NCBI GenBank assembly: GCA_017654935.2
Contig: CM065682.1
Span: forward strand, 34,017,432-34,081,431
Origin: Phymorhynchus buccinoides
Taxonomy: Eukaryota > Mollusca > Gastropoda > Neogastropoda > Raphitomidae
DNA length: 64,000 bases
Direction: 5' to 3'
Of the stretch, positions 1 to 64,000 are shown in pieces. A model generated the notes under the pieces. It was not told the origin of the DNA and did no database searches. It saw nothing but the letters and a program-made list of their open reading frames with translations. How positions within the stretch are numbered: the stretch's first letter is position 1; each line of letters begins with the position of its first letter. A program made the position numbers and the translations under genes.

Positions 1-420
1 CAGTGCTATGCTATGCTATGACTTTCATTGTTTCAAACAGGGAGGCATGTGAATCCTACAGTGTCAGTGCTATGCTATGCCATACTATGACCTTCATTGT
101 TTCTTCATTGTTCAACTGGGAGGCATGTGAATCTTACAGTGTCAGTGCTATGCTATGCTATGACTTTCATTGTTTCAAACTGGGAGGCATGTGAATCTTA
201 CAGTGTCAGTGCTATGCTATGCTATGACTTTCATTGTTTCAAACTGGGAGGCATGTGAATCCTACAGTGTCTGTGTTATGCTATGCTATATGCTATGGCT
301 TTCATTGTTTCAAACTGGGAGGCATGTGAATCCTACAGTGTCTGCGCTATTATATGCTATATGCTATGGTTTTCATTGTTTCAAACTGGGAGGCATGTGC
401 ACTGCAATGTGCAGCAGCCT
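1..420. repeat. ~63-bp tandem repeat (minisatellite)
   Basis: About six imperfect units share a GCTATGCTATG core, then CTTTCATTGTTTCAAACTGG, then GGAGGCATGTGAATCYTACA. The array probably starts before the window. It ends near 400, where the last unit runs into unrelated sequence. Short reading frames across it are by-products of the repeat. No function is apparent. Confidence 0.9.
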
Positions 421-597
421 TTAGGGATGTTCCCCTATGCCACTAGTCCTACATTCTCAAGGTCCCCAGAGTGGGGATGTCCCCTGGGCAAGGTGTCTCC
501 ACTAAACAAATGTCCAAGCTTACTGTTTCAGTTTCAGTTTCCCAGATGAGCACTTGTCTTTCTTGTTATCTAGAGGTTACTGACCTGGGCCTGTATC

Positions 598-730
598 CAC
601 AGTGAGATGGCATGACACTTATTATTATGATATAGTAGAAGTCCTTCTAAAATAGTGGAATTTAATAGGACTTTAGAAGGACTTCTAAGATATCATAACA
701 TTAAAATAAGTATCATACTATCTCAATGTG
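598..730. mobile_element. Short MITE-like hairpin
   Basis: Positions 625-651 and 672-698 are inverted copies matching at about 25 of 27 positions. Weaker inverted similarity runs outward (CACA.TGAGAT at 598 against ATCTCAATGTG at 720-730). The result is a ~130-bp fold-back unit with almost no loop and no coding capacity. It looks like a tiny non-autonomous DNA transposon. No target duplication was established, so a simple snap-back repeat remains possible. Confidence 0.55.
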
Positions 731-797
731 AATATGGTCACTGCCAAACACTATTTACTGAGAAGTACACCCACACACACTGATGTAGCTGTAAGCA

Positions 798-901
<104 letters not shown>

Positions 902-1011
902 ATGGATTGTAGAACAAAAGATCACCCAGACAACAGACTTTATGAAGATTCAGATTTTCTATTTATTATTCTATTATTATCAGTCAGAATCATATATAAA
1001 CTCTTAGGCCA

Positions 1012-1012
<1 letters not shown>

Positions 1013-1076
<64 letters not shown>

Positions 1077-1094
1077 TCTCAAACACATGTATGC

Positions 1095-1170
<76 letters not shown>
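1013..1170. repeat. (CA)n then (TC)n microsatellites
   Basis: A CA tract at 1013-1074 is followed after about 20 bases by a GCTC/TC tract at 1093-1170. With the tract at 799-900 there are three long dinucleotide runs within 400 bases. Confidence 0.96.
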
Positions 1171-1176
<6 letters not shown>

Positions 1177-2170
1177 AGAGATATATATTTTCATTTAAAC
1201 AATATATACATTATATTCTGTGTTTGGAGATTGACTTCATTTCCAATATATATGCAATTACTTCTTAATGTTAAATAAATCAGTAAATATATTATGAAAA
1301 AGAAAGACAAGACACTGAAACAGTATGTCCACATTGTGCACAAGCACACTGTTTAGCATACAGTAAATAAGCCACAAGTTTAGTTTGATAGCTTGATCAC
1401 TATGAAGAATGATAAAGCCAAAAGTCATATACTGTTTTGCTTGCTTGCTTGTAAACAAAAACCACCAGTGGCAAATCCTAAATTGGCCGATTCAGAATCA
1501 GATAACTTCATTAAATTTCAAGACCAAATCATTAATGGTTCATTTGCCAATTATTGCTCACCAACCTGAACTTGCTAATTTAATAAATAAGCAACCCCCC
1601 AGTGTTGGTATGAATCAATGGTTGGCCAAGCTTTCACCATATCACCACATCTGATGAGTAGTAAAAACCACATAGCTTATTTTACGACAGCAGCGCAAAA
1701 GTTGAAAAAGAATAGTTCATACAATAACATCACATGCTCAAGGTCAAAGGTCAACAAGGCATACTGAGGGGCACATCAGATTCATTAAAATAGTAGCACA
1801 CAAATTCGAAATGATTCTGTGGAATGGTTCTTAAGATAATTGCCAGGCAAATAAAAGGACACGAAAGATCATGATAGCCCTCTCCGCAGAGTGGCTGGGG
1901 GCTAATAAGTACTAAAATAGAGTATAGTTCACATAGTTTGAATCATTTTAGCAAATTATACTATTTTTCTTTTAAAAATAAAAAAGCATTAGATACAAAA
2001 TAATTACGGTAAGTGCATGTTTTTACAGTTCTCTAGAGTCCCATGGCGGCCATTTTGAAAATTACGTCATAACTCAAAATGCCCAACATTTACAACTTGG
2101 CCTCCAACGGATTTGGATTCAGCACCCTCAAATCATGTTAGATGGACATAAAAACCTAATATATATCACA
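1171..2170. other. No recognised feature
   Basis: AT-rich sequence with no long reading frame, no tandem structure and no recognised RNA gene. Confidence 0.6.
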
Positions 2171-2715
2171 AAACAAGGTCAAGCTTAATTTCGCCTGGAC
2201 TAATATACTCATTATGGTATCTATTGACGGATTAAAAATGTTTTAATGCTCAACTACACCCTTACTTTTTGTTGTGATGCTCCACACTAAAAACAAAAGC
2301 CCCAAAAGTAACGGTTAATGCAAAATGTTCAACACCATTTTTGATATAATACTCTCTTTTTTAATCTGACTTTTTAATTTAAATACGCTAATCAGATTAA
2401 AAAGATCGTAGGGCCTGCATGCAGATTAGCACATTGTTTGAGTCGTGTTTAAGAATTAAAAGCATGTCATAATTCTTAGAAATGAACATTTTAGCGTCGT
2501 GATTACATGTTCTGGCAAACCAATGATATGCATGACAAAAACTAGCTGAGACAAAAGAAATGTTTTGATAACAATCATTTTTCCATTGAGCCCCAAATCT
2601 CTCTGGTTCCATATACGTGTTACTCTATCAATATTTTCAACTCTTTTCCCCCAATTTTCCTTGACATTGTTTGCACTTTTTTTAATTTGAGAATATAATT
2701 CCCAGGATTTTAAGT
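2170..2715 (-). mobile_element. Decayed Tx1/L1-like LINE fragment
   Basis: Minus-strand sequence around 2500-2640 encodes, with frame breaks, a stretch like the thumb region of L1/Tx1 reverse transcriptases. It has a Trp, an RDL.LNGK-like motif, VIKTF and a downstream GLPEHV. The same segment recurs at 52605-52858 and 59037-59234, where it is better preserved. The flanking non-coding part (about 2240-2400) is also shared, so the repeat family is larger than the coding remnant. Non-functional relic. Confidence 0.6.
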
Positions 2716-2839
2716 TTGTTTTCCGTGTTAAAGGGGAGGATTTCAGTTTCGCCCCTTTTGCTACCTAGTTTCATCACTTTAGTCTTTTTTATATTTAGCC
2801 TTAATCCCGAGAAACTAATGAATGGACATAATGAGCATA

Positions 2840-3530
2840 TACATAAGAAAAGTCAGTCCAGGATCTTTTGTTTACAGAGGCTAAGGAATATTGGTGTCTG
2901 TTCAGATATTCTTCAAACCTACTACCGATGTTGCATTGAATCTGTTCTTACTGTGTCATTTATCTGTTGGTATGGAAGCTTGAGTGTAAAAAGTAAGCGT
3001 GTGTTGAGTGATATGGTGAATGTGTGCAGTAAAGTTGTGGGTGCAAGGCAGAGTGGTATGCAAGAGTTGTATGACAGACAAGTAGTCAAGAAAGCCAGGA
3101 AAATTCTTAATGATAACAGTCATGTTCTGGCAAAATACTATGAAGTATTACCATCGGGCCGTCGATACAGAACTCTAAAACTGAAAATAAGAGCACAGAA
3201 AACTTTCTTACCAAGATCAATTCATCTGTTGAACTCTTAATGCACTGCATTGAGTGATTGTTTTGCTGAGCAGCCTGTCCATCTCCTTGGGATTGAATTT
3301 GTATTCGTATTCGTCCAGTTTGTTAACTACAATATTGCAGTGTTATTAGTTATTAGTTTATATTCTTTAATTGTTGATAAATGTGTTTATTGTTGTTGTG
3401 GTTTTTGTTGTTGTTGATAAATGTGTTTATTGTTGCTGTTTTTCTTATGTGCACCTGACTGCAATTTCTCAGTTATGAGATAATAAAGATGATTTGATTT
3501 GATTTGATTTGATTTGATTGATTTGAATGT
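2840..3530 (+). pseudogene. CR1/L2-group LINE, 5'-truncated 3' end
   Basis: The frame ending at 3240 has the C-terminal signature of CR1/L2/Jockey-group reverse transcriptases. Residues include LPSGRRYRTL near the end and PRSIHLLNS at the stop. This region follows the catalytic domain, which is missing here, as expected for 5' truncation. The 3' UTR continues to an AATAAA-like site near 3482. It ends in a (GATTT)n tail at 3491-3528, the short tandem tail typical of this group. A related 3' end lies at 40925-41365. Confidence 0.75.
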
Positions 3531-3612
3531 GTCTATGATACATTTGGCTTGCCTCATGTCATCACTGCTGTAGAGAAATCAAGTTGTGTCATCTGCAAGC
3601 TGTTTTATCTTA

Positions 3613-3796
<184 letters not shown>

Positions 3797-3953
3797 ATTG
3801 AGGTTGCTGTGGTGGTGGTGAAGTTGCTGGTTATTTGGCAGTGTTATACCCACAATTTCACTATTTCTTATTTTAACTGCTAAGAGTTCCACCGCCAGTA
3901 GACAGGCGAGAGGGGGGAAATGGGCACCCCTGCCTTATCCCACTATAAATAGA

Positions 3954-4983
3954 ATGCTGTACAAGTTTCTTTTTTTTAAGGAATACAATAATAAAAGGGC
4001 TTTCGAAAAGGTCAAAAGGAAAATAGTAGAAGATGACAAAAGCAATGGCGGATTGAACATGATGAACTTACACAGTTCACAGGACAGTCATTATCTGCAA
4101 TGGGCCAAAAACGTACTGAAGAATAACAAACACAAATGGGCTCAGATACCACTGTGGCACTTTAGTCAGCTTTCGAGAGGCACTGGATCTTTTGACATAA
4201 TTTGGGAACTGAGGGAAGCAGTTGGAATGGATAGAATCAAAAGCATAATTATTTTGGAAAAGAGTACTTTGGACCTATATTAAACATAAAATTAAAAGGC
4301 GTCTTAACATAGTAGATATAAACAGTTCTAGCCTTAGTAATCAATTGATGTGGAACAACACTCTAGTCAGATGCTAAGGTAAGGTCCTATTCTTTCCAGT
4401 CTGGAAAAATGCCGGTCTGGAAAAAGTGGGAGATATTGTAAACAATACAGAGAACAGGTTTATGTCATGTCAGGAAATAGCCGTTATTAAACTTGGCAGA
4501 CACCACACAACTGTCATGTCCGAATACAACGCATTAATACACGCTATTCCCGATGTCTGGAAACGTTGGATAGAAAGTGGCCAGGTTGGCCTAGTCAATC
4601 GAGACAGTGAAGAATTAAACACACACAAGTTCCTAGAAACATGCGGTCCTAAACCCAAACACATTTATGATTACTTGAAGGACAAACAGTCAAGAAATAA
4701 CCAAATACACCAGTGCTCACATTCCTTCTGGTTACGAAGACTTGACATGGTTATTGATGAAGACGTCTGGCTCATTCCATTCAGATGTACAAAAGAATCG
4801 AGATTAAAAGAGATTCAGTGGAAAATACTTAACAACATAAGGTTATATCCCACCAACATTTTGCTTCACAAAATGAAAGAAACCGACAGCAAAATATGTT
4901 CCATATTCACAGACGAAATAGATTCTTATGAGCACTTCTTTTTTCGCTGTACACCGGTAAGGAATTTCTGGGAAGATGTATAA
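3954..4983 (+). pseudogene. Tx1/L1-like LINE, decayed C-terminal half
   Basis: Two frames on the same strand, 3954-4283 and 4426-4983, carry successive parts of an L1/Tx1-type ORF2 C-terminus. The first has a GGLNMMNL motif and W.QIPLWHF, which follow the reverse transcriptase core. The second ends with FTDEIDSYEHFFFRCTPVRN, the zf-RVT-like C-terminal zinc domain in which one expected Cys appears lost. A frame change and stops separate them, so the copy is dead. The 5' part, including the catalytic domain, is absent. Confidence 0.65.
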
Positions 4984-5180
4984 AGGTGTTTAAATAGCAA
5001 GATCGATGGAAGAATAAATATGAATGTAAAAGAATGTTCTGTTTGGCATACGCTCAACTGAATCAAACAACAATGATGGTAACTCTATAAATCACATTAT
5101 GTTTACAGAGAAAATGTGCATTAGTATATATAAGAAAACAACTAGACGAAACCATTGTTAGTTTTATTTGAACATCCACT

Positions 5181-5680
5181 NNNNNNNNNNNNNNNNNNNN
5201 NNNNNNNNNNNNNNNNNNNNNNNNNNNNNNNNNNNNNNNNNNNNNNNNNNNNNNNNNNNNNNNNNNNNNNNNNNNNNNNNNNNNNNNNNNNNNNNNNNNN
5301 NNNNNNNNNNNNNNNNNNNNNNNNNNNNNNNNNNNNNNNNNNNNNNNNNNNNNNNNNNNNNNNNNNNNNNNNNNNNNNNNNNNNNNNNNNNNNNNNNNNN
5401 NNNNNNNNNNNNNNNNNNNNNNNNNNNNNNNNNNNNNNNNNNNNNNNNNNNNNNNNNNNNNNNNNNNNNNNNNNNNNNNNNNNNNNNNNNNNNNNNNNNN
5501 NNNNNNNNNNNNNNNNNNNNNNNNNNNNNNNNNNNNNNNNNNNNNNNNNNNNNNNNNNNNNNNNNNNNNNNNNNNNNNNNNNNNNNNNNNNNNNNNNNNN
5601 NNNNNNNNNNNNNNNNNNNNNNNNNNNNNNNNNNNNNNNNNNNNNNNNNNNNNNNNNNNNNNNNNNNNNNNNNNNNNNNN
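5181..5680. other. Assembly gap (500 N)
   Basis: Exactly 500 N, a placeholder of unknown true size. Reading frames that span it are meaningless. Confidence 0.99.
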
Positions 5681-5921
5681 TATCCACACATGCGGCATAT
5701 ACATGCGTCTGTAAATGCATGTCATTGTGTGTTGCTAGCCCCCCCCCCCCCACACACCCACGCATATGTGCGCACATTCCAATATGAGAGAGAGGGAAGA
5801 GAAGAAACTGCATGTTACAAAGACAGATATGTACAGAGAAAGAAAGAGAAGATCCACATTAACCCACATGCAGCATTAACATGCGCCACTCGCACCCAAT
5901 ATTGTATACATACCTGCATAC

Positions 5922-6403
5922 TATAGTTGAGAACCGGTTCAAAAAATGAACCGGTTTTAAAACCTGTTTTCCCTATCCGAACCGGTTATCGAACCGGTTT
6001 TTTTAAACCATACTCGTATCACTAGTTTCTACTATGCAAACGCATATTTATTTGTCATAATATCCACACAGCGGAGGCATGCACGCGCAACACATACACA
6101 TAAAGAAACTTATGACGTATGCCACACACGTACACACCTCACTCAACACTCAAAGTCAAAGTCAAAGTCGAAGCCACACACCACCACAAACTAGAAACAC
6201 TCTCTTGGTTCACAAAGCACCCCATTATGCGCTGAAATCAGTGTTGTTTTTCGAAAAAGAATGCGTTATTCTAAGAAAAACTTCCTTTCAGTTTTTAGCA
6301 TTTAAATAACCGGTTAACAGCACTCGAACCGTTTTTCGAACTGGGGGACCGTGAATGTATTAGCACCGGTTTTTTCGGTTCAAACCGTTTCCCCCCACCT
6401 CTA
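5922..6403 (+). mobile_element. hAT-like MITE, copy 1 (482 bp)
   Basis: The element runs from TATAGTTGAGAACCGG to CCCCCCACCTCTA. It is flanked by a perfect 8-bp direct duplication, CTGCATAC, at 5914-5921 and 6404-6411. The 8-bp duplication and TAGAG.TG-type ends fit the hAT superfamily. The interior has no transposase. It is rich in the palindromic hexamer ACCGGT, clustered at both ends as AACCGGTT repeats. A second copy in reverse orientation lies at 22739-23208 with its own different 8-bp duplication, which confirms the ends. Confidence 0.85.
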
Positions 6404-6410
6404 CTGCATA

Positions 6411-6441
6411 CACACACACACACACACAACACACACAACAC

Positions 6442-6484
<43 letters not shown>

Positions 6485-6500
6485 CACACACACACACTGT
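6411..6500. repeat. Interrupted (CA)n microsatellite
   Basis: CA runs broken by AACAC and CGACA. The tract begins inside the 3' copy of the MITE target duplication. Confidence 0.9.
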
Positions 6501-6739
6501 GAAAATGCCTTCTAATCATTTGTTGTTATCAATATTTCGATGCATAATAAACCAGGCGTAAGCATACAGTTGTTGTAGGCTGATTGCATGCCGAACTCCG
6601 TTTAGACCCCTTTCTTTAAAAAAGTCCAATCAAAACTGGAATGCTGAAACAGGACATAAAAACACAAACATTTTTAACATAATCAATTGGAACAATAGTA
6701 CCAAATCAATCATGAAAAAATCCAACTGGTGTGTTCAAC

Positions 6740-8060
6740 AATGAACAATTGATTACTACTACGGCACAAATGATGACTACAACGGGCACAATTGGATGAC
6801 TACAAACGGGCACAAATGATGACTACACGGGCACAATTGAATGACTACAACGGCACAATTGAATGACTACAACGGCAATTGTGACTACAACGGGCCAATT
6901 GATGACTACGCGGCACAATTGATGACTACACCGGCACATTGTGACTTACAACGGGCGACAATTAATTACCTACAACGACCGCAATTGATGACAACAACGG
7001 GCCACAATGGATGACTTACACGGGCACAATTGATGACTCACACGGGCACAATTATGACTACCACGGGCGCAATATGTGACTACAACGGTCACAAATAATG
7101 ACACTAACGGGCACAATTGTGAACTACAAGGCCACAATTAATGACGATCACCGGGCACAATTGAATGACTACAACGGGCACAATTGATGACTACAACGGG
7201 CACAATTAATGACTACAACGACCGCAATTGATGACCACAACGGGCACAATTGATGACTACAACAACGGGCGCAATTGATTACTACAACGGGCGCAATTGA
7301 TGACAACAATTGATGACTACAACGGGACACAATTGATGACTACAATGGACACAATGATGACTACAACGGGACACAATTGATAACGACAACTGGCGTAATT
7401 GATGACTACTACAACGGGACCACTGATGATAAAACGGTACACAATTTATGACATACAACGTGACACAATTGATGACTGCAACGGGAGACAATTGATGACT
7501 ACAACGGGACGCAATTGACTACAACGGGAGCAAACAATGTGCACTACCACGGACACAATTGATGACATACAACGTGACACAATGATGACTTCCTCACGGA
7601 CACAATTGAGGACCACAACGGGCACAACAATACTGATACTACTACACCGGACACAATGATTACTACAAACGGGCCACAATGATGACAACGAACGGGACCA
7701 ATTGATGACTTACAACGCTGACACATGAATGAACTACAACGGACCCATTGATGACTACAACGGGATCAATTGATGACTACAACGGGCTCAATTGATGACG
7801 ACAACGGGCACAATCGATGACTACAACGGGCACAATTGATGACTACAGGCACATTGATGACTATAACGGGCACAATTAATGCTACAACGGGCACAAATAT
7901 GACTACAACGGGCACAAATAATGACTACAACGCACAATTGATGACTACACGGCACAATCGATGACTATACAACGGGCACATTGAATTATACAACGTGCAC
8001 ATTGATGACTATTACGGGCAAATTATGACTACAACGGGTGCAATCGACACAGGCGCAATT
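6740..8060. repeat. Degenerate ~22-bp minisatellite
   Basis: About 60 units approximate to ATTGATGACTACAACGGGCA followed by CA. Units differ mainly by one-base insertions and deletions and by small changes such as GGGACAC for GGGCAC. No long reading frame survives. The indel-dominated variation could be biological or could reflect uncorrected long-read error. Confidence 0.9.
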
Positions 8061-8137
8061 GAGCAATGGGGTACTTGAAATAGGCGCAATTGAGATGCAC
8101 CGCTTTCCAAGGGCAGGTGTCCCCACTCTCGCTCGCT

Positions 8138-8166
8138 GTGTGTGTGTGTGTTGTGTGTGTGTGTGT
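8138..8166. repeat. (GT)n microsatellite
   Basis: Short GT tract with one slip. Confidence 0.9.
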
Positions 8167-9680
8167 CCAAGTCAAATCAATCTTACCAGCGCAAACGCCG
8201 ATTACCGTTAACGCCTAGTACCGGTAACGCCAAGTACCGGTAACACTGAATCAGTTTTTTGGTCCGGGTCCGCGAAATATTGTATTATTACGTTGGTCTC
8301 TCTCCCTCCTTCCCCCATCCCGTTCCACCCCATCCCTCGCTAAGTAAATACGCTCTCATCAGTGAGTAATTCCGCTCTCCAACCCTTTTCTTGCCCGTGC
8401 CGTGCGCATGATACTGAGTTCTTCTGTGTAAACTGTTTGTGTGTGACGGCTTGAAATTTTGGGTCTGCGCAAATGTAAATTGCGCGTTTATGATGGATCT
8501 TTGACAGGTTTTGCACCAAGATGTCCACTATCCCTGGTCAGCACGTTCCAAATTTCGAGTCAATTTCGGGTCTAGTTTTTGCCGCGTTTTGTGAATACGG
8601 TGCAGCGTGCATATCGCGCGTGTTTATAAATCGATTCGCTTCCATTTTGGAACAAAGATAGTCAACTCTCCCGCCGTCTCTACCTGCCATTTTTTTTATA
8701 TTTTTTTTTACTGCCCAATCTTCAGGGCAGTAACAGTGGCGTTTGCTCCCGCCGCTCGTGCTCCGGATCCCCAGTTTCGCGCTACCCCGGGTTTGTTTCA
8801 AGTCGCAGAACGAGACCAGCAGTCCAATGGGAGTGAATCTAATGTTACTACTCAGGAGGCAACCAACCGAGGAGACACTGCACGTCTGCTGAGTCACTTC
8901 GGTGGAGTTCAGTGGAGCCTGTCAGGACACCCCACCTACTAAGCCCCCCTACTACGACACTATTCTCTTAGTCGCTGAAGCCAGCGGATGAGGTCCTCCT
9001 CCGGGGCGCCGACCACTACCGTTCACCGACAGCTCCCCCAGCACCACTGATCCCCATGACTTTTGACCCGAACGGACAATTGGAATTGGAAATCGAAACT
9101 GATTGGAAAACGAAACTGTATTGGAAACCGAAACTGATGGAAACCGAAACTGAGGTCCACCATGAGATCAGGGCATGCAAAGCCACAAATTGAGACATTT
9201 TTTAAATTATGATTGATGGAAAATGAGGCGCTGATAACGATGGATTCTGATGCTATGAGTTCCGTTACCTGCCAAATTTAAGGCAACGCCCGTCATAAAT
9301 ACCCATGCATCAGAAATAGTCTGAAGTCCATCCTCATGAAAACGCGGTAAAAGGCTTATATAAGCCTTAGACTGAAAGAGGGACAACATTTGAATGAATT
9401 TCGAACACACCAAAAAGGCTGTGATAAAGACTTTAAAATGTCCATTTAACACAAAGGATAACACTCAATCAAACGGCAAAACTCCTGACATAGAAGCAAT
9501 CCTCTGTCGAAATTCTTAATCCTCTGAATCCTCGGATCCTCTGACAATTCTGATGCCTGATCCGAGAGAACATGAGAAATGGGCTCTGGCTCATTTCGGT
9601 TTTCGGTTTTCGGTTTCACTCTCCTTTATTCAAAAACGGCTTAATCACGCCTTTTCTTATGCTTTTTATCCCCAAAAACC
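8167..9680. other. Mostly unannotated; two small repeats
   Basis: No gene recognised. Positions 8205-8250 hold three copies of a (C/G)TACCGGTAACGCC-like unit. Positions 9080-9150 hold about four copies of a 17-bp unit close to TTGGAAACCGAAACTGA. A short stretch at 8810-8872 (GAGACCAGCAGTCC then CAGGAGGCAACCAA) resembles 23908-23968, so a small dispersed repeat is present. Confidence 0.55.
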
Positions 9681-9692
9681 AACAAGCTCATA

Positions 9693-9770
9693 CGACCTTC
9701 CATCTACTATTCCATCTACTATTCTATCTACCACCAACTATATAGGTTAAGGAAACGACCTTCTATCTAC
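9693..9770 (+). promoter_or_regulatory. Iteron-like direct repeats and TATA-like site, left arm
   Basis: CGACCTTCCATCTACT and CGACCTTCTATCTACT flank further CCATCTACTATT copies, with CTATATAGG at 9738-9746. They lie upstream of the gene at 9920. Use as replication-protein or transcription-factor sites is inferred only from repetition and position. The mirror copy is at 15628-15705. Confidence 0.35.
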
Positions 9771-9919
9771 TTTTAGTAAAAACACCACATCTTTTTATTT
9801 AAAACAGCACGTTTTTATAATTTATAAACACTAAAACTCATTTTTATACTAAAATCCAATATTTTTACAAAATTAATTTTAATTTAACTAAAATCCTATC
9901 TAATAAAAAAGAAACAAAA

Positions 9920-11998
9920 ATGGTAGATATACTGGATGTGCAACAGTGGATAAAGATCGATAAAACCCAACTATCCAATAGAGATAAAATTGGAGCAGTA
10001 GCACTTATGGAAAAGATATGTTTATTAAACTGTAAAAATGATATGTATGGGATAAACTTTAACAAAAACGGGAAGAAAGGACACACTCTCTACCCTATTA
10101 GCAATATATTCTGCGATAACTTTGTACTCTCCACACCACGTAACATGTTGGATTCTAAAAATACTATGGTTGGTTATTATAACCATTTAATTAGAGTTAT
10201 TTTGTTAAGATACAACCATAAAGTTTTTGTTAATGCTATTGGTTACACTGCTAAGGAAAGACAAAAGTACAAAGTAGCATGCAAATCCATCCCACTCGCA
10301 TTAGTTTACCAAATTATTGGCGACCCGGAATTTGCTAAATACGATATAGTTTTAGAGGATATAGATATTACGCAAGATTTTGCAGGCTCTTTTAATCGAG
10401 AAGAAACCATAACTAAGATGTTGGATTTAGATTTTCGCATGGAGGGAGATGCAACTGGAGAGGATAAAATTATATTAAATAACACTTCCTATGTTGGAGA
10501 GAATTGCTTAACTTACATGGATACAAGTAACAAGGATAATTTGGTTAGAAGCAAAATCTATAACAAGTTTGTACAGGAAGTGGAGAGTAATAGCGTACGA
10601 GGAAATTTAGGACACCACTTATTTACATGGTGCACAGATAATAAAAGACCAGCGTTAGAACATGGATTACTTAGAATGGAGACAACCTACTATGGCAGAG
10701 TGCCAAATGAGCAGGACATTAAAAAATATTTAGATGCTTGGTTGGATATTTTAACACCAGAGATCTGTTACTCCACCCCAATTAGTAAACAATGGGCATG
10801 TGTTACAGAAAAAATCTCCCATAATCTTGTTGTTAAATGCAACACCAAAATTGTTGTATGCTTATGGATTAATTCTTTTACAAAAAAGATTGGTGGATAC
10901 TTTAAAGATAGTGATAGCAAAGAAGATTTTTATTGGATGGCAACAGAACTAACATTTAACAAACCATTAGATATAATTTATTTACTTTTGGATGGAAAAG
11001 ACTTGTCGTTAGCTATTAATAGCTATACTAAACATTGTGCAGTGGAGAATAGTGCAGCCCAACTAACAAGCAAATCTTATATACACCAAGTTAGCACAAA
11101 TAACCCAAAAGACTACGGTCTAACAGAAAATAATGGAGTTGGGTTCTATTGCAATCCAAAACCTACCAACAAAAAAACCAAAAGTAGATTTGCATTAAGT
11201 TTAGAAGTATCTCCAAAAATAGTTTGCACAGATAGAAAGCTAGTAGCCAAGGAAGAGATTCTTAATTTGGAAATGGAACAAAATATTATAAATAAAAGAG
11301 TAACAGAACTAAAAAGTATAGTAAAGAAGAATGGATTAGATAACATACTTAAACACTCTTTTAATGCGGGTAAGCTAAGCACATTACCAATTGGTGCTGT
11401 ATTGGAGGTTTACGGTGCTGTTGCTAAAACAACCAAATACGGTCCTGCATTTATTCTTGCAACAGATGCAGGTCCATACTTCGCAGATTACTACACCAAA
11501 AATTTGCTACTTAAATTTAAACCAACAGCCACTTTTAATGGAAACCATGTAATTAAAATCTTATTTTCTTTAGAGATTATTGGATATGGGTGGAGTGCAA
11601 CAAAAAACAAATATGTTAAAACAAACATAACTATGCGGCAAGAAGTAGATTATAAAAAGGTGGAGGAAGAATTAGATTCGTTAACTACATCTAAACTGGT
11701 GTTAAGGACAGATCTATTACAACTAAAAGATTATAAAAAACTAGAAAGTTTAAATGTAGGAACTGTTTTAGATGTTACAGAATATGGGATATTAAAAGTT
11801 AGAGGACAAGACAGACATATTATTTTTACAGACTATGGTGACTTTATAGATAATTTTTTTCTTAGGGAAAAGTATAAGCAGATGGAGATGCTTAATAAGC
11901 ACAAGATAGTTTGCACAGGATTTAAAACAACCAAACAAAAACAAAAAGCTATGGCTGTAAGAATTATAGAAACCATAGAACCGGAGCAAAAAAAATAG
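9920..11998 (+). CDS. Putative rolling-circle-type replication initiator (copy 1)
   Basis: Intact 692-codon single-exon gene; the ATG sits in a favourable AAAAATGG context. Residues 147-156 read DIDITQDFAG, 211-217 SKIYNKF and 250-257 LLRMETTY. This order (acidic strand, Tyr with Lys, then R.E) resembles the Rep_trans family (Pfam PF02486) of plasmid and phage initiators, in which the Tyr nicks DNA. I see no HUH motif. Residues 440-470 are charged and helical. Residues 488-573 and 610-686 look like two repeats of one fold, each with a G.VL.V strand and a TD.G.(Y/F) turn, possibly OB-type nucleic-acid-binding domains. AATAAA lies at 12007-12012, just past the stop. The family assignment is motif-based by eye; another DNA- or RNA-binding protein is possible. 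That the gene is real is much surer than its function. Confidence 0.7.
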   Translation: MVDILDVQQWIKIDKTQLSNRDKIGAVALMEKICLLNCKNDMYGINFNKNGKKGHTLYPISNIFCDNFVLSTPRNMLDSKNTMVGYYNHLIRVILLRYNHKVFVNAIGYTAKERQKYKVACKSIPLALVYQIIGDPEFAKYDIVLEDIDITQDFAGSFNREETITKMLDLDFRMEGDATGEDKIILNNTSYVGENCLTYMDTSNKDNLVRSKIYNKFVQEVESNSVRGNLGHHLFTWCTDNKRPALEHGLLRMETTYYGRVPNEQDIKKYLDAWLDILTPEICYSTPISKQWACVTEKISHNLVVKCNTKIVVCLWINSFTKKIGGYFKDSDSKEDFYWMATELTFNKPLDIIYLLLDGKDLSLAINSYTKHCAVENSAAQLTSKSYIHQVSTNNPKDYGLTENNGVGFYCNPKPTNKKTKSRFALSLEVSPKIVCTDRKLVAKEEILNLEMEQNIINKRVTELKSIVKKNGLDNILKHSFNAGKLSTLPIGAVLEVYGAVAKTTKYGPAFILATDAGPYFADYYTKNLLLKFKPTATFNGNHVIKILFSLEIIGYGWSATKNKYVKTNITMRQEVDYKKVEEELDSLTTSKLVLRTDLLQLKDYKKLESLNVGTVLDVTEYGILKVRGQDRHIIFTDYGDFIDNFFLREKYKQMEMLNKHKIVCTGFKTTKQKQKAMAVRIIETIEPEQKK

Positions 11999-12006
11999 CC
12001 TACCCC

Positions 12007-12012
12007 AATAAA
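12007..12012 (+). terminator. Polyadenylation signal, copy 1
   Basis: AATAAA eight bases after the stop codon at 11998. A second one occurs about 100 bases on (12110-12118). The position fits eukaryotic expression of the gene. Confidence 0.55.
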
Positions 12013-12137
12013 CTTTGGACCCTACTAACCAACGTTATATACATTTTTGTTAATCCATTTAATTGTGTACTAATTAAGATTTATTTTAATGCTAAACACA
12101 CTTTAATTATAATAAACATAAGAATACTTGTGTTGTG

Positions 12138-12301
12138 CTGCTCTAGAACTTTACTGGTTCTTTTTAAGAACTTAGTAGGTTCTTAATGGGAACATGGATG
12201 GTTCTTAATAAGAATTTGGTCAAGTGGTTGGGTGGTTCTTAATAGAGGGTGGCCAAGTGCAAAGAAGTTCTTATAAAAGAACCAGTAAAGTTCTAGAGCA
12301 G
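12138..12301. promoter_or_regulatory. Perfect 27-bp stem-loop with repeated decamers
   Basis: Positions 12138-12164 and 12275-12301 are exact reverse complements. The 110-base loop holds three copies of GGTTCTTAAT (12178-12187, 12200-12209, 12234-12243). A smaller AAGAACTTAGTAGGTTCTT stem lies at 12166-12184. The structure occurs once, beside the left gene. Its form would suit a replication-origin hairpin with initiator binding sites, or a transposon end. Neither can be shown from sequence alone. Confidence 0.6.
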
Positions 12302-12579
12302 GTTATTAAACAAGAACTTCTTAAAAACTTAAAAAGTAATTGTTTAAGTTGCTAAGATTTAATTGTGGTTTTGTTGTCAAGTTTTAAAGAGGAGTAAAAA
12401 TGGGGTTTTATAAAAATAACAAGTGTGTTTTATTTTAAAAACAAAAGTGGTGTGGTGTCAAGGTGGGTTAGTTGTTTTGGTGTGGTGTGGTGGGTTGGTT
12501 GTTTTGGTGTGGTGTGGTTGTGTGGTTGGTTAGTTGTTTTGGTGTTGTGTTATTTGCAAAACAAAACAATAGGGTAGGG

Positions 12580-13090
12580 TTAGCTGCTCGACGCTATGCG
12601 GAGTGTTGTGGAGGATTTTGGTAATAACAACGACGCTGTGCGGAGTGTTGTGTTGTTATCTGCCCGACGCTATGCGGAGTGTTATTATCTGCTCGACGCT
12701 ATGCGAGGTGTTGTGCTGTTAGCTGCTCGATGCTGTGCGGAGTGTTGTGCTGTTAGCTGCTCGATGCTGTGCGGAGTGTTGTGCTGTTAGCTGCTCGATG
12801 CTGTGCGGAGTGTTGTGCTGTTAGCTGCTCGAGGTGCTGTTATTTGCTCGATGCTGTGCGGAGTGTTGTGTTGTTAGCTGTCCACGTGCGGGTGTTGTGC
12901 TGTTGTACTGCTCGACGCTGTGCGGAGTGTTGTTATTTGCTCGACGCTATGCGGAGTGTTGTACTATTAGCTGCTCGACGCTGTGCGGAGTGTTAGCTGC
13001 TCGACGCTATGCGGAGTGTTGTGCTGTTATCTGTTCGACGCTGTGCGGAGTACTATTATCTACCCGACGCTATGCGGAGTGTTGTGCTGT
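12580..13090 (+). repeat. 34-bp tandem array in the palindrome spacer
   Basis: About 14 units follow GCTGCTCGACGCTATGCGGA then GTGTTGTGCTGTTA. Variants include TATTTGCTCG, a T/C change in CGAYGCT, and a few shortened units. The array is much richer in GC than the arms. The unit length is not a multiple of three, so the array is not coding. Confidence 0.92.
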
Positions 13091-13385
13091 TAACAACCAA
13101 AAGTGTTGTGCTGCTGTGGAAGTGCTGCTGCAGGTGTTGTGGATTAAAATTATAAAGAATAAAAAACATAACAAAAAAAAAAATGTTAAAGAAGATCTGC
13201 ATACAAGGATTAAAGGGTGCCTGTTGTTGTTTAAAAGCGCATATATTTTATTATAACAACACAAACTTTTGTATTCTTATGTTTATTATAATTAAAGTGT
13301 GTTTAGCATTAAAATAAATCTTAATTAGTACACAATTAAATGGATTAACAAAAATGTATATAACGTTGGTTAGTAGGGTCCAAAG

Positions 13386-13391
13386 TTTATT
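13386..13391 (-). terminator. Polyadenylation signal, copy 2
   Basis: Mirror of 12007-12012: AATAAA on the minus strand just past the stop of the second gene copy. Confidence 0.5.
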
Positions 13392-13399
13392 GGGGTAGG

Positions 13400-15478
13400 C
13401 TATTTTTTTTGCTCCGGTTCTATGGTTTCTATAATTCTTACAGCCATAGCTTTTTGTTTTTGTTTGGTTGTTTTAAATCCTGTGCAAACTATCTTGTGCT
13501 TATTAAGCATCTCCATCTGCTTATACTTTTCCCTAAGAAAAAAATTATCTATAAAGTCACCATAGTCTGTAAAAATAATATGTCTGTCTTGTCCTCTAAC
13601 TTTTAATATCCCATATTCTGTAACATCTAAAACAGTTCCTACATTTAAACTTTCTAGTTTTTTATAATCTTTTAGTTGTAATAGATCTGTCCTTAACACC
13701 AGTTTAGATGTAGTTAACGAATCTAATTCTTCCTCCACCTTTTTATAATCTACTTCTTGCCGCATAGTTATGTTTGTTTTAACATATTTGTTTTTTGTTG
13801 CACTCCACCCATATCCAATAATCTCTAAAGAAAATAAGATTTTAATTACATGGTTTCCATTAAAAGTGGCTGTTGGTTTAAATTTAAGTAGCAAATTTTT
13901 GGTGTAGTAATCTGCGAAGTATGGACCTGCATCTGTTGCAAGAATAAATGCAGGACCGTATTTGGTTGTTTTAGCAACAGCACCGTAAACCTCCAATACA
14001 GCACCAATTGGTAATGTGCTTAGCTTACCCGCATTAAAAGAGTGTTTAAGTATGTTATCTAATCCATTCTTCTTTACTATACTTTTTAGTTCTGTTACTC
14101 TTTTATTTATAATATTTTGTTCCATTTCCAAATTAAGAATCTCTTCCTTGGCTACTAGCTTTCTATCTGTGCAAACTATTTTTGGAGATACTTCTAAACT
14201 TAATGCAAATCTACTTTTGGTTTTTTTGTTGGTAGGTTTTGGATTGCAATAGAACCCAACTCCATTATTTTCTGTTAGACCGTAGTCTTTTGGGTTATTT
14301 GTGCTAACTTGGTGTATATAAGATTTGCTTGTTAGTTGGGCTGCACTATTCTCCACTGCACAATGTTTAGTATAGCTATTAATAGCTAACGACAAGTCTT
14401 TTCCATCCAAAAGTAAATAAATTATATCTAATGGTTTGTTAAATGTTAGTTCTGTTGCCATCCAATAAAAATCTTCTTTGCTATCACTATCTTTAAAGTA
14501 TCCACCAATCTTTTTTGTAAAAGAATTAATCCATAAGCATACAACAATTTTGGTGTTGCATTTAACAACAAGATTATGGGAGATTTTTTCTGTAACACAT
14601 GCCCATTGTTTACTAATTGGGGTGGAGTAACAGATCTCTGGTGTTAAAATATCCAACCAAGCATCTAAATATTTTTTAATGTCCTGCTCATTTGGCACTC
14701 TGCCATAGTAGGTTGTCTCCATTCTAAGTAATCCATGTTCTAACGCTGGTCTTTTATTATCTGTGCACCATGTAAATAAGTGGTGTCCTAAATTTCCTCG
14801 TACGCTATTACTCTCCACTTCCTGTACAAACTTGTTATAGATTTTGCTTCTAACCAAATTATCCTTGTTACTTGTATCCATGTAAGTTAAGCAATTCTCT
14901 CCAACATAGGAAGTGTTATTTAATATAATTTTATCCTCTCCAGTTGCATCTCCCTCCATGCGAAAATCTAAATCCAACATCTTAGTTATGGTTTCTTCTC
15001 GATTAAAAGAGCCTGCAAAATCTTGCGTAATATCTATATCCTCTAAAACTATATCGTATTTAGCAAATTCCGGGTCGCCAATAATTTGGTAAACTAATGC
15101 GAGTGGGATGGATTTGCATGCTACTTTGTACTTTTGTCTTTCCTTAGCAGTGTAACCAATAGCATTAACAAAAACTTTATGGTTGTATCTTAACAAAATA
15201 ACTCTAATTAAATGGTTATAATAACCAACCATAGTATTTTTAGAATCCAACATGTTACGTGGTGTGGAGAGTACAAAGTTATCGCAGAATATATTGCTAA
15301 TAGGGTAGAGAGTGTGTCCTTTCTTCCCGTTTTTGTTAAAGTTTATCCCATACATATCATTTTTACAGTTTAATAAACATATCTTTTCCATAAGTGCTAC
15401 TGCTCCAATTTTATCTCTATTGGATAGTTGGGTTTTATCGATCTTTATCCACTGTTGCACATCCAGTATATCTACCAT
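13400..15478 (-). CDS. Putative rolling-circle-type replication initiator (copy 2)
   Basis: Identical 692-residue product to the gene at 9920-11998, on the opposite strand, so the two genes converge on the spacer. The candidate motifs (acidic strand at residue 147, Tyr-Lys at 214-216, R.E at 252-254) and the two C-terminal repeats are all kept. Neither copy has a premature stop. That points to very recent duplication, gene conversion between arms, or selection on both. The two 3' contexts differ: only the left copy has the 27-bp stem-loop next to it. Function is as uncertain as for copy 1. Confidence 0.7.
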   Translation of the reverse strand: MVDILDVQQWIKIDKTQLSNRDKIGAVALMEKICLLNCKNDMYGINFNKNGKKGHTLYPISNIFCDNFVLSTPRNMLDSKNTMVGYYNHLIRVILLRYNHKVFVNAIGYTAKERQKYKVACKSIPLALVYQIIGDPEFAKYDIVLEDIDITQDFAGSFNREETITKMLDLDFRMEGDATGEDKIILNNTSYVGENCLTYMDTSNKDNLVRSKIYNKFVQEVESNSVRGNLGHHLFTWCTDNKRPALEHGLLRMETTYYGRVPNEQDIKKYLDAWLDILTPEICYSTPISKQWACVTEKISHNLVVKCNTKIVVCLWINSFTKKIGGYFKDSDSKEDFYWMATELTFNKPLDIIYLLLDGKDLSLAINSYTKHCAVENSAAQLTSKSYIHQVSTNNPKDYGLTENNGVGFYCNPKPTNKKTKSRFALSLEVSPKIVCTDRKLVAKEEILNLEMEQNIINKRVTELKSIVKKNGLDNILKHSFNAGKLSTLPIGAVLEVYGAVAKTTKYGPAFILATDAGPYFADYYTKNLLLKFKPTATFNGNHVIKILFSLEIIGYGWSATKNKYVKTNITMRQEVDYKKVEEELDSLTTSKLVLRTDLLQLKDYKKLESLNVGTVLDVTEYGILKVRGQDRHIIFTDYGDFIDNFFLREKYKQMEMLNKHKIVCTGFKTTKQKQKAMAVRIIETIEPEQKK

Positions 15479-15627
15479 TTTTGTTTCTTTTTTATTAGAT
15501 AGGATTTTAGTTAAATTAAAATTAATTTTGTAAAAATATTGGATTTTAGTATAAAAATGAGTTTTAGTGTTTATAAATTATAAAAACGTGCTGTTTTAAA
15601 TAAAAAGATGTGGTGTTTTTACTAAAA

Positions 15628-15705
15628 GTAGATAGAAGGTCGTTTCCTTAACCTATATAGTTGGTGGTAGATAGAATAGTAGATGGAATAGTAGATGGAA
15701 GGTCG
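15628..15705 (-). promoter_or_regulatory. Iteron-like direct repeats and TATA-like site, right arm
   Basis: Mirror image of 9693-9770, upstream of the second gene copy. Confidence 0.35.
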
Positions 15706-15717
15706 TATGAGCTTGTT

Positions 15718-18045
<2,328 letters not shown>

Positions 18046-20958
18046 ATGTACACCCGTAGTAATAACAATCGAATCACAGGGACTCAAATGAGTCACTTAA
18101 ATGTTTATCATTTGTACAATAAGCTTGCTGACATCTCTTTGCTACTCAATGAACCCCCAAACACCCACATTCTCGGACTCACAGAAACACGCCTGCACTC
18201 AGGCATATCTGATGAACTCCTTCACATCCCCCACTACACCATTCTCCGCCGTGATGCCCAACGCAAAGGTGAAACCGGCATAGCTACATACATACATGAC
18301 AGTTTAGCTAATTTTACTAAAAGGAGAGCAGATCTAGAATCGTTTATAGAATGTATTTGGCTAGAGGTTAAATTTCCAAGATCCCCATCTTTTTTAATTG
18401 GTTTTGTTTACAGGAATCCCTCCGCAACGTTCATCTGGCTAGACGATTTTGTTGCCATGATGGACAAGGTGACCCGCCTCAATAATAATGTTATTCTGCT
18501 TGGGGATTTTAATTTCGACCTCATGAAATCACAGCCATCATGGCAATCCACCACTTCTTTATTTGGTTTGCACCAACTTGTAACCTCCCCCACCCGAATC
18601 ACCCCCACCTCCTCCACCCTCCTTGACCATATTCTTACAAATAATACATGCTTGGTATCAAACGTTAGAACTTTAAATAAAAGTATTAGCGACCATTTCC
18701 CCATTTGTTGCACTTATCTATTCAAGCCTCCAAAACAGCCAAATAAGGGACACACTACTATTCATTACAGATCGTTTAAACATTTCAGTCAAAATGACTA
18801 CTTTTACGACCTTAATGTAGCTAATTTTAATGACATTTTTAATTATACTGACCCTGAGAGTGCTCTAGATGCCTTTTATAATACGCTTCTCCCAATAGTG
18901 AACAAGCACGCACCGCTTCGCAGGAAAAGAGTCAAACAACCTTCTCTCCCTGGTTGGCTCACACCTGACATACAGGGGTCTATGAAAGAGAGGGATATAC
19001 TAAAGAAGGAGAGAGATCAGTTACAAAAACAAACATTACCTAAAAAGAACGCAGATAATGCGCAACTCTCCGATTCTGCCAAAGAGAAACACAAGCTTGA
19101 CAGAGAAAAGAAGGAGACTGAATACAAGAAACAACGCAATAAAGTAGTTGACCTTATTGAAGTGTCAAAGCGAAACTACTTTAATAAAATGTTAGCCACA
19201 AACAAAGATACGGCTTCATTATGGCGAGCAATAAATACTTTCAGTAACAAGAATTGCACTAAACAAAATCACAGCTACACCTGGTCTCCTAACTCATTCA
19301 ACGAGCACTTCCTCAACTTAGCAAGTTCAACAATGCAGTCTGACACCTTATGCCCTAATAAATACACGGTCCCCTCTTTGCTCCAAACCTTTTGCGAGGA
19401 GAGAACAAACCAACACTCCTCCTTTCAGATACCTTTACTAGCAGTTCATGAAGTAGGAGCTCTTATTACTAGTTTAAAGAATAAAAAATCAATGGGACCT
19501 GACACGTTAAACGCCTCTCTTTTAAAACTTTCTCTTCCATACATTGTCGAACCCCTTACATATAATTTGTGCATAGACCTAAGAACAATACCCTCTGCCC
19601 TAAAAACAGCTAAAGTTATCCCAATACCCAAAACAAACGATAATTCTGACCTAAGCAACTTTAGACCTATTTCACTTCTGTCAGTGCTATCAAAACCCCT
19701 AGAAAAGCACGTCCACAGTCACCTATCTAAATATCTAGAAAACTCCAACCTCCTTCACCCCCTTCAGTCTGGCTTTCGTAATCACCATTCTTGTCACACA
19801 GCTCTTGTCCGTTTGTGTGATTCTTGGCTCTCAGCAATAAACAAGCATCAGTTAACTGGTTCCGTCTTTCTTGATCTAAGAAAAGCCTTCGACCTTGTCG
19901 ACCACACAATACTTATCAACAAATTATCACACTATCTCAGAAACCAGCACTCCCTAACATTCCTTTCATCATATCTGGATAATAGAACGCAATACGTTTT
20001 TTGTAATGGCGAGTCCTCTTCTACAGGCAAGGTGAAATGTGGTGTACCCCAGGGATCTGTCCTCGGTCCATTACTTTTCTGTATTTTCATTAACGATCTT
20101 CCATTGTCTATATCCAACCCAAATGTTTCATGCGATCTTTTTGCAGATGACTCCTCCCTGCATTCCAGTTCGGAAAATGTAACTGACATCCAAAACTCTC
20201 TTCAATCAGGCTTACATGATGTATCTAAATGGTGCAAGGATAATTCTATGTTAATTCATCCCAAGAAAACAAAGTGCATGGTTGTAACCTCCCGTCAAAA
20301 GCATCAACTAACACGCCATTCCCTTAACCTAACTATTGATGGCAACGATATCGAACAAGTTCATGAACATCGAGTTCTAGGCGTCATACTTGATGACAAA
20401 CTCAACTGGCAATCACATATAAATCACGTTAGAAATAAACTAGCACGCAACCTATTCCTTCTCAAACGACTTCAATCCTACCTAGACCTAGACGCACGTA
20501 AAATGTTCTTCTATGGCCACTGCCTCTCGCACATCAACTATGCATCCACTCTATGGTCCTATGCTGCTAAAAAACACCTAAAAAAACTAGCATCGCTCCA
20601 CAGAAGAGCGATCAACTTAATCCTGCCAGATCCATCTCTGTCAACTTCAGAAAAGTTTCATAATCTTGAAATTTTACCACTTGAACACCAGTTACAGTAC
20701 AACACAGCTGTCCTAATGTATAAAGTCCACAGTAACTTGACACCCCAGTACCTAGAAAATCTCTTAACTCCTTCCACATGTAGTTATCGTTCTGATAAAT
20801 ATGTTCTTCCACGCACCCGCATTGACCTTTACAAAACAAGCTTTTCCTTTTCAGGGCCATATGCTTGGAACTCACTGCCTTCAGATGTAAAGGCATTTTC
20901 GTCAGTATCAAATTTCAAATCTAACTTGCGGGGGCATCTCCTTAATCCCATCCATTAA
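18046..20958 (+). CDS. LINE A ORF2: endonuclease and reverse transcriptase
   Basis: Intact 970-codon frame of a non-LTR retrotransposon. It would nick target DNA and copy the element's RNA into the nick. An APE-type endonuclease occupies about residues 15-225, with TETRL at 46-50, LGDFNFD at 152-158 and SDHFP at 215-219. A Lys-rich linker spans about 290-380. The reverse transcriptase spans about 510-760, with NFRPISLL at 538, FLDLRKAFD at 608-616, GVPQGSVLGP at 666-675 and the catalytic FADD at 699-702. The C-terminus carries the YAWNSLP..VK signature of CR1/L2-group LINEs. No ORF1 is visible upstream. All catalytic motifs are present, so the copy could be active if transcribed. Clade placement beyond the CR1/L2 group is uncertain. 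Confidence 0.92.
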   Translation: MYTRSNNNRITGTQMSHLNVYHLYNKLADISLLLNEPPNTHILGLTETRLHSGISDELLHIPHYTILRRDAQRKGETGIATYIHDSLANFTKRRADLESFIECIWLEVKFPRSPSFLIGFVYRNPSATFIWLDDFVAMMDKVTRLNNNVILLGDFNFDLMKSQPSWQSTTSLFGLHQLVTSPTRITPTSSTLLDHILTNNTCLVSNVRTLNKSISDHFPICCTYLFKPPKQPNKGHTTIHYRSFKHFSQNDYFYDLNVANFNDIFNYTDPESALDAFYNTLLPIVNKHAPLRRKRVKQPSLPGWLTPDIQGSMKERDILKKERDQLQKQTLPKKNADNAQLSDSAKEKHKLDREKKETEYKKQRNKVVDLIEVSKRNYFNKMLATNKDTASLWRAINTFSNKNCTKQNHSYTWSPNSFNEHFLNLASSTMQSDTLCPNKYTVPSLLQTFCEERTNQHSSFQIPLLAVHEVGALITSLKNKKSMGPDTLNASLLKLSLPYIVEPLTYNLCIDLRTIPSALKTAKVIPIPKTNDNSDLSNFRPISLLSVLSKPLEKHVHSHLSKYLENSNLLHPLQSGFRNHHSCHTALVRLCDSWLSAINKHQLTGSVFLDLRKAFDLVDHTILINKLSHYLRNQHSLTFLSSYLDNRTQYVFCNGESSSTGKVKCGVPQGSVLGPLLFCIFINDLPLSISNPNVSCDLFADDSSLHSSSENVTDIQNSLQSGLHDVSKWCKDNSMLIHPKKTKCMVVTSRQKHQLTRHSLNLTIDGNDIEQVHEHRVLGVILDDKLNWQSHINHVRNKLARNLFLLKRLQSYLDLDARKMFFYGHCLSHINYASTLWSYAAKKHLKKLASLHRRAINLILPDPSLSTSEKFHNLEILPLEHQLQYNTAVLMYKVHSNLTPQYLENLLTPSTCSYRSDKYVLPRTRIDLYKTSFSFSGPYAWNSLPSDVKAFSSVSNFKSNLRGHLLNPIH

Positions 20959-21163
20959 AACTTCACTATCACTTAATGCACCACACACGAGCCATTTTGT
21001 CTGTTTAGACTAATGCTGTCATTTTGTTTCTCTGATTATGTTTGCTTGGTGTTTTTTTTCTTTTTCTGTTTGACATTAGGCTACTTGTGTCATTATGCTT
21101 TTATGATTACTTTTACTTTTTATTTGATTTACATTAGCCTAATTGTGTTATTATGATGCTATG

Positions 21164-21212
<49 letters not shown>

Positions 21213-21442
21213 GTAGTAGTAGTAGTAGTAGATGAAGTAAATTGCGGTGGAAGTCATTTTTTGTTTCTTTCTTCATTTATGTTTTGTTTGGTCGGTTGGT
21301 TTCTGTTTTGCTTGTTCTTATTACTGATGGTGATGTTCTGCGTACCGTGTTATTGCTACATTACTGTGACACTCTAGTTGTAATAGTAGTAGTAGTGGTA
21401 GTGGTAGTAGTAGTGATGGTGATGGAGGTAGTGATAGTAATT

Positions 21443-21485
<43 letters not shown>

Positions 21486-21585
21486 ATGATGAAGTAAGTT
21501 GTGGTGGAAGTCATTTTTATTTTTTTCTTCTCTTCATTTATGTTTTGTTTATGTTATGTTATGTTATTATTATTATTATTATTAT

Positions 21586-21624
<39 letters not shown>

Positions 21625-21845
21625 ATGAAGTAAATTGCGGTGGAAGTCATTTTTTGTTTCTTTCTTCATTTATGTTTTGTTTGGTCGGTTGGTTTCTGTT
21701 TTGCTTGTTCTTATTACTGATGGTGATGTTCTGCGTACCGTGTTATTGTTACATTACTGTGGCACTCTAGTAGTAATAGTAGTGGTAGTGGTAGTAGTAG
21801 TGATGGTGATGGAGGTAGTAATAGTAATTGTAATAGTAATTGTAA

Positions 21846-21892
<47 letters not shown>

Positions 21893-22497
21893 ATAGTAGT
21901 AGTAGTAGTTGTAGTGGTGTGGTGATGGTGGTGGTGATGGTGGAAGTAATAGTAATAGTTGGTGAAGACGGGGTAGAGGGTCCATGGGCGGGTGGAGGGC
22001 CCGTGCCGGTTGTCTCATGGAGTGGGGCGGGTTTCGGTCGGATTTGTCCATGAGACGAATGCTAAACATTTACACTTGTCTCATGGGCAGAATGTGACCG
22101 AGATTTGCTTTGTTTTGTGGCATAGTTGGAGTGGGCTTCTTACCCGCCCATGGGCTTTTTGCTCCGTCTAACACTAGTAGTAGTAATTGTAGTAGAAGAA
22201 GTATATTGTAGTAATAGAGGTGTTTTTAATCTATTACCTTGTTTAACTGGTTGGTTAGTTTTCTATTTTATTTGTTTTTATTGCTTATGTTGATGCTCTG
22301 CCTGCCATGTCGTTGCTATATTACTGTTTGTTGTTATTTTTTGTTGGCGATGTTCCTGTGTCTCAGTGTTCATTTATAGTATTAGTTATGTATTGCATGC
22401 TTAAAACCAAGGACAGAATGGAAGACTAGGCCCAGCCTAAATTCTTTTCCTTGTAAAATAAAGTTTCTGAGTTCTGAGTTCTGAGTTCTGAGTTCTC
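20959..22497 (+). mobile_element. LINE A 3' UTR with trinucleotide expansions and 7-bp tail
   Basis: The sequence has TTA/TAG runs (21165-21235, 21440-21490, 21570-21625, 21840-21910) separated by related unique blocks. The block at 21231-21430 recurs at 21624-21815 (period 393), with weaker copies at 21487 and 22200. Near 22455 a TAAAATAAAG sequence leads to (GAGTTCT)n at 22466-22497. That resembles the short tandem tail of a CR1-group LINE. Assigning all of it to one 3' UTR is inference; a separate element may own the tail. Confidence 0.45.
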
Positions 22498-22738
22498 TCT
22501 CTCCGTCTTCATATATCTCTGTGTCTCTGTCTCTGTTTCTCGTGTTGCCTGTCTGCGATTTCTCTCTTCGACTGTCCCCTTCCCTCCTCTTTCCCTCGCT
22601 CTGTCTGTCTCTTTGTCTCTGTCTCACTGCACGCCTGCCTCTTTCTCCTCCCCGCATTCTCTCCGTGCCTCTTGTTTGTATGTGTGCACGTACAGAATTA
22701 AGAAAGAGACAATAATATGCATTCGTAGGCATAGAGGA
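22498..22738. repeat. Impure (TC)-rich tract and spacer
   Basis: Pyrimidine-rich, TCTCTGTCTC-like sequence continues to about 22650, then short unique sequence. It ends in the 8-bp ATAGAGGA duplication of the next MITE (22731-22738). Confidence 0.7.
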
Positions 22739-23018
22739 TAGAGGTGGGGGGAAAACCGGTTTGAACCGAAAATCCGGTGCTTAACTTTCGCAGTTCGAAA
22801 AACCGGTTCGAGATGCTGTGAACCGTTTTTTAAACTGCAAACTGAACGTAAGTTTTTCTTAGAATAACGCATTCTTTTCGAAGAACAACACTGATTCTCA
22901 GCGCAGATTGGGTATTTGTAAAACAGTTTCTAGTTTGTGGTGGTGTATGGCTTTGACTTTGACTGAGTGTTGAGTTGAGTGTGTGTGTGTGTGTGTGTCA
23001 TAAGTGATAATTTTCTTT

Positions 23019-23058
<40 letters not shown>

Positions 23059-23208
23059 CGTGCGTGCGTGAGTGTGAATATTCTGACAAATAAATATGTG
23101 CTTGCATAGGTGAAACTAGTGATGCGAGTACTGGTATGTAAAAACCGGTTCGAATAAGGGAAACCGGTTTAAAACCGGTTCCGATGTTTGAACCGGTTCT
23201 CAACTCTA
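22739..23208 (-). mobile_element. hAT-like MITE, copy 2 (470 bp)
   Basis: Reverse-orientation relative of 5922-6403. It is bounded by TAGAGGTG and CAACTCTA, with a perfect 8-bp duplication ATAGAGGA at 22731-22738 and 23209-23216. It shares the AACCGGTT clusters, a central stretch (CTTAGAATAACGCATTCTTT on the + strand) and internal CAAAGTCAAAG repeats. GT microsatellites inside it (22979-23058) have expanded independently of copy 1. No coding capacity. Confidence 0.85.
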
Positions 23209-23216
23209 ATAGAGGA

Positions 23217-23720
23217 TACTCACTATACAAAAAATTAAGTTGATCAAAGATCAACTGATATAAAGTCGAGCTAAAACAATGTTGACATTTCAATTTACAA
23301 ATAAAAAGCCCTCAGCTTTTATTTTTGAATATGACAGCACTCACACATTCATAAATTAACAAATAAAACAATGTGAGTGACACTGTTATAAATAGAAAGG
23401 TTGTGTTTCATGAACAAACAATTAGAACTGCATCAAATTGAACTAGCAGCAACAGAAAATGTAAAACACCTTGTAATTGTTTTGCAAAATATGTGCATAA
23501 AATACACTAGTAACAAACTTTTGTGTGTCTTCCCCTTAAACCGTTGTATCAAAAGAGATCACTAGAACGGGCCATAAAATTGTTCATTCAGCAATTATAA
23601 CATTGTATTAATGTAACCAAAGAGTGCTATTGTTAAGCAATCCTAACATTGTGACTAAAGGGTGCTACTGAAAAGGGCCATAACGTTCGTGTTAAAAAAA
23701 CCCAGTTAAGGAGTTGGGTT
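23217..23720 (+). repeat. Divergent fragment of the 45-64 kb composite block
   Basis: Positions 23230-23560 resemble 59462-59840: the TTGATCAAAGATCAAC start, the GTGAGTGACACTGTT phrase and the AACTAGCAGCAACA phrase occur in the same order. Positions 23570-23690 resemble units of the 61-kb minisatellite. Similarity is clearly lower than between the two main arms, so this is an older copy. Confidence 0.75.
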
Positions 23721-23890
23721 TCCTGACAAAATGCCACTTAACAGTTAACTGACTTTTCTTTTGCTGGAAGCAGAAGTGGATTATATCAGTTAACTACTTA
23801 ACTGGAATAAGAACAGACAGTTAACTTCTTAACTGGTATCTTAAAGCCAGTTAAGTATCATTTTTGAGCCCCATATAACTGTCGCTATGT
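23720..23890. repeat. Palindromic AGTTAA/TTAACT cluster
   Basis: Three or four copies of CAGTTAACTxCTTAACTGG-like inverted motifs occur within about 150 bases. No function assigned. Confidence 0.5.
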
Positions 23891-23959
23891 TTTGAGGTGC
23901 AGAATCTAAGACCAGCAGTCCCAGGGGAACGAGTCTTTGTTATGCCATCAGGAGGCAAC

Positions 23960-24884
23960 CAATCGAGGAAAAATCATACTTTGAGATTGAGTCGTAAACA
24001 CAAAGAGGATAGGGTTAGGATCAGCCTAGGGTTATTGTCATGAAACTGAAAGAAACCAGACTTTGAGATCGAGTGTAGTAAACACAAAGAGGATAAGGAT
24101 AGGCTAAGAGGATAGGGTTAGGATCAGCTTAGATTTGTGAAACTGAAACGAATCAGACTTTGACATTGAGAGTCGTAAACATGAAGAGAATAGGGTTAGG
24201 ATCAGCCTAGGGTTGTTGTTATGAAACTGAAAGAAAGACGACTTTGACTTTTGAGATAGAGAGTCGTAATCACGAAGAGAGTAGGGTTAGGGCCAGCCAA
24301 GGGTTGTCATGAAACTGAAAAGAACCAGACTTTGAGATCGAGTCGTTAACACAAAGAGGATAGGGTTACGATCAGCCTAGGGTTATTGCTATAAAACTGA
24401 AAGAAACCAGACTTTGACGTTGAGAGCCGTAAACACGAAGAGGATAGGGTTAGGATCAGTCTAGGGTTGTTGTCATTGAACTGAAACGAACCAGACTTTG
24501 AGATCGAAAATCATAAACATGTAGGGGATAGGGTTAGGATCAGCTTAGGGTTGTCATGAAACTGAAAAGAACCAGACTTTAAGATCGAGAGTCGCAATCA
24601 TGAAGATGATAAGGTTAGTGTCAGCCTAGGGATGTTGTCATGAAACTGACAGAAACCAGACTTTGAGATCAAGAGCATTAACATGAAGAGGATAGGGTTA
24701 GGATCAGCCTAGGGTTGTTGTGAAACTGAAAAGAACCAGACTTTATGATGGAGAGCCATACACATTAATAGGATAGGGCTAGGATCAGCCTAGGGTTGTT
24801 GTAATAAAACTGAAAGAAACCAGACTTCGAAAGCAAGAGTCGTAAACACGAAGAGTATAGGGATAGGATCAGCCTAACCCTAAC
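23960..24884 (+). repeat. ~88-bp tandem array with TTAGGG-like core
   Basis: About ten units follow GATAGGGTTAGGATCAGCCT, then AGGGTTGTTGTCATGAAACT, then GAAAGAAACCAGACTTTGAG and ATCGAGAGTCGTAAACACGA. The last four or five units match 63656-64000 unit by unit in the same order, so the arrays share ancestry as blocks. The array stops where the inverted duplication starts. Confidence 0.92.
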
Positions 24885-26439
24885 CCTGAACATACATTAA
24901 GGCTTTTTGGTGATAGCCTCTGAAAGTGTATTCAGTCCATCGCCAGGTTTCATCATCGATGGCATGCTACAGTCATAAGGCAATGTGAATTAAAAACAAC
25001 ACCTCATTGTATAATATGGAATGCACACTTTCAAAAAGGGGATCATTATTGAAAGCTGAGTAAAAACAAAAACACTGACTATCCTCAGTATGACCGAGAA
25101 ATACAGTCAACAGGAAGGTTTAATAGATAGATATGTTCAAATATATTTGACATATTCACATCATGATGCTCAGTTTTCATGTGAATTTATGTTTGTAATG
25201 TTGTGAGTGGTAAGACATTTCAGCCTGATTAAAATCAACGTCGAGGTGTCTTTGCTAAATTCTCCTATTCCTGTCAGTCTTTTGTAACATCGGACTTTTA
25301 GAAGACGAGATAGTTTTTCTGCTTTGAAAACCAAGCCAGAAAAATGGAACTTGCTATTAAGTCTTTTTTTGAAAGTAGAAATTTCTAACGCACGATATTT
25401 GTTTTGCTACTGATGAACTTGTCCTCGTTTTTGTGTGTGGTTTGTTTTGTATTTGAATCTCACATAAACAAAATGAAGTCTCCCAAAGGAGGTTACAATC
25501 TTTTGTATTGTGATTATTAGCCTTTAACCCTTTCATCGCCAGTCATATTTCAGCCAGAAATGTCCATCCAATTTACCTGGGTAGAGAACACAACCATCTG
25601 CAGTATTGGGGATTCTTCTGTGACATATATAAAATAGGGTCTATCCTTACTTCCCAACACTAAGACAATAGGGTCGTTGTATAATAGAACCCAATTTGAT
25701 GACTTTTAGTGAAACAGAAGGTAAATCATTGTGGTGCTAAAATACGACTTTGGTGGTGATAGGGTTAATAACTACAGCCAACTCTCGGCCACCGAGAAAC
25801 CTACCCAAGTCAATGCACATCTGAAAAGCGTTCTTACAGAGCACAACAGACATGCTGGAGTGTATCCCTTTGCACAGTGGGAGCAAAAAATGAACAACGT
25901 CGGGCATTCTTTCCTTTCTTTCTTTTCTTTTGATATTACTTTTCTTTCGTAATGTTTGTTTCTTTAATTTCCTTCTTGTCAATGGAATCAGAACTTATTT
26001 TGCAGTTCTAATGCAGATTAAGCTGATCTGAATGTTAATTACTCTTTATCTCTGGGAAATGTGCTCTATTGTTTCAACAATTTATGACATATACTCCTTT
26101 CCCAAAAAGACACGTGAATTGATTACACTACCTGTTTATTTAGAGAAAAGGCAACATAAATCCAGCAATCAAACGGTTATGTTCATTGGTGTGAGCATTT
26201 ACAGTGTGATATCGGGGAAAGAACAGTCAATGTTTCGATGTGTTGTCGTTGTACTGTTTAACGTTGGAAAATGTCCCGTTTTTTTCAGCTTCTGACATTA
26301 GTTTTCATTTAAATTCATTTGCCTACATCAACAAATTTCGGTGTTTTCTATTGCATGTATCTGTGTTACAATCGTCAAACAACATTTTCAACTGTACAGA
26401 GAGCACAATGTAAGCTTCTAGCTTGTCGTTGCTGATGAG

Positions 26440-26695
26440 TTTGATATCTGCAGCACTAGAAAAGACAACCTAATCCCTTTGGCTGCAGCACTAGAAAAGA
26501 CAACCTAATCCCTTGGGCTGCAGCACTCGAAAAGACAATGCAACATAATCCCTTGGGCTGCAGCACTAGAAAAGACAACCGAATCCCTTGCACTGCAGCA
26601 CTAGAAAAGACAACCTAATCCCTTTGGCTGCAGCACTAGAAAAGACAGTACAACCTAATCCCTTTGACTGCAGCACTAGAAAAGACATTGCTAGG
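26440..26695 (+). repeat. ~36-bp tandem repeat (CTGCAG units)
   Basis: About seven units follow GCTGCAGCACTAGAAAAGAC then AACCTAATCCCTTTGG. Two units carry a small insertion (AGTAC, AATGC). The mirror array is at 34780-35022. Confidence 0.9.
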
Positions 26696-26789
26696 GACTA
26701 GGGATTAGAATTCAATTATTACTGCTCTTAAACTATCAACTCCACCCTCGTTTTGTCTTTCTTCTCTTACAACTGAAACAATATGTTGA

Positions 26790-26995
26790 TTCCAATTTGT
26801 ACTGGATTCCATTTTCTACTGGCTGTCAGTACAAATTGGAATTCCGATTTGTACTAGTAGAAATCAGAATTCCAATTTCTACTAGAAAAAGTCCAGTAGA
26901 AATTAGAATTCCGATTTCTACTAGTACAAATTGGAATTCCGATTTGTACTTGTAGGATTCCGAATCCTACTGGATTCCCATTTCTACTGTGACAT
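26790..26995. repeat. Self-complementary GGAATTCC/CTAGTAG repeat cluster
   Basis: Alternating AAATTGGAATTCC, TACTAGTAGAAAT and AGAATTCCAATTTCTACT units can pair with one another in many registers. The mirror is at 34480-34680. Confidence 0.8.
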
Positions 26996-27383
26996 CTACA
27001 TCTATGTATGTTCATGTGCTGTGTATCTAATAACAGTCGTTTAAACCAACGTTTCGGGGTGAATGTGTCCTAGGCACTCGATCAGGCGCGGATTCCAATA
27101 TCAATGTGGTAGTTTACGAAAACGTATTGGACGCACAGTTTGTTTCCTTCAAGCAATCGTGGGACAAAAATAATTTAGTGGCATTTCGTGTCTTCAAACA
27201 GATTGCAAAGCTGATCTTACATCCGCTAGAAAACACGCAACTGCCCAGTATGGCAAATTTGCCCTGCTTTGATACCACAAAGCCTAACCAATTCTGGTGC
27301 ATCGACTGCAATCCCAGTGGTACTGAATCTTTATTACAGATTAAAGTTGGTTAAATCATGATTTCCTCTTGCAATTCCACTAT

Positions 27384-27883
27384 NNNNNNNNNNNNNNNNN
27401 NNNNNNNNNNNNNNNNNNNNNNNNNNNNNNNNNNNNNNNNNNNNNNNNNNNNNNNNNNNNNNNNNNNNNNNNNNNNNNNNNNNNNNNNNNNNNNNNNNNN
27501 NNNNNNNNNNNNNNNNNNNNNNNNNNNNNNNNNNNNNNNNNNNNNNNNNNNNNNNNNNNNNNNNNNNNNNNNNNNNNNNNNNNNNNNNNNNNNNNNNNNN
27601 NNNNNNNNNNNNNNNNNNNNNNNNNNNNNNNNNNNNNNNNNNNNNNNNNNNNNNNNNNNNNNNNNNNNNNNNNNNNNNNNNNNNNNNNNNNNNNNNNNNN
27701 NNNNNNNNNNNNNNNNNNNNNNNNNNNNNNNNNNNNNNNNNNNNNNNNNNNNNNNNNNNNNNNNNNNNNNNNNNNNNNNNNNNNNNNNNNNNNNNNNNNN
27801 NNNNNNNNNNNNNNNNNNNNNNNNNNNNNNNNNNNNNNNNNNNNNNNNNNNNNNNNNNNNNNNNNNNNNNNNNNNNNNNNNNN
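27384..27883. other. Assembly gap (500 N)
   Basis: Placeholder gap. It begins exactly where the left arm of the inverted duplication is still matching the right arm. Confidence 0.99.
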
Positions 27884-28004
27884 GTGTGATTGCATGCGCA
27901 CCCTGGTTTGCATGTGCTTGCAAGGTACCAGACACATATATCTCAATGTTTCTTCAAGTGTCTGTCGTTGTGTGTATGTCTATATGACTCTTTTTTCTAT
28001 TAAA

Positions 28005-28296
<292 letters not shown>

Positions 28297-28617
28297 TGTG
28301 TGTGCGCGTGCACGCGTGTGTTGTGTGCCTGTGACATTACCTGTGTTTCTGTGTGCATACTATATGGTATGTGTGCTTGTATGTGTGTACTATATATGTA
28401 AGATCCTGATTATATTTATACAGGTAGATGTTACACAAGTGTACGTGTCTACACGTATGTGTGAGTCTCTTTCTGCGCACCAATAATCAACACAGTTCAG
28501 TTTAATTAATGATATGCCATTGTGTGAACATTGATTGACAACAATGGTAAAATTGTTTGTCCTTTATCTGTCTTTGTAATTGTTACAACACACTGATACA
28601 GACTGGAACATACAACA

Positions 28618-29077
28618 AACAAACAACTACACGACAAGTGTAAAGTGACGTTATTATATTCGCAAGAGACAAAACAAAACTACTGGATTTTTCGGCGAAT
28701 GCGCCTTTATCAACACAGACAAACAAGAAAACAGCAAATAGCAAAAGGAGCAAAAAACAGGCAACAAAAGGAGCAAAAAATCAACAAGATCAAAATCAAA
28801 AAACGGTACTTCCCCTCTACCGTCCAATGCGTAAATAATACAATCAAGTTGAAACCAAAGAAAAAGGCATGCATTTGTGAACACAAATTAAGGGGCAAAA
28901 AAGAAAAGAGAAGAAAGAAAGAAAGAATGTTTTGAGATGAGAGAGGTTGGGGACAGTGAGTACGCAATCATAAATGGCAGAAGTTGGAAATCTTTGTTTT
29001 CGCCCAAATATCCAGTAGTTGTGTTTTGTCTCTTGTGAAATAAATAACGTCACTTTACACTTGTGTAGTTGTTTGTT
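28618..29077. mobile_element. TIR element / MITE (460 bp)
   Basis: The two ends are inverted copies over about 80 bp, starting AACAAACAACTACAC and continuing through AAGTGTAAAGTGACGTTATT and AGAGACAAAACA. The interior is A-rich on the + strand and shows no transposase. The inverted ends argue for a non-autonomous DNA transposon. A clear target duplication was not identified. Confidence 0.75.
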
Positions 29078-29449
29078 ACCAGTCGCGAAGCGAGACTGGT
29101 ATTGTTTTCACTTTGTCCGTCCGTCCGTCCGTGTTCAAATTTGCTCAAAATGCATATTTCGGTGTAAAATGGCCTCACATAGAGCTATCAGTGTGTTTCA
29201 AGAACAAAAACAAAGGTTTGTTTGTCTGTCTGTCTGTTTGTCTGTTTGTCTGGGACAGCGATAACTCGAGAACGCTTGGATATATCAACATGAAAATGTA
29301 CAGGTGGATACTAGGGGTCAAGCTTGGACAAGTTCGAATTTGGGCAACATCGGGTTAGCGGTTAAGGGTTTGGGTTGAGATTAGGGTTAGGGTTAGGGTT
29401 AGGGGTGCAAGCGTGTGTCGCGACTGGGTCAGTTTACGCAAGTACTCTA
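29078..29449 (+). mobile_element. Hairpin-headed dispersed repeat
   Basis: The repeat starts immediately after the MITE with the hairpin ACCAGTCGCGAAGCGAGACT (followed by GGT). It then has TCCG repeats at 29116-29132, TGTC/TGTT repeats at 29220-29250 and TTAGGGTTAGGG at 29383-29402. It ends near CGCGACTGGGT (29419-29429) and CTCTAG. The start and end carry inverted ACCAGTCGCG/CGCGACTGGGT. TTTGTT occurs at both flanks and may be a duplication. A Helitron-like origin is possible but unproven. Confidence 0.5.
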
Positions 29450-31130
29450 GTTTGTTGTTTGTATTTGTTAAAGAAAATGAGTCTAGTCGTTAGGACTATT
29501 ACTTTCTTACTACCCTTCTTGGTGTTACGTTTGTCAGTCTTGTTATAGTTGTCGCCCCTGTTCACACTGTACTGAATTTTCTTTGCAACATTATCCTAAC
29601 TGAGAGAAGGAACGAAAGGGTCACAGAGTGAAGATCGGAGGATGGGGGAAAGCGGCGAGGACATGTCTGTCGCTCAGGAAAACTCTTGGTGGATTTTGGT
29701 GTGTGGTGGTTTTTTTTGGTATTTTTGCGGGGTTTTTTTTTAATCTCCTTAGTATTGTTTCAAAAAGTCTGAGTACTGCTGGAAAGGACATTCGGACCAT
29801 GGGCCATAAAGCCCAGTTTGATCCCTTTTGAGGGTATTTCAAACAACATCTCCACGCTGATTGTATCACTAAAGATCCTAATTAGTGTCAAAGAATCAAC
29901 GCGAGCGTGACAATTTACAGAATATAATATAGCACGCCCTTTAAAAAGAACATACTATATTTGGACACCGAATTCACTCAGCAAATAAAGCAATGTAGGA
30001 TTATTAAGTGTTGATTTGGGGCATGCTTAAATAATAGCAAAGGCATACAGAATGCAAAACATACAAAATATTTTGGGGGAAAACCTGTCTTGTATTTATC
30101 ATTTGTGATAAAGCTCAATGTTTAGTTAATGCATAATCCACAACCAGTTTGGAAAAAAAGACTTTTAAATGTAAACTATAAGTAATGGGGCTGCTGACAG
30201 CAGAATATTTACACTACACTATAATATCTGGCGGGTCACACCATGTTGAGTATTATTCTGCTGCCAGCGGTGGCGGACAGCCATCATACATGTTCAATAG
30301 AATCATCTTAGACTGGGTGCACTGTGTTGATCATTTCAATGAGAACTGTATTCCCTAAAAGTGTGTGTTTTACATTGTATGTTAAGAAGTTTTTATATTA
30401 TGTTGCCCTGTAAAGTGGTTTAATATTGACTTCAGAAATGGTTCATATCATTGTTGAGTTTGTATGTATTTTATATTAAGTACTGTTAGGGAAACATGTT
30501 TGTTATTTTTGTATGCAAATTATTGGTACATGAAAATGTTTGCAAATATTATATAAGTGGAGCTGCATTTTAATGTTAATATTGCTTAACTCAGTTTTAT
30601 GCAAGGTAATATTGCTACTTAAATAGGTTTGGTAATAGGATACTGGCACTTTTTAAATAAAGTAGCCCATTATCACTCAATTAATGGTGTGGTCTTGATT
30701 CGTTGCAAAAAAGGTTTTGTGTGGATGCAAGAAACACGAAGACTTTTAAATGTAAACTATAACTCAGCATAAGTAAAAGTATCAGTAATTTGATCTGTCA
30801 TTCTGTCGAAAACATCACAACCATCGACTAAGATTAAGTAAGAATCACTTCTATTTTCTAGTTCATCATCATTTTTGTTTTTCTTCATAATGTTTTACAC
30901 ATAACCGAAGATAGGCCAGGGGAAGAGACTGAACTAAGTAAAAGTATGTTTCACAGTTGTGCCCCTTCGGCTGAGTTTAGCTACATTATCAAAATGCATC
31001 ATGGCGCGAAACGGTTCGTGAGTGATGGTGGGTGCGGAAGGCGCATTGAGGACGAGGTGAATAAGGACGGCCATAGGACAGCTGACGAGCGGGGAGGGAG
31101 GGACGTGGGAGATAAGTATCAGCGCGCGTG
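29450..31130. other. No recognised feature
   Basis: Unique-looking sequence with no reading frame of recognisable family. A 23-bp phrase (AGACTTTTAAATGTAAACTA followed by TAA) occurs at about 30160 and 30740, so a small dispersed repeat is present. The stretch may hold upstream regulatory sequence or 5' exons of the GPCR gene, which cannot be judged. Confidence 0.5.
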
Positions 31131-31142
31131 CACGTGTGTGTG

Positions 31143-31174
<32 letters not shown>

Positions 31175-31175
31175 T

Positions 31176-31261
<86 letters not shown>
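31131..31261. repeat. (GCGT)n and (GT)n microsatellite
   Basis: About seven GCGT units followed by about 42 GT units, 320 bp upstream of the GPCR start codon. Confidence 0.96.
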
Positions 31262-31262
<1 letters not shown>

Positions 31263-31579
31263 GCATCGTAAAGCGACGGTTCTGTGTATGTTAAAGGAAG
31301 TACCATTCTTTCCTTCTTTTTGTCAATGTGGGTTTCAGTTTCAATGGATATTTCGTCTCATTTTGCATGATCTAAGACATCACATCGAAACATTGCGGCC
31401 GTGAAGTAAGTTGAATGCGACAAGACGGAAAGAAATAAAAACATTATTTGAAGTTATTTTTTAAGGACAAAAACGTTTTTCAAAACAATGCTGTTGCAAT
31501 TCTTTGTGGGGCTTATTATTTAGACGTGCAACGGAATCATTCTCTCCTGACGCTGCATTCACTTTCAGCTGAGTTCAAA

Positions 31580-32617
31580 ATGGCGGTGTCTTCATCTTTC
31601 TTATCTTCGTTGCCAGATAATTCCACCTCACATGGAAGTGGATTACAGTCTGATGACACCCCTTGGGACTCCCATCCTTATGTTGTCTTCAGCAAATATA
31701 TCAGCAACATCGGCTATTCTAGCATCCTTCTTTTGGGGAGTTTTGGAAACGCCATGACCATCGTGATAGCGAGGAGAATGATGTCAGAAGATTCCCTCAT
31801 TGAGTATTACTTTATTGCACTGGCGAGTGCTGATTCTGTCGTGATCCTAAGAGCGCCAGTTGTCGAATTGTTGGGTGCTGCGTTTGATATTAATTTGCTG
31901 GCAAACAACCCTGGCTGTAAAATTATACAGTGGTTATCGTGGTCAACGACGCTCTGTGGGTGGTACCTGGTGTGTCTGACCTTACACAGAGCCATGTCTG
32001 TGGCGTGGCCACATCGGATCAACGTGCTGTGCAGTCGACAAAAAGTACTTATTCTTCTTGTAGTAATCGGTCTATGCGTTCCTGTTCTATATTCGCATTT
32101 ATTATACGGATTTAAAATGTTTTATAATGAAGCTTATGGCTATTCTTGTTGGATGGATTCAGATTATAAATATTTTTCTGAGAATGTGTGGGTGTATTTA
32201 GAAATGGTTATAGATACCATAATTCCATTTATTTTGATGGTTGCTGGCAACGCTATTTTGATCTGGAAGCTCAAGAAGTCCATGAAAGAAACTCGCCAGA
32301 AATTAACTGGAGGACACACTGACCAGAATCTGGCACGAGAAAAAGCCGCCGATTCCGTGACCTTAACTGTGATTGTCGTGTCCCTGACCTATATTGTGCT
32401 AACCTTGCCCCAGTCTGTCTACTTTATCATGTTCTTTTTTGCTAGTGGCACAACCATTGATTTTTACGCCAAAAGATGGCTTGTGTACAATGTGACCTTT
32501 GTGTTATTGCATTTTAACAGTATTGTGAACTTTTACCTCTACTGCCTGACAGGGAGAAAGTTCCGAAAGGAATTCTTCAAGTTGATCTCCTGCACAAAGA
32601 ATAAAAGGACTCGTTAA
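31580..32617 (+). CDS. Class A GPCR, neuropeptide-receptor-like
   Basis: A 345-residue seven-helix receptor in one exon, acting at the plasma membrane through G proteins. I chose the ATG at 31580 (CAAAATGGC context) over one 132 bases upstream. The later start gives a normal extracellular N-terminus with an NST glycosylation site at 14-16. Helix 1 carries GN at 56-57; helix 2 LASAD with Asp85. Cys113 and Cys190 can form the conserved disulfide. The DRY position reads LHRAM (135-139), so the Asp is replaced. Helix 6 keeps Pro277 without the CW.P Cys-Trp. Helix 7 has NFYLY at 317-321 in place of NPxxY, as in FMRFamide-type receptors. The tail is short and basic. The ligand is unknown. No break is seen. 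It lies between the arms of an inverted duplication. Confidence 0.88.
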   Translation: MAVSSSFLSSLPDNSTSHGSGLQSDDTPWDSHPYVVFSKYISNIGYSSILLLGSFGNAMTIVIARRMMSEDSLIEYYFIALASADSVVILRAPVVELLGAAFDINLLANNPGCKIIQWLSWSTTLCGWYLVCLTLHRAMSVAWPHRINVLCSRQKVLILLVVIGLCVPVLYSHLLYGFKMFYNEAYGYSCWMDSDYKYFSENVWVYLEMVIDTIIPFILMVAGNAILIWKLKKSMKETRQKLTGGHTDQNLAREKAADSVTLTVIVVSLTYIVLTLPQSVYFIMFFFASGTTIDFYAKRWLVYNVTFVLLHFNSIVNFYLYCLTGRKFRKEFFKLISCTKNKRTR

Positions 32618-33180
32618 AAAAATCTCTGTGCTGAGCTCACTACCGTTTCCCTCATTTGTCTGCAGATGGCGAAATAGATGAAAACTACAGAATTAAATTT
32701 GAATTTCGTTTCGCATTAGGCCAATACACAAATACAAACGGCAACCTCGTGTGAGGTCCACATTTTTCATTTTTACATAAATGTGACCCATGCGAAAGGG
32801 ACATTAAGTGTCAAAATGACCATTCTGAGACAATAAGCTGTTAAACTCTGCAGACACGTCTCTTTGAAATTATATAAGAACCATTCTTGTAACTGTTTTC
32901 GTTTTAGAGTTATGAGCATTCAAATTTGGTTGGGTGACTGTCGGTCATTAGGATAAATCACAGTCTAATTTTAGCATAGCTGAAGAACATGCATCGCCCT
33001 ACTAATTTCAAAGCACCTTTTGGAGTATTTAGAGACCATTTAATAAAGACTATCCTTTATAAATATGAAAGATGAGATGCTAGAGGGTACGAAAATGCCC
33101 ATAACTCATAATTGATTATTTTCAGAGATTTTGGACTTTGCAAGCCTTTTATGAGAAACTAGCCCAGCGACTTAATGTTT
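32618..33180. other. GPCR 3' flank, no further feature
   Basis: AT-rich sequence that probably includes the 3' UTR. A possible polyadenylation signal is the TTTAATAAAG at 33039-33048. No other gene is seen. Confidence 0.45.
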
Positions 33181-33199
33181 CTATCGTGGTGCTGGGTCA

Positions 33200-33690
33200 C
33201 CATTAAGACGTTGGTGAGAATTGTGAGATTAAAACATTGTGTAGCAGCTATATTATTAGAGAAGGATTTGCAAATTTTCTGTTCACTTGCATAGGGTAGG
33301 ACGTTGGTGATCATTGTGATATTAAAACATTGTGTAGCAGCTATATTATTAGAGAAGGATTTGCGAATTTTCTGTTCACTTGCATAGGGTAAGACGTTCG
33401 TGAGCATTGTGAGATTAAAACTTTGTATCGCAGCTATATTATTAGAGAAGGATTTGCGAATTTTCTGTTCACTTGCATAGGGTAGGACGTTGGTGATCAT
33501 TGTGATATTAAAACATTGTATAGCAGCTATATTATTAGAGAAGGATTTGCACATTTTCTGGTCACTTGCATAGGGTAAGACGTTGGTGAGCATTGTGAGA
33601 TTAAAACATTGTATAGCAGCTATATGATTAGAGAAGGATTTGAAATGTTCTGGTCACTTCCATAGGGTAAAGCATAGGTTCAGGCATAGG
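33200..33690. repeat. ~93-bp minisatellite, open on the minus strand
   Basis: Five units, each with AGACGTTGGTGA, ATTGTGAGATTAAAACATTG, CAGCTATATTATTAGAGAAG and CACTTGCATAGGGTA. The unit is 31 codons long, so a minus-strand frame (33159-33593, 144 residues) stays open through the repeats. The frame has no recognisable domain and no supporting context. I treat it as a repeat rather than a gene. Confidence 0.88.
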
Positions 33691-33699
33691 TGTAAGTAC

Positions 33700-34077
33700 A
33701 CTTACTTCCAAACGAAATGCAAAAAATATTATGGGCCTTTTTAAATGCTTAAACTATATTGAATAACATTTGAGGCTATGAAATATTTTACTCCGAGGCC
33801 TAATCTCCCATGCAATGAAAAAATACCATGGTCAGTATTAATAAAGCATCGAGGAAGAGCCGTTTGAAACAGCACATGAAATGGTTTAAATAGGATGCGC
33901 TTGCACACCGTTCTGACATGTGTCAACGGTGTTCAGATATAACTTGTGAATAAAGTTCCCCCCTAAGCCCTCAACATTATATATAACCCTTGTCATTTGC
34001 GCGAAAACCAAATCCAAAGTATTAGCCTAGAAGAGTGTAGTCGGTCCCTTGGTCATTTCGAGACTGACAAAGACGCC
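33700..34077. other. No recognised feature
   Basis: Unique AT-rich sequence between the minisatellite and the right arm of the inverted duplication. Confidence 0.5.
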
Positions 34078-35155
34078 AGAGATAGTGGAATTGCAAGAGG
34101 AAATCATGATTTAACCAACTTTAATCTGTAATAAAGATTCAGTACCACTGGGATTGCAGTCGATGCACCAGAATTGGTTAGGCTTTGTGGTATCAAAGCG
34201 GGGCAAATTTGCCATACTGGGCAGTTGCGTGTTTTCTAGCGGATGTAAGATCAGCTTTGCATTCTGTTTGAAGACACGAAATGCCAGCTAAATTATTTTT
34301 GTCCCACGATTGCTTGAAGGAAACAAACTGTGCGTCCAATACGTTTTCGTAAACTACCACATTGATATTGGAATCCGCGCCTGATCGAGTGCCTAGGACA
34401 CATTCACCCCAAAACGTTGGTGTAAACGACTTTTATTAGATACACAGCACATGAACATACATAGATGTAGATGTCACAGTAGAAATGGGAATCCAGTAGG
34501 ATTCGGAATCCTACAAGTACAAATCGGAATTCCAATTTGTACTAGTAGAAATCGGAATTCTAATTTCTACTGGACTTTTTCTAGTAGAAATTGGAATTCT
34601 GATTTCTACTAGTACAAATCGGAATTCCAATTTGTACTGACAGCCAGTAGAAAATGGAATCCAGTACAAATTGGAATCAACATATTGTTTCAGTTGTAAG
34701 AGAAGAAAGACAAAACGAGGGTGGAGTTGATAGCTTAAGAGCAGTAATAATTGAATTATAATCCCTAGTCCCTAGCAATGTCTTTTCTAGTGCTGCAGTC
34801 AAAGGGATTAGGTTGTACTGTCTTTTCTAGTGCTGCAGCCAAAGGGATTAGGTTGTCTTTTCTAGTGCTGCAGTCCAATGGATTCGGTTGTCTTTTCTAG
34901 TGCTGCAGCCCAAGGGATTATGTTGCACTGTCTTTTTGAGTGCTGCAGCCCAAGGGATTAGGTTGTCTTTTCTAGTGCTGCAGCCAAAGGGATTAGGTTG
35001 TCTTTTCTAGTGCTGCAGATATCAAACTCATCAGCAACGACAAGCTAGAAGCTTACATTGTGCTCTCTGTACAGTTGAAAATGTTGTTTGACGATTGTAA
35101 CACAGATACATGCAATAGAAAACACCGAAATTTGTTGATGTAGGCAAATGAATTT
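34078..35155 (-). repeat. Right arm of inverted duplication, inner part
   Basis: Reverse complement of 26311-27383. It includes mirrored copies of the 36-bp tandem repeat (34780-35022) and the GGAATTCC fold-back cluster (34480-34680). Differences from the left arm are scattered substitutions and small indels, a few percent by eye. Confidence 0.88.
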
Positions 35156-35229
35156 AATAATAATAATAATAATAATAAACGGATATTTATATAGCGCTTT
35201 TTATCGAGCACAAAGCGCTTGTCAATCAG

Positions 35230-35790
35230 TATTGAAACACTCACACACGCAAAACAGACGCACACGCACGTACGTGCACGCACGAGCGTGAACGCGTTCT
35301 TGCACACAAACATACCCACACATACCCACACACATTTCATCAAACACACAGAAAACACATTCTCACTGAAGCGCACACAAACTTACTCAAGCATACACTT
35401 GTACAAACACGCGCACACGCACGCACACACATACACACACGCGCACTCACATACACAAAGCACTCACGTGTACTCACACTCACAGACACATACTCACACA
35501 CACTCCTCCCCCCCCTCTCTAGTGAACACAATCTCTCCTGCGCACGCATACACTCATACACATGCAAGCAGATATACCCACACAGAACACACACAACACA
35601 CTCACACACACACACACACACCTGCTTGGAAGTGCGGCCGTGGGCGCACGCACACTCACATTCGCGCACACGCTCACAAAGTACATACATACACATACAC
35701 ACACACAAATTACATACATACAAACATACGGACATACATCGCGCACACGCACGCACGCACACGCACGCACGCACACGCACACACACGCAC

Positions 35791-35863
<73 letters not shown>

Positions 35864-35864
35864 A

Positions 35865-35915
<51 letters not shown>
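35230..35915. repeat. (CA)n-rich microsatellite in the LINE B 3' UTR
   Basis: Impure CACACG/CATACA repeats become a pure CA tract at 35790-35914 with one CGCACAAT break. Predicted Thr-His and Cys-Val proteins are artefacts. Confidence 0.93.
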
Positions 35916-35916
<1 letters not shown>

Positions 35917-35937
35917 GTGCACATGGAGATGGGGGTG

Positions 35938-38900
35938 TTATTGGAAAGACTGCCGGAACAGATGGGTTTTCAGGTTTGTTTTGAACGATGCTAAAGATTG
36001 ACTATGTCTGACAGCAGAAGGCAATGAATTCCAGAGTTTGACTGCTGATGATGTAAAAGCTCTACCACCGTGCCTATCACGTTTAAATTTTGGTATTCGA
36101 AAGATCCTATTGTCATTTGCTGAGCGGAGAGATCGAGATGGAACGTAAATTTCAAGAAGCTCAGAGAGGTATTGCGGTGCTGTTCCTGATATGATCTGAT
36201 AGCAGAGACAGGCAGCTTTGTAGTTTATTCTTTGTTGAACGGGTAGCCAATGTAACTCTTTAAGTAGAGGTGATGTGTGTTGAAGACGCTTGGCTTTGAA
36301 GACCATTCTAGCAGCAGAGTTTTGAAGTTGTTGTAAGGGTTTGAGAAGCGCCTGTGGGCAACCAAGTAGAAGGGAGTTGCAGTAATCTAATCTAGACAAA
36401 ATGTATGAACTGACTAGCGTTTTGGTTGCCTCGGTCGTGAGAAAGGGGCGTATAGAGCTGATTCGCCTGAGTTCGATGTATGCAGCCTGGCAGATCTTAG
36501 TGATATGATGTTGCATGGAAAGGTCTTCATCCAAGAAAGCACCAAGGTTGCGAATATGTTCAGAAAAATGGATGTTGGAATCTCCAAGGGCAATGGTGGA
36601 GGGCAGAGAGCTAGAGTCAACAGATGGGGGAAGCACTCTAAGTGCTTCAGTCTTGTCATCGTTTAGCTTAAGTTTATTGTTTGACATCCATGTTTTCACT
36701 TCAGTGACACAGTCTTGAAGAGTGTGAATAAGCTGGTCGTGAGCTAGCGGTGAAGCATGATGATTGAGTTGAGTATCATCGGCATACATTTCATGACGGA
36801 CAGAGTGTTTCGCTATGAGGGGGGTCAATGGGGTGGTATACAGAATGAACAAAATTGGTCCTAACACGGAACCTTGTGGGACGCCAAAATCAAGAACTGA
36901 CTCAGAAGATTTGTTTTCATTTACTACAACTATTTGTTTTCTTTCATGAAGATAGGAACGAAACCATTTGAGGACATTTCCAGTGATTCCAAAATTTTGT
37001 TCGAGACGAGAAATAAGCATGTCATGATCGATTGTATCGAAGGCAGCCGAAAGATCAAGGAGTAGGAGAACCGAAACTTTGTCTTCGTCTAGAGAGAGAA
37101 GTAAATCGTTCAGAATTCGCAACAGGACTGTCTCTGTGCTGTGCCCTGGCCTATAGGCTGACTGATGAGGACTGAGAAGATTGTGGGTGGTCAGATGGGA
37201 GAAAAGTTGATGAAGCACAAGCCTTTCAAGAAGTTTAGAAAGATAAGGGAGATTTGAGATGGGTCGATAGTTTTTCAGTTCGTTGGGGTCAAGGTTTGTT
37301 TTTTTGAGCAGAGGTTTTACGATAGCAGTCTTGAATTCCGAGGGAAAGATACCAGAAGAGAGTGACTCGTTCATTATATTGGTTATAGTTGGCAGAACAA
37401 GATCAATGTGTTGAAACAGAAACAGCAACTTGGTGGGCATAGGGTCTAAGTCACAGGTTTTGGGCGTGGTCCGTAGCATAAGTCGTTTAACAAAGTCCTG
37501 GGAAACAGGGGTGAAAGTTAGGAAAGGGATACCTTCGAAAATGGTGGCAGGATTGTCCAACTGCTGGACAGACTGAAAGCTATTACGGATAGCTATAATT
37601 TTATTCCTAAAGAAATCAGCAAACATGTTAGGTAATAGACTTGCATCAGAAATGGTTGGAAGAACAGCTGGTTTGGTTTTGCCGAGCAGAGAGTTAATGT
37701 TGTTAAACAGCTGTTTACACGTATTCGAGCCAGTAACGAGCGAGGAGTAGAACGCGGTCTTAGCAGAATCAACTAATTGGGCTATCCTATCTATAGCAGC
37801 ACGGTGGATGTCTTTGTGTACTGTGAGCCTGGTTTTTCTTTCCTGTCGCTCAGCGCGTCTGCGTTCGACTTTGAGCGCGCGCAATTCCACAGCAATAGAG
37901 TTATACCACGGACTCGGCTTTCCGTCACGGAGTTTGATTTCAGACACAGGCGCATGCTTGTCTAAAACAGCAGAGAGCTCGCTGTTTAATTCAGAGACTA
38001 ACATAGTGGGCGTTATGGACTGCGCGATATCATTTGCTAATTTATCATGATTGACTTTGTTAAGCGGACGTTGAAAGACAGATTTAGAACTACGCGTGGG
38101 TTTTTGTAAGGCTAGTTTACACACAATGGCATAATGGTCAGAAACAAGATCATGGCATACATCAGTAGAAAGAACAACATTATCATCATGTCTATGAATA
38201 ACTAAATCTAAAATATGTCCACATGTATGAGTTGCGTCTCTAACACTTTGCTTAAGACTAAATAAATCTAACTGTTGGCACATCTTTTGGGCATATCCAT
38301 CACACGGGTCATCTACATGAAAGTTGAAGTCGCCAGTCACAATAACACTGTTATTTGTAAAGTACACACAGTCCAGGAAGCCGGGCAGTTCGTCAAAGAA
38401 GACTGGTACAGTCAGTTTGTTATTCTTGTTGGGTGGTGGTCTGTAGAGGAGAAAGAAGGTCACACGTTGGTCCGGGAGGGTCAGGGTTATCTGGGCCAGT
38501 TCAAAAGATAGATGAGGGAAAGGGAAGTCCGTTGTTATGGCACAGTGTTGAGCTAGGGTGGCCTTGAGGATGACGGCCATGCCACCTCCTCGGGTCACAC
38601 TAGTGTTGTGCTGTCTGGGGAGGGAGAACATCGTATAGCCAGGGGGAGTCAGGTCACGGCACTTTGCCTCATCACCCGAGTGACGAAGCCAGGTCTCAGT
38701 CAGCAGGAGGATGTCCACGTCGCGGTCAATGGTGAAGTCGTATATGGCTGATCGTTTGGTGGAGGGGCCAACAGAACGTGCGTTAAAGACACACATAGAT
38801 AGCTGACGGGGCAGAGTGGTCACGTTTTGGAGTGGGATGGTGATAAGGTTGGATGGGTTTGAGCCCCGGGACGGAGGAGGCAGGTCAGTGAGGTCACAGA

Positions 38901-39429
38901 GGATGGAGGGTGGTGCAGGGCCATGGTGGGTGGTGGGGCCAGCACTAACATCGTTGAAGGGTGAACCGCAGATGATGTTGATCTTCTTCTGTTTTCTTCT
39001 GCCACCACGACAGGAACGTTTGCGGGGTAGGTTGACACCTATGCCTAGGTTTTTCAGACAGGCAATAACATGTTGGTCCAAGCGGGCGCCTGTGGTCTTT
39101 AAGGCGATCAGCTGGTCGGGTGAATAGCGGTAGGGAGAGCTGATCGACTCCAGCTGTTGGCCACAGTCAGCGAAATGGTTGCCAGGCTCCGAAGGCACTG
39201 TGAAGGAATGCCTAGGTCCAACGTGAAGGGATGGAGGGCCGGCCAGCGAAAATGTCGGCCTACACTGAGACAGAATTGAGTTTCTTGCTGCCATTAAAAA
39301 CAACAGAAAGAAAAACCTGTGTGGTAAGGGGGCCCCATAAAGCCACAGACGTGATGATGGATCCATGGCACACAAATAATACACAATCAAACACACACTC
39401 CGGCACTTAAACACATGTAAACAAGTCAA
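35938..39429 (-). CDS. LINE B ORF2: endonuclease and reverse transcriptase
   Basis: Intact 1163-codon frame; translation may start at an internal Met such as residue 22. A low-complexity basic N-terminal region with KRSCRGGRRKQKK (137-149) may bind RNA. The APE-type endonuclease covers about residues 208-438, with FNARSV at 215-220, LLTETWL at 242-248, TGDFNFH at 365-371 and SDHY at 430-433. The reverse transcriptase covers about 695-960, with NYRPISNLP at 720, LLDLSAAFD at 790-798, GVPQGSVLGP at 849-858 and the catalytic YADD at 882-885. The C-terminus has the AVKLWNSLPS..R signature. These features fit the CR1/L2 group. It differs strongly from LINE A, so two families are present. All catalytic residues and both element ends are kept, which suggests recent insertion. 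Confidence 0.93.
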   Translation of the reverse strand: MTCLHVFKCRSVCLIVYYLCAMDPSSRLWLYGAPLPHRFFFLLFLMAARNSILSQCRPTFSLAGPPSLHVGPRHSFTVPSEPGNHFADCGQQLESISSPYRYSPDQLIALKTTGARLDQHVIACLKNLGIGVNLPRKRSCRGGRRKQKKINIICGSPFNDVSAGPTTHHGPAPPSILCDLTDLPPPSRGSNPSNLITIPLQNVTTLPRQLSMCVFNARSVGPSTKRSAIYDFTIDRDVDILLLTETWLRHSGDEAKCRDLTPPGYTMFSLPRQHNTSVTRGGGMAVILKATLAQHCAITTDFPFPHLSFELAQITLTLPDQRVTFFLLYRPPPNKNNKLTVPVFFDELPGFLDCVYFTNNSVIVTGDFNFHVDDPCDGYAQKMCQQLDLFSLKQSVRDATHTCGHILDLVIHRHDDNVVLSTDVCHDLVSDHYAIVCKLALQKPTRSSKSVFQRPLNKVNHDKLANDIAQSITPTMLVSELNSELSAVLDKHAPVSEIKLRDGKPSPWYNSIAVELRALKVERRRAERQERKTRLTVHKDIHRAAIDRIAQLVDSAKTAFYSSLVTGSNTCKQLFNNINSLLGKTKPAVLPTISDASLLPNMFADFFRNKIIAIRNSFQSVQQLDNPATIFEGIPFLTFTPVSQDFVKRLMLRTTPKTCDLDPMPTKLLFLFQHIDLVLPTITNIMNESLSSGIFPSEFKTAIVKPLLKKTNLDPNELKNYRPISNLPYLSKLLERLVLHQLFSHLTTHNLLSPHQSAYRPGHSTETVLLRILNDLLLSLDEDKVSVLLLLDLSAAFDTIDHDMLISRLEQNFGITGNVLKWFRSYLHERKQIVVVNENKSSESVLDFGVPQGSVLGPILFILYTTPLTPLIAKHSVRHEMYADDTQLNHHASPLAHDQLIHTLQDCVTEVKTWMSNNKLKLNDDKTEALRVLPPSVDSSSLPSTIALGDSNIHFSEHIRNLGAFLDEDLSMQHHITKICQAAYIELRRISSIRPFLTTEATKTLVSSYILSRLDYCNSLLLGCPQALLKPLQQLQNSAARMVFKAKRLQHTSPLLKELHWLPVQQRINYKAACLCYQIISGTAPQYLSELLEIYVPSRSLRSANDNRIFRIPKFKRDRHGGRAFTSSAVKLWNSLPSAVRHSQSLASFKTNLKTHLFRQSFQ

Positions 39430-39483
39430 ACTGTAGGAGCGACGTGGATCCCTGCCTGCTAGGCGGCTGCCATTAACTCATAG

Positions 39484-40918
39484 AAATGAAAACTAATGTC
39501 AGAAGCTGAAAAAACCGGGACATTTTCCAAGTAAAGCAACCAACGTTAAACAGTACAACGACAACACATCGAAACATTGACTGTTCTTTCCCCGATATCA
39601 CACTGTAAATGCTCACACCAATGAACATAACCGTTTGATTGCTGGATTTATTTTACTTTTTCTCTAAATAAACAGGTAGTGTAATCAATTCACGTGTCTT
39701 TTTGGTAAGGAGTATATGTCATAAATTGTTGAAACAATAGAGCACATTTCCCAGAGCTAAAGAGTAATTAGCATTCAGATCAGCTTAATCTGCATTAGAA
39801 CTGCAAAATAAGTTTTGATGCCATTGACAAGAAGGAAATTAAAGAAACAAACATTACGAAAGAAAAGTAATATCAAAAGAAAAGAAAGAAAGGAAAGAAT
39901 GCCCGACGTTGTTCATTTTTTGCTCCCACTGTGCAAAGGGATACACTCCAGCATGTCTGTTGTGCTCTGTAAGAACGCTTTTCAGATGTGCATTGACTTG
40001 GGTAGGTTTCTCGGTGGCCGAGAGTTGGCTGTAGTTATTAACCCTATCACCACCAAAGTCGTATTTTAGCACCACAATGATTTACCTTCTGTTTCACTAA
40101 AAGCCATCAAATTGGGGTCTATTATACAACGACCCTATTGTCTTAGTGTTGGGAAGTAAGGATAGACCTTATTTTATATATGTCACAGAAGAATCCCCAA
40201 TACTGCAGATGGTTGTGTTCTTTACCCAGGTAAATTGAATGGACATTTTTGGCTGAAATATGACTGGCGATGAAAGGGTTAAAGGCTAATAATCACAAAA
40301 CAAAAGATTGTAACCTCCTTTGGGAGACTTCATTTTGTTTATGTGAGATTCAAATACAAAACAAACCACACACAAAAACGAGGACAAGTTCATCAGTAGC
40401 AAAACAAACATCGTGCGGTAGAAATTTATACTAAAAAAAAAGACAATAGCAAGTTCCATTTTTCTGGCTTGGTTTTCAAAGCAGAAAAACTATCTCGTCT
40501 TCTAAAAGTCCGATGTTACAAAAGACTGACAGGAATAGGAGAATTTAGCAAAGACACCTCGACGTTGATTTTAATCAGGCTGAAATGTCTTACCACTCAC
40601 AACATTACAAACATAAATTCACATGAAAACTGAGCATCATGATGTGAATATGTCAAATATATTTGAACATATCTATCTATTAAACCTTCCTGTTGACTGT
40701 ATTTCTCGGTCATACTGAGGATAGTCAGTGTTTTTGTTTTTACTCAGCTTTCAATAATGATCCCCTTTTTGAAAGTGTGCATTCCATATTATACAATGAG
40801 GTGTTATTTTTAATTCACATTGCCTTATGACTGTAGCATGCCATCGATGATGAAACCTGGCGATGGACTGAATACAGTTTCAGAGGCTATCACCAAAAAG
40901 CCTTAATGTATGTTCAGG
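39484..40918 (-). repeat. Right arm of inverted duplication, outer part
   Basis: Reverse complement of 24885-26310. It ends at ATGTATGTTCAGG, where the left arm borders the 88-bp array and this arm borders a LINE 3' end. The different outer neighbours mark the true outer boundary of the duplication. Confidence 0.88.
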
Positions 40919-40924
40919 CTTATT

Positions 40925-41365
40925 GCTATCACCGATAGGACGATAGAAACGATGCTATTATTATTGAACTCTTACCTTCGGGACGCCACTACAAGATGTT
41001 CAAAGTTACTCCAGGGCACAAAAACCTTTCATCCCCAGATCCATCCACCTCTTAAGCTCATGATCCTTTTGAATGTCTGCTCGTGTTGAAAGATTCTACC
41101 TGTTGCAGTATCCATCTGACCTGTGTGATCCTAAAATAGGTAGGCCTACTTTATACTCATGCATGCCAAATGTCAATGTCATTATGTATTGCATTCACCT
41201 TTGTAATGCTCATTCATTTTTGTATTACTCATGAGATTTGTCATCCAAAATTGTGCTTATATTTATGCATGCTGAATGTCAATGTATCTGTCGTATAGCA
41301 CCTGGACGAAATTTCTCATTGGGAGATAATAAAGTGATTTTGAATGTTGAATTTTAATTTTAATT
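40925..41365 (+). pseudogene. CR1/L2-group LINE 3' end, truncated
   Basis: An ELLPSGRHYKMFK-like stretch, then a frame break and a PRSIHLL-like end, match the end of the LINE at 2840-3530. The 3' UTR carries GGGAGATAATAAAG (41321-41334) and a TTTTAATTTT-rich tail. Only the last ~35 codons remain, so this is a dead 5'-truncated copy. Confidence 0.65.
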
Positions 41366-41653
41366 TTTAAAAAACCCACCAGACTGTTACTATGCTGTTG
41401 CATATAGTTTATCGTTTCTAATGACCGTGAGAGAGAAAGATGGAGGAGGACTACAGACAGACAATTAGAGTGAGAGATGTATAGTGTGTTAGATTTGTGC
41501 ATTAAGTTAGTAGTAGTGGGCCAAGGGAGGCCACTTGTTGAACGTATGGCTGCTATGCTATGTCTGTACTATGTTGGAGCAGTAGATAAACAAGTCGTTC
41601 CTGACTCTACGGTGTGGTCTGCTTCATCTGGTGACGAGTAACAACCTGGAAGG

Positions 41654-42283
41654 ATGCCCTCTTTTGGGACCTTGCATCAGTTCAACCCTGAAGGGGATGA
41701 AGAGTGGGGACAGTACGTAGAGAGGATGAAGTACTATTTCGTAGCTAACTATATTGACAGTGCAGAAAGGAAGAAAGCAATTCTGTTGAATGCTTGTGGA
41801 AGTGATACGTACAAATTAATGTGTGATCTGGTGGCACCTGAAAAACCAGGTGATAAGACCTTTGAAGTGCTGACAGAGACAGTAAAAAATCATCTGCAGC
41901 CCAAGCCTTCAGGGATAGTACAACGATTCAAGTTTCACTCATGCCTACGTCGAGAAAATGAATCAGTTTCTACCTACGTCGCACAGTTGCGTCATTTGGT
42001 GCAAGATTGCAACTTTGGTGCGTCACTGAGTTCAGTGCTGAGAGACAGACTGGTCTGTGGTATCAACAGTGACCGCATTCAAAGGCGTTTGCTGTCGGAA
42101 AAAGAACTCACCTTTGATAAGGCTTTAGAACTTCCAACCGCAATGGAACAAGCAGAGAAGAGTGCTGCTGATATTCAAGGAAATCTTTCTGACGGAGCTT
42201 CAGCATCTGGTTTCACTGCTACAAATGCAGCCTGTGTAGACAAGGAGGAGAATGTTAAGGATGATGTGAATGTGGTGATGTAG
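41654..42283 (+). pseudogene. Gag-like ORF of the Gypsy-like element
   Basis: A 209-residue capsid-like region that opens near the expected gag start and has the EGDEEWGQYVERMKYYF and FHSCLRREN features of Ty3/Gypsy gag. Its normal role is to build the particle that packages the element's RNA. The frame stops at 42283. The zinc knuckle continues in another frame near 42313-42355 with the C-H-C spacing but an in-frame TGA inside it. Gag is therefore broken before the nucleocapsid. Confidence 0.75.
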
Positions 42284-42329
42284 AAGACAAGGCCATCTAG
42301 GAACATTGAGTGTTGACTTTGTCATGTCA

Positions 42330-43499
42330 AAGGTCATATGCAGAGACAGTGTCCGCAGTATCTGGCTGACACAGCAAAACGTAGACAGAGGCAGAAAAGT
42401 CTTCGAGTCTCAGATGATTCTTCTGAAGAAGAAGATGCTGAATTGTTCACTGTGTTCAGAGTGCAGACCAAAGAGAAGCCTTACTTGGTGACAATCGAAC
42501 TGGAAGGTGTTCCAGTGTAAATGGAGTTGGATACGGGGGCGTCTTTAACAATCATCAGTGCAGAAGTGCACCAGGCGACTGAAAACGTACACGGGACAGG
42601 AGATTCCTGTGTTAGGGACGTGCAAAGTGAACGTGAAATACAAAGATAGTGCAATGATGATGGAAGTAGTGGTGGTCAAAGGGGAAGGCCCTTGCTTATT
42701 GGGGCGAGACTGGCTGAAGCACTTGAAATTGGACTGGACTGAGATTTGTTCCATCAAGTCAAACGGTTCCGCTTCAGCAAGCGATGCAGAGCTAGAGAAA
42801 GTTCTTCAAGAATGTGCAGAGGTCTTCCAAGAAGGCAAAGGAACCACCAAGGGAGTAAAGGCAAACATTTTTGTTGATCCTTCTGCACAACCACGCTATT
42901 TCAAACCACGTCCAGTCCCCTGTGCTCTTCGTGAACAAGTTGGCCAGGAACTTGATTGGATGGAAGCAGAAGGAACCATATAGAAGGTGCAGTTTTCGGA
43001 CTGGGCAGCGCCAATCGTGACTGTGGTTAAGCCTGACAAAACAGTTCGTATTTGTGGTGATTATAATGTCACAGTGAACACCGCCTCAAACCTGGACAAT
43101 TATCCGATTCCAAAGTGGCTGGCTGGCGTTGTAACGCAAACGAGACATGTTGATCACATCAATCCCCGTGTGAGTGAATCAAGCCAGTCTGGCACTGACA
43201 CTGAGAGTCAGACTCAACTGCCACCTGTGTTGGAGTTTTCTCCAATCCCATCAGCGCCTGCAGACTTGACATCATCTTCAACACCAGACGTTTCTACATC
43301 GTCCAGTGATTGTCCTGGCGTGTCCGCTGGTCCGCACCTGGAGGAAAGTGTCCAGGGCACTTCAGAGGTGAAGTCGGTTCCTACACTATCCGCGAGTCCA
43401 TCTTCACCAGTGCTGGAGGGTCGTCCAACTCGGCAGAGGAGACTGCCAGCAAAACTCAAAGATTATGTCTTACACTGGTTCAGTGATGTATTCAAATAA
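42330..43499 (+). pseudogene. Pol remnant: protease, partial RT, C-terminal tail
   Basis: The fragments lie in shifted frames. A protease-like LDTGAS follows a stop at 42518. A second frame (42558-42983) carries LLGRDWL at the protease end and the lead-in to reverse transcriptase (RYFKPRPVP). A third (42987-43499) starts with FSDWAAPIV and RICGDY. It then jumps directly to a Ser/Pro-rich pol tail ending RLPAKLKDYV. The catalytic core of reverse transcriptase, RNase H and integrase is missing. The breaks are stops at 42518 and 42981, at least one frameshift, and the large internal deletion near 43115. Confidence 0.8.
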
Positions 43500-43939
43500 T
43501 CGGAAGTTGTAACAGTTTCTTCATTTCATTTTTTTTCTGATTTTGTTGAAGGCAAGCAGCCTGCTCTGTTTCCGTTATCAGATAAACTTTTAGTGTTTCT
43601 AAGTAACGAGACTAAAACAAAAAACAAACACAAAAAACACAAAAGAACAGTTTAAGTGTGAATAGGTTGGTTTTTGTTCTTAGTAATGGGAAAGAGAAGA
43701 CATGAACATAAAAGTGTGAAGTAATAATTACAGAAGCAAAGACACGGCAAGTTGGAAATGACTGTTGATTCATTTGGGTTGGGAAAAGGAATAAGAAGTT
43801 CGATTATCTTATTGTTTAAAGTGTTTTGGATTCATTAGGGAAACAAGAGAGTCTCTTAATTTTGGAATTAAGTTTCATCTTAAATGTGGGGGTATGTGGT
43901 AGATTTGTGTATTAAGTTAGTAGTAGTGGGCCAAGGGAC

Positions 43940-45109
<1,170 letters not shown>

Positions 45110-45110
<1 letters not shown>

Positions 45111-45787
45111 ACAACAACGCTAGGCTGATCTTAACCTTATCCTCTTCGTGTTTACGACTTTCGATCTTAAAGTCTGGTTCTTTTCAGTTTCATGACAATA
45201 ACTCTAGGCTGATCCTAACCCTAAACTCAGTGTTTATGATTCTCGATCTCAAAATCTGATTTTTTTCGGTTTCACGACAATAACTCTAGGCTGATCCTCG
45301 CTCTATCATATTCATTTTTACAGCACTCGCTCTCAAAGCTTGGTTCTTTTCAATTTCATGACAACCCTAGGCTGCTCCTACCCCTATCCTCACTGTGTTT
45401 ATGATTCTCGATCTCAAAGTCTGGTTCTTTTCAGTTTAATGACAACAACCGTAGGCTGATCCTATCCCTATCCTCTTCGTGTTTACGACTCTTGATTTCG
45501 AAGTCTGGTTTCTTTCAGTTTTATGACAACAACCCTAGGCTGATCCTAGCCCTATCCTATTAATGTTTATGGATCTCCATCACAAAGTCTGGTTCTTTTC
45601 AGTTTCACAACAACCCTAGGCTGATCCTAACCCTATCCTCTTCATGTTAATGCTCTCAATCTCAAAGTCTGGTTTCTGTCAGTTTCATGACAACATCCCT
45701 AGGCTGACCCTAACCTTATCATCTTCATGATTGCGACTCTCGATCTTAAAGTCTGGTTCTTTTCAGTTTCATGACAACCCTAAGCTG
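45110..45787 (-). repeat. ~88-bp tandem array, minus orientation
   Basis: Same family as 23960-24884 but reversed (TAGGCTGATCCTAACCCTAT on the + strand). Units from about 45443 onward match 63656-64000 in mirrored order. Confidence 0.92.
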
Positions 45788-45857
45788 AACTGAAACGAAC
45801 CAGACTTTGAGATCGAGAATCATAAACATGTAGGGGATAGGGTTAGGATCAGCTTAG
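45788..45857 (+). repeat. Single flipped unit of the 88-bp array
   Basis: The array reverses strand at CTAAGCTGAACTGAAACG: one unit reads plus (GATCGAGAATCATAAACATG) while its neighbours read minus. The same flip occurs in the other arm near 63650, so it predates the large duplication. Confidence 0.75.
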
Positions 45858-45924
45858 TCATGACCTTGACGTATGACCTTGAAAACTGAAAATCTATTTG
45901 TAGCCATATCTCAGACACCAGTCA

Positions 45925-46156
45925 ACATATTGATGGCTTGGAGTCAAGATAGTCCATTGACATATTATTGAACTTATTACGAAAACTAATAACTTGTATA
46001 AAAAAAAAGACTGCTGAAATGTAAAAAGCAACCCCCCCTTTTTATATTTCTGTAGTCATTGTTTGATACAAGTTATTATTTTTTTGTAATAAATCCAATA
46101 ATACGTCAATGGACTATCTAAAGATAGTCCGTTTTGACTCCAAGCCATCGATATGA
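45925..46156. mobile_element. MITE-like hairpin (~230 bp), left arm copy
   Basis: The ends are inverted over about 85 bp (CATATTGATGGCTTGGAGTC against GACTCCAAGCCATCGATATG), with CAATGGACTATCT internal. The other arm carries the same hairpin at about 63284-63516. No coding capacity. Confidence 0.7.
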
Positions 46157-46170
46157 TGTTGAAGCTTGGT

Positions 46171-46275
<105 letters not shown>

Positions 46276-46321
46276 ATGTGCTATGAGCAGTATGGTAACT
46301 GCGTGGATAATTGGAAATAGG

Positions 46322-46378
46322 TGCAGCTGTGGCTTAATGGTAAGACCCACCAGTGGTTTGCAATTTGAAAACCCACAA
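46322..46378 (+). other. Possible tRNA-like SINE remnant
   Basis: TGGCTTAATGGTAAG (46331-46345) resembles a pol III A box, and GGTTTGCAATTTG (46356-46368) weakly resembles a B box at short spacing. No cloverleaf can be drawn. The copy recurs in the right arm (about 63055-63110) only as part of the duplication. Confidence 0.25.
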
Positions 46379-46987
46379 AAGTAATATCGTTATAATACCT
46401 TCTTTTGCCATAGTTACACGTAAAAATGGGCAGATATCTTAAGGAAAATTCTTCTACTTTCTGTTTATGTTAAAACGAATTCAGATTGAAGCACAAAAAG
46501 TATGATAATCACAGACGGATTACCCCTACCCCAAAATGCAAACTAGTAAGCGCAAAGAAGTAAACTTAATCATTAAAAATAGTCTCATGGCCAAAATAAC
46601 CGGTTCACCAAGGGGTAACCTATCAATTAATTCTTCTGATATAATGGACTTTCCAAAAAAACAGGTGAAACATTATCCCCGGGGGGGGGGAGGGAGTAAA
46701 CACCTATCCCAGGTCATGCACTAACAGGTTCAGCATTCTTCGTGTTTTCCTAGGTAGATTCGGCAATTTCCGACACAGCTCGGGCGACGCAGACGACACA
46801 AAACTGCAACGAACGTCCATACATTTTGCCTTCAAAATCAACTTTCAAAAGCAAAATGTTTGAACCAGACATAGCGGAATCGCGTCCCAACGCATTCTTC
46901 TGGAACTGTATGGCAAGCTAAAGTCTGACATTTAAGCGGTATCCGAGTTGTTACGTTCTTTTACACTTTGGGCCTTAGTGTATTATT

Positions 46988-47190
46988 ACTAGCCGCTAGG
47001 AAGCGGCTCGTTTGTAGCACGGGTTGACTTCCGGCTTATGGAGAATTTTTGACGTCACTTCTGCTCGTGGGGACACCAACAACACATGGGGATATTTGTT
47101 TCCCTTTGCTTTTTGCTAAGTGAGACTTATTTCCCCTTTCTTGGAAGGGAAGCAAGTCTCACAGCAAGGTGAGACTTACGTCCCTTCGAA
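46988..47190 (+). repeat. Hairpin-headed repeat, second family member
   Basis: AGCCGCTAGGAAGCGGCT opens a stretch containing TTTTTGACGTCACTTCTGCT and CGTGGGGACACC. It is comparable with 44258-44370. It then has GTGAGACTT inverted pairs (47120-47175). The mirror is at about 62215-62420. Confidence 0.55.
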
Positions 47191-47295
47191 TTTCAGTCAG
47201 TTGATCAAATGTCAACAAGAGGCGAAACAGTGTTGATCTTATGTAGGAGTGTTGTGGTTCAGAATTATTGCATTGTTTGTTGTTTTTGGGGGTTT

Positions 47296-47417
<122 letters not shown>

Positions 47418-48639
47418 GGCCTGTGTGTGTGTCGTTGGTCTGGCCAGATTTAAAATATGTAGCTACTTAATTCCTTTTATGTATTTTTCACACACTGTCT
47501 CTGTCTGTGTGTGTATCTCTCTGACTTTATCTCAGTCACTTTCATTATTTCATTGTGTTGTTGTTGTTGTTTGTGTACCCAGGCTAAAAGATTCCAGGGA
47601 TCATCCCAACAGTGGTGTCACGAGTTTGTGACATTGTTCTTCTGAACAGACAGAGAAAGGCACAGTCTACCACTCGATCGCAAAGGACCCCGAGATCTTT
47701 CTCCTTCTTTTCACCTAATCGAGACAACCTACTTGTGAAATCCGTGCAACCCGTGTTAGCTCTGACCTCTCGCGAGACTCCACATTCAACTGGCGACTTC
47801 GTGAGTTTTAGACCGGTCAAACGTCACTCCATATTTTTCCTTCAGTTAAGCAACATCGCTTCATCGCTTCATCCTTTCTCCTTTTCATCGTTCTGTCCAC
47901 CTACGGCCGCCCAGTGCTGAGGTGTGGTGAGGGCCACGTCCCTGAAGGATCCTGTTATCAATTGTTTATCCTGCACGAGTCCTAGACGTGGGGATAGCGA
48001 AGCTGTAGAGCTTCGGCTGACATCGTTTCTCCTCTTCATCCTCATCGCCATCTTCACCCCTTTTTATTTGGTTCCTCATTGTCCTCCCTTCCCCGTCATC
48101 GTCCCTGGCGTTCACTGGAGTCCTGTAAGAAAGCTGTGGCCGGTCCAGAACCCCTTCCACCTGCTCGCGCTTACCCCGAGCCCTTGGCGAGACCAGAGCT
48201 GCGACTGTCTTGTGGGGAGGATTCTTCTTCTTCATTCCGCCACTTGGAAGTTTGGTCAGTAGCTGCATAAAATTAGTATTAATCCCGTTAAAACTCGTAC
48301 AACAACGCGCGCGTAACAATGTAGAATAGCTAGTTATAGGTTTGCTAACATGTATATTTGTGTGCGTTTTCTTTGGTTCATTTTTCTTATTATTTTCTTG
48401 ATTTTTGCATAAGGGGCTAAGGAACTGACTGGCTGGGTCATGACTTGTCAGTTGGATAGGTTTTTGCCGGTCGTAGAATTTGGTACTTGAACTCGGCACA
48501 TATTTTTGAATCAATGTTTTGGCTCGCCATTGTGTGTTTAGGCCGTGCAAATCGTTTTTCGGTGCAAAGCGTATTTGAGTTCACAGAGATTCAGAATCCT
48601 AAATGCGTGCACGCGCGCGCATTATTCCTTGTTGCGGTA

Positions 48640-48745
48640 TATGTTTAGCCTCGCGGCCTATGTTTAGCCTCGCGGCCTATGTTTAGCCTTGCGGTATATG
48701 TTTAGCCTCGCGACCTATGTTTAGCCTCGCGGTCATCGTCCTAGC
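48640..48745 (+). repeat. ~19-bp tandem repeat inside the LTR-like insertion
   Basis: About six copies of TATGTTTAGCCTCGCGGCC with small variants. Confidence 0.88.
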
Positions 48746-49403
48746 TTAATTAGGTATTAAGAGACTCTGCGGAGAGCTGGATAACAGAGGGTTATTCCAG
48801 TCGCGCTTCTAGCTATGCTGATAGGGGCTTTGTAAAGCGTTCATCCCCGTTTCTGTTTTTATTTTTGAGAGAAAGTGTAATTAATGTTTTCAAGGCTTTT
48901 TGACCTTTTGAAGTACATTGTGAATGCCATTTTGGGGAAATACATTCTTTGCCTGTAGTTCGTCCGCCTTCTGGAAGAAATGAGAATGGAAAGGACATAT
49001 TTTTGGGTGGTGAAATTTCATGTGATATTTTCAGAAGAATTTAAGTGTCCATTCTTGTACCTGAAAAGCTGTGAAATGTTCAGAAGAATGTAATTGTTAA
49101 TTTTTGTATTTGAAAGGCTAGAATTTTCTAAATGTATGAAAGCCTTGTTGTTCCAGAAAAAGTGAAACCTTTTAGTTAATCCTTTTTGATGAAATATTAC
49201 CCCTAGACTGAGTCGTGTGAAAAGGATTGTAAAGAAAGTGTTGTTCAGCGTTTTGGGGTTCTTGGAGAGAACCAAGTTTAAAGAGGGTGGGTTTTTACAT
49301 CCCTGAAGAGGAATTAGTTGGGGAATTAGTTTTTGGGTAAACACAAAACTGTTGTTACTCTGGGTGTTAAAAACTAGGTTTTTGTTTTGGTTTATCCTAC
49401 AGT

Positions 49404-49456
49404 CCTGATCCTGATCCTGATCCTGATCCTGATCCTGATCCTGATCCTGATCCTGA
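49404..49456 (+). repeat. (TCCTGA)n hexanucleotide tract
   Basis: About nine TCCTGA units followed by CCTGA units; its minus-strand translation is an Asp-Gln repeat. Confidence 0.92.
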
Positions 49457-50554
49457 CCTGACCTGACCTGTTGCTGCCTGGTTGACCGCCCGGTCAACCG
49501 CTCTTTTCTCCGTTTCCGGCTGTGGAAGGCCGCCCGCCTTTCCGTCTGGCCCCGTGTTAGGCCCGATCTGTGGGCCTGTCTGTGCGTTCGGGCCAGGCTT
49601 CGACGTTCCTGTTGAGGAGTCTGGGGGCGACCTCTGCCGTCTCTCATCTTTTGCTTCTGCTGCTGTAGCCTGCCCCAGGAGGGGGAGCAGTTTTTCTACA
49701 GACTTTTGTTTTCCCCTTTGTCTTCTTCTTCGGACGCTCTGCTGTTTTGGTTGGATTTCTTTTCTTCGTCTGCCCTTTCGTCGTTTTTCCCTTTAATTTT
49801 GTGTTTCTGCTTACAAACTCTCTTTTAGTTATTCAGTTAAGTTGCCGGCTTTAGTTTATTCTTTGGACAAACTTTTGAATGCCATGTATATTGTGTAGAT
49901 AATTTGTTAAACATTGAGTATTGAATTGTGTAAGTGTGTGTGTGTGCTTGCTTATAATAAATAGTCTTGTTTTGTATTGTACTTCTGGTGTGCGCGTGTG
50001 CCTTCTCCTGCGAGTTTGTCTGTCTGGGCGTGCGAGACTCTCCTCGGGGTTCGCGATTTCCCTCTTCCGATCTCTGATCAGGATCGAGCGGGGGATTTCG
50101 TGACAAGTGGAAAGACTTGAACATTATGGTACATGTGCTTCAGGCATGGATGAGACCATTACGTGTATGACCGTTTGGGATTACCCTACCACGTGTGCAA
50201 CCACACTCTGTCTATGGGGGCTGTTTAATTATAATAATCATTCTCTGGTCTAAAACAATCTCTCTCTGGTCTATACCTGCATGTCATATTCTGCCTATAT
50301 TCTCTCTCTTTATGTCGTTCTCTCTCACCATAAGCTCTTATCATCTGGCCCTTTCTGCACGCCTCTCATTGCACAATGTTATGCACAAACATGTGTTTAT
50401 CTGACCCTCATAATCAACGCCATTTATAGTCCACTGTAGGAAAAAAGAAAAACATGATAGCCCTTTTCAGTGGCCCTCTTTGGTTACAATGATATAATTG
50501 TTTAATCGTTTAAAACAACACATGTTATGGCTCCTACAGCCAGTGGCTCTTTTT

Positions 50555-50960
50555 GGTTACAATGTTATGCTTTTCGTTAAATAAAAAAGTTATGACCCTT
50601 TCAGAGGCCCTCTTTAGTTACAATGTTATGATTGTTTAGCAAAAACAGTTATGACCCTTTCAGTGGCTCTCTTTAGTTACAATGCTATGATTGTTTAGCA
50701 AAAAAGTTATGACCCTTTCAGTGGCCCTCTTTAGTTACAATATGATTGTTTAGCAAAACAAGTTATGACCCTTTCAGAGCCTCTTTAGTTTCAATGTTAT
50801 GATTGCTTAGCAAAAAAAGTTATGACCCTTTCAGTGGCCCTCTTTAGTTACAATGTTATGATTGTTTAGCAAAAACGTTATGACCCTTTCAGATACCCTC
50901 TTTAGTTACAATGTTATGATTGTTTAGCAAAAAAAGGTTATGACCCTTTCAGTGGCCCTC
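50555..50960 (+). repeat. ~57-bp minisatellite, left arm
   Basis: Seven or eight units of GTTATGACCCTTTCAGTGGC, CCTCTTTAGTTACAATGTTA and TGATTGTTTAGCAAAAAA. Mirrored at 60920-61330, where unit number and order agree. Confidence 0.92.
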
Positions 50961-52440
50961 CTATAAGCACTGCTTGTCAGCATGCATGAACATGGGTTGC
51001 AGAAGTAACAAACTTGATGTATCACGTTACACTAGCTTGACCCCTTCAGTGGGCAGGAAAAATATTGCGTTAACTATTCATGGATTTCCATCAAATAACA
51101 CCTCTATAAATCAGGATTTATCTTGCAGACTAAGCATGCCCATACGGCTCATAGACTTGGTGATTTGACATGAAGTTACAACATTTTTAAGGGGAACAAA
51201 GTCCATCTATTGTGCACACACGTATTCAGCTTTGGTCCCTCATGGGTTCAATGCTCATTTAAAGGGAGTAGCTTGATGATTGTAAGTTTACACTTACTGG
51301 ATCGTTGCTTCATCTTAAACATCCACATATTATATGTATACAAATGTGTGGAAAATTAGCATATGAACAGTTGTAAACTATGGGTAGTTACACTGGATAT
51401 CAAAGCATCTGCATTATGCAGAGTGGAAACACATTCCCAAGCTCTTTCTCTGATTGTTAATATTTACCATATTCTCTTTTTTTATAGAATAGTTGCCAGA
51501 CTTAACATTCATGCAAATTAATATATGTAGTTATAACCCATATCCAACAGCAGTGGCAATTATTCTTTTGCACTATGGCCAGCATGGCAATGATTAACTT
51601 CTGGTACTTTTCAAACTGTGGCCAGCTAAGAAAATAGCAAAGTTTTTTATACTTTGATCTGATTCACTTCTGCTGTTCACAATATTCGGTACAGTGCTTC
51701 AGAGTACAAGAGTAAGCACATTCAGGTTACATAATGGTGTTATTGCACTAACAATGGCATACATAATTGGGGAATTTCTTTAATAGTCATTTGACAATAG
51801 ACGGCACGTTTTGATAACCTTTACAGAGTAGGTGAAACCAAACACTATGAGAGCGTGGATTAGTAACCCAATGAGAACAATGTGTAATACAGGCTATGGT
51901 TATCTGCGTTTTCAGGTTTAGATGGCTGAAGTAACACTTGGGTGGAGCAAAAACATAATAGTACTACCCAGATTACGATTAATGTTGTATATGCAGTCTT
52001 GTGGCAAACATAAGAAAAACGTTTTGGGGAGGCAGCCTCAGATTGAAGACACACAAAAGCGTGTTATTAGTGTTCGTTATGCACCTATTTTACAAAAGAT
52101 GCACAAGGTGTTTTACACTATTTGTTGCTGCTAGTTCAGTTTGATGCAATTCCCATTGTTTGTTCATGAAAACACCATCTTGCCATTTACAACGGTGTCA
52201 CTCACGTTGTTTGATTTGTTAATAAAGGCTGTTGTTTTTTATTCGTTGCTTTGTGAATATGTGAGTGCAGTTAAAAGCATTTCAGAGTATTTCATGGTGA
52301 ATTTCAATGATTTTGTTAATGTTTTTGTTCTCAGCTGCATTACCAAACAAAATGTTAGTAAATTGGAATGTCAACACTGTTTCGGCTCGTGTTGATCTTT
52401 GATCAACTCAATTTCTTGTATTATAGATTGCCGGGTAGAA
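50961..52440. other. Unique-looking part of the left arm
   Basis: No gene recognised. Short frames at 51860-52054 and 52141-52395 are mirrored in the right arm only because the DNA is duplicated. They show no codon-level conservation that I could separate from overall identity. Confidence 0.5.
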
Positions 52441-52604
52441 AATATTTCCATGCTCAACTGTACCCTTACTTTGTGTTGTCATGCTCCACGCTAAAAAATA
52501 AAATTAAAAAACCCAAAAAGTAACGGTTAATGCAAAATGTTCAACACCATTTTTGACATAATATTCTTAAAAGAACTCTGACTTTTTTAATTTAAAGACG
52601 CAAA

Positions 52605-52858
52605 TTAGATCGTATGGCCTACATGCAGATTAGCATACCTGTTTAAATCGTGCTTAGGAATTAAAAGAATGTCATAATTCTTAGAAATGAACATTTTAGC
52701 GTCGTGATTACATGTTCTGGCAAACCAATGCTCTGCATGACAAAAACTAGCTGAGACAAAAGAAATGTTTTGATAACAATCATTTTTCCATTGAGTCCCA
52801 AATCTCTCTGGTTCCATTTACGTATTACTCTATCCATACTTGTGACTCTTTTTCCCAA
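52605..52858 (-). pseudogene. Tx1/L1-like reverse transcriptase fragment, left arm
   Basis: A minus-strand frame with WNQRDLGLNGKMIVIKTF, QSIGLPEHV and LRIMTFF matches the region just after the catalytic core of L1/Tx1-type reverse transcriptases. Only about 60 residues survive. The same fragment is at 59037-59234 (plus) and, more decayed, at 2397-2640 (minus). Confidence 0.65.
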
Positions 52859-53383
52859 ATGTTCCTTGACATTGCTTGCACTTTTTTCATTTCATAATAA
52901 AAATTCGTTTATTACATAATACTCGTAGTATCATGCCTTAAAGAAATAAGATAATAAAAAGAGAAAAATCACTTGCAGACACAAAACTTCCAGGTCATTT
53001 GAAACTTTGTCCTTCCATTGAAGTTGTGAACCGCAAATAAAAGGCAAGTAAAACGTTAAGGGAGCTGTCTGTGTAGTTTATTATTTAAAAGTAACTAAAC
53101 AACTCCATAATGCACACCCTTTATTATGTAAGCAGTTGTACGTATATTAGATTTAGAGTAATTAATTTGTTGATTAATTGATTAATTAATTCAAGTAATG
53201 TACTTATTTATTCTTTTTTTCATGTATTTATTTATTCATTTATTTATCTATTTGTTTACCGTTCTACTCATTTTTGCATTGTCTGTCGTTTTTCACTTTT
53301 GTTCTTTATTGCTAAAAAGAACCGTACCAAAAGCGTGGACGAACTTCAACTGCTACAGCGTTGAGGTGTGTTGTGTGTAAAGT

Positions 53384-54129
53384 AAAGAGATAGATCAGTT
53401 TATCAATGTATTTTGCGTAAAGTAAAGAGCGAGATCAGTTTATCAATGTGTTTTGTGTAAGGTAAAGAGAGAGATCAGTATATCAATGTGTTTTGTGCAA
53501 AGTAACGAGAGAGAGTATACCAATGTGTTTTGTGTAAAGTAAAGAGCGAGATCAGTTTATCAGTGTGTTTTGCTCAAAGTAAAGAGAGAGATCAGTTTAT
53601 CAATGTGTTTTGTGTAAAGTAAAGAGAGAGATCAGTTTATCAATAAAGTCAGTTTTGTGTTTTGTGTAAAGTAAAGAGAGAGATCAGTTTATCAATGTGT
53701 TTTGTGTAAAGTAAAGTGATCAGATTATCCATGTGTTTTGTGTTAAGTACAAAGAGAGATCAGTTTATCAATGTGTTTTGTGTAAAGTAAAGAGAGAGAT
53801 CAGTTTATCAATGTGTTTTGTGTAAAGTAAAGAGAGAGATCAGTTTATCAATGTGTCAGTTTGTTTTGTGTAAAGTAAAGAGAGAGATCAGTTTATCAAT
53901 GTGTTTTGTGTAAAGTAAAGAGAGAGATCAGTTTATCAATGTGTTTTGTGTAAAGTAAAGATAGAGAGATCAGTTTATCAATGTGTTTTGTGTAAAGTAA
54001 AGAGAGAGATCAGTTTATCAATGTGTTTTGTGCAAAGTAAAGAGAGAGATCAGTTTATCAATGTGTTTTGTGTAAAGTAAAGAGAGAGATCAGTTTATCA
54101 ATGTGTTTGTGTAAAGTAAAGAGAGAGAT
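53384..54129 (+). repeat. 40-bp satellite, left part
   Basis: About 18 units of GTTTATCAATGTGTTTTGTG and TAAAGTAAAGAGAGAGATCA. The array runs into the assembly gap and continues on the other side on the opposite strand. Confidence 0.96.
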
Positions 54130-54629
54130 NNNNNNNNNNNNNNNNNNNNNNNNNNNNNNNNNNNNNNNNNNNNNNNNNNNNNNNNNNNNNNNNNNNNNNN
54201 NNNNNNNNNNNNNNNNNNNNNNNNNNNNNNNNNNNNNNNNNNNNNNNNNNNNNNNNNNNNNNNNNNNNNNNNNNNNNNNNNNNNNNNNNNNNNNNNNNNN
54301 NNNNNNNNNNNNNNNNNNNNNNNNNNNNNNNNNNNNNNNNNNNNNNNNNNNNNNNNNNNNNNNNNNNNNNNNNNNNNNNNNNNNNNNNNNNNNNNNNNNN
54401 NNNNNNNNNNNNNNNNNNNNNNNNNNNNNNNNNNNNNNNNNNNNNNNNNNNNNNNNNNNNNNNNNNNNNNNNNNNNNNNNNNNNNNNNNNNNNNNNNNNN
54501 NNNNNNNNNNNNNNNNNNNNNNNNNNNNNNNNNNNNNNNNNNNNNNNNNNNNNNNNNNNNNNNNNNNNNNNNNNNNNNNNNNNNNNNNNNNNNNNNNNNN
54601 NNNNNNNNNNNNNNNNNNNNNNNNNNNNN
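54130..54629. other. Assembly gap (500 N) inside the satellite
   Basis: Placeholder gap at the point where the satellite changes strand; the true array length and the axis of symmetry are hidden here. Confidence 0.99.
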
Positions 54630-57298
54630 GATCTCTCTCACTTTACTTTGCACAAAACACATTGATAAACTGATCTCTCTCTTTACTTTACACAAAACAC
54701 ATTGATAAACTGATCTCTCTCTTTACTTTGCACAAAACACATTGATAAACTGATCTCTCTCTTTTTTGCACAAAACACATTGATAAAATGATCTCTCACT
54801 TGACTTTGCACAAAACACATTGATAAACTGATTACTTAACGCAAAACACATGGATAAACTGATAACTTTAATTCGCACAAAACACATTGATAATCTGATC
54901 TCTGTCTTTACTTGACGCAAAACACATGGATAAACTGATCTCGCTCTTTACTTTAAGCAAAACACATTGATAAACTGATCTCGCTCTTTACTTTACAGAA
55001 AACACATTGGTAAACTGATCTCTCTCTTTACTTTGCACAAAACACATTGATAAACTGATCTCTCTTTACTTTACACAAAACACATTGATAAACTGATCTC
55101 TCTCTTTACTTTGCACAAAACACATTGATAAACTGATCTCTCTCTTTACTTTACACAAAACACATTGATAAACTGATCTCTCTCTTTACTTTACACAAAA
55201 CACATTGATAAACTGATCTCTCTCTTTACTTTACACAAAACACATTGATAAACTGATCTCTCACTTTACACAAAACACATTGATAAACTGATCTCTCTCT
55301 TTACTTTACACAAAACACATTGATAAACTGATCTCTCTCTTTACTTTACACAAAACACATTGATAAACTGATCTCTCTCTTTACTTTACACAAAACACAT
55401 TGATAAACTGATCTCTCTCTTTACTTTACACAAAACACATTCATAAACTGATCTCTATATAAGAGTTATTATTATTATTGATATGATTATTATTATTCTC
55501 TCTCTCTCTTTACTTTACGCAAAACACATTGATAAACTGATCTATCTCTTTACTTTACACAAAACACATTGATAAACTGATCTCTCTCTTTACTTTACAC
55601 AAAACACATTGATAAACTGATCTCTCTCTTTACTTTACACAAAACACATTGATAAACTGATCTCTCTCTCTCTTTACTTTTTACACAAAACACATTGATA
55701 AACTGATCTCTCTCTTTACGTTACATAAAACACATTGATCTCTCTCTCTCTCTCTTTACTTTACACAAAACACATTGATAAAATGATCTATCTCTTTACT
55801 TTGCACAAAACACATTGATAAACTGATCTCTCACTTTACTTTGCACAAAACACATTGATAAACTGATCTCTCTCTTTACTTTGCACAAAACACATTGATA
55901 AACTGATCTCTTTCTCTTTACTTTACACAAAACACATTGATAAACTGATCTCTCTCTTTACTTTACACAAAACACATTGATAAACTGATCTCTCTCTTTA
56001 CTTTGCACACTTTACACAAAACACATTGATAAACTGATCTCTCTCTTTACTTTACACAAAACACATTGATAAACTGATCTCTCTCTCTTTACTTTACACA
56101 AAACACATTGATAAACTGATCTCTCTCTTTACTTTACACAAAACACATTGATAAACTGATCTCTCTCTTTACTTTACACAAAACACATTGATAAACTGAT
56201 CTCTCTCTTTACTTTACACAAAACACATTGATAAACTGATCTCTCTCTTTACTTTACGCAAAACACATTGATAAACTGATCTATCTCTTTACTTTACACA
56301 AAACACATTGATAAACTGATTACTTAACGCAAAACACATGGATAAACTGATAACCTTAATTCGTACAAAACAAATTGATAATCTGATCTCTGTCTTTACT
56401 TGACGCAAAACACATGGATAAACTGATCTCGCTCTTTACTTTAAGCAAAACACATTGATAAACTGATCTCTCTCTTTACTTTACACAAAACACATTGATA
56501 AACTGATCTCTCTCTCTTTACTTTGCACAAAACACATTGATAAACTGATCTCTCTCTCTTTACTTTACACAAAACACATTGATAAACTGATCTCTCTCTT
56601 TACTTTACACAAAACACATTGATAAAATGATCTCTCTCTTTACTTTTACACAAAACACATTGATAAACTGATCTCTCTCTTTACTTTACACAAAACACAT
56701 TGATAAACTGATCTCTCTCTTTACTTTACACAAAACACATTGATAAACTGATCTCTCTCTTTACTTTACACAAAACACATTGATAAACTGATCTCTCTCT
56801 TTACTTTACACAAAACACATTGATAAACTGATCTCTCTCTTTACTTTACACAAAACACATTGATAAACTGATCTCTCTCTTTACTTTACACAAAACACAT
56901 TGATAAACTGATCTCTCTCTTTACTTTACACAAAACACATTGATAAACTGATCTCTCTCTTTACTTTACACAAAACACATTGATAAACTGATCTCTCTCT
57001 TTACTTTATGCAAAACACATTGATAAACTGATCTCTCTCTTTACTTTACACAAAACACATTGATAAACTGATCTCTCTCTTTACTTTACGCAAAACACAT
57101 TGATAAACTGATCTCTCTCTTTACTTTACACAAAACACATTGATAAACTGATCTCTCTCTTTACTTTACACAAAACACATTGATAAACTGATCTCTCTCT
57201 TTACTTTACACAAAACACATTGATAAACTGATCTCTCTCTTTACTTTACACAAAACACATTGATAAACTGATCTCTCTCTTTACTTTACACACAACAC
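54630..57298 (-). repeat. 40-bp satellite, right part (reverse orientation)
   Basis: About 66 units in the opposite orientation (GATCTCTCTCTTTACTTTAC, ACAAAACACATTGATAAACT). A distinctive run with TGATTACTTAACGC, TAATTCG and TACTTGACGC units occurs at 54830-54965 and again at 56318-56455, a higher-order period of about 1488 bp. A short ATT-rich insertion lies at 55458-55498. Confidence 0.96.
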
Positions 57299-57560
57299 AC
57301 CTTAACGCTGTAGCAGTTGAAGTTCGTCCACGCTTTTGTTACGGTTCTTTTTAGCAATAAAGAACAAAAGTGAAAAACGACAGACAATGCAAAAATGAGT
57401 AGAACGGTAAACAAATAGATAAATAAATGAATAAATAATAAATGAAAAAAAGAATAAATAAGTACATTACTTGAATTAATTAATCAATTAATCAACAAAT
57501 TAATTACTCTAAATCTAATATACGTACAACTGCTTACATCATAAAGGGTGTGCATTATGG
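57296..57560 (-). repeat. Inner right-arm segment, first copy
   Basis: Mirrors 53105-53395 and is itself repeated at 58586-58795, so the right arm carries this segment twice with about 1 kb of other sequence between. Confidence 0.82.
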
Positions 57561-57564
57561 AGTG

Positions 57565-58515
<951 letters not shown>

Positions 58516-59036
58516 AATAAGTTTAGTTACTTTTAAATAATAAACTACACAGACAGCTCCCTTAACGTTTTTCTTTACTTTGCACACACCACACCTCAAC
58601 GCTGTAGCAGTTGAAGTTCGTCCACGCTTCACGCTTAAACAAAGAGATAAATAAATGAATAAATGAATAAATGAAAAAAAGAATAAATAAGTACATTACT
58701 TGAATTAATTAATCAATTAATCAACAAATTAATTACTCTAAATCTAATATACGTACAACTGCTTACATCATAAAGGGTGTGCATTATGGAGTTGTTTAGT
58801 TACTTTTAAATAATAAACTACACAGACAGCTCCCTTAACGTTTTTCTTGCCTTTTATTTGCGGTTCACAACTTCAATGGAAGGACAAAGTTTCAAATGAC
58901 CTGGTAGTTTTGTGTATGCAAGTGATTTTTCTGTTTTTATTATCTTATTTCTTTAAGGCATGATACTACGAGTATTATGTAATAAACGAATTTTTTATTA
59001 TGAAATGAAAAAAGTGCAAGCAATGTCAAGGAACAT

Positions 59037-59234
59037 TTGGGAAAAAGAGTCACAAGTATGGATATAGCTACACGTAAATGGAACCAGAGAGATTTGGGAC
59101 TCAATGGAAAAATGATTGTTATCAAAACATTTCTTTTGTCTCAGCTAGTTTTTGTCATGCAGAGCATTGGTTTGCCAGAACATGTAATCACGACGCTAAA
59201 ATGTTCATTTCTAAGAATTATGACATTCTTTTAA
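59037..59234 (+). pseudogene. Tx1/L1-like reverse transcriptase fragment, right arm
   Basis: Mirror copy of 52661-52858, differing by few residues (ATRK for VIRK in the first part). Non-functional. Confidence 0.65.
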
Positions 59235-60919
59235 TTCCTAAACACGATTTAAACATGTAGGCCATACGATCTAATTTGCGTCTTTAAATTAAAAAAGTCA
59301 GAGTTCTTTTAAGTGTATTATGTCAAATATGGTGTTGAAGATTTTGCATTAACCGTTACTTTTTGGTTTTTAAAATTTTATTTTTAGCGTGGAGCATGAC
59401 AACACAAAGTAAGGGTACAGTTGAGCATGGAAATATTTTCTACCCGGCAATCTATAATACAAGAAATTGAGTTGATCAAAGATCAACACGAGCCGAAACA
59501 GTGTTGACATTCCAATTTACTAACATTTTGTTTGTTAAATGCAGCTGAGAACAAAAACATTAACAAAATCATTGAAATTCACCATGAAATACTCTGAAAT
59601 GCTTTTAACTGCACTCACATATTCACAAAGCAACGAATAAAAAACAACAGCCTTTATTAACAAATCAAACAACGTGAGTGACACTGTTGTAAATGGCAAG
59701 ATGGTGTTTTCATGAACAAACAATGGGAATTGCATCAAACTGAACTAGCAGCAACAAATAGTGTAAAACACCTTGTGCATCTTTTGTAAAATAGGTGCAT
59801 AACGAACACTAATAACACGCTTTTGTGTGTCTTCAATCTGAGGCTGCCTCCCCAAAACGTTTTTCTTATGTTTGCCACAAGACTGCATATGCAACATTAA
59901 TAGTCATCTGGGTAGTACTATTATGTTTTTGCTCCACCCAAGTGTTACTTCAGCCATCTAAAACTGAAAACGCAGATAACCGTAGCCTGTATTACACATT
60001 GTTCTCATTGGGTTACTAATCCACGCTCTCATAGTGTTTGGTTTCAACTACTCTGTAAAGGTTATCAAAACGTGCCGTCTATTGTCAAATGACTATTGAA
60101 GAAATGTCCCCAATTATGTATGCCATTGTTAGTGTAATAACACCATTATGTAACCTGAATGTGCTTACTCTTGTACTCTGAAGCACTGTACCGAATATTG
60201 TGAACAGCAGAAGTGAATCAGATCAAAGTATAAAAAACTTTGCTATTTTCTTAGCTGGCCACAGTTTCAAAAGGACCAGAAGTTAATCATTGCCATGCTG
60301 GCCATAGTGCAAAAGAATAATTGCCACTGTTGTTGGATATGGTTTATAACTACATATATTAATTTGCATGAATGTTAAGTCTGGCAACTATTCTATAAAA
60401 AAAGAATATGGTAAATATTAACAATCAGAGAAAGAGCTTGGGAATGTGTTTCCACTCTGCATAATGCAGATGCTTTGATATCCAGTGTAATTACCCATAG
60501 TTTACAACTGTTGATATGCTAATTTTCCACACATTTTTTATACATATAATATGTGGATGTTTAAGATGAAGCAACGATCCAGTAAGTGTAAACTTACAAT
60601 CATCAAGCTACTCCCTTTAAATGAGCATTGAACCCATGAGGGACCAAAGCTGAATACGTGTGTACACAATAGATGGACTTTGTCCCCCTTAAAAATGTTG
60701 TAACTTCATGTCAAATCACCAAGTCTATGAGCCGTATGGGCATGCTTAGTCTGCAAGAGAAATCCTGATTTATAGAGGTGTTATTTGATGGAAATCCATG
60801 AATAGTTAACGCAATTTTTTTCCTGCCCACTGAAGGGGTCAAGCTAGTGTAACGTGATACATCAAGTTTGTTACTTCTGCAACCCATGTTCATGCATGCT
60901 GACAAGCAGTGCTTATAGG

Positions 60920-61330
60920 AGGGCCACTGAAAGGGTCATAACCTTTTTTTTGCTAAACAATCATAACATTGTAACTAAAGAGGGTATCTGAAAGGGTCAT
61001 AACGTTTTTGCTAAACAATCATAACATTGTAACTAAAGAGGGCCACTGAAAGGGTCATAACTTTTTTTGCTAAGCAATCATAACATTGAAACTAAAGAGG
61101 CTCTGAAAGGGTCATAACTTGTTTTGCTAAACAATAATTATATTGTAACTAAAGAGGGCCACTGACATGGTCATAACTTTTTTGCTAAACAATCATAACA
61201 TTGTAACTAAAGAGAGCCTCTGAAAGGGTCATAACTGTTTTTGCTAAACAATCATAACATTGTAACTAAAGAGGGCCTCTGAAAGGGTCATAACTTTTTT
61301 ATTTAACGAAAAGCATAACATTGTAACCAA
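60920..61330 (-). repeat. ~57-bp minisatellite, right arm
   Basis: Mirror of 50555-50960, with the same unit variants in the same order. Confidence 0.92.
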
Positions 61331-61954
61331 AAAGAGCCACTGGCTGTAGGAGCCATAACATGTGTTGTTTTAAACGATTAAACAATTATATCATTGTAAC
61401 CAAAGAGGGCCACTGAAAAGGGCTATCATGTTTTTCTTTTTTCCTACAGTGGACTATAAATGGCGTTGATTATGAGGGTCAGATAAACACATGTTTGTGC
61501 ATAACATTGTGCAATGAGAGGCGTGCTGAAAGGGCCAGATGATAAGAGCTTATGGTGAGAGAGAACGACATAAAGAGAGAGAATATAGGCAGAATATGAC
61601 ATGCAGGTATAGACCAGAGAGAGATTGTTTTAGACCAGAGAATGATTATTATAATTAAACAGCCCCCATAGACAGAGTGTGGTTGCACACGTGGTAGGGT
61701 AATCCCAAACGGTCATACACGTAATGGTCTCATCCATGCCTGAAGCACATGTACCATAATGTTCAAGTCTTTCCACTGTTGGGATGATCCCTGGAATCTT
61801 TTAGCCTGGGTACACAAACAACAACAACAACACAATGAAATAATGAAAGTGACTGAGATAAAGTCAGAGAGATACACACACAGACAGAGACAGTGTGTGA
61901 AAAATACATAAAAGGAATTAAGTAGCTACATATTTTAAATCTGGCCAGACCAAC

Positions 61955-62110
<156 letters not shown>

Positions 62111-63137
62111 CAGAAAAAAACAAAAACAACAAACAATGCAATAATTCTGAACCACAACACTCCTACATAAGATCAACACTGTTTCGCCTCTTGTTGACAT
62201 TTGATCAACTGACTGAAATTCGAAGGGACGTAAGTCTCACCTTGCTGTGAGACTTGCTTCCCTTCCAAGAAAGGGGAAATAAGTCTCACTTAGCAAAAAG
62301 CAAAGGGAAACAAATATCCCCATGTGTTGTGGGTGTCCCCACGAGCAGAAGTGACGTCAAAAAGTCTCCATAAGCCGGAAGTCAACCCGTGCTACAAACG
62401 AGCCGCTTCCTAGTGGCTAGTAATAATACGCTAAGGCCCAAAGTGTAAAAGAACGTAACAACTCGGATACCGCTTAAATGTCAGACTTTTGCTTGCCATA
62501 CAGTTCCAGAAGAACGCGTTGGGACGCGATTCCGCTATGTCTCGTTCAACATTTTGCTTTTGAAAGTTGATTTTGAAGGCAAAATGTATGGAATTTCCTT
62601 GAAATTTTGTGTCGTCTGCGTCGCCCGAGCTGTGTCGGAAATTGCCGAATCTACCTAGGAAAACACGAAGAATGCTGAACCTGTTAGTGCATGACCTGGG
62701 ATAGGTGTTTACTCCCTCCCCCCCCCCCCGGGGATAATGTTTCACCTGTTTTTTTGGAAAGTCCATTATATCAGAAGAATTAATTGATAGGTTACCCCTT
62801 GGTGAACCGGTTATTTTGGCCATGAGACTATTTTTAATGATTAAGTTTACTTCTTTGCGCTTACTAGTTTGCATTTTGGGGTAGGGGTAATCCGTCTGTG
62901 ATTATCATACTTTTTGTGCTTCAATCTGAATTCGTTTTAACATAAACAGAAAGTAGAAGAATTTTCCTTAAGATATCTGCCCATTTTTACGTGTAACTAT
63001 GGCAAAAGAAGGTATTATAACGATATTACTTTTGTGGGTTTTCAAATTGCAAACCACTGGTGGGTCTTACCATTAAGCCACAGCTGCACCTATTTCCAAT
63101 TATCCACGCAGTTACCATACTGCTCATAGCACATCTC

Positions 63138-63138
<1 letters not shown>

Positions 63139-63176
<38 letters not shown>

Positions 63177-63177
63177 G

Positions 63178-63258
<81 letters not shown>

Positions 63259-63271
63259 GTGTGTGTGTGTA
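63139..63271. repeat. (GT)n microsatellite, right arm
   Basis: Counterpart of 46171-46272 with a TTGTG and a TTTGTG interruption. Confidence 0.95.
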
Positions 63272-63283
63272 CCAAGCTTCAAC

Positions 63284-63516
63284 ATCATATCGATGGCTTG
63301 GAGTCAAAACGGACTATCTTTAGATAGTCCATTGACGTATTATTGGATTTATTACAAAAAATAATAACTTGTATCAAACAATGACTACAGAAATATAAAA
63401 AGGGGGGGTTGCTTTTTACATTTCAGCAGTCTTTTTTTTTTATACAAGTTATTAGTTTTCGTAATAAGTTCAATAATATGTCAATGGACTATCTTGACTC
63501 CAAGCCATCGATATGT
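63284..63516. mobile_element. MITE-like hairpin, right arm copy
   Basis: Mirror of 45925-46156 with the same ~85-bp inverted ends. Confidence 0.7.
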
Positions 63517-63589
63517 TGACTGGTGTCTGAGATATGGCTACAAATAGATTTTCAGTTTTCAAGGTCATACGTCAAGGTCATGACTAAGC

Positions 63590-64000
63590 TGATCCTAACC
63601 CTATCCCCTACATGTTTATGATTCTCGATCTCAAAGTCTGGTTCGTTTCAGTTCAGCTTAGGGTTGTCATGAAACTGAAAAGAACCAGACTTTAAGATCG
63701 AGAGTCGCAATCATGAAGATGATAAGGTTAGGATCAGCCTAGGGATGTTGTCATGAAACTGACAGAAACCAGACTTTGAGATTGAGAGCATTAACATGAA
63801 GAGGATAGGGTTAGGATCAGCCTAGGGTTGTTGTGAAACTGAAAAGAACCAGACTTTGTGATGGAGAGTCATAAACATGAATAGGATATGGTTAGGATCA
63901 GCCTAGGGTTGTTGTCATAAAACTGAAAGAAACCAGACTTCGAAATCGAGAGTCGTAAACACGAAGAGGATAGGGTTAGGATCAGCCTACGGTTGTTGTC
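63590..64000 (+). repeat. ~88-bp tandem array, right arm
   Basis: One minus-oriented unit (63590-63655) is followed by plus-oriented units to the window end. They match both the mirrored 45443-45787 and the direct 24560-24880 arrays. Confidence 0.92.

Follow-up and report, generated by a model that had tools for sequence, protein, structure and literature searches.

A probable family of Polinton-associated palindromic mobile elements with a predicted Rep_trans-like gene in each arm in a gastropod genome

Helitrons, Replitrons and IS91-type Rep transposons use HUH enzymes, and the target site duplication of Polinton/Maverick elements is 6 bp long. The properties of known systems that go beyond such general background are taken here from parts of four papers (PMC4797284, PMC13107129, PMC6499999 and PMC11071296). 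As described in passages of these sources, the Rep_trans proteins (PF02486; RepDE and RepSTK1) and the MOBT relaxases share a crescent-shaped, TBP-like fold (PMC4797284, PMC6499999), a catalytic tyrosine with a lysine at +2 and a glutamine or glutamate at +5, an R-x-E motif on the next strand, and three acidic residues at the places of metal ligands. For RepDE, the relevant passages of PMC4797284 give D46, D142 and E214 as metal ligands and Y191 as the nucleophile, with R189, K193, E196 (Q184 in RepSTK1) and R212 also conserved. Rep_trans enzymes appeared restricted to bacteria, and the fold has been extended to archaea, according to portions of PMC13107129 (2026).

Here we describe a palindrome within a stretch of 64,000 nucleotides from the gastropod Phymorhynchus buccinoides (the window, meaning the whole stretch analysed), in which each arm carries a gene for a protein with predicted counterparts of all these features. 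It is unlike the Rep_trans and MOBT proteins in having no sequence match to the family, in its large extra C-terminal part with OB-like repeats, and in its palindromic arrangement in an animal genome. The Rep-Arvir archaeal initiators (PMC13107129), likened to it by description, are similar in that a Rep_trans-like fold was found by structure only and a hairpin lies downstream of the gene; they differ in belonging to archaeal viruses and plasmids, and the portions of that paper that describe them mention no palindromic gene pair. Among the titles and abstract openings listed as matches in a search of open-licence PMC literature, we found no animal Rep_trans-like proteins and no palindromic Polinton-associated element.

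The two arms of the palindrome are equal in length and 100% complementary by string identity, with 1143 bp between them, and each contains an intact ORF whose 692-aa translation is identical to that of the other. The longest open stretch in an arm is 725 codons, compared with a maximum of 142 in 300 mononucleotide shuffles. The genes are convergent, tail to tail, both reading toward the centre of the palindrome. The features, in window coordinates, are:

7879-9678, no strand: left flank, repeat sharing 90.1% identity (1868 columns) with the C5a right flank
9681-15833, no strand: whole window element (left arm, spacer, right arm, right outer end), with the left outer 116 bp missing
9681-12127, + strand: left arm, 2447 bp, 100% complementary to the right arm
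9698-9731, + strand: 12-bp repeats TTCCATCTACTA, candidate initiator-binding sites, with an inverted copy at 15667-15700
9920-11998, + strand: Rep-like gene, left copy, 692 codons
10091-10774, + strand: predicted TBP-like / Rep_trans-like catalytic fold, residues 58-285, the same in the right copy
10559-10561, + strand: codon of Tyr214, the predicted nucleophile (right copy 14837-14839, - strand)
11399-11968, + strand: two repeats with OB-fold strand order in the predicted secondary structure, residues 494-683, putatively binding single-stranded DNA
12128-13270, no strand: spacer, also present in other subfamily 1 copies in either orientation
12138-12301, no strand: spacer hairpin with a 27-bp perfect stem (12138-12164/12275-12301)
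12448-12528, + strand: 27-bp repeats, G/T-rich
12631-13092, + strand: tandem array, 34-bp unit, 14.8 copies
13271-15717, - strand: right arm, 2447 bp
13400-15478, - strand: Rep-like gene, right copy, identical, 692 codons
15718-15730, - strand: conserved block CTAGCTAGTGGAG, candidate nick site, where the window left arm is cut and the C15 spacer is joined
15718-15833, - strand: outer 116 bp of the right arm, reading inward TCAGAAGGAGGACGCTTGTACGGG...CTAGCTAGTGGAG, which bounds other copies too
15921-16028, no strand: right-flank sequence also found beside C5a, C5b and C20

A first-pass annotation of this DNA had claimed equal arms of 2447 bp with identical intact genes of 692 codons, and the complementarity, string identity and ORF translations bear this out; its description of the spacer as structured is likewise upheld by the 27-bp stem, the G/T-rich repeats and the 34-bp array. 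The coordinates that it gave, 9681-15717, are correct for the arms but not for the limit of the element, because comparison with other copies places the true right boundary at 15833, at the conserved end TCAGAAGG; the outer 116 bp are absent on the left and present on the right. The arrangement differs from its alternative of a "head-to-head" integrated replicon in that the genes run tail to tail. The three 500-N gaps in the window (5181, 27384 and 54130) all lie outside the element.

Searching the 2.12-Gb assembly, in which the window lies at C3:34017432-34081431, with the 692-residue protein, a check that the same annotation had proposed along with a look for copies with different flanks, yielded 21 matches, of which 18 were grouped into ten loci (W, the window copy, and C5a, C5b, C15, C3n, C3138, C20, C3228, C3c and C3d) and three form a decayed remnant, C3old. 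Several of the fetched genome stretches are partly N. C3228, C3c and C3d share both their left and right flanks and are counted as one insertion (the C3228 group), which gives eight insertions. Inverted pairs are present at seven of the ten loci (W, C5a, C5b, C3228, C3c, C3d and C20), or five of the eight independent insertions. Among the others, C15 has one arm and the spacer, with unreadable bases beyond its joined outer end, C3n has lost most of its right arm and retains the inverted end, and in C3138 the Rep gene is cut at residue 160. The copies fall into two subfamilies: subfamily 1 (W, C5a, C5b, C15, C3n and C3138) has full arms of ~2.56 kb, as in C5a, and a spacer of ~1.0-1.1 kb, and subfamily 2 (87% protein identity) consists of C20, with 4.6-kb arms and a 312-bp spacer, and the C3228 group, in which C3228 forms a 7935-bp palindrome with almost no gap, 99.3% self-complementary.

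Palindromic copies with different flanks elsewhere in the genome support a mobile element with gene-bearing inverted repeats, as had been suggested, and not a simple artefact. An artefact of assembly, by fold-back or misjoin, might be suspected from the 100% identity of the window arms, and the common flanks of C3228, C3c and C3d mean that these may partly be duplicate assembly copies; we nevertheless set it aside as extremely improbable, given seven loci with inverted pairs, different left and right flanks, and small arm differences in C5a, C5b, C20, C3228, C3c and C3d. The window surroundings are animal-like, with LINE-type reverse transcriptase ORFs, a receptor-like ORF (both named by eye) and long microsatellites. 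The palindrome is a real mobile DNA element of an animal genome.

To describe how the arms evolve, we counted differences within and between copies. The two arms of one copy differ at 0 of 2447 positions in W, 4 of 2437 in C5a, 1 of 1608 in C5b, 2 of 2396 in C20 and 1 of 2395 in both C3228 and C3c, the exception being C3d with 11 of 2192. Between subfamily 1 insertions there are 3-16 differences, except for W and C5b (0-1), and between C20 and the C3228 group there are 22-30. The C5a arms have private substitutions in common, those in columns 1344 and 1488 of the alignment among them, that are absent from the other subfamily 1 arms. The first-pass annotation had proposed that the arms arose recently or undergo gene conversion; within-copy homogenisation is supported by these private substitutions, and in each lineage the arms either start out identical or are kept so. 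Since both subfamilies are palindromic, the palindromic layout probably predates their split, and C20 and C3228 also share a central segment (356 columns, 99.2%). Between subfamilies dS is 0.41-0.46 (about 0.44) and dN/dS is 0.16-0.19 in a comparison of eight gene copies, with a dN/dS of 0.08 for C3228 against C20, and the Rep-like gene is under purifying selection while the element multiplies. Foldback transposons are similar in their long inverted repeats; the arms of the present palindromes differ in containing an intact gene that is under purifying selection.

Gene conversion after insertion would also account for arm identity. One explanation of the locus combines ordinary ectopic conversion of this kind with a protein that acts as a TBP-like or DNA-binding factor and does not nick. 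In C5a and C20, however, the two arms differ by nonsynonymous codon changes only (three and two codons, respectively, with no synonymous change in either), as would be predicted for pairs that entered the genome identical and drifted afterwards. No curated family matched the window protein by sequence, and the Pfam PF02486 (Rep_trans) profile matched neither this protein nor any of the 14 members of alignment A1. The AlphaFold model has a mean pLDDT of 84 for the full protein and 88 for the domain; RepDE is the top fold match to the full model, and TBP and ferredoxin-like folds score alike or better. Both the missing family match and the equal or higher scores of TBP folds would suit a TBP-like factor, but the catalytic positions of RepDE are retained, with the same spacing near the tyrosine, and TBP has no need of them. 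We regard this combined explanation as quite improbable.

These positions in the window protein are D66, D149, E254, Y214, K212, K216, Q219 and R252, in the same order as in RepDE. The prediction places all of them on strands apart from Q219, whose position on the helix behind the tyrosine strand matches that of E196. K212, Y214, K216, Q219, R252 and E254 are invariant in all 15 rows of alignment A2, and the putative metal ligands, D66 (12 of the 13 rows with a residue there), D149 and E254 (15 of 15), are placed by the model on three predicted strands. The Lys-x-Tyr-x-Lys-x-x-Gln spacing is that around the known nucleophile, and the protein has the Rep_trans pattern of basic residues at -2 and +2 of the tyrosine, Glu or Gln at +5, and then R-x-E. 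The predicted fold resembles that of Rep_trans rolling-circle initiators (and TBP), with the catalytic residues aligned. In residues 494-683 the predicted order of strand-strand-strand-helix-strand-strand occurs twice, and matches to the model, given for an unspecified part of it, include a phage single-stranded-DNA-binding protein (E 0.023) and LEF-3 (E at least 0.047). On these models, the gene in each arm is predicted to encode a Rep_trans-like enzyme that nicks and joins DNA, with two OB-like domains fused to it.

The protein contains no H-hydrophobic-H (HUH) motif and no GxxxxGK[ST], the Walker A of Superfamily 3 helicases, which argues against an HUH Rep or a Rep of the parvovirus/CRESS type. 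Helitrons, Replitrons and IS91-type elements resemble this family in that a Rep-like protein is the sole core gene and in the absence of a target duplication at the palindrome end, and they are unlike it in using HUH enzymes. In a tree of 13 rows the window protein groups with C20 and then with P0001, P0002 and P0003, a second group of seven is well separated, and P0006 is a long branch whose placement is unsure. A PHROG match (E 0.43) was treated as chance, and two relatives matched YabA (Pfam, best E 0.017; NCBIfam, best E 4.8e-5), presumably through chance similarity of coiled coils. Scans of IMG/VR and GTDB contigs, seeded by short exact patterns so that distant relatives can be missed, gave no confirmed relative, the polymerase part described below included in the case of IMG/VR, and a phage or prokaryote origin was set aside.

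The outer end is constant among copies. The stretches examined contain the end TCAGAAGG 19 times, once as a shortened variant (C3n left), and the bases immediately beyond it vary between insertions; no target duplication at this end was found across the copies. The most conserved block is CTAGCTAGTGGAG, and it is adjoined by repeated CCATCTAC sites that are conserved between both subfamilies. The left arm of the window copy breaks off at the inner edge of CTAGCTAGTGGAG, and in C15 (stretch L009:6384-6423) the spacer is joined to CTAGCTAGTGGAG within a few bases, the body of the right arm being absent. Because breaks fall there in two of the eight insertions, we take CTAGCTAGTGGAG as a candidate site of nicking and no more, and the outer end as a whole, TCAGAAGG...CTAGCTAGTGGAG with its repeated CCATCTAC sites, looks like an origin. 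A hairpin at the terminus was considered as the origin structure and rejected: contrary to expectation, the terminal 180 bases fold no better than shuffles (z 1.8 and 0.5), and strong folding is limited to the spacer hairpin (12130-12310, z -12.5 against 100 mononucleotide shuffles).

The inverted-repeat layout seen in the first pass stands, but the palindrome commonly sits inside a larger element bounded by terminal inverted repeats (TIRs). Inverted repeats starting AGAGAATG lie on both sides outside the palindrome in C3228, C3c and C20, with exact 5-bp target duplications (TAAGT in C3228 and C3c, TCTTT in C20). C3d has both enclosing repeats, the right one altered and the duplication not intact, and C15, C3n and C3138 have the repeat on one side; it was not found in the readable stretches around W, C5a and C5b. 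In these two insertions with target duplications the enclosing TIRs adjoin Polinton-type genes. Inside the left repeat of C20, 463 codons of a gene are 33% identical (358 columns) to an N-terminal ORF in C3138 that adjoins a DNA_pol_B_2 ORF, and shorter parts of this polymerase-type gene abut the palindrome in C5a (58%) and C3138 (67-68%); only the N-terminal part of the polymerase is present in C20, C5a and C3138. Inside the left repeat of C3228 there are three small genes, ORF158, ORF193 and ORF76 (a 74-codon ORF). We take these neighbours to be Polinton genes, on the polymerase match and general knowledge of such elements.

C3old (stretch L022:4196-7470) contains a decayed relative of the Rep gene (30-39% identity in the genome search and 26-37% in a separate comparison) next to matches to ORF76 (20 residues, 70%), ORF193 (34%) and ORF158 (32-51%), whose order and orientation are those of C3228; the association of the Rep-like gene with these three genes is therefore old. 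At the settings used, C3old showed no inverted repeat in its 9.9 kb stretch, nor did one appear in 29.9 kb. The enclosing unit resembles Polinton/Maverick elements and adintoviruses in its TIRs, partial type-B DNA polymerase gene and small accessory genes, and it is unlike them in that the target duplication is 5 bp, and not 6 bp, in both insertions, the interior is a Rep palindrome, and no integrase or capsid gene was recognised in the stretches read. In appearance, the palindromes are Polinton-associated elements in which the Rep core has taken the place of the interior or is what remains of it.

How the palindrome came to lie inside such units can be explained in more than one way. It could be an independent transposon that inserts into Polinton-like elements and causes adjacent deletions, as the constant end TCAGAAGG with varying neighbours and the missing parts of the host element beside the palindrome would suggest; against this, there is no target duplication at the TCAGAAGG end, the interrupted gene never resumes on the other side among the copies in the stretches read, and gene order is conserved in the decayed remnant, and we find this explanation improbable. 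The palindromes could also be defective fold-back derivatives of a Rep-carrying Polinton-like virus that use the repeats of the parent and have no replication cycle of their own. The conserved order of Rep with ORF158, ORF193 and ORF76 in C3228 and the remnant is consistent with such an origin, as is the retention by C20 and C3228 of only parts of a Polinton-type gene content between the terminal repeats. One-off by-products, however, do not suit a palindrome that is present in both subfamilies, a centre common to C20 and C3228, and purifying selection over a dS of about 0.44, and we consider derivation of this kind rather unlikely.

The explanation we favour, and hold to be somewhat probable, is a family of Polinton-associated palindromic mobile elements with an inherited palindrome core that carries an animal Rep_trans-like initiator in each arm; we observe multiple palindromic copies with different flanks and a constant end, and substitutions private to one copy and common to its two arms. 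For this family we propose a cycle in which Tyr214 would nick at the outer end and the nick would prime strand displacement through the gene. The displaced, self-complementary strand could fold back at the hairpin-rich centre into a duplex with a readable gene, for which a separate second-strand step would not be needed. Arm identity may be maintained by copying through this snap-back form or by gene conversion, and integration would proceed via the enclosing repeats, with an integrase provided in trans by a Polinton-like relative. Of this proposal, what is shown is limited to the structure of the copies, the conserved residues and the joint evolution of the arms.

A further-reaching proposal, which we make tentatively and regard as possible though doubtful, is that a third-domain (animal) branch of Rep_trans drives a new class of eukaryotic element that is self-complementary by design, in which the rolling-circle product snaps back and Polinton-type ends integrate. 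If true, the snap-back duplex could be transcribed at once, second-strand synthesis would be unneeded and the arms would be identical in every round; the animal branch would place a Rep_trans-type rolling-circle enzyme in all three domains. The palindrome suggests a testable way in which an element that replicates as a single strand could express its gene with no second strand being made, and the concerted change of the arms provides a natural gauge of how frequent such copying is. Elements of this type would be easily missed or broken in assemblies.

The surroundings of the copies provided several minor observations. The left flank of the window copy and the right flank of C5a are 90.1% identical, compared with ~99.6% for the arms, and the junctions are at most ~35 bp apart; such a contrast could arise if the copies inserted independently into a host repeat or if the loci exchanged sequence. 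A tandem array of ACAATTGATGACTACAACGGC (22/44-bp, ~59 units, window 6745-8037) adjoins the element, and a related array is found in the C5a right flank. C3138 (stretches L024:7008-8000 and L021:1-5150) has tandem units of ~1441 bp, the last of which continues into the Rep gene, and each unit combines a repeat of the enclosing type with the start of the polymerase gene and the first ~230 bp of the palindrome. A reading of these units as rolling-circle concatemers was dropped because each also contains stretches of unknown origin. A further DNA polymerase B gene, distinct from the first, spans two overlapping ORFs in stretch L024:3167-6095; over the part they share, it and the C20 fragment are 33% identical. 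No known RNA family was found at gathering scores in window positions 5000-20000. Long, open ORFs of LINE-type reverse transcriptases, recognised by eye, lie at window 18046-20958 and 35938-39429 (- strand), with 970 and 1163 codons, and an open ORF of 389 codons at 31448-32617 resembles, also by eye, a rhodopsin-type G-protein-coupled receptor.
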